A DNA stretch of 52,788 nt from a virus. The notes under the pieces are model-generated. The model saw nothing but the letters and a program-made list of their open reading frames with translations. It did not search any database and was not told the origin of the DNA. The position numbers and the translations under genes were made by a program. Location of the stretch: positions 1 to 52,788 of IMG/VR virus record IMGVR_UViG_3300042516_004385; one strand, given 5' to 3'. Position 1 is the first letter of the stretch; every line of letters starts with the position of its first letter. Below, one piece after another: positions 1 to 52,788 of this stretch.

Positions 1-1
1 A

Positions 2-115
2 GCAAAAATGCTTCACAAGCAGCTTATCAGTTGGAAGACTATTGATAAGAAAGAATATGATCTTTGGAAACAACTAAACAATAAAAAAGATGAAATCTAC
101 GGATTTGAAGATTAA
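2..115 (+). CDS. 3' end of a gene cut by the window edge (hypothetical)
   Basis: An open frame enters from the left edge and stops at TAA 113-115, giving at least 37 codons rich in Lys, Trp and charged residues. It ends inside the next gene, overlapping it by 26 bases, which is common in tightly packed phage operons. An internal ATG at base 8 could make it a 35-residue complete peptide, but continuation from upstream is more likely because the frame stays open to the edge. No family is recognised. Confidence 0.4.
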   Translation, partial: AKMLHKQLISWKTIDKKEYDLWKQLNNKKDEIYGFED

Positions 116-281
116 GTGCCTTGAATTGGCAGTAGCAACTAATAACAGATCAATATCAATGAGTGCCGATTCTGTAGCAACTATGCAGATGAAAGGTACA
201 CTTGTTTTGGCCCAGGAGTTTTATCAGTGGCTTACAGAAAATACAAAAGTTGAACCGGTAGAACCTGCAAGCAATGATTAA
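90..281 (+). CDS. small hypothetical phage protein (63 aa)
   Basis: A 63-residue protein of mixed character with no signal peptide or membrane segment. The middle contains short Ser/Ala/Met-rich stretches and the C-terminus is acidic with Val-Glu-Pro repeats. It overlaps the truncated gene before it and the nuclease gene after it (its TAA at 279-281 lies inside the ATG region at 274), so it sits in a translationally coupled run. The function is not recognised. It could be a small accessory factor of the nuclease behind it, but only adjacency suggests that. Confidence 0.55.
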   Translation: MKSTDLKIKCLELAVATNNRSISMSADSVATMQMKGTLVLAQEFYQWLTENTKVEPVEPASND

Positions 282-1092
282 GTTTATAGAAAAAGGACAT
301 ATCTACACCTCAGTTATACCTGACAACATTAAGTGGTTGGGTATAACTACTTTGGTGGGACATCTGCATGAGAAGTTCAATGCAAAGGAACAATCTATCA
401 AGTCCTCTAATAGAAAACCTACTGCAAAGTATCCAAACAAATGGTATGGTTTACCTCCTACTGAGATACAGAATGCATGGAATGCAGAGGGTCAAAGATC
501 TGTAGAGCTTGGTAGTTGGTACCATAAGATGAGGGAAGATGCTTTGTACGAGAAAGGGGCAACTAATGTGTTCCGGCCAAAAGTAGAAGATGGTATTAAG
601 TATGCACCTGATCAGGTCCTGCTTAATGGTATCTATCCTGAACATATGGTCTATCTGAAATCAGAGGGGATATGTGGTCAGTCTGACTATGTAGAGGTAA
701 GAGATGCAAAGATCTTTATCAAGGATTACAAGACATCTAAGGAGATTAAGCGTAACAGCTTTGTAAATTGGGAAGGTATAAAAAAGATGATGTTGACACC
801 GGTTAATCATCTTGAAGATTGTCACTTTTACCACTATGCTTTACAGCTATCTCTGTACATGTACGTCATGCTTAGACATAATCCTAATCTCAGCCCGGGT
901 ACACTGATCATTGAGCACGTCAAGTTTGAAATAGAAGACGAGGATAAGTACGGATACCCTATTTACAAAAAGGATGAGGCAGGAAACTTTATTGTAAAAG
1001 AGATTGAAGAGATAGAACTTCCTTATTTGAAAAAAGAAGTTCACGCAGTAATCAACTGGTTAAAAACAAATAAACAAAAATTGATCAAATGA
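274..1092 (+). CDS. RecB/Cas4-like PD-(D/E)XK nuclease
   Basis: The 272-aa protein shows the ordered motifs of the RecB-type PD-(D/E)XK nuclease fold. There is a Gly-x3-His motif near residues 80-84. A Gly-Gln-Ser-Asp motif follows with the metal-binding Asp at about 138. A second motif, Asp-Tyr-Lys, lies at 151-153, and a Gln-x3-Tyr-type helix at about 191-197 follows it. This family cuts or trims DNA ends and in crAss-like phages sits with replication and recombination genes. No helicase domain is fused to it, and its size is normal for a stand-alone nuclease. It overlaps the preceding gene by 8 bases and the following glycosyltransferase by 4 (ATGA). Roles in recombination, DNA-end processing or host-DNA degradation are all possible; the sequence does not decide between them. 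Confidence 0.75.
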   Translation: MIKFIEKGHIYTSVIPDNIKWLGITTLVGHLHEKFNAKEQSIKSSNRKPTAKYPNKWYGLPPTEIQNAWNAEGQRSVELGSWYHKMREDALYEKGATNVFRPKVEDGIKYAPDQVLLNGIYPEHMVYLKSEGICGQSDYVEVRDAKIFIKDYKTSKEIKRNSFVNWEGIKKMMLTPVNHLEDCHFYHYALQLSLYMYVMLRHNPNLSPGTLIIEHVKFEIEDEDKYGYPIYKKDEAGNFIVKEIEEIELPYLKKEVHAVINWLKTNKQKLIK

Positions 1093-2165
1093 AATTACAG
1101 TTTGTAGTACAGCAGAAATCAGGTATTGCTTATCATAGGATTGTTACTCCCATGGAGTTTATGAAATGGGATGAAAACGAAGAAGCAGAGATGCTATGGA
1201 TTGTTCAGGATGAGCATAAAATAGATGGAGATGTACTATTGTACAGTAAGTTTATTTGGACCCAGGTTGATCAGCTCAAAGCAATCAAAGAGAAAGGTAC
1301 TAAAATCATTGTAGACGTAGATGACTCTTGGGATCTGCCGGTGTCTCATCCTTTCTATGATATTTGGAACCAGAGAGGTAGTGCACAGAAAGTAATTGAC
1401 AATATACAAGTTGCAGATCTTGTTATCTGTACAACACTAAAGCTTCAGGAGAAAATAAGAAAGTACAATAAGAATACTGTAGTAATTCCAAATGCACTTC
1501 CTTTTGGTTATGAGAACTATGTACCAAAACCGGTACCACATGATAAGATGACTTTTATTTACGTAGGAGGTTCTTCTCATTTGGCTGACATTGAGATGTT
1601 AAGAGGGAAGTTTAAAAAGATGGGTGGGGAACCGTTTATTAAAAACAATGCAGAGTTTGTTCTGGCAGGATATGAACCAACAACAGTTCCTCGTTACCTA
1701 ACTAAAGAAGACTTTGAAAACAAAAAGCCTACAATGATACAGGTACGTGATGTGTGGGATAAGATGGCTTCAGTCTTTGCAGAAACAGGCTCATCAAGAA
1801 TACTTCCTTCTACGGATCTTGAAGAGTACATTGATTACTATGATCAGGCAGATGTTGCACTGGTACCATTACTGAATACTGATTGGAACAATCATAAGAG
1901 TGAACTTAAGATCATTGAGGCCGGCTGTAAAGGAATACCGGTAATTTGTTCAAAGGTTCTTCCTTACAGTACCCTTTATGGTAAGGAGGGTATTATGTGG
2001 GTAGAGACTCCTGATGATTGGATCAAGCATATAAGGTACTGTATCAAAAACCCTAACTTTGTAAAAGACATGGGTCAGAAGATGAGCGAATGGGTAAAAA
2101 GGGATTATGATCTTCTTAAGTGGAATGAAGTAAGGAAACAAGTAATTAAATCGGTTCTGAAATGA
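1089..2165 (+). CDS. GT-B type glycosyltransferase (family 4-like)
   Basis: A 358-aa protein with two Rossmann-like halves. Visible signs are an Ile-Pro-Asn-Ala-Leu-Pro segment between the halves (133-138), a Tyr-Val-Gly-Gly turn at about 158-161 opening the second half, and a C-terminal block (about 256-288) with a Lys-Ser-Glu-Leu-Lys, Glu-Ala-Gly and Gly-Ile-Pro-Val-Ile arrangement. That block is the nucleotide-sugar binding signature of GT4-like enzymes. An Asp-rich stretch (76-84, Asp-Val-Asp-Asp) is in the N-terminal half. It probably transfers a sugar from an activated donor to a phage structural protein, phage DNA or host surface glycan; the acceptor is not visible. It starts the local group of four glycosyltransferase genes, overlaps the nuclease gene by 4 bases and shares ATGA with the next small gene. 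Confidence 0.8.
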   Translation: MKLQFVVQQKSGIAYHRIVTPMEFMKWDENEEAEMLWIVQDEHKIDGDVLLYSKFIWTQVDQLKAIKEKGTKIIVDVDDSWDLPVSHPFYDIWNQRGSAQKVIDNIQVADLVICTTLKLQEKIRKYNKNTVVIPNALPFGYENYVPKPVPHDKMTFIYVGGSSHLADIEMLRGKFKKMGGEPFIKNNAEFVLAGYEPTTVPRYLTKEDFENKKPTMIQVRDVWDKMASVFAETGSSRILPSTDLEEYIDYYDQADVALVPLLNTDWNNHKSELKIIEAGCKGIPVICSKVLPYSTLYGKEGIMWVETPDDWIKHIRYCIKNPNFVKDMGQKMSEWVKRDYDLLKWNEVRKQVIKSVLK

Positions 2166-2338
2166 TAGAAGATATTATAGGAACAATGACTCCTTATATT
2201 GTAAAGGGTAAAAAATTATATGAAGAAGAGGATGTTAAAAGAGCTCTTGCAAAGATGCTCAAGATGATAACCTCTTCTGTTATAGTTAAGCCTGTAGAAC
2301 CGTCTGAACTTAACGAATACCCTGAAGTAACATGCTGA
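2162..2338 (+). CDS. small hypothetical protein (58 aa)
   Basis: A 58-residue frame starts with an ATGA overlap on the stop of the glycosyltransferase gene and ends overlapping the next gene's ATG by 7 bases, a spacing typical of coupled phage genes. It has a short amphipathic N-terminus, a Lys/Glu-rich middle and a Val-Lys-Pro-Val-Glu-Pro tail. No domain is recognised. Support comes from coupling and from filling an otherwise empty 166-base gap. Confidence 0.55.
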   Translation: MIEDIIGTMTPYIVKGKKLYEEEDVKRALAKMLKMITSSVIVKPVEPSELNEYPEVTC

Positions 2339-2565
2339 GAGAAATTATAAAAATATGGCTACTAAAAAGATCATTAATAAAGCACCTTGATATTGCTGAT
2401 TATCTTTTATGGTTACGAGACAGTGTTACTCTTGACCAAGGAACTATGGAAGAAGTTATTGAAGAAAAAGACAATTTAAGACTTGAAGCTGAAGCACATA
2501 AAAGAGCAGCAAGAAGAATCCGTAAAATACTAAACAAGTACAACAATGTTAATCAATCTATTTGA
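2332..2565 (+). CDS. small helical hypothetical protein (77 aa)
   Basis: A 77-aa protein that is predominantly charged and probably alpha-helical. The second half (from about residue 40) is rich in Glu, Lys and Arg with heptad-like spacing and suggests a coiled coil. It overlaps both neighbours, by 7 bases upstream and 20 bases downstream. No family is recognised. The position, two genes ahead of the terminase cluster, would suit a small DNA-packaging or regulatory factor, but nothing in the residues proves it. Confidence 0.55.
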   Translation: MLREIIKIWLLKRSLIKHLDIADYLLWLRDSVTLDQGTMEEVIEEKDNLRLEAEAHKRAARRIRKILNKYNNVNQSI

Positions 2566-3094
2566 TGTTGAGGATCGTAAACTTACCCCTAGCCAGGCAT
2601 GTTATGCTATACCCTGGCTTGAGAGAATAATGACACTGTACCCTAATGATTACATACAGATCTACAAGTACATCTTCTTTACAACCTGTCCTGATGGTAC
2701 AATCAATCCTTATGTCAACCTACCTGAGGATGAGAAAGAAGACGTGGTTATGGCAGACCTGGCACCACTTAAGTTTTCTCTTGAGGATGATGTTATAGTA
2801 GATACAGTAAACAAGTGCAAGAAGCTTTACGAGACACCGGTGCTCAGAACATTCTTGGGAGCCAAGAAGATGTTGGATAAGGTGGGCCGGTTTCTGGATG
2901 ATGAAGAGATTACTACTGGTAAGGATGGTAATTCCAGTGAGATACGAGCTATGCTTAAAGAACTCTCTACCTATTGGGAGAACTACAATAAACTTGAGAA
3001 TGTTTTGAAGGAAGAACAAGCCAAAGTAAAAGGTGATCGTGTAATACCTTTCCATCAACAAGCCGGATACAAAGAAACTAAACAGTATGAGTAA
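2546..3094 (+). CDS. conserved packaging-region protein, small terminase candidate
   Basis: A 182-aa protein with a hydrophobic, Pro/Tyr-rich N-terminal half (a Trp-Leu-Glu-Arg-Ile-Met helix and a Tyr-Ile-Phe-Phe-Thr-Thr-Cys-Pro segment) and a helical C-terminal half ending in a basic tail. Similar-looking proteins, with Met-Leu-Ile-Asn-Leu-Phe-Asp at the start and Glu-Thr-Pro in the middle, are remembered from Bacteroidota phages next to terminase genes, but no search could be run. Size, helical content and location make it a reasonable candidate for the small terminase subunit, although no helix-turn-helix is evident. It is followed by a glycosyltransferase gene overlapping it by 8 bases. 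Confidence 0.5.
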   Translation: MLINLFDVEDRKLTPSQACYAIPWLERIMTLYPNDYIQIYKYIFFTTCPDGTINPYVNLPEDEKEDVVMADLAPLKFSLEDDVIVDTVNKCKKLYETPVLRTFLGAKKMLDKVGRFLDDEEITTGKDGNSSEIRAMLKELSTYWENYNKLENVLKEEQAKVKGDRVIPFHQQAGYKETKQYE

Positions 3095-3665
3095 TAAAAA
3101 ACCAATAGTAACATTTGTAGTCATTACCTATAAAGAACAATGGGAACCATACATGTTCATAGGGATGCTCAAATGCATGAAGAATCCTAACTGGAAAGCT
3201 ATTGTTTGGCACGATGGACCTAACCCTGAAATGAGAGCCATATTTGAAGCTTTTGGTGATGAGAGGATACAGTACATAGAAAACGAAGAGAACAAGGGTT
3301 CCTGGGGCTGTTATAATCGTATAGATGCACTGAAACTGGTAGATACAGAGTTTGTGGTACAGACTACTATCCAGGAATATTACATGCCGGTGTTTGTAGA
3401 TGTCATAGAACAATTAAGCAGTAATGATCTGATCTACTGGCCCTGTATCCACCATTCCTTCGGATACAATATCATAAATGCAGAACCTGTCCGTGGCAGA
3501 ATGGATTGGAGTAACTTTGCACTGAAGTCACACATTGCAAGAAAGGTAGGAATCAATCATCCTGATGCATACATGGCAGATGGTCTGTTTATTGAGGATG
3601 TAATGAAATCAAACCTTGTAAAGAAAAAAATAAGAGTTGAAAAAGTACTAAACATAAAGAACTGA
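3087..3665 (+). CDS. short GT2-like glycosyltransferase without DxD motif
   Basis: A 192-aa GT-A fold protein beginning with the usual first strand (Val-Thr-Phe-Val-Val-Ile-Thr-Tyr) and a Trp-His-Asp-Gly strand at about 41-44, as in family 2 glycosyltransferases. At the place where the metal-binding Asp-x-Asp is expected, after Thr-Glu-Phe-Val-Val, it reads Gln-Thr-Thr-Ile-Gln-Glu-Tyr-Tyr (92-99). It is paralogous to the gene at 4415, which shares the substitution, the Asn-Pro-Asn-Trp and the Asp-Trp-x-Asn-Phe segments. It is shorter than typical 250-300-aa enzymes. The change may mean a metal-independent mechanism or a non-catalytic binding role. It overlaps the next gene by one base (TGATG). 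Confidence 0.7.
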   Translation: MSNKKPIVTFVVITYKEQWEPYMFIGMLKCMKNPNWKAIVWHDGPNPEMRAIFEAFGDERIQYIENEENKGSWGCYNRIDALKLVDTEFVVQTTIQEYYMPVFVDVIEQLSSNDLIYWPCIHHSFGYNIINAEPVRGRMDWSNFALKSHIARKVGINHPDAYMADGLFIEDVMKSNLVKKKIRVEKVLNIKN

Positions 3666-4402
3666 TGAAAGAAAAAATAGCCATCTGTCTTATAGTAAAA
3701 GATGAACCGGAAATGCTTCCTGAGTTTATAGATTATTATTTAAAGTTAGGGGCAGATTCTATTATTATTTACGATAATGATTCTACAGAACCGGTTGTTT
3801 CAGAAAACCCTAATGTAATAGTACATAGATGGCCGTCAGTATGGCCGGGCAATCAAACAAAGGCTTACTATGATTGTGCAGTAAAGTACAAGAATGAGTA
3901 TAAGTGGATTGCCTTTTTTGATACAGATGAATATCTGATCCTTAAAAAGCATAGTGACATTAAAGCATTTCTTGCCGATTATGATCAGTACCCGGGGGTT
4001 GGAATTAACTGGTTATGTTTTGGTTCTTCTGACATAGAAATACACAGTTCACATAAGGATTATTACAAGCACTGTAGATTTACCAATCCAATCAATACTC
4101 ATATAAAATCTATTGTGAAACCTGAAAATCTTACTATACCTGCACCTGATCCTCATTTTGTTGTAAAAGGAACTATAGATACAAATTTTAATGAAATATA
4201 TGGACCTTTCTCTGATTTTAAAAGTGATATAGCTTACATAAAACATTGCATTATGAGAACAAAAGAAAATTACATTTCTAAAATAAAAAAAGGCGATGTT
4301 AATGTTTTTCAAAAAAATGCAAACTTTAGAACAGAAAGTAAATGGGATGATCATTATCGAACTTTTAATGAGTGTCAAGATGAGAAAAAAATTTGGTTGT
4401 AA
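3665..4402 (+). CDS. GT92/DUF23-like glycosyltransferase
   Basis: A 245-aa protein with the hallmark beginning of GT92-type enzymes: a Cys-Leu-Ile-Val-Lys-Asp-Glu strand-loop at about 8-14, then Phe-Ile-Asp-Tyr-Tyr-Leu-Lys-Leu-Gly-Ala-Asp and Ile-Tyr-Asp-Asn-Asp-Ser (35-40). The metal-binding Asp-Thr-Asp-Glu is intact at 86-89. It probably adds a sugar from a nucleotide-sugar donor; the acceptor is unknown. Unlike its two GT2-like neighbours it keeps the catalytic acidic motif, so it may be the active partner of the group. Base composition shifts near 4040-4070: the first half contains several CCGG words and the second half none and is very A/T-rich, suggesting a recombination junction in the gene. 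Confidence 0.75.
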   Translation: MKEKIAICLIVKDEPEMLPEFIDYYLKLGADSIIIYDNDSTEPVVSENPNVIVHRWPSVWPGNQTKAYYDCAVKYKNEYKWIAFFDTDEYLILKKHSDIKAFLADYDQYPGVGINWLCFGSSDIEIHSSHKDYYKHCRFTNPINTHIKSIVKPENLTIPAPDPHFVVKGTIDTNFNEIYGPFSDFKSDIAYIKHCIMRTKENYISKIKKGDVNVFQKNANFRTESKWDDHYRTFNECQDEKKIWL

Positions 4403-4414
4403 AATAGACAAAAA

Positions 4415-4996
4415 ATGAAAGTAACATTTGTAGCATTGGCTTTTAATGAAGTTTTCAGTAACCGACCCTTGCTTGATTCTTTAATAATGCAAAGTAACCC
4501 AAATTGGGAGCTGATCATTTATCATAATGGTGCATCTGCAGAAATGAAATCTTGGGCAAATAGTTATAATGATCCAAGGGTAAGATACTATGAAACAGAA
4601 GTCAATAACAATAATGCTTGTTTGAACAGATTAGATGCAATAAACAATCTTGTTACTACTGAATACATAATACAAACATCTATTCAGGATTACTATCTTT
4701 CTTGGACAGTTGAACTTATTCTTAAAAGGTTATCTGAAACAAAAGCTGATTTTTGTTATTGGGATTCCATTAATCATTTATGTGGACATGCAATATTGAT
4801 TACAAAATTAGAAATGTCACATATTGATTGGGGTAACTTTTGTATTCCAATAGAGATAGCTAAACAAATAGGTATTCCTGGTATTCAACCAAGCATAAGA
4901 AGAGAAGATGATTGGTACACTGTAGAAAAAGGACTACAAATGAACCTGTTTAAAAATATAACAAAGATAAATAATGTACTTACGATTCACAACTAA
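4415..4996 (+). CDS. short GT2-like glycosyltransferase without DxD motif (paralogue)
   Basis: A 193-aa paralogue of the protein at 3087, alignable over nearly its full length. Shared features are the opening Val-Thr-Phe-Val strand, Asn-Pro-Asn-Trp (28-31), Asn-Arg-Leu-Asp-Ala, and Thr-Glu-Tyr-Ile-Ile followed by Gln-Thr-Ser-Ile-Gln-Asp-Tyr-Tyr (87-94) in place of the usual Asp-x-Asp. An Asp-Trp-Gly-Asn-Phe segment lies in the last third. The gene is strongly A/T-rich with no CCGG words, unlike the terminase just behind it, which points to separate acquisition. It is the last gene before the terminase. A sugar-transfer or sugar-binding role is inferred from the fold only. Confidence 0.68.
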   Translation: MKVTFVALAFNEVFSNRPLLDSLIMQSNPNWELIIYHNGASAEMKSWANSYNDPRVRYYETEVNNNNACLNRLDAINNLVTTEYIIQTSIQDYYLSWTVELILKRLSETKADFCYWDSINHLCGHAILITKLEMSHIDWGNFCIPIEIAKQIGIPGIQPSIRREDDWYTVEKGLQMNLFKNITKINNVLTIHN

Positions 4997-5019
4997 GTAG
5001 ATTATAATAAAAGTAAAAG

Positions 5020-7341
5020 ATGAGCATTCTATATAGAAACATACCGACAAGAGAAGAAGATGGTACCTGGGGCTATACTCGGTTTGAGACTAAAGAAGAG
5101 TTTAGGGATTTTGTTAAACAACTGTTTAAGAAACCGGGAAAGTATGAGTTTGATCGTGTAGCAGTTGAGGAGTTTAGCAAACATGCCAGAACATTTATAG
5201 CAAAGGGTATGTTCTGTGATGCTCCGAGAATGTCAAGAGACTACATTGATTATTGGGATAGTGAAAGGGAAAAATGTAGAAAAGGGGTTATTATAAAAGG
5301 TAGTCGGGGCCAGGTATGGTATCTTCCAAGGTTTCTGTATCATTGGTTAAACTTCCTACAGATCTACAACACTGTACATACAAAGTTTGAGTTTCCCGGC
5401 CTCAGGGATGTACAGTATCATATGGCCCTGTATGAGTTCCTGGCCGAGTTACATGGTAAGAACATAGCTATAGTTAAGAAGAGGCAGATGGCTTCTTCTT
5501 ATTTTCATATAGCCAAGCTCTACAACAAGTACATCTTTGAGGAAGGTTTTGTGGCCAAGATAGGTGCATCTGATAAAAAGTACATTGATGCTACTAACGG
5601 TTGCTGGAAGTTCCTTAACCAGTACCACAACTTTACAAACAAGCATACTGCCTGGGCATGTGGCAACTTTCCGGATAAAGTGTTTTCATGGCAGCAAAAG
5701 GTTGAGACCAAAACACCGGATGGTCGAAAGGTAGAAATCGGTACTATGGCTACCATTACCGGCATCTCTTTTGATAAGGATCCGGTATCGGGTGTAGGTG
5801 GTGCCTGTAACGAAATGTTCTACGAAGAAGGTGGGGTTGCACCAACAGCAGACATCACATATGGATATATGAAGTCAGCTATGAGACAGGGTACAAGTGT
5901 TACCGGAGTCTTTACAATAGCCGGATCCGTAGGTGATCTGTCTCAGTGTGAGCCACTTAGGGATTTTATAATGAATCCGGATGCCAATGATTTCTATTCT
6001 ATAGAAACCGATCTGATTGATGAAAACGGTACAACAGGAATTACTGCTCTCTTTATTCCGGAACAATGGAGTTTGACCGGGGAAGGAGAAACAAACTTTA
6101 CTGATGAGTTTGGTAACTCAAAAGTAGAAGAGGCTCTTGCTTATCTGAACAACGAGTTTGAAAGGATGAGAAGGGTAATGAGTGAGGAGAAGTATCAGCT
6201 TGAAGTATCACAACGGCCCCGGAACATCAGAGAGGCTTTTGCCATGAGGACAGTTTCTGTTTTCCCGGCACAGCATACAGGTAGTCAGCTCAGACGTATA
6301 GAAGAAGGTGAATATGCAATGGAGTACGTTGACCTGATCAGGAATAACAAGAATGAGATAGAGGCACTAAATTCTGACCGGAGACCGATCAGTGAGTTCC
6401 CTCTTCCCATGAAGACTGTTGACAAGAAAGGTATTGTTTGTATTCATGAACATCCTATAAAAAATGCACCTCACGGTACGTACATATGTGCAATTGACCC
6501 GGTAGAGGTTGGTAAGACAACTACATCTGCCTCACTTGCATCTATAGTTGTCTACAAGATGGACATAGAGGTAGTTAATGAAGAAGTGTTCCGTAAAGCT
6601 CCGGCCCCGGGCAAAGAAGGAGTTGAATTAGAGTGGGGCCCGATCAGTAAAAAGAAACAGGAACAAGGTAAACCAGAGGTAAAACTTACTACACACATAG
6701 AGGGTGGAAAAATTGTAGCATTCTGGTGTGGTCGTTTTGATGACCCTAATGAAACCAATGAGTACATATCAAGATTAGTTGAATACTATAATGCCAGAGC
6801 ATTGTGTGAAAACAACAAGCCGGGTTTCATCAACTACATGAGATCCAAAAAACGTCAGAAGTATCTGGTCTTTAGGGATGAGATGATTTTTGACAAAGAG
6901 CTTGATATTAAACTTAGTGGTAATGAAAGGTACGGTATTACCATGACACCCAGGCTTTGGAAGGTTCTTTTGGAGTATGCTGTCAACTCTTTATCAGAAG
7001 TAATGTATGAGGAAAGAGATCAGGAAGGAAATGTTACCCGGATACATTATGGTGTAGAAAGAATAACGGACCCTATGATCTTAAAGGAGATGCAGCTTTA
7101 CCAACCTGGTATGAACGCTGACCGACTTATCTCTTATGCACTACTTATGACCTTTGTAAAGATCCTTCAGGCTTCAGGTAGAATGAGAAAGAAAATCGAA
7201 AGATCAGATGATAAATTGGAAAATCCGTCAAAATTTGTTACATTTAAAGGGGCAGATAGACCATTATTTCAAAATATTGGTAGGGCCGGCAATGGTAACA
7301 TGTTAAGGGCCAATAGAAACCCATTTAAAAATATTAGATAA
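5020..7341 (+). CDS. terL: large terminase subunit (DNA-packaging motor)
   Basis: The 773-aa protein has the ATPase-nuclease plan of phage large terminases. A degenerate P-loop, Lys-Lys-Arg-Gln-Met-Ala-Ser-Ser, is at 153-160, lacking the usual Gly-Lys. A Walker B-like hydrophobic run ends in Glu269-Glu270. The C-terminal RNase H-like nuclease has acidic residues at Asp493 (Ile-Asp-Pro), Glu597 (Cys-Glu-Asn-Asn) and Asp701 (Asn-Ala-Asp-Arg). It pumps DNA into the prohead through the portal and cuts the concatemer. The length fits crAss-like terminases, which are longer than the usual 500-600 residues. The portal gene follows 17 bases later, matching the crAss-like order. The start chosen is the first ATG after the glycosyltransferase gene. 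Confidence 0.92.
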   Translation: MSILYRNIPTREEDGTWGYTRFETKEEFRDFVKQLFKKPGKYEFDRVAVEEFSKHARTFIAKGMFCDAPRMSRDYIDYWDSEREKCRKGVIIKGSRGQVWYLPRFLYHWLNFLQIYNTVHTKFEFPGLRDVQYHMALYEFLAELHGKNIAIVKKRQMASSYFHIAKLYNKYIFEEGFVAKIGASDKKYIDATNGCWKFLNQYHNFTNKHTAWACGNFPDKVFSWQQKVETKTPDGRKVEIGTMATITGISFDKDPVSGVGGACNEMFYEEGGVAPTADITYGYMKSAMRQGTSVTGVFTIAGSVGDLSQCEPLRDFIMNPDANDFYSIETDLIDENGTTGITALFIPEQWSLTGEGETNFTDEFGNSKVEEALAYLNNEFERMRRVMSEEKYQLEVSQRPRNIREAFAMRTVSVFPAQHTGSQLRRIEEGEYAMEYVDLIRNNKNEIEALNSDRRPISEFPLPMKTVDKKGIVCIHEHPIKNAPHGTYICAIDPVEVGKTTTSASLASIVVYKMDIEVVNEEVFRKAPAPGKEGVELEWGPISKKKQEQGKPEVKLTTHIEGGKIVAFWCGRFDDPNETNEYISRLVEYYNARALCENNKPGFINYMRSKKRQKYLVFRDEMIFDKELDIKLSGNERYGITMTPRLWKVLLEYAVNSLSEVMYEERDQEGNVTRIHYGVERITDPMILKEMQLYQPGMNADRLISYALLMTFVKILQASGRMRKKIERSDDKLENPSKFVTFKGADRPLFQNIGRAGNGNMLRANRNPFKNIR

Positions 7342-7358
7342 GATAAAGTTATTCGTAT

Positions 7359-10106
7359 ATGGCAGTTTTAAATGCAATGCAGCTAAAGGCCGGGGCAAAG
7401 GTTGAGCCTTTATATGGCAAAACCCTTGGTGGTATATACCAGCCTTACCAGATGTTGCCGATGAAAGAAAAGGATCAGCAATGGACGGCTCAGGTAATGG
7501 ACTATATTGAATGGACTGGCATGAGGCAACTCAAACGGACTGCAGGTAAAATGCTGAAGAACTATAAGCTGGCTAATGCACAAATTGAAAAAAGTGATTA
7601 TATCATAGCAGAAAGTGACTACAGTGAAGTAATTGAACCATTGATAAAAGAAGATGTCTCTGCTCTTGAATTGAAGTTTTATCCTATTATCCCTACTGTT
7701 GTTGATGTTCTTACCAATGAGTTTTCTAAAAGGTATTCTCGGATAACTTTTGAAATGAGGGATGAACAAAGTGCTAATGAGTTGTTACAAGAAAAGTATA
7801 AAGATGTTGAGCAGGTACTTTTACAAAAAGCTACACTAAAACAACAACTTGCTTTGCAACAAATGGGCATGGATCCTGAATCTGAAGAAGCTCAACAAAT
7901 GATGAATCCTCAGGCAATTAAAAGTTTGCCGGAGATTCAAAGATTTTATGCAAAAGATTATCGTTCTATTTATGCTGAATGGGCCGAACATCAAATGGCA
8001 GTTGACAATGACAGGTTCTCAATGCAAGAACTGGAACGCCAAAACTTCAGAAACTCTCTTATAACTGATAGGGAGTATTGGCACTTTGTTATGGGAGAAG
8101 ATGACTATGTTTTAGAGACATGGAATCCTACCCAGGTATTTTACCGTAAGTCTCCTAATGTCAGATACATGTCTGATGCTGCTTGGGTAGGTATGATTAC
8201 CCTTATGACAGTACCAGAAGTTATTGACAAATACGGATGGATGATGAGCCAGGACCAGATGGAAACACTTAACTCTCTGTATCCTGTTCGTGGTGCAATG
8301 TACACTCAGACCGGTTTAGGTAATGAGAGTGGTGCATTTTATGATCCTACCATGTCATATGAATGGAATACTCAGGGCCCGGGTGTAGGCATGAGACAGT
8401 TTATGAGTGCTTACAACACACATAAAAGTAACGGTGATATTATACGATGGATCCTTGATGAGAATGAGGATCTTCAGGATACTGACTCAGCTTACCTTGT
8501 AAGGGTAGCAACTATCTACTGGAAGACTCAACGTATGATGGGTCACCTGACTAAGATAGATGAGACAGGTATGGTCATCCAAGAAATAGTTGATGAAAGC
8601 TATAAAATAACAGACAAGCCTTTATATAACACACTGGTTTTCAAAGAGAAAAGTAAAGACAACTTAATTTTTGGAGAACATATTGATTGGTTTTGGATGA
8701 ACGAAACCTGGGGAGGATACAAGATCGGCCCCAATATTCCTGGCTTTATAGGGATGAATAACCCTTCTGGTTTTGCCCCCATGTATGTTGGTATGACCGG
8801 AGGTATTCCAGGTAGAATCAAATATCAATTTAAAGGTAGTAAAACAACCTGGGGTTGCAAACTACCGGTAGAAGGTCGTGTATTTAATGATTACAATACT
8901 CAGAGCAAATCCTTAGTAGATAGATTAAAACCATATCAGGTAGGTTACAACATGGTACTGAACCAGATACAGGATATTCAAATAGATGAGCTTGGTACCA
9001 TTATAGTATTTGACCAAAGGACACTGCCTAAGAACTCAATGGGTGAGGATTGGGGTGAGAACAATATCCAAAAGGCTTACCTGGCAGCTAAGAACTTCTC
9101 AATGATTCCGATAGATACTTCTATCCTGAATACAGAAACTGCTATTCAACAAATGCCTTTCCAGAAAATAGACATGAGTCAGCATGAAAGGATCATGTCA
9201 AAGATCAGACAGGCTCAGTGGATTAAAGAAGAAGCACTTGCATCTATAGGTTTGAATCCTCAACGTATGGGTACACCTATAGATCAATCACAAACAGCTA
9301 CCGGTATAGAACAAGCTATTGCTGCTTCATATGCCCAAACAGAACAGTACTTTATCCAGCACTCAGATGAATTAATGCCAAGAGTTCACCAAATGAGAAC
9401 TGACCTGGCCCAATTCTACCAATCAACAAAACCATCCTTGCGTTTACAATATGTGACTAAGGATGAAGAAAAGGTATTGTTTATGTTGAATGGAGAAGAT
9501 CTTGTAGGTAGAGATATTAATGTAAGTTGTCATACCAGGGTTGGTATGCGTAATATTCTTGAGAACATTAAACAGATGATGCTTAAGGATAATACTAGCA
9601 ATGCAACTCTTTGGGACAGAATTAGGGCAATCAAAGCTGATGATATGGTTGATCTTGAAAATGGCCTTAAGGCTATGGAACTTCGTCATCAGAAGGAACA
9701 AGAAGATCAGGCACGTCAACAACAAGAAGCTCAACAAGCTGAACAGGAGCATCAGGCACAAATGCAACAACAACAGCAGCAATTTGAAGCCGAACAGAAA
9801 CAGCTTGATAGAGATACTCGTATTCAAGAAGCTGAAATTAGAGCTGCCGGTTTCTCTGGTGCAGTGGATATAAACAAGAATGAACAAAATGACTACCTGG
9901 ATAATATGAAGTTTCTTGAGTCACAACGTCAGTCTACTGATAAGATGAATCTGGAAAGAGATAAACATATTACAGATACCAGACTTGAGCAAACTTATTT
10001 GGACATTCAGAGACAAAAGATAGCTGAACAGTCCAAAAGAACCACTGCTCAGTTACAAGTAGCAAAAATCAACAATAAAGTTAAGGACAAAAACAAAAAA
10101 AGCTAA
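7359..10106 (+). CDS. portal protein with long C-terminal coiled coil
   Basis: A 915-aa protein immediately behind the terminase gene. The N-terminal 750 residues have the mixed helix/strand, Trp- and Tyr-rich character of portals, with an early Met-Asp-Tyr-Ile-Glu-Trp-Thr segment and a long Asp/Glu-rich helical region around 70-200. From about residue 760 onward the sequence becomes a Gln/Glu-rich coiled coil with a run of Gln, ending in a basic tail. This suits the portal barrel that projects into the head. Portals form the dodecameric ring through which DNA enters and leaves and which carries the tail. The size is close to the large portals of crAss-like phages. Assignment rests on position, size and architecture rather than on a diagnostic motif. 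Confidence 0.82.
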   Translation: MAVLNAMQLKAGAKVEPLYGKTLGGIYQPYQMLPMKEKDQQWTAQVMDYIEWTGMRQLKRTAGKMLKNYKLANAQIEKSDYIIAESDYSEVIEPLIKEDVSALELKFYPIIPTVVDVLTNEFSKRYSRITFEMRDEQSANELLQEKYKDVEQVLLQKATLKQQLALQQMGMDPESEEAQQMMNPQAIKSLPEIQRFYAKDYRSIYAEWAEHQMAVDNDRFSMQELERQNFRNSLITDREYWHFVMGEDDYVLETWNPTQVFYRKSPNVRYMSDAAWVGMITLMTVPEVIDKYGWMMSQDQMETLNSLYPVRGAMYTQTGLGNESGAFYDPTMSYEWNTQGPGVGMRQFMSAYNTHKSNGDIIRWILDENEDLQDTDSAYLVRVATIYWKTQRMMGHLTKIDETGMVIQEIVDESYKITDKPLYNTLVFKEKSKDNLIFGEHIDWFWMNETWGGYKIGPNIPGFIGMNNPSGFAPMYVGMTGGIPGRIKYQFKGSKTTWGCKLPVEGRVFNDYNTQSKSLVDRLKPYQVGYNMVLNQIQDIQIDELGTIIVFDQRTLPKNSMGEDWGENNIQKAYLAAKNFSMIPIDTSILNTETAIQQMPFQKIDMSQHERIMSKIRQAQWIKEEALASIGLNPQRMGTPIDQSQTATGIEQAIAASYAQTEQYFIQHSDELMPRVHQMRTDLAQFYQSTKPSLRLQYVTKDEEKVLFMLNGEDLVGRDINVSCHTRVGMRNILENIKQMMLKDNTSNATLWDRIRAIKADDMVDLENGLKAMELRHQKEQEDQARQQQEAQQAEQEHQAQMQQQQQQFEAEQKQLDRDTRIQEAEIRAAGFSGAVDINKNEQNDYLDNMKFLESQRQSTDKMNLERDKHITDTRLEQTYLDIQRQKIAEQSKRTTAQLQVAKINNKVKDKNKKS

Positions 10107-10120
10107 GAGTGCATTTTTCT

Positions 10121-10135
10121 AAACATAGAATGTTT
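10121..10135. repeat. 15-base palindrome, copy 1 of 3
   Basis: AAACAT-AGA-ATGTTT forms a 6-base-pair stem with a 3-base loop, 14 bases after the portal stop and followed by a T-run. The same palindrome with an AAA centre occurs at 29002-29016 and 44449-44463, each time in a gap just ahead of a promoter-like site. It could be an operator or a weak terminator; a fourth exact copy was not noticed. Confidence 0.6.
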
Positions 10136-10154
10136 TTCTTGTCCCAGATTATTG

Positions 10155-10162
10155 TATATTAA
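10155..10162 (+). promoter_or_regulatory. late promoter -7 box upstream of the scaffold gene
   Basis: TATATTAA lies 24 bases before the ATG at 10187. The TTTG expected about 19 bases upstream is degenerate (TTTT/GTTT at 10132-10136, inside the palindrome). The stretch from here to the start codon aligns without gaps with that upstream of 13236, including the identical word TTGAACCAACAAA (10165-10177). It would drive the scaffold and capsid genes up to the terminator at 13136. Confidence 0.5.
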
Positions 10163-10186
10163 TATTGAACCAACAAATAAATATAA

Positions 10187-11452
10187 ATGCAAACTACAGT
10201 AACTACAGAAGTTGTAGATCTTGACAAATTGTTCCCGGGTGTAGATACAGGAGATGTACTTACATCCAAGGTACCAAATATCTTGAGTAATGATAATGAC
10301 ATGTCGTTTTTGGATAAGCCGGTGCCAGCAAACAAAACTGAAGATGTCACAGATCCAAAGTCTGAAGATGAACCCGCTAAAGCAAAACCAATTGTCAATG
10401 AAACAGAAGCTAACAAGATTCTGGATTCGATAGGCAAGGATGATGAAGATGATGACGATGAGAATGGAGGTAGTACACAAAGCGGAACAGGAAGACCAAA
10501 ATCAGATAAGAATGCCCTGGCAGGATATCTGAAAGAAAAGATAGAAGCAGGAGAGTTTTCTGCTTTTGAGGATTGGGATGAAAAGAAACAAAGTCTTGAC
10601 GAGTATCTTTCAAAGCAATCTGAAAAAACACTGCATCAAATGCTTGATGCAAATTGGGAGTCCAAGGAGAGAGAACTTCTTGAACGCACCCCACAGGAGT
10701 TCTTTGAAGCATTACCGGAAGAGCTGCAATATGCTGCAAGGTATGCACTGGAAGGTGGACAGGACATGAAGAGTCTGTTTGCTGCACTTGCAAGGGTTGA
10801 GCAGGTAAGGGAGTTAGATCCTGAGGATGAAGATGGTCAAATTATCATAGCCAGAAATTATCTACAGGCAACAAACTTTGGTACATCTGATGAGATTGAA
10901 GAGGAAATAGCTAACTGGAAAGAAAGCAATCGTCTTGAAAAGAAAGCTAAGGATTTTAAACCAAAGCTGGATCAGATGCAGAAACAGCAGGTTGAATATC
11001 AGCTTGCACAACAGGCAGAGTTCAATCGTCAACAAAGAGAAGCTGCTCAGATGTATGTATCGAATGTTGGCCAGGCTCTTCAGAAAGGTGATCTGAATGG
11101 AATAAAGCTTGATAGAAAAACACAAGCTATGCTTTATGAAGGTCTTACCAATGTTGCTTATCCAAGTGCATCAGGTAAAGCAACAAACCTTTTGGGACAC
11201 ATGTTGGATAGGATCCAGTACGTTGAACCAAATTTTGAATTACTTGCAGAAGTAACATATCTGCTGGCCGATCCGGATGGATATAGAAACAGTATAAGGC
11301 AACAAGGTAAAAATGCTGCAGTTACTGAAACAGTAAAAAAGTTAAAAACAGAACAACTGCAGAACAATGGTAGTTATAGTGTTGATGATGTTGAAGAAAC
11401 TAAGTCAAGTAAAAAGAAGCTCATCAAACCGAAAAACTTATTTGAACGATAA
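10187..11452 (+). CDS. scaffold-like head assembly protein
   Basis: A 421-aa protein located exactly between portal and major capsid genes, the classical scaffold position. The first 110 residues are acidic and disordered-looking with a run of Asp/Glu at about 85-91. The middle and C-terminal parts are almost entirely charged helices, with a Gln/Glu-rich coiled coil at about 255-290. The tail is strongly basic (Ser-Ser-Lys-Lys-Lys-Leu-Ile-Lys-Pro-Lys), as in scaffolds that bind the coat protein through a basic C-terminal end. No protease motif is seen. It probably templates the prohead and leaves before packaging. The gene starts a new transcription unit with a 24-base leader. Confidence 0.72.
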   Translation: MQTTVTTEVVDLDKLFPGVDTGDVLTSKVPNILSNDNDMSFLDKPVPANKTEDVTDPKSEDEPAKAKPIVNETEANKILDSIGKDDEDDDDENGGSTQSGTGRPKSDKNALAGYLKEKIEAGEFSAFEDWDEKKQSLDEYLSKQSEKTLHQMLDANWESKERELLERTPQEFFEALPEELQYAARYALEGGQDMKSLFAALARVEQVRELDPEDEDGQIIIARNYLQATNFGTSDEIEEEIANWKESNRLEKKAKDFKPKLDQMQKQQVEYQLAQQAEFNRQQREAAQMYVSNVGQALQKGDLNGIKLDRKTQAMLYEGLTNVAYPSASGKATNLLGHMLDRIQYVEPNFELLAEVTYLLADPDGYRNSIRQQGKNAAVTETVKKLKTEQLQNNGSYSVDDVEETKSSKKKLIKPKNLFER

Positions 11453-11488
11453 ACAATTTTGTAAACAATTAAAATAGATAAATAAACA
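11450..11488 (+). promoter_or_regulatory. capsid gene leader with direct repeat
   Basis: The gap before the capsid gene holds two copies of TAAACAATT (11450-11458 and 11462-11470), then an unbroken A/T stretch to the ATG. There is no TATATTWA box and no Shine-Dalgarno-like sequence, so the capsid message is probably shared with the scaffold gene. An unstructured A-rich leader fits efficient initiation in Bacteroidota. Confidence 0.35.
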
Positions 11489-13111
11489 ATGAGTACTCCA
11501 GTTTTAAACAATGGTATCGCACTTCGTGATAACGTGTACGAGATAGGCTCGAACTACGACTCCTATCACTTGTATAATATGATGAAGGATGCGAAACCTA
11601 CCGATCTCGGTCCCATCGAATTTTGGGCTAACACACAGGTTGCACAGATGCCCCTGTACGCATTCTCTAACTTTGGTAAAGGTAATACCATTGATGTAGA
11701 TGATCCTCGTGGTCGTTACACATGGCAGACACCGGTTGCAAACGATCTTCCTCAGATCACTCGTGACATTGACCCACAGGACGGTAAGAAAGGTTTGGCT
11801 GAAAGGTCTTTCCGTATCGTGTTGAACCGTAGGGAATATGGTCATACTGCAGTCCTGACATTCGATAAATATCGTGGTCTGGAGTTCAGGGTAACTGAAG
11901 ATCCAATCGTTTCTATGGGTAACAACGAGTTTGTTTACACATGTAAACTGATCAACAACAACTCTGCTGCTTATTTGGATAACAAATACCTGGTACCTGG
12001 TACCAAAGTATTCCGTGTAACGTCTGGTCGTGGTGAATACGGTGAGCGTTGGGATGACGTTGTATCTCGTGCCGGCTACAGGGAGTTCTATAACATCCTG
12101 GGTAACGCTGAAGCGAATGCTTCTTACCACATCACTCAGAGAGCTGATGCAATGATGCGTAACGGTCAGAATACAGGCGGTATTCCGGTAACTGAGATCT
12201 GGAAAGTTAACGATCCATCTCTTCGTGCTGATCCATCACTCCGTACTCTGGAAGACATCTCAACTCGTCTGGGCCAGGTAGGTATGCTGAAAGCAATGAA
12301 AGAAGGTCAGATCAGCAAAGCGTTCATCACTGAGATTGAGCGTCAGGCTATCAAGAAAGTAACTACAGACCTCGAAACTTACCTTATGTGGGGTAAAGGT
12401 GGTCGTGTTCAGCAGGATGGTCCGGATGATCTGAGATTCTCTACAGGTCTGTGGATCCAGTCTGACAACGGTTACAAGAAAGTGTACAATGTTGGTACTT
12501 TCAGTACAGACATGTTCAACTCTGAAATCTACAACTACTACATCGGTAAGGTGAACTTTGACGGTCCTGATCCTAAGCGTAAGCTGATTGTTCAGACTGG
12601 TCTGGCCGGTATGCAGCAGATGAACAAAGCTATTCAGCAGTTTGCTATCAACTCTGGTCTGGTACAGAACGCTCACGAGCTGGGTGCTATCAAGGGTGAA
12701 GCTCTTGACTTGGACTTCGGTTACGCTTTCACATCGTACACAATTCCATTCTTGGCAAACCTGAAGTTTGTTATCAACCCTGCGTTTGACAACGTGGAGG
12801 CTAACGAGATCGAGAATCCGATCATCAACGGTTTCCGTCTGTCATCTTACAGCTACATCATCTTTGACGTAACTGATCGTGGTACAGATAACATCAAAAT
12901 GCTCCGTGACAAGCACGATCACGAGTTCCACTGGATGTACCAGAACGGTACTGCAGACTACATGGGCCGTACAAAAGGCTTCCAGTCTTCAGGTGACTTC
13001 AATGGTTACAAGGTGAAAATGTTCCAGAAGCAAGGTGCTCTGGTTGTAATGGACCCTACAAGGTTGCTGAAGATTGTGGCTAAGAACCCAATCACAGGTT
13101 ACTCTCTGTAA
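11489..13111 (+). CDS. major capsid protein
   Basis: A 540-aa protein behind the scaffold gene and directly ahead of a strong terminator. Its codon use differs sharply from all neighbours: Arg is mostly CGT, Leu often CTG, and Asn, Tyr, Phe and Lys favour the C/G-ending codons AAC, TAC, TTC and AAG. This is the mark of selection for very high expression and is the strongest evidence that it is the most abundant virion protein. No signal peptide or obvious cleavage site is seen. The length suits the HK97-fold capsid proteins of crAss-like phages (about 500 aa). It probably forms the icosahedral shell. The start at 11489 is the first ATG and gives a Met-Ser-Thr-Pro-Val opening. Confidence 0.85.
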   Translation: MSTPVLNNGIALRDNVYEIGSNYDSYHLYNMMKDAKPTDLGPIEFWANTQVAQMPLYAFSNFGKGNTIDVDDPRGRYTWQTPVANDLPQITRDIDPQDGKKGLAERSFRIVLNRREYGHTAVLTFDKYRGLEFRVTEDPIVSMGNNEFVYTCKLINNNSAAYLDNKYLVPGTKVFRVTSGRGEYGERWDDVVSRAGYREFYNILGNAEANASYHITQRADAMMRNGQNTGGIPVTEIWKVNDPSLRADPSLRTLEDISTRLGQVGMLKAMKEGQISKAFITEIERQAIKKVTTDLETYLMWGKGGRVQQDGPDDLRFSTGLWIQSDNGYKKVYNVGTFSTDMFNSEIYNYYIGKVNFDGPDPKRKLIVQTGLAGMQQMNKAIQQFAINSGLVQNAHELGAIKGEALDLDFGYAFTSYTIPFLANLKFVINPAFDNVEANEIENPIINGFRLSSYSYIIFDVTDRGTDNIKMLRDKHDHEFHWMYQNGTADYMGRTKGFQSSGDFNGYKVKMFQKQGALVVMDPTRLLKIVAKNPITGYSL

Positions 13112-13135
13112 TTCTACTTGTTCATTATATATATC

Positions 13136-13169
13136 AAAATGGTGTGGTTCAAAAGACTACACCATTTTT
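13136..13169 (+). terminator. Rho-independent terminator after the capsid gene
   Basis: Bases 13136-13147 pair with 13157-13168 in a 12-base-pair stem (one G-T pair), with AAAATGGTGT on the left and ACACCATTTT on the right and a 9-base loop. A short T-run follows. It lies 25 bases after the capsid stop and just before the next promoter, so it ends the scaffold/capsid unit. Confidence 0.8.
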
Positions 13170-13180
13170 GTTTATATTAT

Positions 13181-13211
13181 TTTGAAAATTCGTACTTTTG
13201 TTGTACATTTA
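13181..13211 (+). promoter_or_regulatory. late promoter upstream of the 355-aa structural gene
   Basis: TTTG (13181-13184), 19 bases, then TACATTTA (13204-13211), 24 bases before the ATG at 13236. It matches the TTTG-N19-TATATTWA pattern of the other sites and shares TTGAACCAACAAA (13214-13226) with the leader at 10165. A second box, TACTTTTG at 13193-13200, matches the host TAnnTTTG consensus but has a less regular upstream spacing. Confidence 0.6.
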
Positions 13212-13235
13212 ACTTGAACCAACAAACTAAATAAA

Positions 13236-14303
13236 ATGAATATCAAAACAGGTAGCAGGGTTAGCATTAAACCCTACATCAGTGGATTGCCAAATGCAGG
13301 ACTTGAAAAGTATGATATGGTTGTAGCCGATGGTGCACAACACAAAGAGCTTTTGGGTCTCGTAGAACGTAATGGAATCAAATGTTATCTGACAGGTCTT
13401 AATGAATTAGCACCTGAGGTACAGAACATTAAAGATCCGGAAAAGAAAGAAGCTGTTATCAGAGACATCCGTAAGACTGTAGTATTTCTTGAGAACTCCC
13501 TGGCCGGTAACTTTACACTTACTGAAAAGGATATTGATGAGTATGACGAGAAAGGAAAAGCTACCGGTAAATTGTCAGATACATTCTGGGGTAAGGTAAC
13601 AATGTTTATCTCACAGGCTCCGGACAAGTTTGACGATAAGAAAAATCGTATCCCTACGTATTGGGATAGTGTAGAGATCAAGTGCTCAAACAGTACAACT
13701 TATCTCGATCCAAAGAATCCACATGATCTTATTTTGATATATGCTATCCAGGCCGGTGGTTTCCTGTGTGTCGCTCCTTCTATGGATGCTGCAAGAAACG
13801 CAGTAGAGCCACCAAAATGGTATCTGGATAAAGAAGAAGAAACTGCAAGCATTAAGACTGAACTTAAGAAACTCCGTAACCAGGCCGGTGCAGAACTTCA
13901 GAAACTGTATGATAAGGATCAGACAAAGCTTTTCTACATTACAAAGCTTTGTGCAGTGAACTCTTTGAGTTACAGAAAGACTACTCCAAATGATATTATG
14001 TACGATGATTGTGATAAGTACATCAATGGTGAAACAGTAGACAAGAATAAAAAGATGACTGCTGAGAAATTCATTGAATACTCTAAACAAGCATTGGCAG
14101 AATTACGTGTTCAGGCTATTGTGAAGGATTCTACAGAAATGCAACTTTTGACTTATAAGACAGATGGTCAGCTTTACTACAATGCTACCGGAACTCCTAT
14201 GGGTAAGAGTATCAGTGATGTAGTGAGATTTTTACAAAATCCTCTTAACAACGATGTCCTTACAAGTATTACGGACAAAGTTGAAGAGGAGTGGGTGAAG
14301 TAA
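13236..14303 (+). CDS. conserved structural protein behind the capsid gene
   Basis: A 355-aa soluble protein. The N-terminal half is strand-rich (an early Lys-Pro-Tyr-Ile-Ser-Gly-Leu-Pro, a Thr-Phe-Trp-Gly-Lys-Val segment at about 116-122). The middle has an Asp-Pro-Lys-Asn-Pro-His-Asp motif. The last third is helical with Lys/Glu-rich segments. No enzyme motif was found. It starts a long unit (13.2-22.4 kb) running through connector, fibre and lysis genes, and its own promoter and leader match those of the scaffold gene, so strong late expression is expected. Candidates are a head-completion or auxiliary capsid protein. No name is justified. Confidence 0.6.
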   Translation: MNIKTGSRVSIKPYISGLPNAGLEKYDMVVADGAQHKELLGLVERNGIKCYLTGLNELAPEVQNIKDPEKKEAVIRDIRKTVVFLENSLAGNFTLTEKDIDEYDEKGKATGKLSDTFWGKVTMFISQAPDKFDDKKNRIPTYWDSVEIKCSNSTTYLDPKNPHDLILIYAIQAGGFLCVAPSMDAARNAVEPPKWYLDKEEETASIKTELKKLRNQAGAELQKLYDKDQTKLFYITKLCAVNSLSYRKTTPNDIMYDDCDKYINGETVDKNKKMTAEKFIEYSKQALAELRVQAIVKDSTEMQLLTYKTDGQLYYNATGTPMGKSISDVVRFLQNPLNNDVLTSITDKVEEEWVK

Positions 14304-14322
14304 CCTCTTAAATCAACATAAA

Positions 14323-14388
14323 ATGGCAAAAGGAAAAAAGCCAGCACCAATGCCGGCACCGAAACCGAAAAAAGGAAAAATGTGTTAA
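14323..14388 (+). CDS. micro-ORF encoding a Lys/Pro-rich peptide (21 aa)
   Basis: A complete 22-codon frame lies between the structural gene and the connector candidate, starting with the same kind of A-rich ATG context (ACATAAAATG) as real genes here. The peptide is almost only Lys, Pro, Ala, Gly and Met, ending in Met-Cys; no acidic residue is present. Such a short basic peptide could bind nucleic acid or an acidic partner, but this is inference. Confidence 0.45.
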   Translation: MAKGKKPAPMPAPKPKKGKMC

Positions 14389-14391
14389 CCG

Positions 14392-15099
14392 ATGACCAAC
14401 GAGTTATTACAGGTAAAATTCCAGCAAAGGCTTAACAAGCTATCATCCAACGACTATGGAAACATAGAGTGTTGGATGGTAGCTGAAGCCTTTAACAAAG
14501 CCATGGATGCTTGGGTATCCCGGCAGTTGCAGGGTATTAACCAAACTAAGAGTACTGCAGAAGGATCAATCAGGAGCATAGACAAGCTTCAGATCATTCT
14601 TAATCAGGCACCTCTTACAATGGTTAACCAGGGCATCTATTGGGAATGTGATGTACCAAGCGATTATGTTGAATGGTCAAGAATAAGTGCTGAGGCCCAG
14701 GCCGGAGATTGCTGTCCACCGAGAAAGCTGAAAATCTTTTTGGGTGAGGAAGCGGATATCGACCTTGTGCTTTTGGATAAGAACAGGCAACCTTCTTATG
14801 AATGGGCCGAAACAGTTGCTACTGTTATAAATGGAAAGTTTAGGATATACACAAACAAATGTTTTGATGTTGTAAATCCTGCAATTACTTATTACAGAAG
14901 ACCTGCTCACATAAAGATAGTTGGGTGTACCGATCCTGATACAGGATTGATTGTACCTCCGGGAGGTGGTGTAGAATGTGAGTTTCCAAATAACGTAATA
15001 GAGACTATTATTGATGAAGGTGCAGCAATTCTTGCTGATGATATGGATAACTATAACAAAATGCAAGCACTAAATCAAAATGCGGAACATAGTAACTAA
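14392..15099 (+). CDS. head-tail connector candidate
   Basis: A 235-aa protein beginning with a helical segment (Leu-Leu-Gln-Val-Lys-Phe-Gln-Gln-Arg-Leu-Asn) followed by Tyr-Gly-Asn-Ile-Glu-Cys-Trp. The middle is strand-rich with Tyr-Trp-Glu-Cys-Asp-Val-Pro. The C-terminal part has Pro-Pro-Gly-Gly-Gly-Val-Glu-Cys-Glu-Phe-Pro, then an amphipathic Ile-Ile-Asp-Glu-Gly-Ala-Ala-Ile-Leu-Ala helix. Proteins with this plan (helix, short beta domain, final helix) serve as adaptors between portal and tail, and I recall similar ones in crAss-like genomes. Its position after the capsid region and before fibres agrees. It starts 3 bases after the micro-ORF stop. Confidence 0.45.
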   Translation: MTNELLQVKFQQRLNKLSSNDYGNIECWMVAEAFNKAMDAWVSRQLQGINQTKSTAEGSIRSIDKLQIILNQAPLTMVNQGIYWECDVPSDYVEWSRISAEAQAGDCCPPRKLKIFLGEEADIDLVLLDKNRQPSYEWAETVATVINGKFRIYTNKCFDVVNPAITYYRRPAHIKIVGCTDPDTGLIVPPGGGVECEFPNNVIETIIDEGAAILADDMDNYNKMQALNQNAEHSN

Positions 15100-15126
15100 T
15101 TGAGTACTTTAATAAAACTCTAATAA

Positions 15127-15624
15127 ATGTCTTTACCAGTACTAAACCGATTAGGGTTTTGGTATGCCACCACTAACACACCATCTCTTGCAGATGGTGT
15201 TGGTACTTTAGGGGATTGCTATCAGATTGTAACTACGGATCTGACAGCAACTCCTCCTGCCGGGTACTTTATGTATAACCGGAATTTGGGCAGTGGTACA
15301 AAGACATGGATATCAACTCTTTATATCTACTATGACGGTGCCGAATGGCAGATGATCGGTGGTGCAGCAGGTGGTGCAGGTACGGGTACAGTTACTCAAG
15401 TAAATACTGCCGGCCTGATTTCAGGTGGCCCGATAACAACCACCGGTACCATAACTACTTCCATGAATACCAATAAGTTGGTTGGTAGAAGTACTGCCGG
15501 CACAGGTGTTATGGAAGAGATTACTGTAGGTTCCGGTCTTACTCTTAGTGGTGGTACGTTAACTGCAAGTGGCTCGGGATCAGGATCAGCATATGAACAA
15601 CAATTTTTATTAATGGGTGCATAA
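15127..15624 (+). CDS. short tail-fibre-like protein
   Basis: A 165-aa Gly/Thr/Ser-rich protein. The N-terminal 80 residues include Tyr-Ile-Tyr-Tyr-Asp-Gly-Ala-Glu-Trp, a pattern common in phage fibre proteins. It continues into a Gly-Thr-Val-Thr-Gln-Val module and an Asn-Lys-Leu-Val-Gly-Arg-Ser-Thr-Ala block followed by Glu-Glu-Ile-Thr. The second block also occurs in the fibre at 17766. It ends with a Gly-Ser linker and a short hydrophobic tail. It probably forms part of a receptor-binding or head-fibre complex. The HNH gene starts only 2 bases after its stop, so a loss of the original 3' end by insertion was considered, but the tail looks complete. Confidence 0.65.
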   Translation: MSLPVLNRLGFWYATTNTPSLADGVGTLGDCYQIVTTDLTATPPAGYFMYNRNLGSGTKTWISTLYIYYDGAEWQMIGGAAGGAGTGTVTQVNTAGLISGGPITTTGTITTSMNTNKLVGRSTAGTGVMEEITVGSGLTLSGGTLTASGSGSGSAYEQQFLLMGA

Positions 15625-15626
15625 TT

Positions 15627-16190
15627 ATGGCAAAAACTACAAAAATAAAATGCAATTGTCCAAGTTGTGGGATCGAAAGGTTTGTAAGAGGAGATAGAAG
15701 TCATAGGGTTTGTAGAAAATGCTCCTATAAAAAAATATCTGAATCTCGTAAAGGGTGGATACCTTCTGAAGAAACTAAACAAAAAATGTCAGAAGGAGCT
15801 AAGAAAAGAACATGGACTGAAGAAGAGAAAGAAAAAAGAAAACAAGGGTTAATAAAAGCTCATACTGGAAATAAATATAGTTTAGGTAAAAGAAAAGAAA
15901 ATTCAAAATATTCAGAAAATTATAGAGATAGAAGAATATTTAGAGCAGCTTTACAAAAATTGATATTTGAAAGAGATAATTATTCTTGTAAACATTGTAA
16001 TAAAAAAGGAGGATATTTACAAGTAAACCATATAAAAGAATGGTCAAAGTTTCCAGAGCTAAGGTTTGATATTGACAATTGTGAAACTCTTTGTATGGAC
16101 TGTCATTATAAACATACATTTAATAAAGAAAAACCAAGTCATATAAAAAATTGGGGACATAATTTAAGTAAAAAGTTAGAAAAAAAATGA
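15627..16190 (+). mobile_element. HNH homing endonuclease gene
   Basis: A 187-aa Lys/Arg-rich protein. A Cys-Pro-x-Cys ... Cys-Arg-Lys-Cys zinc ribbon is at about 9-32, then repeated Ser-Glu-Glu-Thr-Lys-Gln-Lys-Met-Ser-type DNA-binding helices (NUMOD3-like) at about 48-90. An HNH nuclease core with Cys-Lys-His-Cys, Asn-His-Ile-Lys-Glu-Trp, Asp-Asn-Cys-x-Thr-Leu-Cys and Asp-Cys-His is at about 121-163. Such genes are selfish and spread by cutting alleles that lack them. It sits between two fibre genes, 2 bases after one and overlapping the next by ATGA, so no neighbour is visibly broken. It is far more A/T-rich than the flanks, uses AGA for most Arg codons and lacks CCGG words, all signs of recent arrival. 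Confidence 0.88.
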
Positions 16191-16513
16191 ACGTATACAA
16201 AATATTAGGACAATCTTCTCCAATTGCTACAACAGAAACAACTTTGTATACTGTTCCGGCAGCTACCTCTACTATAAGTAGTTCAATCATTATTTGTAAC
16301 AGAGGTGCTACTCAAACAACTTTTAGAGTAAGTATTTCTCAGAGCGGTGGTGTTACTGCTAATAAGGATTATCTTTATTACGATGTAACACTTGCCGGCA
16401 ACGATACATTCATTGCAACAATAGGTGTAACTTTGGCTGCAACTGATGTTGTAAGAATATATTCAGGTAATGCAAGTTTGTCTTTTCAATTGTTTGGAAC
16501 AGAAATATCATAA
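16187..16513 (+). CDS. small beta-rich virion protein (108 aa)
   Basis: A compact 108-aa beta protein with Gly-Gln-Ser-Ser-Pro near the N-terminus, Thr-Leu-Tyr-Thr-Val-Pro-Ala (20-26), Ile-Cys-Asn-Arg-Gly (38-42), Tyr-Leu-Tyr-Tyr-Asp-Val and Asp-Thr-Phe-Ile-Ala-Thr-Ile-Gly-Val-Thr-Leu, and a final Phe-Gly-Thr-Glu. Proteins of this size and pattern recur beside tail-fibre genes in many phages and are thought to be decoration or fibre-associated proteins. It overlaps the HNH gene by 4 bases and precedes the 416-aa fibre gene by 2. The exact role is not known. Confidence 0.6.
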   Translation: MNVYKILGQSSPIATTETTLYTVPAATSTISSSIIICNRGATQTTFRVSISQSGGVTANKDYLYYDVTLAGNDTFIATIGVTLAATDVVRIYSGNASLSFQLFGTEIS

Positions 16514-16515
16514 TC

Positions 16516-17766
16516 ATGGCACAAGGCTATTCAGGATACAGTATAATTAGTCCGGGTGTAACTATTACAGATAGTGCAAACCTTGATGCTTTTAGTAGAT
16601 TAAGAGTTTCGAATCCTCTGGTTCTACACAACTCTCAGTTTACTTACGATCTTGCTCCTGTTATATATGAACCAATAACTAATGGGACAGGGGCAACTGT
16701 TACTTTTGATAGTACAAACAGATATGCATTATTGACTTTTGCATCTACTCCTACAGGAGGAAAAGCATACATGCAAAGCTTTGAGTATCTTCCATATCAA
16801 CCAGGTAGATCTCAGCTTATTTTTATTACCTTCAACATGCTTGGTGGTGTAGCAAATACACTAAAATTTGCCGGTTATTCTGATGGTACAAACGGAATTG
16901 AGTTTCAACTTAATGGTACAACAAAGCAATTTGTTATCTACTCAGGAAGCAGTGCAGGAAATGAGACTGTAACACAATCTTCTTGGAACATTGATCCTTT
17001 GGATGGTACAGGTGCAAGTGGTATTACACTGGATGTAACAAAGACTCAAATACTTGTTATAGATATTCAGGCACTGTACGTAGGTAGAGTAAGGGTTGGT
17101 TTTGATATTGGTGGACAGGTTATATATGCACATGAGTTTTTACATGCTAACACTTTTATCTATCCATATGCTCAGACGGTGAACTTACCGGTAAGATGTG
17201 GTATGACATGTACTGGTACTGTAAGTACAACCATGAATTTTATCTGCTCTGCTGTAATATCTGAAGGTGGTTCTGAAGACATTAACGTATATGGTTATAC
17301 CTTTCAACAGGATTCAGGTCCAGTGAACGTAGGAACAGGTGGTACACATATGCTTAGTCTCAGACCAAGAACAACTTTTAATGGTATTACCAATAGATCA
17401 CGAGTAGCTTTTATAGATGTAGAGATTTACAATGCGGGTAACCAGGCTGTCCAATGGCAACTTTGTATTGGTCAAGCTATTACCGGAACAACTACATACA
17501 ATGATGTAAATACAAATTATAGTAGTAGTGAATATAATGTATTAGGAACACTTAGTGGTAGTCCTGCTATTGTAATAGATGGTGGCTATGTTGCATCGGG
17601 TGGTTCGGTTAAAACCGTTACAAATACAGCAATCATATCACGTTATCCAATAACTTTAGATGCAGCAGGATTACATAGAGCAATGGGTACACTGACATTA
17701 AAAGCTACATCATTTTCTGGTTCACAAAACTGCTACGGATCAATAAAATTCAGAGAAATTAGGTAA
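16516..17766 (+). CDS. adhesin/fibre-like virion protein (416 aa)
   Basis: A 416-aa beta-rich protein with the Asp-Ala-Phe-Ser-Arg-Leu-Arg-Val-Ser segment near residue 23 followed by Pro-Leu-Val-Leu. A Tyr-Gln-Pro-Gly-Arg-Ser-Gln-Leu-Ile block is at about 93-101. A Trp-Asn-Ile-Asp-Pro-Leu-Asp-Gly-Thr-Gly motif follows, then a Val-Gly-Arg-Val-Arg-Val-Gly-Phe-Asp block. This chain of motifs recurs in fibre or adhesin-like proteins of many unrelated tailed phages. No enzyme motif is seen. It overlaps the following fibre gene by one base. The probable role is host attachment or an external virion projection. Confidence 0.65.
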   Translation: MAQGYSGYSIISPGVTITDSANLDAFSRLRVSNPLVLHNSQFTYDLAPVIYEPITNGTGATVTFDSTNRYALLTFASTPTGGKAYMQSFEYLPYQPGRSQLIFITFNMLGGVANTLKFAGYSDGTNGIEFQLNGTTKQFVIYSGSSAGNETVTQSSWNIDPLDGTGASGITLDVTKTQILVIDIQALYVGRVRVGFDIGGQVIYAHEFLHANTFIYPYAQTVNLPVRCGMTCTGTVSTTMNFICSAVISEGGSEDINVYGYTFQQDSGPVNVGTGGTHMLSLRPRTTFNGITNRSRVAFIDVEIYNAGNQAVQWQLCIGQAITGTTTYNDVNTNYSSSEYNVLGTLSGSPAIVIDGGYVASGGSVKTVTNTAIISRYPITLDAAGLHRAMGTLTLKATSFSGSQNCYGSIKFREIR

Positions 17767-19124
17767 TGGCACAAGGAACAACTAAAGGGGTACCAATAGA
17801 TACTGATCCGTTGCTGGCGGCAAATAGTGATCTTCTTGTACCTTCTGAAAAAGCGGTAAGAACTTACATAGCTGCAAATTCTGTAGCCTTTTCCAGTTTG
17901 TTTGCAAATCCTCCTTTGTCTTACAATGGTGCCGGTGTATTTAGTATTACACAAGCCAGTGCATCTACAAACGGCTATCTTTCTTCTACCGACTGGAGTA
18001 CCTTTAGTGCAAAAGTACCGACAGGTTCTATAACAACTTCCGGCCTTACTCAGAATACTAACAAACTTTTAGGTCGGGGAACTGCATCTTCAGGAGCTAT
18101 TGAGGAAATAACCCTGGGAACCAATCTAAGTTTGTCAGGTACAACTTTGAATGCAGCAAGTGGTTCAACTCCTCCGGGAGGTGCAACTACTCAAGTACAG
18201 TATAACAATGCCGGCTCTTTTGATGGTGCTTCTCAGGTAACTATAGATACTACAGATGAGAACCTGATTCTTTTAAGTACAAATAGTACTACAGCCATGA
18301 CTGCTCCGGGAAGTGCCGGTGCCAAGATCTGGACAAATAATAGGGTTGGTTTAAATCAACCAATGTTTACTCCATTTTTAGGAGTAGAGACACCGTTTCA
18401 AGCTTCTTTTGGAAACAAACTTGTAGGAGGTTATACTGTATCAGGTAGTGCTAACATATTTGCCTGGGGTCAATTGGCATCTGCAATGAGTACAGTAAAC
18501 CCGGGAAATGGTGGTGCAACAATTACTGCACGTACTTACGATGCTACTAACTTACTACCAAACTATGCACGTTATGCATTACTTACACTTACAAGTGCAA
18601 GCAGCTATTCAGAAACTCGTACCAGTATTGCCGGCAAAGGATCTGTTATGGGCAACAATACTTACGGTGGTGGTAGTAAACTAGTTCATACATTTGGTTT
18701 AGGTGCATACAATGCAGGTGAACGTCTTTTCTTTGGTTATACCGGCAGTGCTTTAACCTGGTCAACAAACATTGACCCTTCTGCTCAGATAAATACTTTT
18801 GGTCTTGCTAAGGATGTAGGTGATAGTACATTTCAATGGATAACAAATGATGGTACAGGTATTGCTACAAAAACTAATACAGGTGTAACTCCAAACACTA
18901 CTGATGTATACCGCCTTACGGTTTATGTACCACCAAATACTACAACAATCTATATGCAACTGGAGGTAATGACAAAAAGTGCAATTACAATATATTTACA
19001 CTCTGCATCATCTGATATTCCGGCTATTGGTACATTGATATACCAAAGAATGTATGTAAACAATGCAGCTACTGGTGCAGCACTTTCAATTATGATGATT
19101 CAAATAGAAGAAGAACTTTACTAA
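17766..19124 (+). CDS. tail-fibre protein (452 aa)
   Basis: A 452-aa protein with the mosaic of fibre modules typical of phages of Bacteroidota. The start has a Val-Pro-Ser-Glu-Lys-Ala-Val-Arg-Thr-Tyr-Ile shaft segment, followed by Ser-Thr-Asp-Trp-Ser-Thr-Phe and an Asn-Lys-Leu-Leu-Gly-Arg-Gly-Thr-Ala block with Glu-Glu-Ile-Thr-Leu-Gly. A Thr-Thr-Gln-Val-Gln-Tyr-Asn-Asn-Ala-Gly-Ser-Phe block is at about 140-151. The C-terminal 270 residues form a beta-rich head likely to carry the receptor-binding surface. The Asn-Lys-Leu block is shared with the gene at 15127. No chaperone cleavage site or catalytic motif was noticed. Confidence 0.75.
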   Translation: MAQGTTKGVPIDTDPLLAANSDLLVPSEKAVRTYIAANSVAFSSLFANPPLSYNGAGVFSITQASASTNGYLSSTDWSTFSAKVPTGSITTSGLTQNTNKLLGRGTASSGAIEEITLGTNLSLSGTTLNAASGSTPPGGATTQVQYNNAGSFDGASQVTIDTTDENLILLSTNSTTAMTAPGSAGAKIWTNNRVGLNQPMFTPFLGVETPFQASFGNKLVGGYTVSGSANIFAWGQLASAMSTVNPGNGGATITARTYDATNLLPNYARYALLTLTSASSYSETRTSIAGKGSVMGNNTYGGGSKLVHTFGLGAYNAGERLFFGYTGSALTWSTNIDPSAQINTFGLAKDVGDSTFQWITNDGTGIATKTNTGVTPNTTDVYRLTVYVPPNTTTIYMQLEVMTKSAITIYLHSASSDIPAIGTLIYQRMYVNNAATGAALSIMMIQIEEELY

Positions 19125-19125
19125 T

Positions 19126-19380
19126 ATGGTACAGATAGTCCCTTTTCAAGCAACAACAGGTGGTCCCCTGGCAACTCAATTAGATGTTTCCTGTACGGAT
19201 GATGATCTTTATGCATCAGCAAATTTCAGGTGGGTACTGTTTGATGCTATCGGCCAGATAGTCAACAATGGCCTCATTCCTTGTATGGATCAAGATTACA
19301 CCAATTGGGATGGAAGCAACACATACCCTTACACTTTTGTTGCCGGAGTGCTTGGTGTACAAATTATTGGTAATGTCTAA
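19126..19380 (+). CDS. small hypothetical fibre-associated protein (84 aa)
   Basis: An 84-aa protein with a beta-like pattern, Val-Pro-Phe-Gln-Ala-Thr-Thr near the start and Tyr-Pro-Tyr-Thr-Phe-Val-Ala-Gly-Val-Leu at the end. It has no signal peptide or membrane segment. It begins 1 base after the 452-aa fibre gene and is followed by another fibre gene after 21 bases. It may be a fibre assembly or tip protein, inferred only from its neighbours. Confidence 0.5.
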   Translation: MVQIVPFQATTGGPLATQLDVSCTDDDLYASANFRWVLFDAIGQIVNNGLIPCMDQDYTNWDGSNTYPYTFVAGVLGVQIIGNV

Positions 19381-19401
19381 TAAAAAACTTATCTTAATTA
19401 C

Positions 19402-20460
19402 ATGAGCAGTTCAGGTAAATCTCCGAATGTATTTGGTATACCGGCCACCTTGCAGTGGTGCGTAGGATCAATTGAGCAGTTAAAGGGTCAGGTATGGGGC
19501 CTTATACAAAATGGTGGTGGTGGAGGTGGAGGTACACAAGATCTTCAAAGTGTACTTAGTTATGGTAACAGTGCTTTTAACCAAAGTATAATTCTTGAAG
19601 GAAATGACTATAGTCAAATAACAATAAGTGGAACACCAGATAGTTCATATGTTGAATTAGTATCTCCAAATAGTACAAATGGTATTTTTTTATTTGTAAA
19701 CGATTCTTCAAACTATCTCCAGTTTTATACTGAAGGTGGAGAGTTTAGATTACAACTTGAACCATCTGGTCCAATAGTATCAACTGAAAGAGTTAAGATT
19801 CCCGTAGATGCTACTTTTCCATTAGGTGAAAGCGGTATACTTCTTTTATCTGATTTTTTAGGGGTAGCTAATGGTATTGCTACTTTGGATAGTTCAGGAC
19901 TTGTACCGGTTACCCAACTTCCTTTCTCTGCTACTACTTATCAAGGTACTTGGGATGCCACTAATCCTCCGGTAGGTGGTACACCGACATTATCGGATGC
20001 TTCTATTGAACCTGCCGGTAACTTTTACTTTGTCTCAGTAGGTGGTACACAGGATCTTGGAAGTGGTAATATTACTTTTGATGCCGGAGATGTTGTTGTT
20101 TCTAACGGATCTATATGGGAAAAGGTAGGTACACCGGTACCAACTACTCAGAAAGTTGAGTCTCGCCCAGATGCTGCATACCAACTTTTACTAACAGACA
20201 ATCAAAAATTACTAAAGTTTCCTTTTTCAACTAGTTATAATATTACCGTACCTTTAAATGCAACTGTTGCTTTCCCGGTAGGTAGTAGAGTAGACATCAT
20301 GATGACAAATGATGGCCAGGCTACATTTGTAGGAGAAACTGTTGGAGTATCGATTCTTTCTAAAGGTGGAAATAAAAAAACAAACGGTAAGTATACTGTA
20401 GTTTCTATTGAAAAAATAGCCACAGATGAGTGGGTATTAGTAGGCGATTTAACTTCATAA
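19402..20460 (+). CDS. tail-fibre protein with glycine run (352 aa)
   Basis: The 352-aa protein has an N-terminal segment (about 1-36), a run of seven Gly at about 38-44 acting as a flexible hinge, and a beta-rich shaft. A Gly-Thr-Trp-Asp-Ala-Thr-Asn-Pro-Pro-Val-Gly-Gly module is at about 180-191, with Gly-Asp-Val-Val-Val-Ser-Asn-Gly-Ser-Ile-Trp-Glu shortly after. The C-terminal domain contains Phe-Pro-Val-Gly-Ser-Arg-Val-Asp-Ile, Gly-Gln-Ala-Thr-Phe-Val and a final Trp-Val-Leu-Val-Gly-Asp-Leu. This end module is widespread in phage fibres. It presumably carries a receptor-binding tip or anchors one. It ends 1 base before the next fibre gene. Confidence 0.75.
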   Translation: MSSSGKSPNVFGIPATLQWCVGSIEQLKGQVWGLIQNGGGGGGGTQDLQSVLSYGNSAFNQSIILEGNDYSQITISGTPDSSYVELVSPNSTNGIFLFVNDSSNYLQFYTEGGEFRLQLEPSGPIVSTERVKIPVDATFPLGESGILLLSDFLGVANGIATLDSSGLVPVTQLPFSATTYQGTWDATNPPVGGTPTLSDASIEPAGNFYFVSVGGTQDLGSGNITFDAGDVVVSNGSIWEKVGTPVPTTQKVESRPDAAYQLLLTDNQKLLKFPFSTSYNITVPLNATVAFPVGSRVDIMMTNDGQATFVGETVGVSILSKGGNKKTNGKYTVVSIEKIATDEWVLVGDLTS

Positions 20461-20461
20461 C

Positions 20462-21394
20462 ATGTTAACAACCATACCATTAGGAGTAATTGATTCGGCT
20501 GGTAGCAGAGTTTATGCTAAGTGGAGTTCTCTAAATAAGAGTTCCTTTATAACTCTGTCTACTGATAAACTTAGTACATCAAGTGTTGTAGGACAATATG
20601 GTAGTATTATTTCAGATATTGGAATAGCTCCCGGAGATACAGGTTATTTTGAGTTAACTCCTACAGTAGCATCTCCAACAGGAGGTGGTCCTTTTATGGG
20701 AATGGGTAATTTTATTCCAATTTCAGGAGCAAGTACACAACAAGTAGGAAATATTTCAAACTCATTTGCATTTAGAGGAAATGCAGGAACTATTGGGCCA
20801 GGTACAGCATGTATACAAACAAAATTTGGAAGTTCTGCTAGTACTTATGTTGGAATAAATACTTGTACAATATCAGTAGGGGCTAACTGTATTGTAACTA
20901 TAACTAATCATAACTATTACACAGGAATGCCTTTTAGACTTACAACAACTGGAGTTTTACCAGGAGGTCTTGGAACTAATACTACTTATTATGTACATGT
21001 AATAGACAATAATACTTTTAATATAGCAGCTACTCTTGCAAATTCTGTTGCTGGTCCTTACATAACTACATTGTATTCTGGGTCAGGTGTAATTACTGTT
21101 AGACCAGTAGGTGATTGTACATCAAATGTTGTATCGACAGATGTATTTTCATTTGTAATTAATAACACTACAGGTAAAGCAAATATTTACAAAGCTAGTT
21201 TAGCAGGTGTAAGTCAAAAAGTATTTATTGATTTTTATGTACCATTGGGAAGCACATGGTATCCATGTGTATCAGGGGATGGTAGAGGTAGTGGAGTTAC
21301 TGCAAATTTTGGACAGAATGCTTGGGATGCAAGAACAGCTAGTCTTAGAAGCACTTTAGAAACTGCAGGATATAAAATAGGAATTTACAACTAA
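20462..21394 (+). CDS. fibre/receptor-binding-like protein (310 aa)
   Basis: A 310-aa beta-rich, Gly/Thr/Ser-dominated protein. The N-terminal half has a Phe-Met-Gly-Met-Gly-Asn-Phe-Ile-Pro segment. A middle Cys-Thr-Ile-Ser-Val-Gly-Ala-Asn-Cys block and a Thr-Tyr-Tyr-Val-His-Val-Ile-Asp-Asn-Asn-Thr-Phe block follow, the latter resembling repeats in phage fibre proteins. The last 90 residues contain Val-Phe-Ile-Asp-Phe-Tyr-Val-Pro. Codon choice is more A/T-rich and CCGG words are nearly absent compared with the fibre genes before it, so it may have been exchanged recently, as expected for a receptor-binding gene. Confidence 0.55.
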   Translation: MLTTIPLGVIDSAGSRVYAKWSSLNKSSFITLSTDKLSTSSVVGQYGSIISDIGIAPGDTGYFELTPTVASPTGGGPFMGMGNFIPISGASTQQVGNISNSFAFRGNAGTIGPGTACIQTKFGSSASTYVGINTCTISVGANCIVTITNHNYYTGMPFRLTTTGVLPGGLGTNTTYYVHVIDNNTFNIAATLANSVAGPYITTLYSGSGVITVRPVGDCTSNVVSTDVFSFVINNTTGKANIYKASLAGVSQKVFIDFYVPLGSTWYPCVSGDGRGSGVTANFGQNAWDARTASLRSTLETAGYKIGIYN

Positions 21395-21405
21395 GAATAG
21401 ATAAG

Positions 21406-21693
21406 ATGAAAATAGATATCAATAAAGCTTTTGTTGCAGTTACTTCAGTATTTATTGCATTCCTTAGCTGGTTTGGAAAGATTACATATGACAAACTCAC
21501 AAAGATCGAAACTGATGTACAAGCTTTATTGGTTGCATCTGGGATTGATAGAACTGAAATACAGAATCTTAAGGATAGAATAGATAGTGCTCCCGGGTCT
21601 AAAAAGCCAGTGAGTTACGTACATTACCACAAAGAGTTTATACTGCCGGATGAAGTTCTCCCCAAGAAGAAAAAATTGATATTCAAATCATGA
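21406..21693 (+). CDS. small membrane protein, holin candidate
   Basis: A 95-aa protein with one hydrophobic segment at about 8-24 (Ala-Phe-Val-Ala-Val-Thr-Ser-Val-Phe-Ile-Ala-Phe), then a short coiled-coil region (about 26-60) and a basic C-terminus. One N-terminal membrane segment, short length and the following two membrane or coiled-coil genes fit a holin or holin-associated protein in a lysis cassette. The next gene overlaps it by 4 bases. It could instead be an unrelated membrane-anchored coiled-coil protein. Confidence 0.45.
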   Translation: MKIDINKAFVAVTSVFIAFLSWFGKITYDKLTKIETDVQALLVASGIDRTEIQNLKDRIDSAPGSKKPVSYVHYHKEFILPDEVLPKKKKLIFKS

Positions 21694-22046
21694 ACAAGGT
21701 AGCTGTAGTAGTTTTTATAGGAATAGTTGGTGTCCTTTTGGCAATCATTGCATTTTACCAGAAGCCGGCCAAGTTTGAGGGTATTACAGCAAAGGAACTA
21801 TCCGACAGCCTGGCTGCCCACGACAAGGTAAGAGACCAGAAACTATCTATCCTAAGGATAAAGTACGAACAGGATTCTGTGAAGTTGACAAACATGAGAA
21901 GCCAGATAGATCAGGTACCTGATCTCGTGAAACAAATAAACAAGAAGTATGATAAAAAAAGGGATCACATTAATACTCTTTCTGTTGACGAGCAAGTTGG
22001 CCATATGTCAGACTGGTTATCCAAAGATAGTAGTCTTGGAGAATAA
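21690..22046 (+). CDS. inner-membrane spanin-like protein (118 aa)
   Basis: A 118-aa protein with an N-terminal membrane segment (about 4-22, Val-Ala-Val-Val-Val-Phe-Ile-Gly-Ile-Val-Gly) and then a charged, coiled-coil-prone periplasmic-type domain. This is the plan of an inner-membrane spanin, which spans the periplasm and fuses the inner and outer membranes after the peptidoglycan has been cut. The last 98 bases (21949-22046) are used by the next gene in another frame, as in classical overlapping spanin pairs. Function is inferred from architecture and arrangement, not from sequence similarity. Confidence 0.5.
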   Translation: MNKVAVVVFIGIVGVLLAIIAFYQKPAKFEGITAKELSDSLAAHDKVRDQKLSILRIKYEQDSVKLTNMRSQIDQVPDLVKQINKKYDKKRDHINTLSVDEQVGHMSDWLSKDSSLGE

Positions 22047-22380
22047 TACTGTAGTAGTTATAACAAAAGCACAGATGAAGAAGATTAACAATCTTCATCT
22101 CCACTACCAGGAATGTAAAGAAACAAACACACTTCTCGAAAGTACACTGGATAGTTGCAAAGCAGTCTTTGCAATCTACGACACTATGCTCATCAACCTT
22201 AAGGATCAAAGGATTATCCTGCAAGAAGGAGCCAAAGAATCCAAGAAGGTTATTAGCCAGATGGTAGAACTGGATGAGAAAAAGAACAAGAAGATCCGGA
22301 ACCTTACTCTCCAAAACAAACTTCTCAAAGCCGGTGGAATACTGGCCCTTGCTGCTGCAGCAATCTTTATGATTATTTAG
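21949..22380 (+). CDS. overlapping spanin-like protein with N- and C-terminal hydrophobic ends (143 aa)
   Basis: A 143-aa protein with a signal-like N-terminus (Leu-Ile-Leu-Phe-Leu-Leu, then Leu-Ala-Ile-Cys), a long charged coiled-coil middle, and a hydrophobic C-terminal segment (about 128-143). A lipoprotein signal plus a C-terminal membrane segment would match a unimolecular spanin, but Ile before the Cys departs from the usual Gly/Ala/Ser, so lipidation is doubtful. It overlaps the gene at 21690 by 98 bases in a different frame. In context it completes a probable three-gene lysis group. Confidence 0.5.
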   Translation: MIKKGITLILFLLTSKLAICQTGYPKIVVLENNTVVVITKAQMKKINNLHLHYQECKETNTLLESTLDSCKAVFAIYDTMLINLKDQRIILQEGAKESKKVISQMVELDEKKNKKIRNLTLQNKLLKAGGILALAAAAIFMII

Positions 22381-22413
22381 GTATTTATTATCAAAATAAA
22401 TATTTCAAAATAG

Positions 22414-22444
22414 TTTGTTGGAAAACAAAAAAGGTGTATATTAA
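22414..22444 (+). promoter_or_regulatory. late promoter upstream of the 462-aa virion gene
   Basis: TTTG (22414-22417), 19 bases, TATATTAA (22437-22444). The spacing is the same as at 13181 and 29031. It lies in the 131-base gap between the lysis cassette and the 462-aa gene, leaving a leader of about 60 bases that can fold. Confidence 0.6.
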
Positions 22445-22448
22445 ATAT

Positions 22449-22485
22449 GAGAGGGGAAGATACTCTCTCCGTTCAGGTTTCCTGG
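22449..22485 (+). promoter_or_regulatory. structured 5' leader of the 462-aa gene
   Basis: The leader starts with GAGAGGGGAAG (22449-22459), whose first part can pair with CTCTC about 10 bases later. A CAGG-TTT-CCTG hairpin follows at about 22474-22484. The 11-base word GAGAGGGGAAG is repeated in the terminator behind the gene (23920-23930). The leader may stabilise an abundant mRNA. Confidence 0.45.
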
Positions 22486-22511
22486 ATGTCACAAAAAAAC
22501 TTTTTTAAAAA

Positions 22512-23900
22512 ATGATTTATCCGTATTCATTTAGACGAGCGTACCTTGCATCGCCAGTAGGAGGAGCACTAGTAGTACAACAAAGCGGTACTACAGACAT
22601 TATCAAAAAAGGAGAATTTGGTTTCTGTACAGCACCAAATGGTATTGAAGGCTCCTTTATCTCTGCTGCCACAACTACTACCTTGAAAATGGTAACAGGT
22701 AGCTGGCACAATGTTGACAAGATTGCACCATTCTATGGTGGTCTTCAAGCCCCTTACTATAGTAAGGCAATTGATCCACGTAGGGTAACACGATTTATCC
22801 AATCAATAGCACAACCTGCTCAACAGCAAATTGTTGTTGCCGGTTGGGATCTGACTACAGGGACTACTGGTGTAGGTCCAAAGTTCTACTGTGGCGAAGC
22901 TTATCAACTCCGTTTGGACATGATCGGTTCTCCTGCTCTCCGTCTTCTGAATCACCAAATATATGTAACACTGCCGGCTTATGGTGGATGTTGCGATAAT
23001 GACTGCTCTTCAGGTTGTACAGCTACTCCTGTTGATGCTGCTTGCATTATGTTGCAGTGGAATGACTTTATGAGGTATGGTACTTACAACCCAGGTATCG
23101 GTAACACTTCAATGAACTCAAATGCAGGTGCAATACCATATCTGACACAATTCTTTATGCCACAAGTATTTGTACAGACAAGTGCTACAACCTCACAACA
23201 GGTATATAGTCAACTTGACTACGAAGCTGCACTTGCAGGTAAATATGGTACTACTGTTGAAAATGATGCAGTAATAGCAGCAGGTGCATATGTATGTGAA
23301 ACAGTAGATCCAGGATCTGTAGTAGCCGGTTTCCAACTTACAGGTGCTTACTACCAAACAAACTACGGTGATTGTACCTTTACTCCATCGGATTACTTTG
23401 AAATAGAGCCTATCTTCTGTAAGATATCTCTGATGACCGGTAACTTCTCAGGAGTAAACAACTTCTCACCTTGTGGTTGGGATACAACAATCAACACTTC
23501 TGTACCTAACATGGTAACTCAGATCCAAGCTCCTGCTTATCCTAAGGGTCTAGGTGAACAAGTTGTCCGTGAAATCATACAGTCTGAAAGATATCGTCAG
23601 GATCACTTTGCAGATAGCATCTATGTAGATAGCTTCCGTATGAGGGAAATTGAAGATCAGAAGTGGATACTTGACAATGTAAGCCGTCAGGGTTACTACG
23701 ATAGCATTGCAATTGTCTACAACATCTTCAGGCCACAGAACAGTCAGCAGGTTCATGACAATGATGAGTATGTAGAAATTATCTACATGCCAACAGGTAC
23801 AAGTGCTACAACATTTACTAATCTGTTCCAAGCATGTTTGACTGCAGTAGGTAGCCCGGTAACGCTGGAAAAAACAGCAGGTAACGGTAGCGGTATCTAA
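22512..23900 (+). CDS. probable abundant virion protein in its own transcription unit (462 aa)
   Basis: A 462-aa beta-rich protein with no enzyme motif. It has a Cys-rich insert (Gly-Gly-Cys-Cys-Asp-Asn-Asp-Cys-Ser-Ser-Gly-Cys) around residues 157-168, a Trp-Asn-Asp-Phe-Met-Arg-Tyr-Gly block after it, and a helical stretch with Ile-Gln-Ser-Glu-Arg-Tyr-Arg-Gln-Asp-His-Phe-Ala-Asp at about 355-367. It is the only gene here with a private promoter, a structured leader and a strong terminator, an arrangement expected for a product needed in large amounts, for example an auxiliary capsid or major tail protein. A contractile-tail sheath was considered and judged unlikely because the tail genes are of podovirus type. 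Confidence 0.55.
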   Translation: MIYPYSFRRAYLASPVGGALVVQQSGTTDIIKKGEFGFCTAPNGIEGSFISAATTTTLKMVTGSWHNVDKIAPFYGGLQAPYYSKAIDPRRVTRFIQSIAQPAQQQIVVAGWDLTTGTTGVGPKFYCGEAYQLRLDMIGSPALRLLNHQIYVTLPAYGGCCDNDCSSGCTATPVDAACIMLQWNDFMRYGTYNPGIGNTSMNSNAGAIPYLTQFFMPQVFVQTSATTSQQVYSQLDYEAALAGKYGTTVENDAVIAAGAYVCETVDPGSVVAGFQLTGAYYQTNYGDCTFTPSDYFEIEPIFCKISLMTGNFSGVNNFSPCGWDTTINTSVPNMVTQIQAPAYPKGLGEQVVREIIQSERYRQDHFADSIYVDSFRMREIEDQKWILDNVSRQGYYDSIAIVYNIFRPQNSQQVHDNDEYVEIIYMPTGTSATTFTNLFQACLTAVGSPVTLEKTAGNGSGI

Positions 23901-23919
23901 TAACCGATAATTTATCATC

Positions 23920-23958
23920 GAGAGGGGAAGGGTAAATGAACCCCTTCCTCTCTCTTTA
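23920..23958 (+). terminator. Rho-independent terminator after the 462-aa gene
   Basis: Bases 23920-23932 (GAGAGGGGAAGGG) pair with 23942-23954 in a 13-base-pair, G/C-rich stem (one G-T pair) with a 9-base loop, followed by a T-rich tail. It starts 20 bases after the stop. In this A/T-rich genome so stable a hairpin is exceptional. Confidence 0.85.
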
Positions 23959-23968
23959 TTTGTAAATA

Positions 23969-24574
23969 ATGGGAAAGCACATACTACAACTTAATTTTCC
24001 GGATACAACCAATGAGGGTGTATTTCTTATTGATGATATATCCATATATGACAATACTCTTTTGGGAGTATCTTCTGCTGTATCCGGTAGTACAATTCCT
24101 TGTTCAGGAGTTACAATTCCATGTGCTAACTTGCAAATAACCCCTGCCGGTTTCTACACTCCTACTTCTATAGATGTTCGATATGGAAACTTCAGGCTTG
24201 TTTTGAATGCTTGTACTATAGGAATTACAGGTGCAGCTAATTGTGCATCAAGTTGTCCTACAATACCGGATGGTCTTTACAATGTCCGATATTCGGTGGC
24301 ACCGAATGATAAAGTGTTTGTGGAGTACAAGATACTCAGGATCACCCAGGCAATGAACCGGTACTATAACTTGCTTTGCAGAGTAGGACTTACTCCTTGT
24401 CTGCCGAGCCAAGAACTGCAGTATCAGATAGACAATTTGCAGACAATCAATACTTACCTCACTGCCGCCAAAGTAATGGTGGAAAATGAGCACCAGTTTA
24501 CAGATGGTATGAATCTGTATAGGTTTGCAGTGGAGTTGATGGATAAAATGAGTTACGAACCTCTTAATTGTTAA
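23969..24574 (+). CDS. hypothetical structural protein (201 aa)
   Basis: A 201-aa protein with two halves. The first 110 residues are beta-rich and contain several Cys (Pro-Cys-Ser-Gly, Pro-Cys-Ala-Asn, Cys-Thr-Ile-Gly, Cys-Ala-Ser-Ser-Cys). The last 90 are helical, with Met-Asn-Arg-Tyr-Tyr-Asn-Leu-Leu-Cys and an Asp-Lys-Met-Ser-Tyr end. This beta-domain plus helix plan resembles small tail or adaptor proteins. The gene starts 10 bases after the terminator, so transcription must come from read-through or an unseen promoter. No family is recognised. Confidence 0.5.
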   Translation: MGKHILQLNFPDTTNEGVFLIDDISIYDNTLLGVSSAVSGSTIPCSGVTIPCANLQITPAGFYTPTSIDVRYGNFRLVLNACTIGITGAANCASSCPTIPDGLYNVRYSVAPNDKVFVEYKILRITQAMNRYYNLLCRVGLTPCLPSQELQYQIDNLQTINTYLTAAKVMVENEHQFTDGMNLYRFAVELMDKMSYEPLNC

Positions 24575-24578
24575 AGTT

Positions 24579-24743
24579 ATGAAGAACCAACAGAAACATC
24601 ATCATTTTCAGAACGCAACACACTGTCCAAATTGTGGAAGATGTTTTTGCAGTGTAGCCAAAGCAAGTACTTCCGATGGCAAAGCAATTTGTGTTAATTG
24701 TAAGCCGGCATATGAGGCCAAGATAGCAAAACAACACCAGTAA
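24579..24743 (+). CDS. zinc-ribbon microprotein (54 aa)
   Basis: A complete 54-aa frame between two structural genes, 4 bases after one stop and 1 base before the next ATG. It has a Cys-Pro-Asn-Cys knuckle (16-19), Cys-Phe-Cys (22-24) and a second Cys-Val-Asn-Cys (38-41), which together would bind one zinc ion. A His-His-His run precedes the first knuckle and the tail is basic. It probably folds as a small zinc ribbon for nucleic acid or protein binding; the partner is unknown. Confidence 0.65.
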   Translation: MKNQQKHHHFQNATHCPNCGRCFCSVAKASTSDGKAICVNCKPAYEAKIAKQHQ

Positions 24744-24744
24744 G

Positions 24745-25092
24745 ATGAACTACAAAGATGCAATAAAGCGAATCAATAAGGATTATGCTAATACAACCTA
24801 TGCTACTTATATGAAGCAGCAGTGGGGAGTTAGAGTAGGTTATAGGATAGTTGATCCTTATACAATGTATATGAGGAAGAAACTGGCCGACTGGCAACTA
24901 TCCTATGATTGCTCTGGAGATCTTTGTACTAAATCAAGAACACAACCAGTGATTGTAAAACAAGTAGCAGGAGGATATCCTACCGGTACTTGTGATATAC
25001 TTAACCCGCAATTGAATCCAAACTGTAACCAATGGTGGCGTGATTGGCCAAGAAATGTGAACGAGATTTTGATAAATAGTTTCACCAGATAG
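24745..25092 (+). CDS. small hypothetical protein (115 aa)
   Basis: A 115-aa protein. The first half is a basic, Tyr-rich helical part (Met-Lys-Gln-Gln-Trp-Gly-Val-Arg-Val-Gly-Tyr). The second half contains Cys-Ser-Gly-Asp-Leu-Cys, a Tyr-Pro-Thr-Gly-Thr-Cys block and Asn-Gln-Trp-Trp-Arg-Asp-Trp, with four Cys in all. It follows the zinc-ribbon gene after 1 base and ends just before a promoter-like site. No family is recognised; a structural or assembly role is inferred from context only. Confidence 0.5.
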   Translation: MNYKDAIKRINKDYANTTYATYMKQQWGVRVGYRIVDPYTMYMRKKLADWQLSYDCSGDLCTKSRTQPVIVKQVAGGYPTGTCDILNPQLNPNCNQWWRDWPRNVNEILINSFTR

Positions 25093-25113
25093 TTATTTTT
25101 CAGGATAATTTTG

Positions 25114-25121
25114 TATATTTA
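25114..25121 (+). promoter_or_regulatory. promoter-like TATATTTA box, 7 bases before an ATG
   Basis: TATATTTA within TTTTGTATATTTAAAAT, 7 bases ahead of the ATG at 25129. The expected upstream TTTG is not intact (AGTT at 25091-25094). If used as at 29054 and 44535, the transcript would start at or next to the ATG. Confidence 0.42.
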
Positions 25122-25128
25122 AAATAAG

Positions 25129-25773
25129 ATGGCAGATCCAATAAGAAGCAATGTATTGTCAAACACATGTGGAGAAGTTACAAGCTCTAACTGTGTTGCT
25201 TGGGCAGGTCCGGATCTTCCCGGTTTAGGCCTTTGTAGAGGTGCAAGTATGACTGATGTTATATACAGTTTAAATAGTAACTGTTGTAATCAAAACTTGT
25301 CATCTTGTTACACTGGTGAATGGGTAAACCTTGTTCCTCCTACATTAAGCGGAACAATAACTGGTGTTAGTTGGTTAATACATGATTTTGGTATACAGTT
25401 TCCTACAGGAACAGGTGGTGAGAATGTACCTCAATATAAAATAGATAAAGATGGCAATGTAAAGATCAGAGGAAGTTTCATGTTTGATATTACTCCGGTT
25501 TCAACAATTACTAATACCTTTTACAAAATAAAGATTGGTAATATTCCTACAGCATCTAAATGTCTTGGTACTAAATGGAATGCTTCTCAAACAAGCATTG
25601 TATCTACTGACTGTTTTGTAGGACCCAATCAGATCAATATTGTAACAAGAGGTTTTGTAACATTAGAGTATCCTACAGGAGATCTTTATTTGAATTTTTC
25701 ATTTGCCTATATAGTTCCTACTTCATTTAGTGTAGGTGTATACTTAGGTTCAACAACTTTTAACATAACTTAA
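25129..25773 (+). CDS. beta-rich virion protein with Cys-rich N-terminus (214 aa)
   Basis: A 214-aa protein. The first 65 residues carry seven Cys (Asn-Thr-Cys-Gly, Asn-Cys-Val, Leu-Cys-Arg, Asn-Cys-Cys, Asn-Leu-Ser-Ser-Cys). They are followed by a beta-sandwich-like domain with Gly-Asn-Val-Lys-Ile-Arg-Gly-Ser-Phe (about 107-115) and Thr-Asn-Thr-Phe-Tyr-Lys-Ile. The latter pattern is typical of C-terminal modules in phage fibre proteins, where the fold resembles sugar-binding domains. It probably belongs to a fibre or baseplate-like appendage. It may be the first gene of the 25.1-28.9 kb unit. Confidence 0.55.
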   Translation: MADPIRSNVLSNTCGEVTSSNCVAWAGPDLPGLGLCRGASMTDVIYSLNSNCCNQNLSSCYTGEWVNLVPPTLSGTITGVSWLIHDFGIQFPTGTGGENVPQYKIDKDGNVKIRGSFMFDITPVSTITNTFYKIKIGNIPTASKCLGTKWNASQTSIVSTDCFVGPNQINIVTRGFVTLEYPTGDLYLNFSFAYIVPTSFSVGVYLGSTTFNIT

Positions 25774-25774
25774 C

Positions 25775-26950
25775 ATGCCACAACTTCAACCATACGTATC
25801 TAATACTCCCCTTGTGGTAGCCAAGAATCTGAGGTTCTTAGTTGCCGGCATTCCTGTTACTGAGATGCTTCCTATAGGGATGGTAGGGAATGTAGTTAAT
25901 GATAATCCTGAAACAGGTTACATCTCAAGAATAGGTGCAATACTGAGTGATCAGATTGATCTTTACAACAATGTTGAGCTTACCTTAAACCAGTATCTTA
26001 TTGATATTAATGATCTTGATAGCAGAGTAACTGCTCTTGAGATATCCGGCACTACTATTCCTTCTGTAAATGGTCAATGTTACAACGGTAACTCTGCCAT
26101 TCTGGTAACAGATATGGTTAATTTACTTACTGCAGATCTTTGTGCTTATAAACCTGTTCTTGGTACAACAAGTGAACTTACTTCAGCCCTTGCTACATAT
26201 TCTCCAGGTACAACAAATCTTTTATCTGCATTTAGTCAGAATAGTACGTTGTCTAACCTGAATGGTTGGTTACCGACTCTAACTCCTACTATAGCAGATA
26301 CCATAAACAATATCTGGTTAGCATACTTTGATGCAAGGACTGGTATAGAGACTGTACTTGAAGCAGTTACACCAAACTGTTCTCAGGTCATAGTTGATTT
26401 CCAGTCAGTATATAGTTCAAGTGCTGCCGGGTTCAATTTATACTTTAGCGGTTACTCCTTTATTCCTTCCGGCTATTTGGATGGTGGAAGTACTATAACA
26501 ATAACAGATGATCAGAGTGGTATTCTTTACACCGGTTTTGACATAGTAAACCAGGCCCAGGATACAAATCCTCTGTTCCTTTCTATCAGTGCTTCTACAC
26601 TGTCTCCTACATCTGCTTTCTATACAGTTAGTGTAACATCAAATGTTGCCAATGCTGCTATAGGTACTACTTGTGTAAAGACAGTCATCCATACAAGTTC
26701 ACTTGAGGGCGGTGCCGGTTCTATTTACAACATAGGTAACTATACGGATGGTATATCAGGAACTACTGCGACAATAGTTTCCGGGTTGACATATGGGCCA
26801 AGGTTTGTACAAATAACAGCCAAAGACTCAGCTACTGCTACTGCATTGCTGAACGGATATTACCTGACATATACAAATGACGGGGCAACACTTACATTGT
26901 TGTCATCAGTTCAAACAACACTTAATCTTGATTGGATAGCTTATAAATAA
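25775..26950 (+). CDS. fibre-like structural protein (391 aa)
   Basis: A 391-aa protein. The N-terminal 90 residues end in a trimerising-type helix (Leu-Tyr-Asn-Asn-Val-Glu-Leu-Thr-Leu-Asn-Gln-Tyr, then Asp-Ser-Arg-Val-Thr-Ala-Leu-Glu). A Ser/Thr/Gly-rich beta portion follows with a Gly-Gln-Cys-Tyr-Asn-Gly block, and a C-terminal beta domain with Tyr-Gly-Pro-Arg-Phe-Val-Gln-Ile. A short helix followed by beta modules is typical of trimeric fibres. It starts 1 base after the previous gene and precedes the Cys-rich gene by 5 bases. Confidence 0.5.
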   Translation: MPQLQPYVSNTPLVVAKNLRFLVAGIPVTEMLPIGMVGNVVNDNPETGYISRIGAILSDQIDLYNNVELTLNQYLIDINDLDSRVTALEISGTTIPSVNGQCYNGNSAILVTDMVNLLTADLCAYKPVLGTTSELTSALATYSPGTTNLLSAFSQNSTLSNLNGWLPTLTPTIADTINNIWLAYFDARTGIETVLEAVTPNCSQVIVDFQSVYSSSAAGFNLYFSGYSFIPSGYLDGGSTITITDDQSGILYTGFDIVNQAQDTNPLFLSISASTLSPTSAFYTVSVTSNVANAAIGTTCVKTVIHTSSLEGGAGSIYNIGNYTDGISGTTATIVSGLTYGPRFVQITAKDSATATALLNGYYLTYTNDGATLTLLSSVQTTLNLDWIAYK

Positions 26951-26955
26951 ATAAC

Positions 26956-27426
26956 ATGTGTAATTGTAATTCATCACCGGCTAGTATATGCAATCAGTGT
27001 GCACAAGGAAACACATGTGGCTGTCCTCCTGATTATACAGTAATGCCATTATCTGTACCTTGCGGATGTTGTCCTGCAGGTTATACGTATGTACCAGGTA
27101 CTACTGCAAACAATCCTGCCACTTGTGTAGATTCTACAGGCACAATAACAAAATCCCCTATACCTTGTCCAAGTTGCGAAGAAACAATATCTTCAAACTG
27201 TGTAATATTACCCGCAGGGAATTGTTACAGTTTACCTGCAGGAACTACACTTACTCAATTTATTGAGTTTATGTGTTCAAGTCCTGTATTTATACAAAAG
27301 ATACTTACAAATATTGGATTGGATGTAAATCTTGGTAGTGCTTTTTGTCAACTTGTACAAAACTGTCCTCCTTCAGGAAGTGGTACAACTCCAATATTAG
27401 GAGCAATAACTGTAACATTCCCATAA
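26956..27426 (+). CDS. cysteine-rich virion-region protein (156 aa)
   Basis: This 156-aa protein has 17 Cys, 12 of them in the first 75 residues in close pairs such as Cys-x-Cys and Cys-Gly-Cys-Cys, then Cys-Pro-Ser-Cys. There is no signal peptide. The spacing resembles metal-binding or disulfide-rich knots. The last third (Phe-Met-Cys-Ser-Ser ... Leu-Val-Gln-Asn-Cys-Pro-Pro) is more ordinary and may be a helical anchor. It is flanked by fibre-like genes. It may be a zinc-stabilised or disulfide-stabilised tip protein; no family is recognised. Confidence 0.55.
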   Translation: MCNCNSSPASICNQCAQGNTCGCPPDYTVMPLSVPCGCCPAGYTYVPGTTANNPATCVDSTGTITKSPIPCPSCEETISSNCVILPAGNCYSLPAGTTLTQFIEFMCSSPVFIQKILTNIGLDVNLGSAFCQLVQNCPPSGSGTTPILGAITVTFP

Positions 27427-27435
27427 AAATAAAAT

Positions 27436-28014
27436 ATGGCAACTTTTAATATACCAATAACATGCGATAATACAACCGGTAGTACTAATTTTAGGATTAA
27501 GTACCGGCTTGCGGGAGATAGTGTTTGGACAATGTTTCTTATAGCACCAAGTTCTGCAACTACTGTTACAATACCACAGGATTCACCAACATCCGTATTG
27601 GATAACAATAGGATATACGACTTTCAGGTTCAGAACTTGAATGGTTCAGATAACCCTTTGTCTTTAATTGTTCAGAGTATTGGTATTACGGATCCCGGAG
27701 TTGTATTCTCTCCTACCAATATTTCGGTAGGTTTTGAATTTGAGAATCTTTCAGTAGATATTGATAGTTACCTGATAACTCTTAGTACAGTAGAAGATCC
27801 ATCTACAATAATTGCTACTCAAACATTGTCTACCGGTAATGTTTATCCTCAGACAATGACAGGTACTTTTTCATCTCTAAGCCCTCTTACTGCCTACAGA
27901 TTTGTAATAAGTCCTGCAGCAAACCAATTTACTGAGTCTTTTGTATACACGTTTATTACAGAAGCAACTGAAACATACCCTAACGTAATTTCTGTAACAG
28001 CAACTCTTTCTTAA
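27436..28014 (+). CDS. fibronectin type III-like virion protein (192 aa)
   Basis: A 192-aa protein that reads as two Ig/fibronectin-III-like beta-sandwiches. The first (about 1-95) has Phe-Arg-Ile-Lys-Tyr-Arg-Leu-Ala-Gly-Asp and Tyr-Asp-Phe-Gln-Val-Gln-Asn. The second (about 96-192) has Ser-Tyr-Leu-Ile-Thr-Leu-Ser and Leu-Ser-Pro-Leu-Thr-Ala-Tyr-Arg-Phe-Val-Ile. These domains are common on phage surfaces, where they bind carbohydrates weakly. It is followed by another beta-rich gene 1 base later. The role is probably surface adhesion. Confidence 0.6.
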   Translation: MATFNIPITCDNTTGSTNFRIKYRLAGDSVWTMFLIAPSSATTVTIPQDSPTSVLDNNRIYDFQVQNLNGSDNPLSLIVQSIGITDPGVVFSPTNISVGFEFENLSVDIDSYLITLSTVEDPSTIIATQTLSTGNVYPQTMTGTFSSLSPLTAYRFVISPAANQFTESFVYTFITEATETYPNVISVTATLS

Positions 28015-28015
28015 T

Positions 28016-28921
28016 ATGAACTTATCAATAGCCTGGGTGCCACCTGTACCTGCTCCTACATGCGGATATAAAGCTCTCTATAGGGCCAAAGGTCAAACAA
28101 CATACACAGAGATATCTGCCTCTGGTACTACAGCTACTGTAGTTCTAAGTGCACCGGCCTGTTACGAAGGACTTGTAAAAAGTGACTACTGTTCAGGAAA
28201 TACTGCAAGTGGTATGCCTTTTGGAGTAAATGCATATGGAGAGTTTTCAGTTGCTGTCGTTTTGAATGATAGTGGTGAGGCAGAAGTTACAATCAGCTCT
28301 ACGTATGCCAGTCCATATGACTTGATGGTAACTGGTACATTTGACGGTACTGCAAACCTAATGACTACTACATATCCTTTTTCTGATATAACACTAAGTG
28401 CAGGTGAAACAAGTTATACTGAAATAGTTACAGCACCATTGCCAGGATCTCCTATAATTTCAAATATTGTAGTTACTTCATTTAGTTCTGTATTTAATGA
28501 AGGAGGACAGTTGCAGCAACTTGATCCGGTAAGCACTCCTGAGTACTTCCAATTCTATTGGGATCAGGATGGTGAGCCGGCATTTGATGGTGCACCAATA
28601 AGCCTTCCTTCTTTCACGCTTGATAGTTTTACTATCACAGAACAAGACATAAGCGGAAACCCTACTGCAGGTACATTGAATTTTTCCTATATAGTTCCTG
28701 ATACCTACGTTCCACCTTTTAACCTGGTAGAGTTTATAGCTATAGATGACACAGGTACTGTTGGTACAACAATTGTATCAATTGAAGGAAAGGGTGTTAC
28801 ATACGCTTCAATGGATCTTGTTATTACCGGCTCACTTCTTGACAATCGTCAAATGCAAGCTTACTGGCCGGATACTACTCTTATTACACAGAGGTATTTC
28901 ATGTTACCTACTGTTGATTAA
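28016..28921 (+). CDS. beta-rich surface protein with Ig-like modules (301 aa)
   Basis: A 301-aa protein beginning with a fibronectin-like strand pattern (Ile-Ala-Trp-Val-Pro-Pro-Val-Pro, then Gly-Tyr-Lys-Ala-Leu-Tyr-Arg-Ala-Lys-Gly). A second module centres on Gly-Glu-Ala-Glu-Val-Thr-Ile-Ser-Ser-Thr-Tyr-Ala. A third part has Tyr-Phe-Gln-Phe-Tyr-Trp-Asp-Gln-Asp-Gly-Glu-Pro-Ala-Phe-Asp-Gly. It is paired with the gene before it. The C-terminus is short, and a second frame stays open past its stop to base 29003, so a frameshifted longer product cannot be excluded. Confidence 0.5.
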   Translation: MNLSIAWVPPVPAPTCGYKALYRAKGQTTYTEISASGTTATVVLSAPACYEGLVKSDYCSGNTASGMPFGVNAYGEFSVAVVLNDSGEAEVTISSTYASPYDLMVTGTFDGTANLMTTTYPFSDITLSAGETSYTEIVTAPLPGSPIISNIVVTSFSSVFNEGGQLQQLDPVSTPEYFQFYWDQDGEPAFDGAPISLPSFTLDSFTITEQDISGNPTAGTLNFSYIVPDTYVPPFNLVEFIAIDDTGTVGTTIVSIEGKGVTYASMDLVITGSLLDNRQMQAYWPDTTLITQRYFMLPTVD

Positions 28922-29000
28922 AATAGCTGGTGTTGTTGGTTCCATCACTGCCGGAACTCTTTTGGACTCGTTTCAAAAGATTCCGTGTCCCTACCTATTT
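28922..29000. other. structured intergenic region (no gene)
   Basis: Between the surface-protein stop and the palindrome this stretch is less A/T-rich than usual for gaps here. It contains GTTCC...GGAAC and GGACtCG...CGtGTCC inverted repeats followed by a T-rich tract. It may end the unit starting at 25.1 kb or encode a small structured RNA. No tRNA-like cloverleaf was recognised. Confidence 0.35.
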
Positions 29001-29017
29001 TAAACATAAAATGTTTA
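29001..29017. repeat. 17-base palindrome, copy 2 of 3
   Basis: TAAACATAAAATGTTTA, a 7-base-pair stem with a 3-base loop, identical over 17 bases to 44448-44464. It lies 14 bases before the TTTG of the promoter at 29031. Candidate operator, or a short terminator with the T-rich tract behind it. Confidence 0.65.
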
Positions 29018-29030
29018 TTCTTATTGCTTT

Positions 29031-29061
29031 TTTGCACAATCAGAGTTTATTCGTATATTTA
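29031..29061 (+). promoter_or_regulatory. late promoter giving a nearly leaderless transcript
   Basis: TTTG (29031-29034), 19 bases, TATATTTA (29054-29061), then only 5 bases to the ATG at 29067. The upstream word TTTGCAC and the downstream CGTATATTTAT are shared with the site at 44511. Initiation about 7 bases after the box would fall on the start codon. Confidence 0.65.
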
Positions 29062-29066
29062 TTCTG

Positions 29067-29699
29067 ATGGAATCAACAGGCAAAAAATTAAGTTTCATAA
29101 AAGCAGATCCTCGTGCACCTCGATTTATTAAAGAGAAGTACGATCCTTTGAAGGAAACAGATACCTCTTTTTTTAAAAGGTTGAAAAAAGCTCACCCTGA
29201 ATTAAAGAAGTACAGTAATCGTGAGATAGGTAGATACATCAAAGCTGTAAATCTGAGAATTTCGAAAGAAGTTATTGAGAACAGGAACGGGGTTCGTTTA
29301 CCAGAGGGACTAGGGATTATTGTTGCCGGGGCATGTAAACTCAATAATGATTCGCTGAAAAAGAATATTGACTATGCTACATCACAGAAATTAGGTAAGG
29401 TTGTTTACTACCAGAATCAGAGTAGTGATCAGTTTATAGCTAAGATCAAGTACAGTAATGAGATGGACAAGCATATGTTCGATAATCATGAAATGTGGTG
29501 TTTTGATGCTTGTAGACCATTATGTGCTGCTTTATCCAAAGAGTTTAAGAAAGAGTCCGGTTATAAGAAATACATAGTCTTTACAAGCAAACAGTCAATT
29601 GCTCATTTGTTTCGTAAGACAAAGATTCAAAAGGTAAACAAAGTGGGCCAGGAGTTAACAAAGATAAACCTTGCAGCACACAATGAGTTTGACATTTAA
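29067..29699 (+). CDS. conserved phage protein upstream of tail ring genes (210 aa)
   Basis: A 210-aa basic protein. After a variable N-terminal 65 residues comes a block with Ile-Ser-Lys-Glu-Val-Ile-Glu-Asn, Arg-Leu-Pro-Glu-Gly-Leu-Gly-Ile-Ile (about 76-84), Ile-Asp-Tyr-Ala-Thr-Ser-Gln-Lys-Leu-Gly-Lys-Val and a terminal Trp-Cys-Phe-Asp-Ala-Cys-Arg-Pro-Leu-Cys. Small phage proteins with a Leu-Pro-x-Gly-Leu-Gly signature and a C-terminal Cys-Arg helix are, from memory, common beside tail genes of crAss-like phages, with unknown function. It heads the tail unit with a nearly leaderless promoter, so it may be needed early in tail assembly. Confidence 0.55.
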   Translation: MESTGKKLSFIKADPRAPRFIKEKYDPLKETDTSFFKRLKKAHPELKKYSNREIGRYIKAVNLRISKEVIENRNGVRLPEGLGIIVAGACKLNNDSLKKNIDYATSQKLGKVVYYQNQSSDQFIAKIKYSNEMDKHMFDNHEMWCFDACRPLCAALSKEFKKESGYKKYIVFTSKQSIAHLFRKTKIQKVNKVGQELTKINLAAHNEFDI

Positions 29700-29711
29700 T
29701 GAAGAATTACA

Positions 29712-30395
29712 ATGAGTAAGACCATTATAGGAGACGTAACAAGTAGGTTGAGAGGACAGGTTAAGGCTGTTCGTCAGGATTCGTTTTTGACTGACAGAAT
29801 GATCTATAGCCTTTTCAAAAAACATGCATCATTGTCTATTAAAAGACTGGATCAAACAAAAAGACTTACTGCTTTTGCATCTATCTTCGAAACTCTTGAT
29901 TATGTACAACTTACTGAGATTGATAAAGTTGAGGCTTCTACTTGTGGAGTGGCACCAAAAAGCTATGCTACAATAAGAAGGACATGTTTGCCAATACCGG
30001 TATTTACTGAAGGTATCTATGGTCCAATGATCCGTAGTGTGTCATCTATTGATGGTAGTGAGTTGTTAAAACTTACTACTCCGGATGAGTACAACCACCT
30101 TTCAAAAAGCAAGAACTTCAGATTCAACAAACAGAAATACGTATGGTACATAAACGACCATCTGTATTTCCCTAATATAGATTGGCCGGCTGTCAAGATA
30201 GATGCAATGGTAGAGGAAGACATTACTCCTTTTAAGTGTGACTATGATCAGAAATGCCAGACAAGGCAGTGTCATTCATTGAACATACCAGATTTTTTAC
30301 TTAGTGAGATAGAGGCAAATGTTTTAAAGGACCTGGCATTCCAGTTACAGGCACCGGAAGATGATGCTCACGATAACAAGAATCAATTACGATAA
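29712..30395 (+). CDS. tail ring/adaptor protein candidate (227 aa)
   Basis: A 227-aa protein with an N-terminal helical segment (Leu-Arg-Gly-Gln-Val-Lys-Ala-Val, then Phe-Leu-Thr-Asp-Arg-Met-Ile-Tyr-Ser-Leu-Phe-Lys-Lys-His). This start is typical of crAss-like ring proteins as I remember them. A strand-rich middle with Val-Trp-Tyr-Ile-Asn-Asp-His-Leu-Tyr-Phe-Pro (about 144-154) and a final helix with Leu-Leu-Ser-Glu-Ile-Glu-Ala-Asn-Val-Leu-Lys-Asp-Leu follow. It precedes a second structural gene and the nozzle gene. It probably forms a ring below the portal; assignment is from position and overall plan. Confidence 0.55.
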   Translation: MSKTIIGDVTSRLRGQVKAVRQDSFLTDRMIYSLFKKHASLSIKRLDQTKRLTAFASIFETLDYVQLTEIDKVEASTCGVAPKSYATIRRTCLPIPVFTEGIYGPMIRSVSSIDGSELLKLTTPDEYNHLSKSKNFRFNKQKYVWYINDHLYFPNIDWPAVKIDAMVEEDITPFKCDYDQKCQTRQCHSLNIPDFLLSEIEANVLKDLAFQLQAPEDDAHDNKNQLR

Positions 30396-30397
30396 TA

Positions 30398-31651
30398 ATG
30401 GCAACTCCTACTTTAAAAGAACTCAAGTATCGGACCTTTGATGATCTCATGACGGAGATCTATAATGACTTGCCCTCACTCAGCAGGGAAGGTCTTATTG
30501 AGCCGGCACAACTGATCAAAGTTGCACAAAGGGTAAACCAGGAACTTGGCCTTAAGATAAACAGAGTAAAAGAAACAATCCTTCAGTTGGAGTTTGGTCG
30601 TGCTAAACTTCCTGATGACTTTCATGTACTGAACCTTGCACTGTTATGTCATAACTATACTCTTCAGGAGCCAGGTCTTTTTAATGGTATACAGAACGAA
30701 ACCAGAGTTACACCTGTACAGAATCCAAACAGCATTCCTCAGCGTACTTCATGTCCTTGTTGGACAGTAGTTGCCCAGGCTGTGCAAGCAACGGTTACTT
30801 ATTGCGATGGTACCGTAGATTCTGTTTTCTTCCCTGCTAATACGGATGGTTCTCCAAAAACAACAAAGCTTTGTGCAAGTACTATAGTAAAAACAGGCGG
30901 TGGAAGTTTTAGTGCTACTACCAATTCGAATTGCTGGAACATTCCGGCTACCGGTCAATTGAGTTGTACTATTCCGGAGGACTGTGGTTGTAACACTCCT
31001 AATATAGATAGTTGTTCAGCAGTAAATACAGATCCTTGGAACCAGAATAGAGTGTACACTACTTGTGACAATACAATGCAAGTAACAGTTATCGAGTACC
31101 ATTCTAACCAGATAAGAGAATACCGGGAGTTCCAAAAGATATACATGGTGTCTTCAAAAGAGGCAAGTGCTTTTTGTATGAACACTCAGTTTAGAGATGC
31201 TCCTCACCAAGGTCATATACAGAATGGATTTATCTATGTTCCTACCATGAGAGATTATGGTCAGAGAACAGATGAGAATCTGCACAATGGTCATGGTAAG
31301 GTGTACATATCTTACATGGGTGCAATGGAAGATGAGGAAGGTAATCTTCTTGTACTGGATCATCCTAAGATCAATGAGTACTATGAATGGGCAATTAAAG
31401 CTCGTATCTTTGAGAACATGTATCTTAATGGTGAGCCGGATATTGAAAGGAGATTGGATCTTGTTAAGAGAGAACTCAAAGTAGCAAGAGCAGAGGCATT
31501 ATCAATAGCAACAATGCCTGACTTCTACGAACTGAAGAAAACTATAGAGCAGAATAGAAGAGCAATGTATCACAAGTACATGCATCCGTTTAGTTCACTT
31601 TATGCGAACACTCCGGGATGGCCATGGTCTTATAATAACGAGTATATCTAA
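30398..31651 (+). CDS. tail structural protein, tubular/adaptor candidate (417 aa)
   Basis: A 417-aa protein. The first 75 residues are helical (Phe-Asp-Asp-Leu-Met-Thr-Glu-Ile-Tyr-Asn-Asp, then Leu-Ile-Lys-Val-Ala-Gln-Arg-Val-Asn-Gln-Glu-Leu), followed by Phe-Gly-Arg-Ala-Lys-Leu-Pro-Asp-Asp-Phe. That segment is common in phage adaptor and tail-tube proteins. The middle is Cys/Thr/Ser-rich (about 115-215) and looks like an inserted beta domain. The end is helical, with Glu-Arg-Arg-Leu-Asp-Leu-Val-Lys-Arg-Glu-Leu-Lys-Val-Ala-Arg-Ala-Glu-Ala. It overlaps the nozzle gene by 1 base. It is likely a ring between the adaptor and the nozzle. Confidence 0.6.
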   Translation: MATPTLKELKYRTFDDLMTEIYNDLPSLSREGLIEPAQLIKVAQRVNQELGLKINRVKETILQLEFGRAKLPDDFHVLNLALLCHNYTLQEPGLFNGIQNETRVTPVQNPNSIPQRTSCPCWTVVAQAVQATVTYCDGTVDSVFFPANTDGSPKTTKLCASTIVKTGGGSFSATTNSNCWNIPATGQLSCTIPEDCGCNTPNIDSCSAVNTDPWNQNRVYTTCDNTMQVTVIEYHSNQIREYREFQKIYMVSSKEASAFCMNTQFRDAPHQGHIQNGFIYVPTMRDYGQRTDENLHNGHGKVYISYMGAMEDEEGNLLVLDHPKINEYYEWAIKARIFENMYLNGEPDIERRLDLVKRELKVARAEALSIATMPDFYELKKTIEQNRRAMYHKYMHPFSSLYANTPGWPWSYNNEYI

Positions 31652-34600
31652 TGGCAAAGCAAGAAGAGCAAGAAGAAAATGTTCCGCAGAAGGGTAACTC
31701 CCCAATAGTAGGAAGTACCAACACTTTTACCGGTGGTATGGTAAAGGATCCTGTTGACTTGTTCAAAAAGAGCAATACATATACTCATGCAAGAAACATG
31801 AGCACTTTCCTTCCCGATGGGCAGTTAGGAGGAAGAAGTTCTGAGTTAGCTAATATTCCTTCAGCTCTTGTACCTTACACTATTATAGGTAGTGCTTTTC
31901 TTGGTGATGGTAGTTGGATTATATTCAGTACTAACAATACTCTTTCAGAGATTGGTATCTTTTCCGAAAACAGTAACAGTTATAGTACTTTGATGAATGA
32001 TGCTGTTACAATAGTAAGTATCAATCCTATTACAGGTACTTTTTATTCAGGTCTTGGTTTTAAAACAACCAATCTTATAACAGCAGTAGCAAGAAGAGGG
32101 TATGATTGTGGCTTTGATGTGTACTGGTCAGATGGTGGTTTGAATCCGGATAGGATTTTGAATACAGCAACCTGTCCATGGACAATAGGTGCATTCCCTA
32201 CATCACCACCCAAAACAGTTCCAAACCCTTGGGTACAAAACTGCATTACCACTGCAGCATGTGTTGACTGTTACAATACTAACAAGATAGACATTGAGCA
32301 ATTGAGACTTGCTCCTTTGTTGGATGTTCCATGTATCAAACTTTCGAAATCGAAAAGTGGTGGTTTGCTACCAAATGGTTCTTATCAGGTGTGTGTTGCT
32401 TATGCTGTAAACAGTATAAAGTGTACAGACTATCTTGCTTTTTCGGATGTCTACTCAACATTTACCCATCTTAATAACGGAGGGTGTATTGATGTTACAA
32501 TAGAAGGAATAAGTGACTCTACAAAGATTCGATTTACCGAACTTGAGGTAGTTGTCATCTCTATGGTAAACCAACAGGTTCAGGCCAAGAGATTAGGGAT
32601 TTATTCTACAAACCAGGGAAAGATTACAATAGACAATATTGATCTTACTCTTCCTAATATACCAATAGAGAAGTTACCAATATCTACACCGGCTATTGTA
32701 AGCAGTGATGCAATTTTTGGTATCTCAAACTATCTTACAAGAGTTGGGCCCAAAGAGTATCCTGACTTTAACTATCAACCACTTGCTAATAAGATAGAAA
32801 CATATTGGGCTGCTGTTGAGTACCCTGAAGATTACTACCATGTAGGTGGTAATGATTACGGTATGAATGTCAGCTACCTTAGAGGTGAGGTGTATGCATT
32901 TTTTATTCGTTGGATCCGTAACACAGGTGACAAAACTGCATCTTACCATATACCTGCAAGAAGTGTTCCTACACCTGCATCTAATGCTATTGGTTTACCG
33001 GGAGGACCAAGTGTACCAGGATCAATAAGTACTGTTATGTATGGCAGGACAGGTGTGTATGTATCAAATGAAAAATATCCTGATCGTAGTCCTGCAGTTT
33101 GGACGGTTCTTTGTGGACAAAACATAATGCACCACAGGATGCCGGATCAGGCAGATGCAGGAGGAACATGGCTTTCTCACTTTAATCCACATGGTGCTCC
33201 ACCTACAGGTACACCTGGAACTATTTCTATTCTTGGTGTATACTTTGATCAGATTGCATACCCTGTTGACATAAACAATAACCCTGTTCCCGGCATTGTC
33301 GGTTATGAGATCTTAAGGGCATCACGAGACGGACATCAAAGCATTATAGCTAAGGGCATGATTAACAACATCAGAAAGGTTTCTGATAATCAAGGTAACC
33401 CTCAGTTGTTTGCAAACTATCCTTATAACGATCTGGGTAGGGATGAATTTTTAACTGAGAATTTTAGTAATGTAGTAAATGGTCAAGCAGGTAATGGTTT
33501 TGAAGTTAATGACTGTGTACCTGAGTATAACTCAAATCCTGCAATAAGTGGCTTTGATAATAACAAATGGTCATTCCACTCACCGGATACTGTATTCAAA
33601 CATCCTTATTTAGGTAAGGGTACTTTGGAAGTAGTAATGGGTTTGAATGGGCAGAGTACTGGTTTGTTTCAAACTCCGTACAGGCACCCTCAGTTTAAGG
33701 TAATGACTGACTTTGTTGGTTATCTTACTTTTATTGCAGGGGCAACATTTATTGCAATACAAGCAATACAGGCTATAACTATGGGATTAGGAGGAGATGC
33801 TCCTGATATAAAAATGGCTGCGACTGAATCACTACCAATAAGTTTTCCTATACTTGCAAACACTAGTACGACTATTGCAGGTAGCACTGCACCAGGTGCA
33901 ATATCTATTGCAGCAACTGGTGCAAATATAGCAATACTTGCAGCTCTTTTTCCTATTCAATTATCTGCTTTTCAACAACAGTTACTTAATATAATTAAAG
34001 GACTTGTAAAACCTTCACAGTATGCACTTCAGTATAACTCGTGGGGATATTATAATAAACCTGTAAGTCAACCTAGAATACCTGCTGCAGTAAATGATTA
34101 TCAGTACATTAAAGACCAAATGCAATCATTTGCTGGTTATACTGTAAATAATCTTTACAGGAATGACTACGTGATAATGAATACTGATCAGGTAATTCCA
34201 CCTTTTCCTTTTGGAGATATTCAAAGTAGATTCAGAATTTACAATTCTAGTCTGGACTCAGATGATCAAATAAAACCAAATAATTGGGAAAATAGACATA
34301 TTGGTTCTTACTATGCTGCTTACAAAGTTCCTCAACTTTCTCAGTACGGTCAGATAGATAGTACTAAACAGGTACCAATAGGTTGTGCTCAACAAATTGT
34401 ATACAAAGCAGCACCTGGTACTTTACCTCCATCTCCTGTAATGTTTGGTGGTGATACATACATTAACCGGTATACAGAAAAGAACCCATTTATGTTCTTT
34501 AATGACTGGTTAGTAAATGCTCCTGATGATTTTACCTACGACTATCGTAACTACATCAATGTTCCTTATCCGATGTTCTGGATCAACAATGATGTTCTTA

Positions 34601-36459
34601 CTTATGATTTTCTTGGAAGAGTATCAAGAAATCGTAGACTAGATGGACCTCTGAACCTTTGGATTTTGGGAGGAGGTGGAGGACTCTTTTCTTTAAAAAC
34701 AGGTTATTTCTATCTTTTTAATAATGGTGTCCGTGACTTCTTTGTTGAAAGTTCTGTCAATGTTGGCTATAGGGATTGGGAAGATATGACTGCAAAAAGG
34801 TTCTATGATCCTTACGCATCTGCCAATACCTTTATTAACGAGATGTTCCGTTCTGATATTATCAAGAGCAACACTCTTTATAAATACGACTTCTCTTTAT
34901 CAAGCAACAGGTTCATCAACCAGTTTATTTCCTGGGGCCAGTGTTTAAGAAGAGACTATGATCCTATGCTGGCATACACATGCTTTGCTTACTATCCTCG
35001 TAGGGTGGCTTATTCTTTGCCACAGGAAGAGGAGCAGATGCAGGACAACTGGAGGATCTTCCTTCCCAACAACTATAAGGATTTCAATGACAGAGTATAC
35101 GTCATCAAAGATCTTCATAAGACCGGTGCAGTTTTCCTGATGGAGAATAGTTCACCAATGATGTTTGCCGGTATTGAAACAATTCCTTCAAGAAGTGGAA
35201 CTGAGTACAGCGTAGGAACAGGTGCACTGTTTAATCAAACACTACAGTCAATAAACAACATTGACGATCCTTACGAATATGGATCTTGTCAAAGTAGACA
35301 AGGTGTAGTGAATACTCCACATGGAGTGTTCTGGGTATCACAAGATACAGGTAAGATCTTTAATTTAAAAAGTGGACAACTTACAGATCTTGGTATAATG
35401 GATAACATAAGTTACCACTTGTATCACTATTTACCTTCACAGTTAACACAACAGGTTCCATCTTTTCCATTAAAGGATAATCCTGTAAGTGGTGTAGGTT
35501 GTCAACTTGTTTACGATAGTAGTCATGAAATTCTTTATATCTGTAAAAAAGACTATGGTGTTCGTCCGAATGCTGCCAATTATTACAATGGTCAATGGTA
35601 TGTCGGCCCATGTCCTCCAGGAACTGCTCCTGCCGGGACTGATCCTGTTACAGGTAAACCCATATGTGTTGCATGTTTAGATGGTACACCTTGTCCTGGT
35701 GTAAAGGTAACATTTGGAGATCCAAGGTATTTTGATGATGCAAGTTGGACACTCTCGTTTGATTGTGTAACAAAAACTTTTGTTAGCTGGCACGACTGGC
35801 ATCCTTCTCATGTAATACCATCTAAGATAGGATTCTTTACTGCAAATGGTCTGTCCGGAAGATTGTGGAGACATAACTTTGATAATCAGTCATTTGCAAA
35901 CTTTTATGGAGTAGATTATCCTGTAGAGATAGAATACTATACTAATACCCAGGTAACAGAAACTGTTTTACAAAGTGTCGAGTGGTTGCTTGAAAGCTAC
36001 CAGTATGCACCTAATGGTACGGATAAGTTTCTGAACTACGATGAGAACTTTGATCAGGTAATGATCTATAACAGAGAACAGAACAGTACTCTTCAGAACA
36101 TGTTCCTCAAACCTTGGAATGATCCTTATGCTGCATTGAGCTATCCGAACTTCTCCGGCCCTACAAGGCAGGTTCTGTATCAGAAGGTAGAGAATAAGTA
36201 CAGACTGAATGACTTCTACGATTATACAAAAGATAGAGGACAATTCTTTGTAACTTCGAATATCCCAATGATTACAACGGATCCTAATGGTTATACCTTT
36301 AGTACCAATACACCTTACTTTGATCTTTCAAAACCATGGAACCAACTTAAGAGAATGAGGTTTATGGGTACAAGGATCTTTATGAGGAAAAGGAACCTGG
36401 GTAAGAATAGTTTAACAATCAGGTATGCAAATACTAAAAACCAATATTCACCACGATGA
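31651..36459 (+). CDS. tail nozzle ('muzzle') protein, 1602 aa
   Basis: A 1602-aa protein whose N-terminus carries Asn-Thr-Phe-Thr-Gly-Gly-Met-Val-Lys-Asp and Asn-Thr-Tyr-Thr-His-Ala-Arg-Asn-Met (about 24-51). I recognise this pattern as the start of crAss-like muzzle proteins, comparable to the nozzle/stabilisation proteins (gp10/gp12-like) of podoviruses. The rest is mainly beta-structured, consistent with a propeller-like tube through which DNA passes. It has a Gly-Gly-Gly-Gly run around residue 1010, a Gly/Ala-rich hydrophobic stretch around 690-770 and a Cys-Leu-Asp-Gly-Thr-Pro-Cys block at about 1341-1347. The stretch 33.7-34.4 kb is notably A/T-rich. It is followed by a coupled short gene. 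Confidence 0.8.
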   Translation: MAKQEEQEENVPQKGNSPIVGSTNTFTGGMVKDPVDLFKKSNTYTHARNMSTFLPDGQLGGRSSELANIPSALVPYTIIGSAFLGDGSWIIFSTNNTLSEIGIFSENSNSYSTLMNDAVTIVSINPITGTFYSGLGFKTTNLITAVARRGYDCGFDVYWSDGGLNPDRILNTATCPWTIGAFPTSPPKTVPNPWVQNCITTAACVDCYNTNKIDIEQLRLAPLLDVPCIKLSKSKSGGLLPNGSYQVCVAYAVNSIKCTDYLAFSDVYSTFTHLNNGGCIDVTIEGISDSTKIRFTELEVVVISMVNQQVQAKRLGIYSTNQGKITIDNIDLTLPNIPIEKLPISTPAIVSSDAIFGISNYLTRVGPKEYPDFNYQPLANKIETYWAAVEYPEDYYHVGGNDYGMNVSYLRGEVYAFFIRWIRNTGDKTASYHIPARSVPTPASNAIGLPGGPSVPGSISTVMYGRTGVYVSNEKYPDRSPAVWTVLCGQNIMHHRMPDQADAGGTWLSHFNPHGAPPTGTPGTISILGVYFDQIAYPVDINNNPVPGIVGYEILRASRDGHQSIIAKGMINNIRKVSDNQGNPQLFANYPYNDLGRDEFLTENFSNVVNGQAGNGFEVNDCVPEYNSNPAISGFDNNKWSFHSPDTVFKHPYLGKGTLEVVMGLNGQSTGLFQTPYRHPQFKVMTDFVGYLTFIAGATFIAIQAIQAITMGLGGDAPDIKMAATESLPISFPILANTSTTIAGSTAPGAISIAATGANIAILAALFPIQLSAFQQQLLNIIKGLVKPSQYALQYNSWGYYNKPVSQPRIPAAVNDYQYIKDQMQSFAGYTVNNLYRNDYVIMNTDQVIPPFPFGDIQSRFRIYNSSLDSDDQIKPNNWENRHIGSYYAAYKVPQLSQYGQIDSTKQVPIGCAQQIVYKAAPGTLPPSPVMFGGDTYINRYTEKNPFMFFNDWLVNAPDDFTYDYRNYINVPYPMFWINNDVLTYDFLGRVSRNRRLDGPLNLWILGGGGGLFSLKTGYFYLFNNGVRDFFVESSVNVGYRDWEDMTAKRFYDPYASANTFINEMFRSDIIKSNTLYKYDFSLSSNRFINQFISWGQCLRRDYDPMLAYTCFAYYPRRVAYSLPQEEEQMQDNWRIFLPNNYKDFNDRVYVIKDLHKTGAVFLMENSSPMMFAGIETIPSRSGTEYSVGTGALFNQTLQSINNIDDPYEYGSCQSRQGVVNTPHGVFWVSQDTGKIFNLKSGQLTDLGIMDNISYHLYHYLPSQLTQQVPSFPLKDNPVSGVGCQLVYDSSHEILYICKKDYGVRPNAANYYNGQWYVGPCPPGTAPAGTDPVTGKPICVACLDGTPCPGVKVTFGDPRYFDDASWTLSFDCVTKTFVSWHDWHPSHVIPSKIGFFTANGLSGRLWRHNFDNQSFANFYGVDYPVEIEYYTNTQVTETVLQSVEWLLESYQYAPNGTDKFLNYDENFDQVMIYNREQNSTLQNMFLKPWNDPYAALSYPNFSGPTRQVLYQKVENKYRLNDFYDYTKDRGQFFVTSNIPMITTDPNGYTFSTNTPYFDLSKPWNQLKRMRFMGTRIFMRKRNLGKNSLTIRYANTKNQYSPR

Positions 36460-36560
36460 TCGAAGTCATGGTTACTATATATCGACCTGATATGATAACT
36501 ATCGAACAAGTTTTGAAGATAACTCAATACATATTACTTAACGAACAAATCGAAAATTAA
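36456..36560 (+). CDS. micro-ORF after the nozzle gene (34 aa)
   Basis: A 34-residue frame starts in an ATGA overlap with the nozzle stop and ends at TAA 36558-36560, 1 base before the next gene. The peptide is Ile/Thr/Val-rich and mostly uncharged. The coupling is gene-like, and a DNA stretch of this length would otherwise be empty, but the codons show nothing diagnostic. Role unknown. Confidence 0.4.
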   Translation: MIEVMVTIYRPDMITIEQVLKITQYILLNEQIEN

Positions 36561-36561
36561 A

Positions 36562-36999
36562 ATGCAACTAAAAAAGCCAATCTCTCCAATGTCCACAATG
36601 CCGGTGAGCATGGGAATGTCATCAGGAATGAATCCTGATATGATAATGAGCAAGTTGTTCAATATGCACACAAAGGCTCACTTCTACCATTTGCAAACTA
36701 CAAGCTTTGCCCAACACAATATGTTGAAAGGTCTGTATGAAGATCTTGAAGATAGCAAAGATGCAATCTCTGAGTACCTGTTAGGTATCCAGGCCCCTAA
36801 AAGATTTGGTGCACTTGCAACTGAAGCAGTAGAACCATTTAGTGAAGGAACTGTTGCAAAGTTTCTTGACGAAGGGTTTGGTTTTACAGTAGCACTGTGT
36901 GATTATGCAAACACTAAAGGACTGGAAGAACTGTGCAACCTTTCTTCAAACTTGCAAGGTTCATTTGCAAAAGCTAAATATCTCAATACCCTTAAATAA
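36562..36999 (+). CDS. small helical structural-region protein (145 aa)
   Basis: A 145-aa protein with a flexible Pro/Met/Ser-rich N-terminal 30 residues (repeated Met-Ser and Gly-Met). A helical core follows with His-Thr-Lys-Ala-His-Phe-Tyr-His-Leu-Gln-Thr-Thr-Ser and Asn-Met-Leu-Lys-Gly-Leu-Tyr-Glu-Asp-Leu. This core resembles four-helix-bundle proteins of the ferritin/Dps type in pattern (His and Glu on two helices, then a Phe-Leu-Asp-Glu segment), but the metal-binding positions were not established. It follows the nozzle gene and opens the cargo-like region. No function is assigned. Confidence 0.5.
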   Translation: MQLKKPISPMSTMPVSMGMSSGMNPDMIMSKLFNMHTKAHFYHLQTTSFAQHNMLKGLYEDLEDSKDAISEYLLGIQAPKRFGALATEAVEPFSEGTVAKFLDEGFGFTVALCDYANTKGLEELCNLSSNLQGSFAKAKYLNTLK

Positions 37000-37007
37000 T
37001 CTCAGAA

Positions 37008-38249
37008 ATGGGTTGGTTAAAAAAGTATCAACAAGGTGGTAAAAAAGACAAGGGTTTCTCTATTGAAGGTCGGGTAAACAAATGGTTAAACGATCCTCAG
37101 GGAAAAGCCCGTAAGGATGCTGAGAACAAATCAGGTGATGGTGACGAGGAAATTGACAACATCCGTCATGCATCTGCCGGCAGATATGCAGCAGAAGCTA
37201 TTGCCAATAAAACCGGCAATATTCCTTATGTCTCAAAACCATTAGGTGTAATTGGTGCTAACATCATGGGTCTTGGTCATGAGATTGGTACTTACGTTAC
37301 TGATCCGAGATGGACAGATAAAAACTGGAAAGTCAGCAATTTTGATAAAGCAAAAGTTATATCAAGAGAATTATTAGAAGATGCTTATAACAACTTTGCC
37401 GGTTCTGTTATAGGTGCAACAGATATGACCCCTGAGCAAAAAACAGCAAGGATAAAATATCTGTCACAAAACTATATGATACCAGATGGCTATGGTTTAC
37501 TCCATCCTTATGGAGATAACCCAACTTTTGTGGATCCTTACAGTAAGAAAAAGTACGGTGGGTACTCTACTACCGGCTACAAATCAAACTCTCCTGATAA
37601 AGATAATCCTTACAACATCATACCATCAGGAAGAATAACAATGCAGAATGTACCACATCCTGTATTGGACATTGATAACCTTGGTAACAGACAAATGATG
37701 AGGCCAGGAGGTGAGTACCAGTTCCAGGGAGATCAGGTGTTTGAGATGCCGGTTATGAAAGAAGGTGGTATTCCTGAAAGGTACAAGAACATGGGCTTTA
37801 CACATGTCGGTCAGAAAAAGGCCGGAGATGGTCAGCACAAATGGAAAGTTCTTGCAAAAAAAGGGGATAGCTACAAAGTAGTACAAGGTGGTTACAGAGG
37901 AATGCAGGATTTCAAACAGCACCACTCTGAAGAGAGGAAAGATAGATTCTGGGATCGTATGGGAGGTAGAAACTCCTCAAAGGCTAAGGATCCATTCAGT
38001 CCCCTGTACTGGCACAAAAGGTTTGGTACCTGGGAATACGGTGGACCAGTACCTTCTTCCGAGATGTATAAAGATGGTGGCATGATCAAAAGAGCAGATG
38101 GTTCCTACTCTCAAAGAGGGTTATGGGATAACATCAGGGCAAATGCCGGCTCCGGTAAAAAGCCAACCAAGGAGATGTTGCAACAGGAGAAGAAGATCAG
38201 AGCTGCTGAGAAGAAGGAATACGGAGGCTGGTTGTCCAAATATAAATAA
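37008..38249 (+). CDS. Gly-Gly-motif cargo-like protein 1 (413 aa)
   Basis: A 413-aa basic protein with repeated aromatic/Met/Lys-x-x-Gly-Gly motifs: Tyr-Gln-Gln-Gly-Gly near residue 7, Lys-Tyr-Gly-Gly at about 182, Met-Lys-Glu-Gly-Gly at about 247, Glu-Tyr-Gly-Gly at about 342, Tyr-Lys-Asp-Gly-Gly near 355, and Glu-Tyr-Gly-Gly-Trp close to the C-terminus. The stretch after residue 30 is charged, and a helical Ala-Glu-Ala-Ile-Ala-Asn segment is at about 60-65. No enzyme motif was found. It is the first of three adjacent proteins with the motif, all in the region where crAss-like phages encode proteins carried inside the virion or tail. Confidence 0.55.
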   Translation: MGWLKKYQQGGKKDKGFSIEGRVNKWLNDPQGKARKDAENKSGDGDEEIDNIRHASAGRYAAEAIANKTGNIPYVSKPLGVIGANIMGLGHEIGTYVTDPRWTDKNWKVSNFDKAKVISRELLEDAYNNFAGSVIGATDMTPEQKTARIKYLSQNYMIPDGYGLLHPYGDNPTFVDPYSKKKYGGYSTTGYKSNSPDKDNPYNIIPSGRITMQNVPHPVLDIDNLGNRQMMRPGGEYQFQGDQVFEMPVMKEGGIPERYKNMGFTHVGQKKAGDGQHKWKVLAKKGDSYKVVQGGYRGMQDFKQHHSEERKDRFWDRMGGRNSSKAKDPFSPLYWHKRFGTWEYGGPVPSSEMYKDGGMIKRADGSYSQRGLWDNIRANAGSGKKPTKEMLQQEKKIRAAEKKEYGGWLSKYK

Positions 38250-38305
38250 GGAAAAGTCACGGAAATTGAGTAAATTTATTATAGATAATACTAAAACAAT
38301 ACACA

Positions 38306-40318
38306 ATGCATAAGTTCATGAAAATGGCCGGCTGTAATACCGAAGAGGAGTTTTACCAAAAGTACCCCTCTGAGAAGGATTTCTTTGCAGCGTATCCTCA
38401 TATGAAAGGTAATCAAACAATGAAAATGGGAGGAGCTGCTTCTGGTCACCCGGGTTCTTACTGGAATGGAGATCAGTGGGTATCATCTGCCGGTGACTCA
38501 GGAACATATGCCAATGGTGTATATTACGCTACAGGTGGTCCGGTCTTTATGCCGGGAGGTAGTGCACCTATTTTCGGAATGGGTGGGGCTGCATCTTTTA
38601 ACATAAGCAACAATGAATACCCTACTCCTTTTGCAATGGCACCGGGAACAGGTAGAGGTGGAGGATATCTTCAGGACCTTCCTACACACATGGCACATGG
38701 TGGCCCAATCCCGGGAGCTGAGATAGTGGATCCTTTTGCTATGTACCCAGGTACCGGCAAAGGTGGTGGTATGTTACAAGACTTACCTGTAGAGATGAAG
38801 AAAGGAGGGATCCATATTGCACCATCAAAGAGAGGAACCTTTACAGCAGCAGCTACAAAACACGGAAAGAGTGTACAAGCTTTTGCTTCCCAGGTGCTGG
38901 CCAACAAAGAGAACTACTCTCCGGCCATGGTAAAGAAAGCAAACTTTGCAAGGAATGCTGCCAAGTGGAAACATGAGTATGGTGGAATGTATCAAGATGG
39001 TGGTCCGTTATTACCAAATAACCCATCTGGTTATGTTGATAGTGTTATAAATGCTAATCAAGAAAGTCCTTTTTATAAAGATCTTAAAGCAGGAAGAGTT
39101 CCTAAAAATGTAGATTTTTTTCAAAATGATAATTCTCATGAATGGGATAGAAAAGTAGAAGATCTTAATAACCCTTATGTAGGTAACTCTACGGACTTTT
39201 TACCTCATGGTTCTTATATAGGATATAATCAATGGGGGACTGGTAGACCGGCCATGTATATGCGGATACCACAAGACCAATCTGTAAATCCTGTTAGCAG
39301 AATGTATATAGGAGCAGGACCAGATAATGTAATAAAATTTCCAAGTAAAACTGCTGCTAATATATTTCAGCAAGAGATAGAAAAAAGGATAAGTTCTGGT
39401 AAAAAAACTAAAGAGTATGGAGGATCAACAATACCAGACAACCCAGGTTTCAGAGCCCTTCCTCCTGCAGTACAGCAAAAGATAATGGACAATATGCAGA
39501 CCGGTGGCATGGTAACTGCTGATAGGGTAGTCTATGGTCCAGGTGGTCAGTATATGGAGCAGGGTGGAATGGTTAATCCATACCACCCAATGGCTAAGTT
39601 TATGAGAGGTGGTTATTATCAAAACGGTGGTCAATATAATGTAGGTCAGTATGTACCGGGTTTAGGTTACTGGAATGGATCAACTTTCCAAGCAACAAAT
39701 CCTAAGTTGTTTGCAGCAAGCAATATGGGTGAAGCAGAAGAATATCCAAGTGAAATGCCTACTGTACCGTCTCCAATGCCAAAAATGGAAAATTTTAATA
39801 AGAGTACACCTACAGAAGAAGCTGTTCAACAAACTCCAAATTCTACAACAACTAACACTACTTCTACAAACACTACAGATAATTCTCAGTCTGATTATTC
39901 AGGATGGGATAAAACAAGAGATTGGAGCAATGCTATCCTTGGTACAGGCATGGCTGCTCTTGGTGTAGCAAGTGCATTTGCTGATAGAAGAGATGCAAGA
40001 AACTTAAGAAACAAGCAGTTCAACGACAGAAGCAGTGCAAACATGTATGCTGCAGTAAATCAACCGGGAGGTAAAGGTGACTACACACAACAAGGTGTAT
40101 TCAGGCCGGATTCAATGACTCCTACTGCTGCCGGCAAATTCTATCCGGGTATGCCAGGTAGTTATAATCAAGGAATGGGAATAACAGCAAAAATGGGAGG
40201 TGTAATGAATAACTATACCTTTGCACACGGTGGTTACCATGTTGGACAGGAACTTGAACTTTCTGATGCTGAGATAGCTAACCTGAAAAGAATGGGTTAC
40301 AAATTTGATATTCTCTAA
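38306..40318 (+). CDS. Gly-Gly-motif cargo-like protein 2 (670 aa)
   Basis: A 670-aa protein packed with at least ten Met/Tyr-x-x-Gly-Gly motifs (such as Met-Lys-Met-Gly-Gly, Tyr-Ala-Thr-Gly-Gly, Met-Ala-His-Gly-Gly, Phe-Met-Arg-Gly-Gly). A short basic domain at about 169-226 contains His-Ile-Ala-Pro-Ser-Lys-Arg-Gly-Thr-Phe, Lys-Ser-Val-Gln-Ala-Phe-Ala and Asn-Phe-Ala-Arg-Asn-Ala. I recall this module from many phage proteins; its role is unclear. Two further globular modules sit between Gly-Gly motifs: an A/T-rich one (about 233-373) and a Ser/Thr-rich linker near 500-530. It probably travels in the virion or tail tip. The ATG at 38306 gives Met-His-Lys-Phe-Met-Lys. Confidence 0.58.
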   Translation: MHKFMKMAGCNTEEEFYQKYPSEKDFFAAYPHMKGNQTMKMGGAASGHPGSYWNGDQWVSSAGDSGTYANGVYYATGGPVFMPGGSAPIFGMGGAASFNISNNEYPTPFAMAPGTGRGGGYLQDLPTHMAHGGPIPGAEIVDPFAMYPGTGKGGGMLQDLPVEMKKGGIHIAPSKRGTFTAAATKHGKSVQAFASQVLANKENYSPAMVKKANFARNAAKWKHEYGGMYQDGGPLLPNNPSGYVDSVINANQESPFYKDLKAGRVPKNVDFFQNDNSHEWDRKVEDLNNPYVGNSTDFLPHGSYIGYNQWGTGRPAMYMRIPQDQSVNPVSRMYIGAGPDNVIKFPSKTAANIFQQEIEKRISSGKKTKEYGGSTIPDNPGFRALPPAVQQKIMDNMQTGGMVTADRVVYGPGGQYMEQGGMVNPYHPMAKFMRGGYYQNGGQYNVGQYVPGLGYWNGSTFQATNPKLFAASNMGEAEEYPSEMPTVPSPMPKMENFNKSTPTEEAVQQTPNSTTTNTTSTNTTDNSQSDYSGWDKTRDWSNAILGTGMAALGVASAFADRRDARNLRNKQFNDRSSANMYAAVNQPGGKGDYTQQGVFRPDSMTPTAAGKFYPGMPGSYNQGMGITAKMGGVMNNYTFAHGGYHVGQELELSDAEIANLKRMGYKFDIL

Positions 40319-40329
40319 ATTACAATATA

Positions 40330-43300
40330 ATGGCCAAAATTAAAATAAAGGCAGTTCCTAAAATGCAAACTGGTGGATATGCTCCACTCACTTCTCAGGA
40401 AAGAGATGCCTGGGAAAGAATGCAGTCTGCTGCCTATGAACAAGGATTTTTAGGTAGTGAGCATAATAGACAACCAGGTGTTGACTTTATGAGACAATAC
40501 GGAGTTGATCCTAACAGATTGTCTGCATACCAAGCTGATCTTCTTGAGCAAAGAAATGTTGCTCCATGGGGAAGACCTGGTGCTTACATGGCCAAGGGTC
40601 CTGAAACAACTTTTAGTAATGTTGATGCCTTTTACGGTCCCAAGACTGCAAGAGAGAGATATGGACAATATTCAATTAAAGAAGGAAACAAACCCGCTGT
40701 AAATTTTGGTACAGATTGGAAAGCGGCAACTGCTTATAGTAATCAACTGGAAGCTGCTCGTCAAGCTGAATATAAAGACTACGGTAAACCAGAGGCTAAT
40801 ATAAACTACCAAGCTCCGGAAGCTCCGGTTACTACACCAGCCCCAAGAGCTACAGGTTTAGCTGCTACAGGTTTTCCTACCCGGGAAGAGGCTGTTGCAA
40901 AGTACAAGGCAAGAAAAGCATCTGGCCAAGAACTACCAAGCAATTACTTTACCGGTAAAGGAAATGCAGACTATTCTATTGATAGTTTGAGAAGTACAGG
41001 GAAAGGTTCTGATGAGTTTGCATATGGTGGTTCTACAAAAAAGATCCGTATCAGTGGTGTACCGACAATGGCTACCGGTGGATATGCTAATAAAGATGCA
41101 AGTCATGGTTACGGTAATCAACAACTTGGTCAAAGTTATGCATTGAACAGATTCTGGAATACTCCTGCCGGGTATCCTTTTACTACCTCTAAAGTTAATC
41201 CTTATGGAAAGGTAGGCAATACTTTACCTGAGGCTAAGGATGGTGGTGATATCAATGCTGAAAAGCAAGAAATGGTACTTGGTGACTTTGATCAGGATGG
41301 ACAACAGGAATTGATGAATGTTGATGGACCTCCTCACACAGAAGGTGGTAAGGATGTCAATGTTCCATCTAACTCATTTGTATTTTCTGATACAAAAGAT
41401 CTGAAGATAAAAGATCCTCAGATCCTTGCCATGTTTGGAATGGCACCAAAGAGAGGTGGTTATACACCGGCACAGATAGCTAAGAAGTACGATCTGAACA
41501 AGTTCAAAAAGATCCTTGATGATCCTAATGCGGATGATGCATCTAAGAAGACTGCTCAGTTGATGAATGACAACTATCTGTCTAAACTTAACAGGCTTGC
41601 ATCTGTACAAGAATCAATGAAGGGTGCAATGGGTATGGAGTATCATGATCCACAAAGAGGTCAGGTACCGGCTGAAGAAGCACCTGTACAAGAAGTAGGT
41701 AATATGGATCAAGGTGGTACAGAAATGATGCAACCTGAAGAAATGATGATGGAATACGGAGGTGCTCCTAAGTACCAAACTGCCGGTATTTTTAATTCAA
41801 AATACACAAATTTTTTAAATTCTGCAAAACAGGATTTGCAAAAACTGTACCCGGGCAAAAGTGTAAACATTGTAGAAACAAGTACATACAGACATCCTTC
41901 AACTCAAGCAGGTTTGGTTAAAAAAGGTGCATCTACTACAGATGTATCTTTACATGCAGTAAATGCGGCTAAAGATTTTCAGATACTTGTAAACGGTAAA
42001 CCTGTAAATGATCCTGAATTATATCACGATGTTCTTTGGAAAAATGCAGAAAGAAATGGTCTTTACCATTTAGACCCTAAAGGTTTTGGAGCAAAAGATC
42101 TTGGTCATATTGGGGTAATTGAAGAAGATGGAAAAAGTACTTATGGAAGACTGATTGATGCATACCCTCAGATAAAAAATACTAAGGAGTTTAATGCACT
42201 TTTTGAACATGTAAAAAATAGAGTAGGTTCTGGAAATCCAACACCTAAAGAGTTATTGGTTTACAATCAGTTACAAGGACAGCGTTATGAACCGGAGCTT
42301 TGGTATAAACCAATGTATCCTGCTACAGAAAATGCTACATCCCCTTTACAAGAAACAGTTACAAAAAGTAAAGTTTCAAGGCCGGTAAATCTCCCTATCA
42401 AAAAAGGAATACTGACTGCTCGTGAAGTTCCTGTACCACCTGTTTTACAAACAGATACTGATAATAAAAATAGTAATGTGAATATAAATGATTGGGTGAT
42501 GTCTGAATATAAAGGTCAAATACAAAGACCTACAATGCAGTATGCCGGACTATACCCAACTACATTACAATCTTTAGGTACTGTTCCTAATTGGCAAGAA
42601 GCTATTCCTGTAAGCCAATGGACTCCAAATACTAATGCAAATCAACAAGTTGCTAAAACTGTACCTTCTCCGTATAAAATGCAACCTTCCGTTGCAAAAC
42701 AGCAACAAAATCCTGAATTGCCATATAATGAGTTTTTGGATATAGTTGGTAGAAATCCAAATTTGGATAGATTACCAATAACAGGGCTATCTTCTCCTTA
42801 TTCTTTAGAAGAATATCCTGTACCATGGGCAGGTACAAATTACCAAATGCAAGGTCAAGAAGTATTGCCCCTTCGTCCTCTTTCTGTTTCGCCTCAGACA
42901 TCTGCAGCAACTGCTGTAAATGTTCCCCCAATGACACCTTTTGTTTCTACTGATACAGAAGCACTTGTTACAAACGAAAACAAAAAGAAAAATAGAACAG
43001 CTAAACAAAGAACGGGGATTTTTGCAAACCCTAATCTGTACGGTGATGTAATGAATCTTGCTCAGATGGCACAGCTTAGAAAATTTGTACCATATGAACC
43101 GGTACCACAGGCTGTTATTCCTGAAACAGTATTTATGGATCCTACCCGGGCAATAGCTGCTCAACAGGAGATGGCAAGGAATGCTATGGAAATGGCCGGT
43201 CAAAGTGCCAATGCAAGAGCTGCAAGAGCAACAGGTCTGGCATACCAGGGAGAGGCAGGAAAACAAGCTGCAGATACAATAGCACAGTATGCTAACCAGA

Positions 43301-44442
43301 ATGTTGCTATAGCTAACCAGGCAAATGCACAAGCTGCACAGATAACCAACCAATTAATGGCAATGGAAGCTAACAGGCTGGCCGAACTTAATAAGGGCAA
43401 CTTCTTGGCTGCTAGGGATTATCAAAGGGAAATGGGTAGACTTCAAGCTGAATGGGCTGACAGGAAGCAAAAACAGCACGATACTGCAGTTAAAACAGCG
43501 TGGCTTAATAAAACATCTCCATACTTTAACATTGATCCTTATACACAAATGCCGGTGTTTAAACCCGGTGATGCAGAAGCAAGGTATTGGAAAGATATTA
43601 AAGGTGGAAGCGATGGTAATTTCCCAGACATGATTTCAAAATTGATGTCTGAGAAAGGGTGGTCATTTGAACAAGCTCTTGCTGCTCTTACTAAGGGTAC
43701 AGGTACTGTAAAAACTCAACATACAGATCCTGTTACAGGGGATAAAACAACCAGTACAGGTACTGCTGCAGGTAAATATGGAGGTATGATGAGGTATGGT
43801 GGTTCTCACATGGCAATGCCGGAAATGGCACCTTACTATCAAATAGGAGGAAACTTTATACCACTTGCAGGTGGCCCTGACGTATCATTTAATGCAGTAG
43901 ATAATACTGCCTATACAATGCCTGTACAAAGTACAGAACCTTTGGAGATAGAAACAGAACAGTCACCTTTAAAAGGTTTGTCGTCAAAAAAGGCAAGCAG
44001 AAGAGATATTGCTACAATAACAAACAACCCGGGCAATATGATCTATAGTCCTAAGTTTGGTAAGTTATTTGGAGCAGTAGACTCCGGTATTAAACAAAGG
44101 GATGGTAAAGGTCACTTTGCTATGTTCCCGGATCTCAACACAGGTTTTAAAGCTTACCAGACACAACTCTTTGGTGAAGTAGATGGTGTTATGAAATCAA
44201 ACTACTACAAGAAAGATACTACTGTTAACCAAGCTTTAAAGACTTGGAGCAATAATGGTTATGATGGTAGTATCTACCCTGAGGTAAAAAACAAGAAGCT
44301 TTCTGAACTTACAATGGCAGAAAGAAATGAACTTGCTAAGAGGCAGATAAAACATGAATCAGGTGATATGTATAAGCTGCTCCGTGAAAGAGGTGTGTTT
44401 AAAAAATATGGAGGTAGTGCCTTACAAAAGTTCATAAGATAA
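40330..44442 (+). CDS. Gly-Gly-motif protein with M15-type peptidase and muramidase-like domains (1370 aa)
   Basis: A 1370-aa modular protein. Motifs of the Met/Tyr-x-x-Gly-Gly type recur along it (Met-Gln-Thr-Gly-Gly at about 12-16, Ala-Tyr-Gly-Gly near 232, Tyr-Gly-Gly at about 477, several around 1155-1180 and near the end). A domain at 300-430 has Val-Phe-Ser-Asp-Thr-Lys at about 351-356 and a Gly-Gly-Tyr-Thr-Pro-Ala-Gln segment. A domain at about 490-650 resembles M15 D-alanyl/L-alanyl-D-glutamate peptidases, with Ser-Leu-His542-x6-Asp549 and Gly-His593-Ile. The C-terminal part (1226-1345) has Asn-Asn-Pro-Gly-Asn-Met and Gly-His-Phe-Ala-Met-Phe-Pro, as in phage virion-associated muramidase or transglycosylase domains. 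It probably opens peptidoglycan during DNA entry. Confidence 0.68.
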   Translation: MAKIKIKAVPKMQTGGYAPLTSQERDAWERMQSAAYEQGFLGSEHNRQPGVDFMRQYGVDPNRLSAYQADLLEQRNVAPWGRPGAYMAKGPETTFSNVDAFYGPKTARERYGQYSIKEGNKPAVNFGTDWKAATAYSNQLEAARQAEYKDYGKPEANINYQAPEAPVTTPAPRATGLAATGFPTREEAVAKYKARKASGQELPSNYFTGKGNADYSIDSLRSTGKGSDEFAYGGSTKKIRISGVPTMATGGYANKDASHGYGNQQLGQSYALNRFWNTPAGYPFTTSKVNPYGKVGNTLPEAKDGGDINAEKQEMVLGDFDQDGQQELMNVDGPPHTEGGKDVNVPSNSFVFSDTKDLKIKDPQILAMFGMAPKRGGYTPAQIAKKYDLNKFKKILDDPNADDASKKTAQLMNDNYLSKLNRLASVQESMKGAMGMEYHDPQRGQVPAEEAPVQEVGNMDQGGTEMMQPEEMMMEYGGAPKYQTAGIFNSKYTNFLNSAKQDLQKLYPGKSVNIVETSTYRHPSTQAGLVKKGASTTDVSLHAVNAAKDFQILVNGKPVNDPELYHDVLWKNAERNGLYHLDPKGFGAKDLGHIGVIEEDGKSTYGRLIDAYPQIKNTKEFNALFEHVKNRVGSGNPTPKELLVYNQLQGQRYEPELWYKPMYPATENATSPLQETVTKSKVSRPVNLPIKKGILTAREVPVPPVLQTDTDNKNSNVNINDWVMSEYKGQIQRPTMQYAGLYPTTLQSLGTVPNWQEAIPVSQWTPNTNANQQVAKTVPSPYKMQPSVAKQQQNPELPYNEFLDIVGRNPNLDRLPITGLSSPYSLEEYPVPWAGTNYQMQGQEVLPLRPLSVSPQTSAATAVNVPPMTPFVSTDTEALVTNENKKKNRTAKQRTGIFANPNLYGDVMNLAQMAQLRKFVPYEPVPQAVIPETVFMDPTRAIAAQQEMARNAMEMAGQSANARAARATGLAYQGEAGKQAADTIAQYANQNVAIANQANAQAAQITNQLMAMEANRLAELNKGNFLAARDYQREMGRLQAEWADRKQKQHDTAVKTAWLNKTSPYFNIDPYTQMPVFKPGDAEARYWKDIKGGSDGNFPDMISKLMSEKGWSFEQALAALTKGTGTVKTQHTDPVTGDKTTSTGTAAGKYGGMMRYGGSHMAMPEMAPYYQIGGNFIPLAGGPDVSFNAVDNTAYTMPVQSTEPLEIETEQSPLKGLSSKKASRRDIATITNNPGNMIYSPKFGKLFGAVDSGIKQRDGKGHFAMFPDLNTGFKAYQTQLFGEVDGVMKSNYYKKDTTVNQALKTWSNNGYDGSIYPEVKNKKLSELTMAERNELAKRQIKHESGDMYKLLRERGVFKKYGGSALQKFIR

Positions 44443-44447
44443 TGGAC

Positions 44448-44464
44448 TAAACATAAAATGTTTA
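44448..44464. repeat. 17-base palindrome, copy 3 of 3
   Basis: TAAACATAAAATGTTTA, identical to 29001-29017, beginning 6 bases after the stop of the 1370-aa gene. A larger inverted repeat follows: AGGTGCA (44479-44485) with TGCACCT (44513-44519), whose right arm contains the promoter's TTTGCAC. Together they form an unusually structured promoter gap. Confidence 0.65.
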
Positions 44465-44510
44465 CAAAAAATATCAAGAGGTGCACATAAAAGGTTTTTC
44501 CAACCGATTA

Positions 44511-44542
44511 TTTGCACCTTAATTGTTTAACTCGTATATTTA
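44511..44542 (+). promoter_or_regulatory. late promoter giving a nearly leaderless transcript
   Basis: TTTG (44511-44514), 20 bases, TATATTTA (44535-44542), then 7 bases to the ATG at 44550. It shares TTTGCAC and CGTATATTTAT with the site at 29031. It would drive the 1120-aa gene and the giant gene after it. Confidence 0.65.
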
Positions 44543-44549
44543 TACTGTT

Positions 44550-47500
44550 ATGGATTATAATTGGCTCGAAAATGTCCCAAGCAGCCTAACACCAGTGCCG
44601 GTGTACCAGCCTGATTTTGGTTTTCTGCAAAGTATGCAAATGAAAGCTAATCAGCAATATGAGCAGGGATTTAAAGAAGTAAAGACTGCATACTCTTCTC
44701 TTTTTAATAAGAAGGTAACTGGTGAAGAAGCTACCAAGCGGCAGCAGGATTATAGCAAACAGGCACTTGACCAAATGAAGGCCATTGCTGCTACGGATCT
44801 GTCTGATCCAAAGAATGTGCAGATAGCTGATGATATTCTGGCCCCGTTTTATGAAGACAAGCTTTACTTGCAGAACATTGCAGATACCTCTCATTATCAG
44901 AATGAGTTTGCCAAACAGGAGGCAATGAAGAGTGCCAAGACTAAAGAAGAAAGAGAACTTTACAATCCTGTTATAGATTACTATTTGGGTAAAGGTTATG
45001 AGCAGCTTGCAAAAGCTCCTATGACCAATGAAGCATATGGTAAACTGGAGAGAAGGAAATCTATAGGTGTTGTAAATATTTCAGAAATTGCAAAAAAGCA
45101 GATAAGTGATGTAGGTTATATAAAAACTGTTGATGCCAATGGTAATGCAATGGTTATTACCACAAATGGACCAAAATCTGTAGAGGCATACTCTTCTGTA
45201 TACAAGTCAATAGCTGCCAGGCCGGAGTATGCAGAGCAAAATAGAGTTCTTTCTATAGCCAGGTTCGAGATGGAAACTGATCAGATCAGAAAAGATAATC
45301 CCAATTTATCACAGGATCAGGTTAATGGCTTAATTGCAGATAAAGCAATAGCAGGTAATGTAAAATGGTATGCCGGCAACATTGCTGATTACAGAAAAAC
45401 TGCAGCAGAATGGAGAAGAAAGAATATTGTTTATATGGATCTTGATGAAAACGGTTATCCTAAAGACGGTGTAGGAAAACCTCTTTCTATTGAAGATCAA
45501 CAAAATATTGAATATAACCTTAGTCAGGCAAAAGCTTTTGAAGAACAAGCAAAAAGAACCGAAGAGCTTTTTACTAAAGAGTTTGGTTATGTTCAGACAG
45601 ATCCGACTAAGTTTTCAACAAACATTGAAGATTATATCAAAGCAGTTGATCCTAATTCAGATCTTTACAAGAAAAGAGTATTAGATATAACAACAAACAC
45701 AAAGGATTACATACAGAATGTATATCTGTCTCAGGATGCAGATGCTTTTGCTAAAGGCCTGGCAAACCTTTCATCTATAGAGATAAAGGTAAATCCTGTA
45801 CAGCAAGAAGTAAATAAACAAGTTGCAGATGCATTCAAGCAACAAATGGACTTACTTAAGACTGAAGCCGGGATTGCACAAAAGCAGGAAGAAATTGATA
45901 TAAAGCTGTTACAAGCTAAAGCAAAAGCAGGTACCCTTTCTCAAGAAGATTTGGACAAGTATTACGGTCAAGGGTTTACAATGAAAGGTGTAGGTGCTTC
46001 TGCATCTCAATCAGGTATTGATGTTGGATCAGGTGATGTATATATGACCGGTACAAACGTCAGAAAGGTATCGACAATAGACAGCCTCAATCTTGCTAAA
46101 TTAAAACTGGCTACTGATATCAATAGAGAGTCATTTGGAGCAGATGGGATGCTGAACATGGCATCTGAGGATATTGTACCAAATGGTCTAAATGGTCCCG
46201 AGATACTTACTCTTTCCGGTGCATACAACAACTATCTTGCTACAGGTAAATATGACAATTCCTCATTAGCAGAGCGTGAAAAAATAGCTAATGTTCTAAA
46301 CAGTCTTCCTGAAAATAAGAACAAGAAATTTACTGCAGATAGTCATCCTAACGATATAAGAGAGGCACTTGGAAATATGGCTCGTACAGATGCTGCAGAT
46401 CCTCTTTTTAAGACAGTAAATCCTGAAAAGCAATCACTTGTCATGAAGATGGCATTGCAGAACCAGGTTATACAAAAGAACTCTGCAGAGCTTTTAAAAC
46501 TAAATGGAGATTATCAAAAAAACCTATCAGAATTTCTCAGAACAAACAATACAAAAGGGGAATTTAATAAGTTAATAAAAACTACAATTGATCCTAAAAC
46601 AGGAGAAAAAACTTATGACATAATTACTGCTAAAGATATGGCTTCTTCTTTTCCAAGTCTTACTGTAAAAGATAAAGAAAAAGGAGAAATTACTTTTACT
46701 CCTGAACAAGTTGCAGAAATGTGGAAAAATAAAACCATTGGTGAATTATTTAAAGACCAAGGTTCTCATATTGTTGGAGTAAATAAAAAAAGAATAGAGG
46801 ATTTTAAACATTTTATGCCATCAATGAATCGTGATGAATTGATGAAAGAGTGGCATAAATATATTTATGGTACATATAAAAGCCCCGCTACAGGAGGAAG
46901 CGGTCTTGATTATGTTACAGTTATAAGAGACAATTCACATCGTTGGGACAATGTTCCACCAGATCCTAACACGCCTGCAGCTAAATACGGTTCACCTGAT
47001 GAGATTCAAAATAAATTAAATACACTGTCATCAAAAGTAGTTGCTAATTTACCTCAATTTGCTACAGGGGAGTCTTCTCCTGAACTTACTTTTGATCTGT
47101 CTGGTACAGATAAACAAGAAATTGATCCTGTACAGAAAAAGACTGGTGAAGCTATAATAAAAACTATGCAATCTCCTATTAACAGGAAGAACATGTATAT
47201 TGTAGATGGTAGCAATAAACAAATTGAAAATGGTATTGATACTGATATACAAAAAGCAATAACAAATGCAAAGTTCAAAGACTTTATTTATGATATTGCT
47301 GGCTCAGTAACATACATTCCTTTTGGTCCAAACGGTGTGCCGGCTATTCGTATAAGCACTCAGCTTGGAAAAGGTGATAAAGACAATGAAACAATAGGAG
47401 GTGTTAGTGTTGCTAAAATTAAAAGTCTTGACACTATTTATATGGATATTGCAGACAATGCAAAATCTGAGGTATTGCAACAATTACCAAGACCTGAAAC

Positions 47501-47912
47501 ACTATACCGTTATGGTCAACTTCTTACTGATCCAAAAGGTATAACACAAGACGATTTTGAAAAAGCAAATGGTTTTGTGTACACAGTAAAACCTGATCCT
47601 AACAGTAAGAATGAAAAAGGTTTATTTACAAGGATGTATGTATATACAAGTCAGTGGCAAGTTGATGAAAAAACCGGCCAGTTTATAATGGAAAACAGTA
47701 AACCTAAATCTACTCCACAAGCAACTGCAGTATTTAATGTAGGTGAAGGTGGTTATAGTATTGATCATATCTGCGAGGATATGAAAAATAACTGGATATT
47801 GGGAGAGATGCAAAAAAGAAGGATGTTACTAGATGCTAATAAAAATAAACCTTCCTCATCTAACACTCAAACATTTGGTGATATTTACAAGAAATTTGGA
47901 TTCCAACAATAA
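44550..47912 (+). CDS. large helical virion/ejection protein candidate (1120 aa)
   Basis: A 1120-aa protein that is mostly charged helix. It starts with Asp-Tyr-Asn-Trp-Leu-Glu-Asn-Val, then a coiled-coil region (about 40-150). Long amphipathic segments follow, with Gln/Lys/Glu-rich stretches at about 400-450. The last 300 residues are more mixed and A/T-rich in DNA. No catalytic motif was recognised. It lies after the Gly-Gly-motif genes and before a giant partial gene, where podoviruses encode internal or ejection proteins. The ATG at 44550 is preferred over an in-frame TTG at 44523, because the promoter box at 44535 would otherwise lie inside the gene. Confidence 0.62.
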   Translation: MDYNWLENVPSSLTPVPVYQPDFGFLQSMQMKANQQYEQGFKEVKTAYSSLFNKKVTGEEATKRQQDYSKQALDQMKAIAATDLSDPKNVQIADDILAPFYEDKLYLQNIADTSHYQNEFAKQEAMKSAKTKEERELYNPVIDYYLGKGYEQLAKAPMTNEAYGKLERRKSIGVVNISEIAKKQISDVGYIKTVDANGNAMVITTNGPKSVEAYSSVYKSIAARPEYAEQNRVLSIARFEMETDQIRKDNPNLSQDQVNGLIADKAIAGNVKWYAGNIADYRKTAAEWRRKNIVYMDLDENGYPKDGVGKPLSIEDQQNIEYNLSQAKAFEEQAKRTEELFTKEFGYVQTDPTKFSTNIEDYIKAVDPNSDLYKKRVLDITTNTKDYIQNVYLSQDADAFAKGLANLSSIEIKVNPVQQEVNKQVADAFKQQMDLLKTEAGIAQKQEEIDIKLLQAKAKAGTLSQEDLDKYYGQGFTMKGVGASASQSGIDVGSGDVYMTGTNVRKVSTIDSLNLAKLKLATDINRESFGADGMLNMASEDIVPNGLNGPEILTLSGAYNNYLATGKYDNSSLAEREKIANVLNSLPENKNKKFTADSHPNDIREALGNMARTDAADPLFKTVNPEKQSLVMKMALQNQVIQKNSAELLKLNGDYQKNLSEFLRTNNTKGEFNKLIKTTIDPKTGEKTYDIITAKDMASSFPSLTVKDKEKGEITFTPEQVAEMWKNKTIGELFKDQGSHIVGVNKKRIEDFKHFMPSMNRDELMKEWHKYIYGTYKSPATGGSGLDYVTVIRDNSHRWDNVPPDPNTPAAKYGSPDEIQNKLNTLSSKVVANLPQFATGESSPELTFDLSGTDKQEIDPVQKKTGEAIIKTMQSPINRKNMYIVDGSNKQIENGIDTDIQKAITNAKFKDFIYDIAGSVTYIPFGPNGVPAIRISTQLGKGDKDNETIGGVSVAKIKSLDTIYMDIADNAKSEVLQQLPRPETLYRYGQLLTDPKGITQDDFEKANGFVYTVKPDPNSKNEKGLFTRMYVYTSQWQVDEKTGQFIMENSKPKSTPQATAVFNVGEGGYSIDHICEDMKNNWILGEMQKRRMLLDANKNKPSSSNTQTFGDIYKKFGFQQ

Positions 47913-47921
47913 AAAGAATTT

Positions 47922-50900
47922 ATGTCAAACTTTTCAGAGTACATACCTTTAGCAAGCAATCAGTCATCTTTATCGCTTGATACTCCTGTAACTCCAAACG
48001 TGCCATCTCCGGATGCATTCATATCTCCTATAGGTAATAATCCTCCAGTTATTGATAATAGTCAAAGTAGTTTCGGTAACTATATAGATGCACCTACTTT
48101 ACAAGAAAAACTGGCACCTACTCAGTTTGATTGGAATAAAACTCAAGCAGATAGGTTTACTCAAAGTAAGTATTTTACTACTAAGGGTTTTGATCCTTAT
48201 GCAGGATATGAAACTATTGATGGTAAGTCTTATGATGTAAATGAGCTCAAGTATGCAGGTGCACAGACATGGGGTGATGTAATGAGCAATGCTGTTGGTG
48301 GTTCACTGGCACTTGCTAAAAATACCTTTGTTGAAGGTTGGAAAGGGTGGGCTAATATGGCCAATGCATTTACAAACTGGAACAGTGATGAGACTTTTAT
48401 GCAAAGGCTTGCAGGTTCTCCTGAAGAGTTAATGCAAAAAGATGAGGAACAGAAAGCAATCTTTAACAAGTATGCAATCTTCAAAAGCCCTGTAAAGGAT
48501 ACCGGTTTTGGTGTATTTAACAGAGAGTTTGTTGGTGACATGGTACAACAATCCGGTTTCTCTTTGGGTGCCGGTGCACAGTTCCTTTCTGAGATGGCCC
48601 TTACCTGGGGAATAGGTGAAGGTTTTGGTGCAGTAGCTAAAAGTGCAGGTTGGTTAGCCAAAGGTCTGTCTGCAACAGAAGAAGGTGCAGAGACATTAAA
48701 CATGCTACAAAAGACAAACCAGCTTGCATCTAAAGGAAAGGTTATTAATGATGCAAGAAAGATAGCAGATCCTACAGCAATAAAAGGATATGGAGAAAGA
48801 GTACTTTCTTGGATTGGTGAACAAGTTACGGATGTTACAGGTATAGGTAAAATGGCAGAAGCTTATGGTGCAGGTGCATCAAAATACCAACTTGCAGCAA
48901 TGGGTGTAGGTGGTATTACAAGGTTCGGTGCAGCATTAAATACTGCTGCTACAGAAGCTCGTTTTGAAGCTGCCAATACCTACGGACAGATGTATGGTAG
49001 CTTTTTGAATGATTGGCAGGAAAAGAACAATGGTCAATTACCGGTAGGTAATGATCTGGAAAGGATAAGAAAAACATCCTATGCTGCTGCTACGGATGTG
49101 TTTGTAGCCAATACTGCATTATTACTTGCATTTAATCAGCTTGAGTTTGGTAATATAATTAACAAGTTTGGTTCTTCTTCTCGTTTAATGAGAGAAGCTC
49201 TGGAGCAAGGAGAAAGTGAGCTTTTTAGTGTTACAGGTAAACTTAAAAGGGATATTGCATCTACAGCAGGAGGGGCTGGTCTTAAAGAAGGACAGAAAGC
49301 TACACAGGCATATCTTAAGGGTAGGCTTGGTGCTCTTTCCAACTTCAACACTATCCGTAAGGATTTTGGTTTAGGTACAGCATTGTGGCAAGTAGGCAAA
49401 AGATCACAAGCTACAAAACTTCAAATTGGTGAGGGTCTGCAAGAGATACTGCAGAATGCAACTGATGTAACCTTTACTGATTACTATAAAAATCTCTATG
49501 ACGGAGGTAAAGATATTGATGGTAACAGCTTTGTGAAAGATCTTACTTCTGCAGATTGGGGTAAGGGTTTACAAGCTCAGTTGAGCATGGAAGGTTGGCA
49601 GACATTCTTAATGGGTGCCGCTACAGGTCTATTTATTACACCGGTACAGAGTGCTGCAATGGCCGGCTTTAAAAAAGCCAATGCATCAATCAATAAGCAG
49701 TACCAAGGAGAAGTAGATGCTCACAAGAAGATCATGAAAGCAAATCTTGATATTCTTAATACATGGTATACTGATCCTACAAAAGCACTGAACGAACATA
49801 TTAACGGTATAAAAGTACAAGGTAAGGCAGATAAAAACATGCAAGCTGCTTTACAAGGAAATGATAGATATGAGTTTCATAATGCCAAAGATGATGCTTT
49901 TGCAAGTGCAGTATCTGTTGCCATAAAGACCGGCAACTATGAATCATTTGTAGATAGCATTAGTGAGCTTGGAGAACGTCTTACAGATGAACAGTTTGAA
50001 CAGGCATTCGGTCTAAAGAAAACTAGCAGTACCAAAACAAGTGCCAGGGCCTTTACTCAGTCTATTGTAAAGGATATTGAAAAATATCATGATAATTGGG
50101 AAAACCTTAAAGACAAATTTGCGTATCTGATACAGCCGGAGCTTTATGCAAAAGACTCTAAGGATTATCAGAATGCCAAAGTAGCTAAGAAGATACTTGA
50201 TGATGCTATAGAAGTACTGGCAACCACATCTCATCATGCAGAAAGAACACTTGAAAGAGCTGCAGAACTGAGAGCAAAAGCTGCTGCTATTCCTGGTATT
50301 GGTGCATCGGCAAACAAGTCTTTTGATGTACTTAGTAGTTCATTTAATGCCTCAGTTGAGCTAAACCGTCTAAAAGATGAACTTACAAATCTTGAAGGTT
50401 TAACTAAAGATGCTACAATAACCGAGCAGATAAAAAATAACAAGGAGCAACAAAAGCACCTTGAGCAGTGGTTTGTTTTACATACAATCCTGGATGAGCT
50501 TAAGGGTATGGAAACTGCACCCGATTTAACTGAGCTTCAAGAAAACATGAAGAATAGTTTTACCGGCTATATTTCTGCAGTAAATACACAGTATGATAAA
50601 ACAGCACCTACATTGGATAAAAATGAGGTGAATGAGGTATTTGGTTATCTGATTGACTTTAATACTTTGAACAAAGACAATGGTCATTATGTAGCTGCAT
50701 TGAATGTACTTTCTGATCCTAAGAACTTTGCTCTGATGTATCAGAAGATGAAAGAGGGGGCAGAGGCTGCAAAAGAAAAGATAAAAAAAGAGCACGTCAA
50801 AGAAGCTAAGAACAGGACAGCAGCTTCTACTGGTACAGAAGTAGAAGAAGATGAAGAAGAAGAAGAACAAGAAGATGAAGATAAAGAATCTGAGCTTCCT

Positions 50901-52788
50901 GTACCAGATGAGGTTTTACAGAACCTGATCAGTTACTATGGACAAGATGAATACATTGCTTCACCTTCAGGTGGCTATACTTCTAATCCTAAAAGGGTAC
51001 TATCAGAAGATACTGAAAACTGGCTGAAAGAGAATGGTGAGTTGGAAAATAAGCTTGATACTGCTTATAACAATGCCAAGAGAGGGGTACTGAGTAGTAC
51101 TGAAGTGGAGGCAATAATAAAAGAACATTTTGCCAAAGAGGAACCGGAAACAGATGAACAGAAAGCTGAAAGGCTTGCTAAAGAAAAAGCTATTGCACTA
51201 GCTGCTGAAAAGAAAAGGTTACAGGCACAGTGGAACAAAGAACTACAAGAGAACAGAAAGAAGTATCCTCATACTCCTCAAAAGCCTTTATCTGATGCGG
51301 ATCTTGCTCTCAGAGAAAAGAATGAAAAAGAGATCAATGCAAAGTATACAAAGCTGATTGCCGATCTTGATGCTCAACTTGTTACTCCTGTTCCGGGTGC
51401 TACAGGTACTACTTCTACTCCCGGTACATCTGTATCTAAAGTAGAGAAGATACAAAAGCTTATTGATGATGTTCCAAGTATAGAACAAGCTGATGTTAGA
51501 ACAGATGCTACAGTTAAAGCAATCAATGTAATCTTTGCAATTAATGATATACCTCTGATTACTGCTTATTCGGATGATGCTTACAAACAAGCACGAGATC
51601 TTGCAAGCTTCCGTTTTACATTCAACAACCTTACTAACTTTAAGGAAGAAGCTCAGAAGTATTTTGATAGTATTAAAAACCTGATTGAAAAATCAGAACA
51701 AGGTACTGGTACACCTGTATCTGATATAGATGCCCAAAGAGCTGAGATAAAGTTTGCAATAAAGCAACTTGAGGATAATTTACAAGCAAGGATTGATGAT
51801 TTTATTGCCAAAGGTGCCCCAAAAGAAGAAGCTGAAAAATTAGCATTAGCCGAATTTCCAAAAGATGATAAAAAAGCATTAGATGAATTAAAAGCAAAAC
51901 TTGCAGCATTAGAGCAACAAGGTTCTGGTGCTAAAACATCTCTTGAAGGTCTTCCTAAAATGCAGATCCTTGACTCTCAAGTTAGTGTTGCTGCTCATAG
52001 ACTGGAAGATATAAAAACCGGCAAGTATGTTGATACTGTTGAACAAGCAGAACAAAGACTTGCTAATACACTATCATCTTTATCACAAGCTGATTTGGAT
52101 GAAGGTTTATCTATTATAGTTACAGAAAGACCAGCAGGGCAAGCTAAAGCTGCTATACCAGGTAATGAAGTTGTTTACATTAAACCACAAAAGTATTCAA
52201 TACAGCTTCGTTACAAAAACCAACCTATTGGTTATTTAACAAATGCCGGCTTCTATGTATTCAAAATAGATGGTCAGGAGCTGAATGCTTTGGATCTTTC
52301 TGTTGAACAGTTTGAAAAGCTGATGGAAATACCAAAGGGTATGACTGCTCAAGAGGCACTTGAAAAGTTCCAAGAAGATTATAAGGTAGCTTCTGCTATA
52401 CAGATTGCTATTGAGAAACATCTGGCCAATGGAAAGAATACTTTCTCAGGAACAGAACTTCAGGAGTTGGTATCAATACGTCCGGTTATCACTCTTGACT
52501 TTGTAAATGCAGAAGACCCAAGAACAGCACCTCTCCTTAAGGACATTAATGCAAACACTAATATCCCTGTAACAGAATCAGGTGAGAAAAGGATGATTGT
52601 TGTAAACAATGCTAGGTACAAAGAAGCTGCAGATAAATTAAAAGCAACTGGAGAATTTACTACAGTATCAAGTTCTGAGTATGCACCTATGGTATTGGGT
52701 GAAATGGGTGATTTAGATTCAGCTGCTCTTCAATCTGCTGGTCCTGTTCCTATGACAGATAAAGAAGGAAAAGAATATCCATTAGGAA
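47922..52788 (+). CDS. giant virion/ejection protein, 3' end beyond the window (1622+ codons)
   Basis: An open frame starts at ATG 47922, 9 bases after the previous stop, and reaches the end of the window without a stop. The N-terminal 100 residues are Pro/Ser/Thr-rich. Residues 130-620 contain Gly/Ala-rich hydrophobic helices (for example Phe-Leu-Met-Gly-Ala-Ala-Thr-Gly-Leu-Phe), as in proteins that insert into membranes during DNA ejection. A long helical part follows, with an almost purely acidic tract (Glu-Val-Glu-Glu-Asp-Glu-Glu-Glu) near residue 972 and a coiled coil to about 1350. The rest is mixed alpha/beta. No RNA polymerase metal-binding Asp triad was seen in the visible part. The size fits crAss-like cargo proteins. 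Confidence 0.68.
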   Translation, partial: MSNFSEYIPLASNQSSLSLDTPVTPNVPSPDAFISPIGNNPPVIDNSQSSFGNYIDAPTLQEKLAPTQFDWNKTQADRFTQSKYFTTKGFDPYAGYETIDGKSYDVNELKYAGAQTWGDVMSNAVGGSLALAKNTFVEGWKGWANMANAFTNWNSDETFMQRLAGSPEELMQKDEEQKAIFNKYAIFKSPVKDTGFGVFNREFVGDMVQQSGFSLGAGAQFLSEMALTWGIGEGFGAVAKSAGWLAKGLSATEEGAETLNMLQKTNQLASKGKVINDARKIADPTAIKGYGERVLSWIGEQVTDVTGIGKMAEAYGAGASKYQLAAMGVGGITRFGAALNTAATEARFEAANTYGQMYGSFLNDWQEKNNGQLPVGNDLERIRKTSYAAATDVFVANTALLLAFNQLEFGNIINKFGSSSRLMREALEQGESELFSVTGKLKRDIASTAGGAGLKEGQKATQAYLKGRLGALSNFNTIRKDFGLGTALWQVGKRSQATKLQIGEGLQEILQNATDVTFTDYYKNLYDGGKDIDGNSFVKDLTSADWGKGLQAQLSMEGWQTFLMGAATGLFITPVQSAAMAGFKKANASINKQYQGEVDAHKKIMKANLDILNTWYTDPTKALNEHINGIKVQGKADKNMQAALQGNDRYEFHNAKDDAFASAVSVAIKTGNYESFVDSISELGERLTDEQFEQAFGLKKTSSTKTSARAFTQSIVKDIEKYHDNWENLKDKFAYLIQPELYAKDSKDYQNAKVAKKILDDAIEVLATTSHHAERTLERAAELRAKAAAIPGIGASANKSFDVLSSSFNASVELNRLKDELTNLEGLTKDATITEQIKNNKEQQKHLEQWFVLHTILDELKGMETAPDLTELQENMKNSFTGYISAVNTQYDKTAPTLDKNEVNEVFGYLIDFNTLNKDNGHYVAALNVLSDPKNFALMYQKMKEGAEAAKEKIKKEHVKEAKNRTAASTGTEVEEDEEEEEQEDEDKESELPVPDEVLQNLISYYGQDEYIASPSGGYTSNPKRVLSEDTENWLKENGELENKLDTAYNNAKRGVLSSTEVEAIIKEHFAKEEPETDEQKAERLAKEKAIALAAEKKRLQAQWNKELQENRKKYPHTPQKPLSDADLALREKNEKEINAKYTKLIADLDAQLVTPVPGATGTTSTPGTSVSKVEKIQKLIDDVPSIEQADVRTDATVKAINVIFAINDIPLITAYSDDAYKQARDLASFRFTFNNLTNFKEEAQKYFDSIKNLIEKSEQGTGTPVSDIDAQRAEIKFAIKQLEDNLQARIDDFIAKGAPKEEAEKLALAEFPKDDKKALDELKAKLAALEQQGSGAKTSLEGLPKMQILDSQVSVAAHRLEDIKTGKYVDTVEQAEQRLANTLSSLSQADLDEGLSIIVTERPAGQAKAAIPGNEVVYIKPQKYSIQLRYKNQPIGYLTNAGFYVFKIDGQELNALDLSVEQFEKLMEIPKGMTAQEALEKFQEDYKVASAIQIAIEKHLANGKNTFSGTELQELVSIRPVITLDFVNAEDPRTAPLLKDINANTNIPVTESGEKRMIVVNNARYKEAADKLKATGEFTTVSSSEYAPMVLGEMGDLDSAALQSAGPVPMTDKEGKEYPLG

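What the first reader, a model, noticed from the sequence alone, without database searches (positions are those of the whole stretch)
21406..22380. Candidate lysis cassette with an out-of-frame overlapping spanin pair
Three small genes encode an N-terminal membrane protein with a coiled coil, an inner-membrane spanin-like protein, and a protein with a signal-like start and a C-terminal membrane segment. The last two overlap by 98 bases in different frames. Spanin overlap is known in Caudoviricetes of Proteobacteria; for phages of Bacteroidota spanins are poorly known. The third protein combines features of two-component and one-component spanins.
Basis: partly seen in the sequence, partly recalled or inferred. 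Interest (0 to 1): 0.6.

Follow-up and report, generated by a model that had tools for sequence, protein, structure and literature searches.

The report
Overlapping spanin-like lysis gene pair
A virus related to the gut crAss phages carries two overlapping genes that most likely break the outer membrane of its bacterial host at the end of infection; the second protein lacks the lipid anchor that such proteins are defined by, and the same layout sits next to the lysis enzyme in several unrelated phages of Bacteroidota.

Summary
Three co-directional genes, A (95 aa), B (118 aa) and C (143 aa), lie in a crAss-like virus record; B and C overlap by 98 bases in different frames. B has one N-terminal membrane helix and a long periplasmic helix. 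C has a signal peptide, a small beta-hairpin, one ~100-residue helix and a hydrophobic tail ending at its last residue.

The pair is real: the overlap is conserved in four relatives, is constrained in both frames, and codon-shuffled controls give about 0.01 such pairs per window. In two gut phages the homologous pair starts at the end of an amidase (endolysin) gene. Two unrelated flavobacterial phages (lotta8-2, P2559S) have the same layout there; P2559S is on the published list of 'spanin-less' phages. In a close relative one N-anchored protein replaces the pair.

So this is most likely a spanin-like pair. C is neither an o-spanin nor a u-spanin as defined: it has no lipobox and fits the Bacteroidetes Q-rule for signal peptidase I. 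Its tail also lacks the basic end of true u-spanins. How it reaches the outer membrane is unknown. No function has been tested. New variant of a known kind.

The parts
21406..21693 (+). ORF A, 95 aa: N-terminal membrane segment (residues 8-24) followed by a charged, probably helical region; candidate holin or lysis accessory
   Evidence: homologs in L002 (69%) and L003 (45%) in the same place; no PHROG or Pfam family above noise
21690..22046 (+). ORF B, 118 aa: i-spanin-like; N-terminal membrane helix 3-23, long helix 34-96, short helix 99-112
   Evidence: AlphaFold2 pLDDT 79; homologs L002, L006, L004, L007
21949..22380 (+). ORF C, 143 aa: signal peptide, beta-hairpin 26-29/35-38, one helix 40-142 ending in a hydrophobic tail
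   Evidence: AlphaFold2 pLDDT 75; homologs; dN/dS 0.30 outside the overlap
21949..22046 (+). 98-base out-of-frame overlap of B and C
   Evidence: conserved in L002 (98), L006 (92), L004 (143), L007 (146)
21981..22028 (+). Codons of the conserved B C-terminus (SVDEQVGHMSDWLSKD), which also code much of the signal peptide and the first mature residues of C
   Evidence: alignments A5 and A7
21949..22008 (+). C signal peptide, predicted signal peptidase I cut AIC|QTG (Bacteroidetes Q-rule), not a lipobox
   Evidence: rule in PMC5837995, lipobox consensus in PMC6139136
22018..22089 (+). Most conserved part of mature C (YPKI...T.V..T..Q...IN), predicted beta-hairpin and start of the helix
22327..22377 (+). 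C-terminal hydrophobic tail of C, residues 127-143, basic flank before it and nothing after it

Best explanation
B and C are the outer-membrane disruption pair of the phage lysis cassette, working like a two-component spanin of overlapped gene architecture. Inferred steps: B is held in the inner membrane by its N-terminal helix and projects a helical rod into the periplasm. C is exported by Sec, cut by signal peptidase I before a glutamine (which the host would cyclise), and forms a long helical rod with a conserved beta-hairpin at its N-terminal end and a hydrophobic membrane tail at its C-terminal end. The two accumulate side by side, are held apart by the cell wall, and after the endolysin degrades the wall they collapse and join or break the two membranes. 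Shown here: both genes are real, conserved together and dual-coding; the layout recurs directly behind endolysin genes. Not shown: lysis activity, B-C binding, and which membrane the tail of C enters.
For: Homologous B/C pair begins at the end of an Amidase_3 gene (Pfam E 3e-18) in Bacteroides phage BS162P1 and in human faecal phage MT835482, whose amidase is 53.5% identical. Same layout without detectable sequence similarity directly behind the amidase of Flavobacterium phage lotta8-2 and behind the annotated endolysin of Croceibacter phage P2559S; a Q-rule version of the pair scan finds exactly these seven pairs (window, L002, L006, L004, L007, L018, L032), all in the +1 frame, with 1 hit in 100 shuffled windows. 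In L006 the pair follows small genes that look like proteins with several membrane helices. In L003, a relative 75% identical in the next gene, the slot holds one N-anchored protein instead; proteins of that shape follow the endolysin in B124-14, AS73P1, BKO1-TP3, BS-TP4, phi38:1 and P2559Y. B-like proteins of BS162P1 and lotta8-2 match the PHROG 'Rz-like spanin' weakly (E 0.001 and 0.008). AlphaFold2 gives B a membrane helix plus long helix plus short helix.
Against: No endolysin was found beside the pair in the window or its crAss-like relatives: PF01520, PF01510 and PF13539 give nothing, PF00959 only at 16.7 kb of the L002 contig, far from the pair; the window is probably a fragment. C lacks the lipobox that defines an outer-membrane spanin part. 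No periplasmic cysteine is kept across pairs (none in either BS162P1 protein), although 507 of 528 known two-component spanins have one (PMC6139136). Family matches to known spanins are below significance. No experiment.
Confidence: 0.75

Rival explanations
1. C is an ordinary lipoprotein (o-spanin or u-spanin) with an unusual lipobox, and B is an accessory or i-spanin; nothing is new about the anchor.
For: Four of six C proteins have cysteine just before the conserved glutamine (AIC, AIC, VIC, SFC). Clear lipobox u-spanins with a C-terminal helix occur in phages of Bacteroidota (11b, RAP44, 6H, FCL-2).
Against: The residue before the cysteine is I or F, outside [LVI][ASTVI][GAS]C and unlike the deviations reported (AWAC, LNGC, FVGC; PMC6139136). 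BS162P1 and lotta8-2 have serine there, and BS162P1 C has no cysteine at all. The glutamine after it is invariant, as the Q-rule predicts.
Confidence: 0.12
2. B and C are membrane-active but not spanin-like: a holin/antiholin or regulator pair, or an envelope protein that blocks superinfection.
For: Small membrane proteins without significant spanin family matches; no endolysin beside them in the window.
Against: The pair comes in addition to holin-like genes in BS162P1, MT835482 and L006, and takes the slot where another Bacteroidota phage keeps a lipobox u-spanin (11b gp49 directly follows its endolysin).
Confidence: 0.09
3. B and C are virion parts (injection or tail proteins), since they lie among structural genes.
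For: They sit between tail-fibre-like genes and a conserved gene of unknown function in the structural block.
Against: Signal peptide plus membrane segments, and the amidase neighbours in the other phages; genes annotated as lysis genes also sit among structural genes in crAss001.
Confidence: 0.04

Closest known systems
Two-component spanins, overlapped architecture (such as P2; Rz/Rz1 type)
   Same: N-anchored i-spanin-like gene whose end is overlapped out of frame by an exported partner that runs on beyond it; B topology; next to the endolysin in the named phages
   Different: Partner has no lipobox and has a C-terminal hydrophobic tail; no conserved periplasmic cysteine
Unimolecular spanins (T1 gp11; candidates in Bacteroidota phages 11b gp49, RAP44 gp03, 6H gp36, FCL-2 gp19)
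   Same: Exported protein with a C-terminal membrane helix, late lysis region
   Different: C has no lipobox, keeps an N-anchored partner gene, is predicted mainly helical, and its tail has the basic flank before it and no basic end (T1: net -1 before, RKHEKKEA after)
Single N-anchored proteins behind the endolysin of Bacteroidota phages (PHROG 26448, 14010, 25644; also crAss001 gp27 and the L003 234-aa protein)
   Same: Occupy the same slot; probably the same task
   Different: One gene, N-terminal anchor, C-terminus often of beta character, no exported partner found

Membership tests
i-spanin (B) | N-terminal membrane helix with periplasmic, largely helical domain | tested here: met
   hydropathy in 6 of 6 pairs; AlphaFold2 model of B
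i-spanin (B) | Sequence membership of a known spanin family | tested here: inconclusive
   window B none; relatives and look-alikes match PHROG 'Rz-like spanin' at E 0.0013-0.0076
Two-component spanin, overlapped | o-spanin gene starts out of frame inside the i-spanin gene and extends beyond it | tested here: met
   98-base overlap, conserved in relatives, +1 frame in 7 of 7
o-spanin (C) | Lipobox and N-terminal lipid anchor for the outer membrane | tested here: not met
   AIC|Q, VIC|Q, SFC|Q, SFS|Q, ASS|Q; no cysteine in BS162P1 C
Two-component spanin | At least one periplasmic cysteine in the pair | tested here: inconclusive
   window C has Cys 56 and 70, the BS162P1 pair has none; 507 of 528 known systems have one
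u-spanin (C) | Lipobox plus C-terminal membrane helix in one protein | tested here: not met
   C-terminal hydrophobic segment present, lipobox absent
Spanins in general | Gene adjacent to holin/endolysin | tested here: inconclusive
   met in BS162P1, MT835482, lotta8-2 and P2559S; not seen for the window itself, whose endolysin was not found
Spanins in general | Required for outer-membrane disruption, rescues an RzRz1 defect | not testable with these tools
   needs genetics

The most novel reading that the evidence does not exclude
Phages of Bacteroidota have two-component spanins in which the outer-membrane partner is not a lipoprotein but an ordinary signal-peptidase-I product that reaches the outer membrane through its C-terminus: by a hydrophobic helical tail (window, BS162P1, lotta8-2) or by beta-strands like those of outer-membrane proteins (P2559S). 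The survey authors said that other topologies and anchors, including an outer-membrane protein as o-spanin, were possible but not considered (PMC6139136).
Probability: 0.35. Interest if true: 0.75.

Novelty: new variant of a known kind. Interest (0 to 1): 0.6.

Why it matters
How phages of Bacteroidota open the outer membrane is largely untested. The main spanin survey lists Bacteroides phage B124-14 and Croceibacter phages P2559S and P2559Y as spanin-less (PMC6139136), and a 2025 survey that required a lipobox for o-spanins concluded that Bacteroidetes phages use unimolecular spanins only (PMC12596118). Both screens would miss a Q-rule partner without a lipobox. A simple scan (N-anchored ORF overlapped in the +1 frame by a Q-rule signal peptide, behind the endolysin) finds such pairs, including in P2559S, and makes the question testable in cultured phages.

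Tried and rejected
PHROG and Pfam scans of A, B and C gave nothing significant. Single-protein searches of IMG/VR and of the phage collection with window B or C found no relatives except a weak BS162P1 hit, which was the key lead. Two genome-contig scans with C profiles gave no prophage copies; a DNA pattern over the conserved overlap found only the two known contigs. Searching bacterial relatives is not possible from a virus record. Foldseek of the C model against viral structures gave no significant match, as expected for a long helix. Amidase neighbours in DP-2017a, DP SC and Lak phages showed no pair with these criteria. crAss001 has no such pair; its gp27 is an N-anchored protein of the single kind. 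P2559Y, 6H, FCL-2 and T1 have no such pair either. Structure jobs could use only three sequences, because database records are not accepted. Considered and dropped: reading C as a lipoprotein because of its cysteine at position 20.

Full report
What is there. The window is a 52.8 kb virus record from IMG/VR. TerL, portal, major capsid and several virion genes match PHROG families, and the portal aligns to Crassvirales and to crAss-like phages of Cellulophaga and other Bacteroidota, with Leptolyngbya phage Lbo-JY46 closest at 31%. A ends 4 bases into B; C starts 98 bases before the end of B, in its +1 frame.

Are they genes? Yes. L002 (a contig whose next gene is about 75% identical to the window's) keeps A, B and C with the same 98-base overlap. 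L006 keeps B and C with a 92-base overlap. Two phages outside the crAss-like group, Bacteroides phage BS162P1 (a weak hit, E 0.1; then) and human faecal phage MT835482, have homologs with overlaps of 143 and 146 bases. C residues Y24 P25 K26, T34, V36, T39, Q42, I46, N47 are invariant in all five; those from T34 on lie outside the overlap in the window. Between window and L002 the overlap is far more conserved than its surroundings, and synonymous change is depressed there in both frames. Recoding and shuffling controls put chance at about 1% for this window.

Anatomy. AlphaFold2 models from only three sequences (so moderate confidence) give B a membrane helix 3-23, a helix 34-96 and a short helix 99-112, and C a signal helix, a two-strand hairpin and a single helix of about 100 residues running into the hydrophobic tail. 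All C proteins have glutamine after a small residue at the predicted cut, as the Bacteroidetes Q-rule describes for signal peptidase I products (PMC5837995). None has a lipobox. The tail is unlike that of T1 gp11: T1 has a very hydrophobic helix followed by a basic cytoplasmic end, while C tails are less hydrophobic, carry basic residues before the helix and stop at or within one residue of its end. That is unusual for a type I inner-membrane protein and is the main reason to keep an outer-membrane location open; it is inference.

Context. In BS162P1 the order is small membrane protein, Amidase_3 endolysin, B, C, tail-sheath-like gene; the deposited annotation omits B and starts C too late. 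MT835482 has the same order. Flavobacterium phage lotta8-2 has amidase, then an N-anchored 119-aa protein overlapped by 80 bases by a 136-aa protein with signal ASS|Q and a C-terminal tail; a search with that protein finds only its own close relatives. Croceibacter phage P2559S has an annotated endolysin, an N-anchored 124-aa protein, and a 185-aa out-of-frame partner overlapping it by 167 bases, with signal ALS|Q and a C-terminus that reads, by eye, like outer-membrane beta-strands (GGRLSFAIW); only its last part is annotated. P2559S is on the published list of spanin-less phages. Other Bacteroidota phages fill the slot differently: proteins with a lipobox, a C-terminal helix and a basic end in 11b, RAP44, 6H and FCL-2, or one N-anchored protein of about 180-230 aa in B124-14, AS73P1, BKO1-TP3, BS-TP4, phi38:1, P2559Y and the window's relative L003. 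The replacement of the pair by such a protein in L003, between an A homolog and the next conserved gene, is an argument from position for the same job.

Interpretation. The most likely reading is a lysis pair that does what a spanin does. What is shown is gene reality, co-conservation, layout and neighbourhood. What is inferred is lysis function, complex formation and the location of C. By the formal definitions C is neither an o-spanin nor a u-spanin, because the lipobox was tested and not met; 'works like a spanin' remains the best explanation, 'is a spanin family member' cannot be claimed for C. B fits the topology of an i-spanin but has no significant family match.

What is known. [quoted passage not shown] The Crassvirales review says only in general terms that spanins are among the late genes (PMC10136315). 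Two North Sea flavophages were annotated with unimolecular spanins (PMC8776804). Porphyromonas phages were given candidate spanins, and the same paper notes phage proteins that obey the Q-rule, but it does not join the two (PMC10367356). In the open-access literature searched I found no description of Q-rule, non-lipoprotein overlapped partners; subscription papers were not searchable, so this is not proof of novelty.

Limits. No SignalP, DeepTMHMM or multimer prediction was available; the window's own endolysin was not found; the number of independent lineages is small (the homologous family, lotta8-2, P2559S).

Noticed in passing
L032 27300-28065 (Croceibacter phage P2559S, NC_018276): Overlapped pair behind the endolysin of a phage published as spanin-less; the partner has a Q-rule signal and an outer-membrane-protein-like C-terminus, and only its last part is annotated.
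   Followed up: partly
L003 5179-5883: A 234-aa N-anchored protein replaces B and C in a close relative; similar single proteins (PHROG 26448, 14010, 25644, all 'unknown function') follow the endolysin in B124-14, AS73P1, BKO1-TP3, BS-TP4 and phi38:1, and may be an inverted kind of one-component spanin.
   Followed up: partly
L028 28129-28593, L029 1209-1787 (-), L039 29452-30006 (-), L040 11415-11798: Lipobox plus C-terminal helix u-spanin candidates in Flavobacterium phages 11b, 6H, FCL-2 and Riemerella phage RAP44, annotated as hypothetical proteins.
   Followed up: partly
L004 11739-12414 (BS162P1 OP172706): Deposited annotation omits the B gene and starts the C gene inside its signal peptide.
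   Followed up: yes
L017 2510-3545 (Porphyromonas phage029a_Kyudai3): A gene annotated 'spanin' overlaps what looks like an interrupted amidase gene; the name may be an artefact of a rearranged endolysin.
   Followed up: no
window 40330-44442: 1370-aa late protein with stretches that by eye resemble a peptidase and a lysozyme-like domain; no Pfam match at E 0.01. Could be a virion-borne wall hydrolase.
   Followed up: partly
L010 (Leptolyngbya phage Lbo-JY46, PP438436): The nearest portal relative is recorded as a cyanobacterial phage although most of the other matches are phages of Bacteroidota; the host may really be a co-cultured Bacteroidota bacterium.
   Followed up: no
window 1089-4996: Several genes in a row upstream of the terminase that look like glycosyltransferases by eye.
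   Followed up: no
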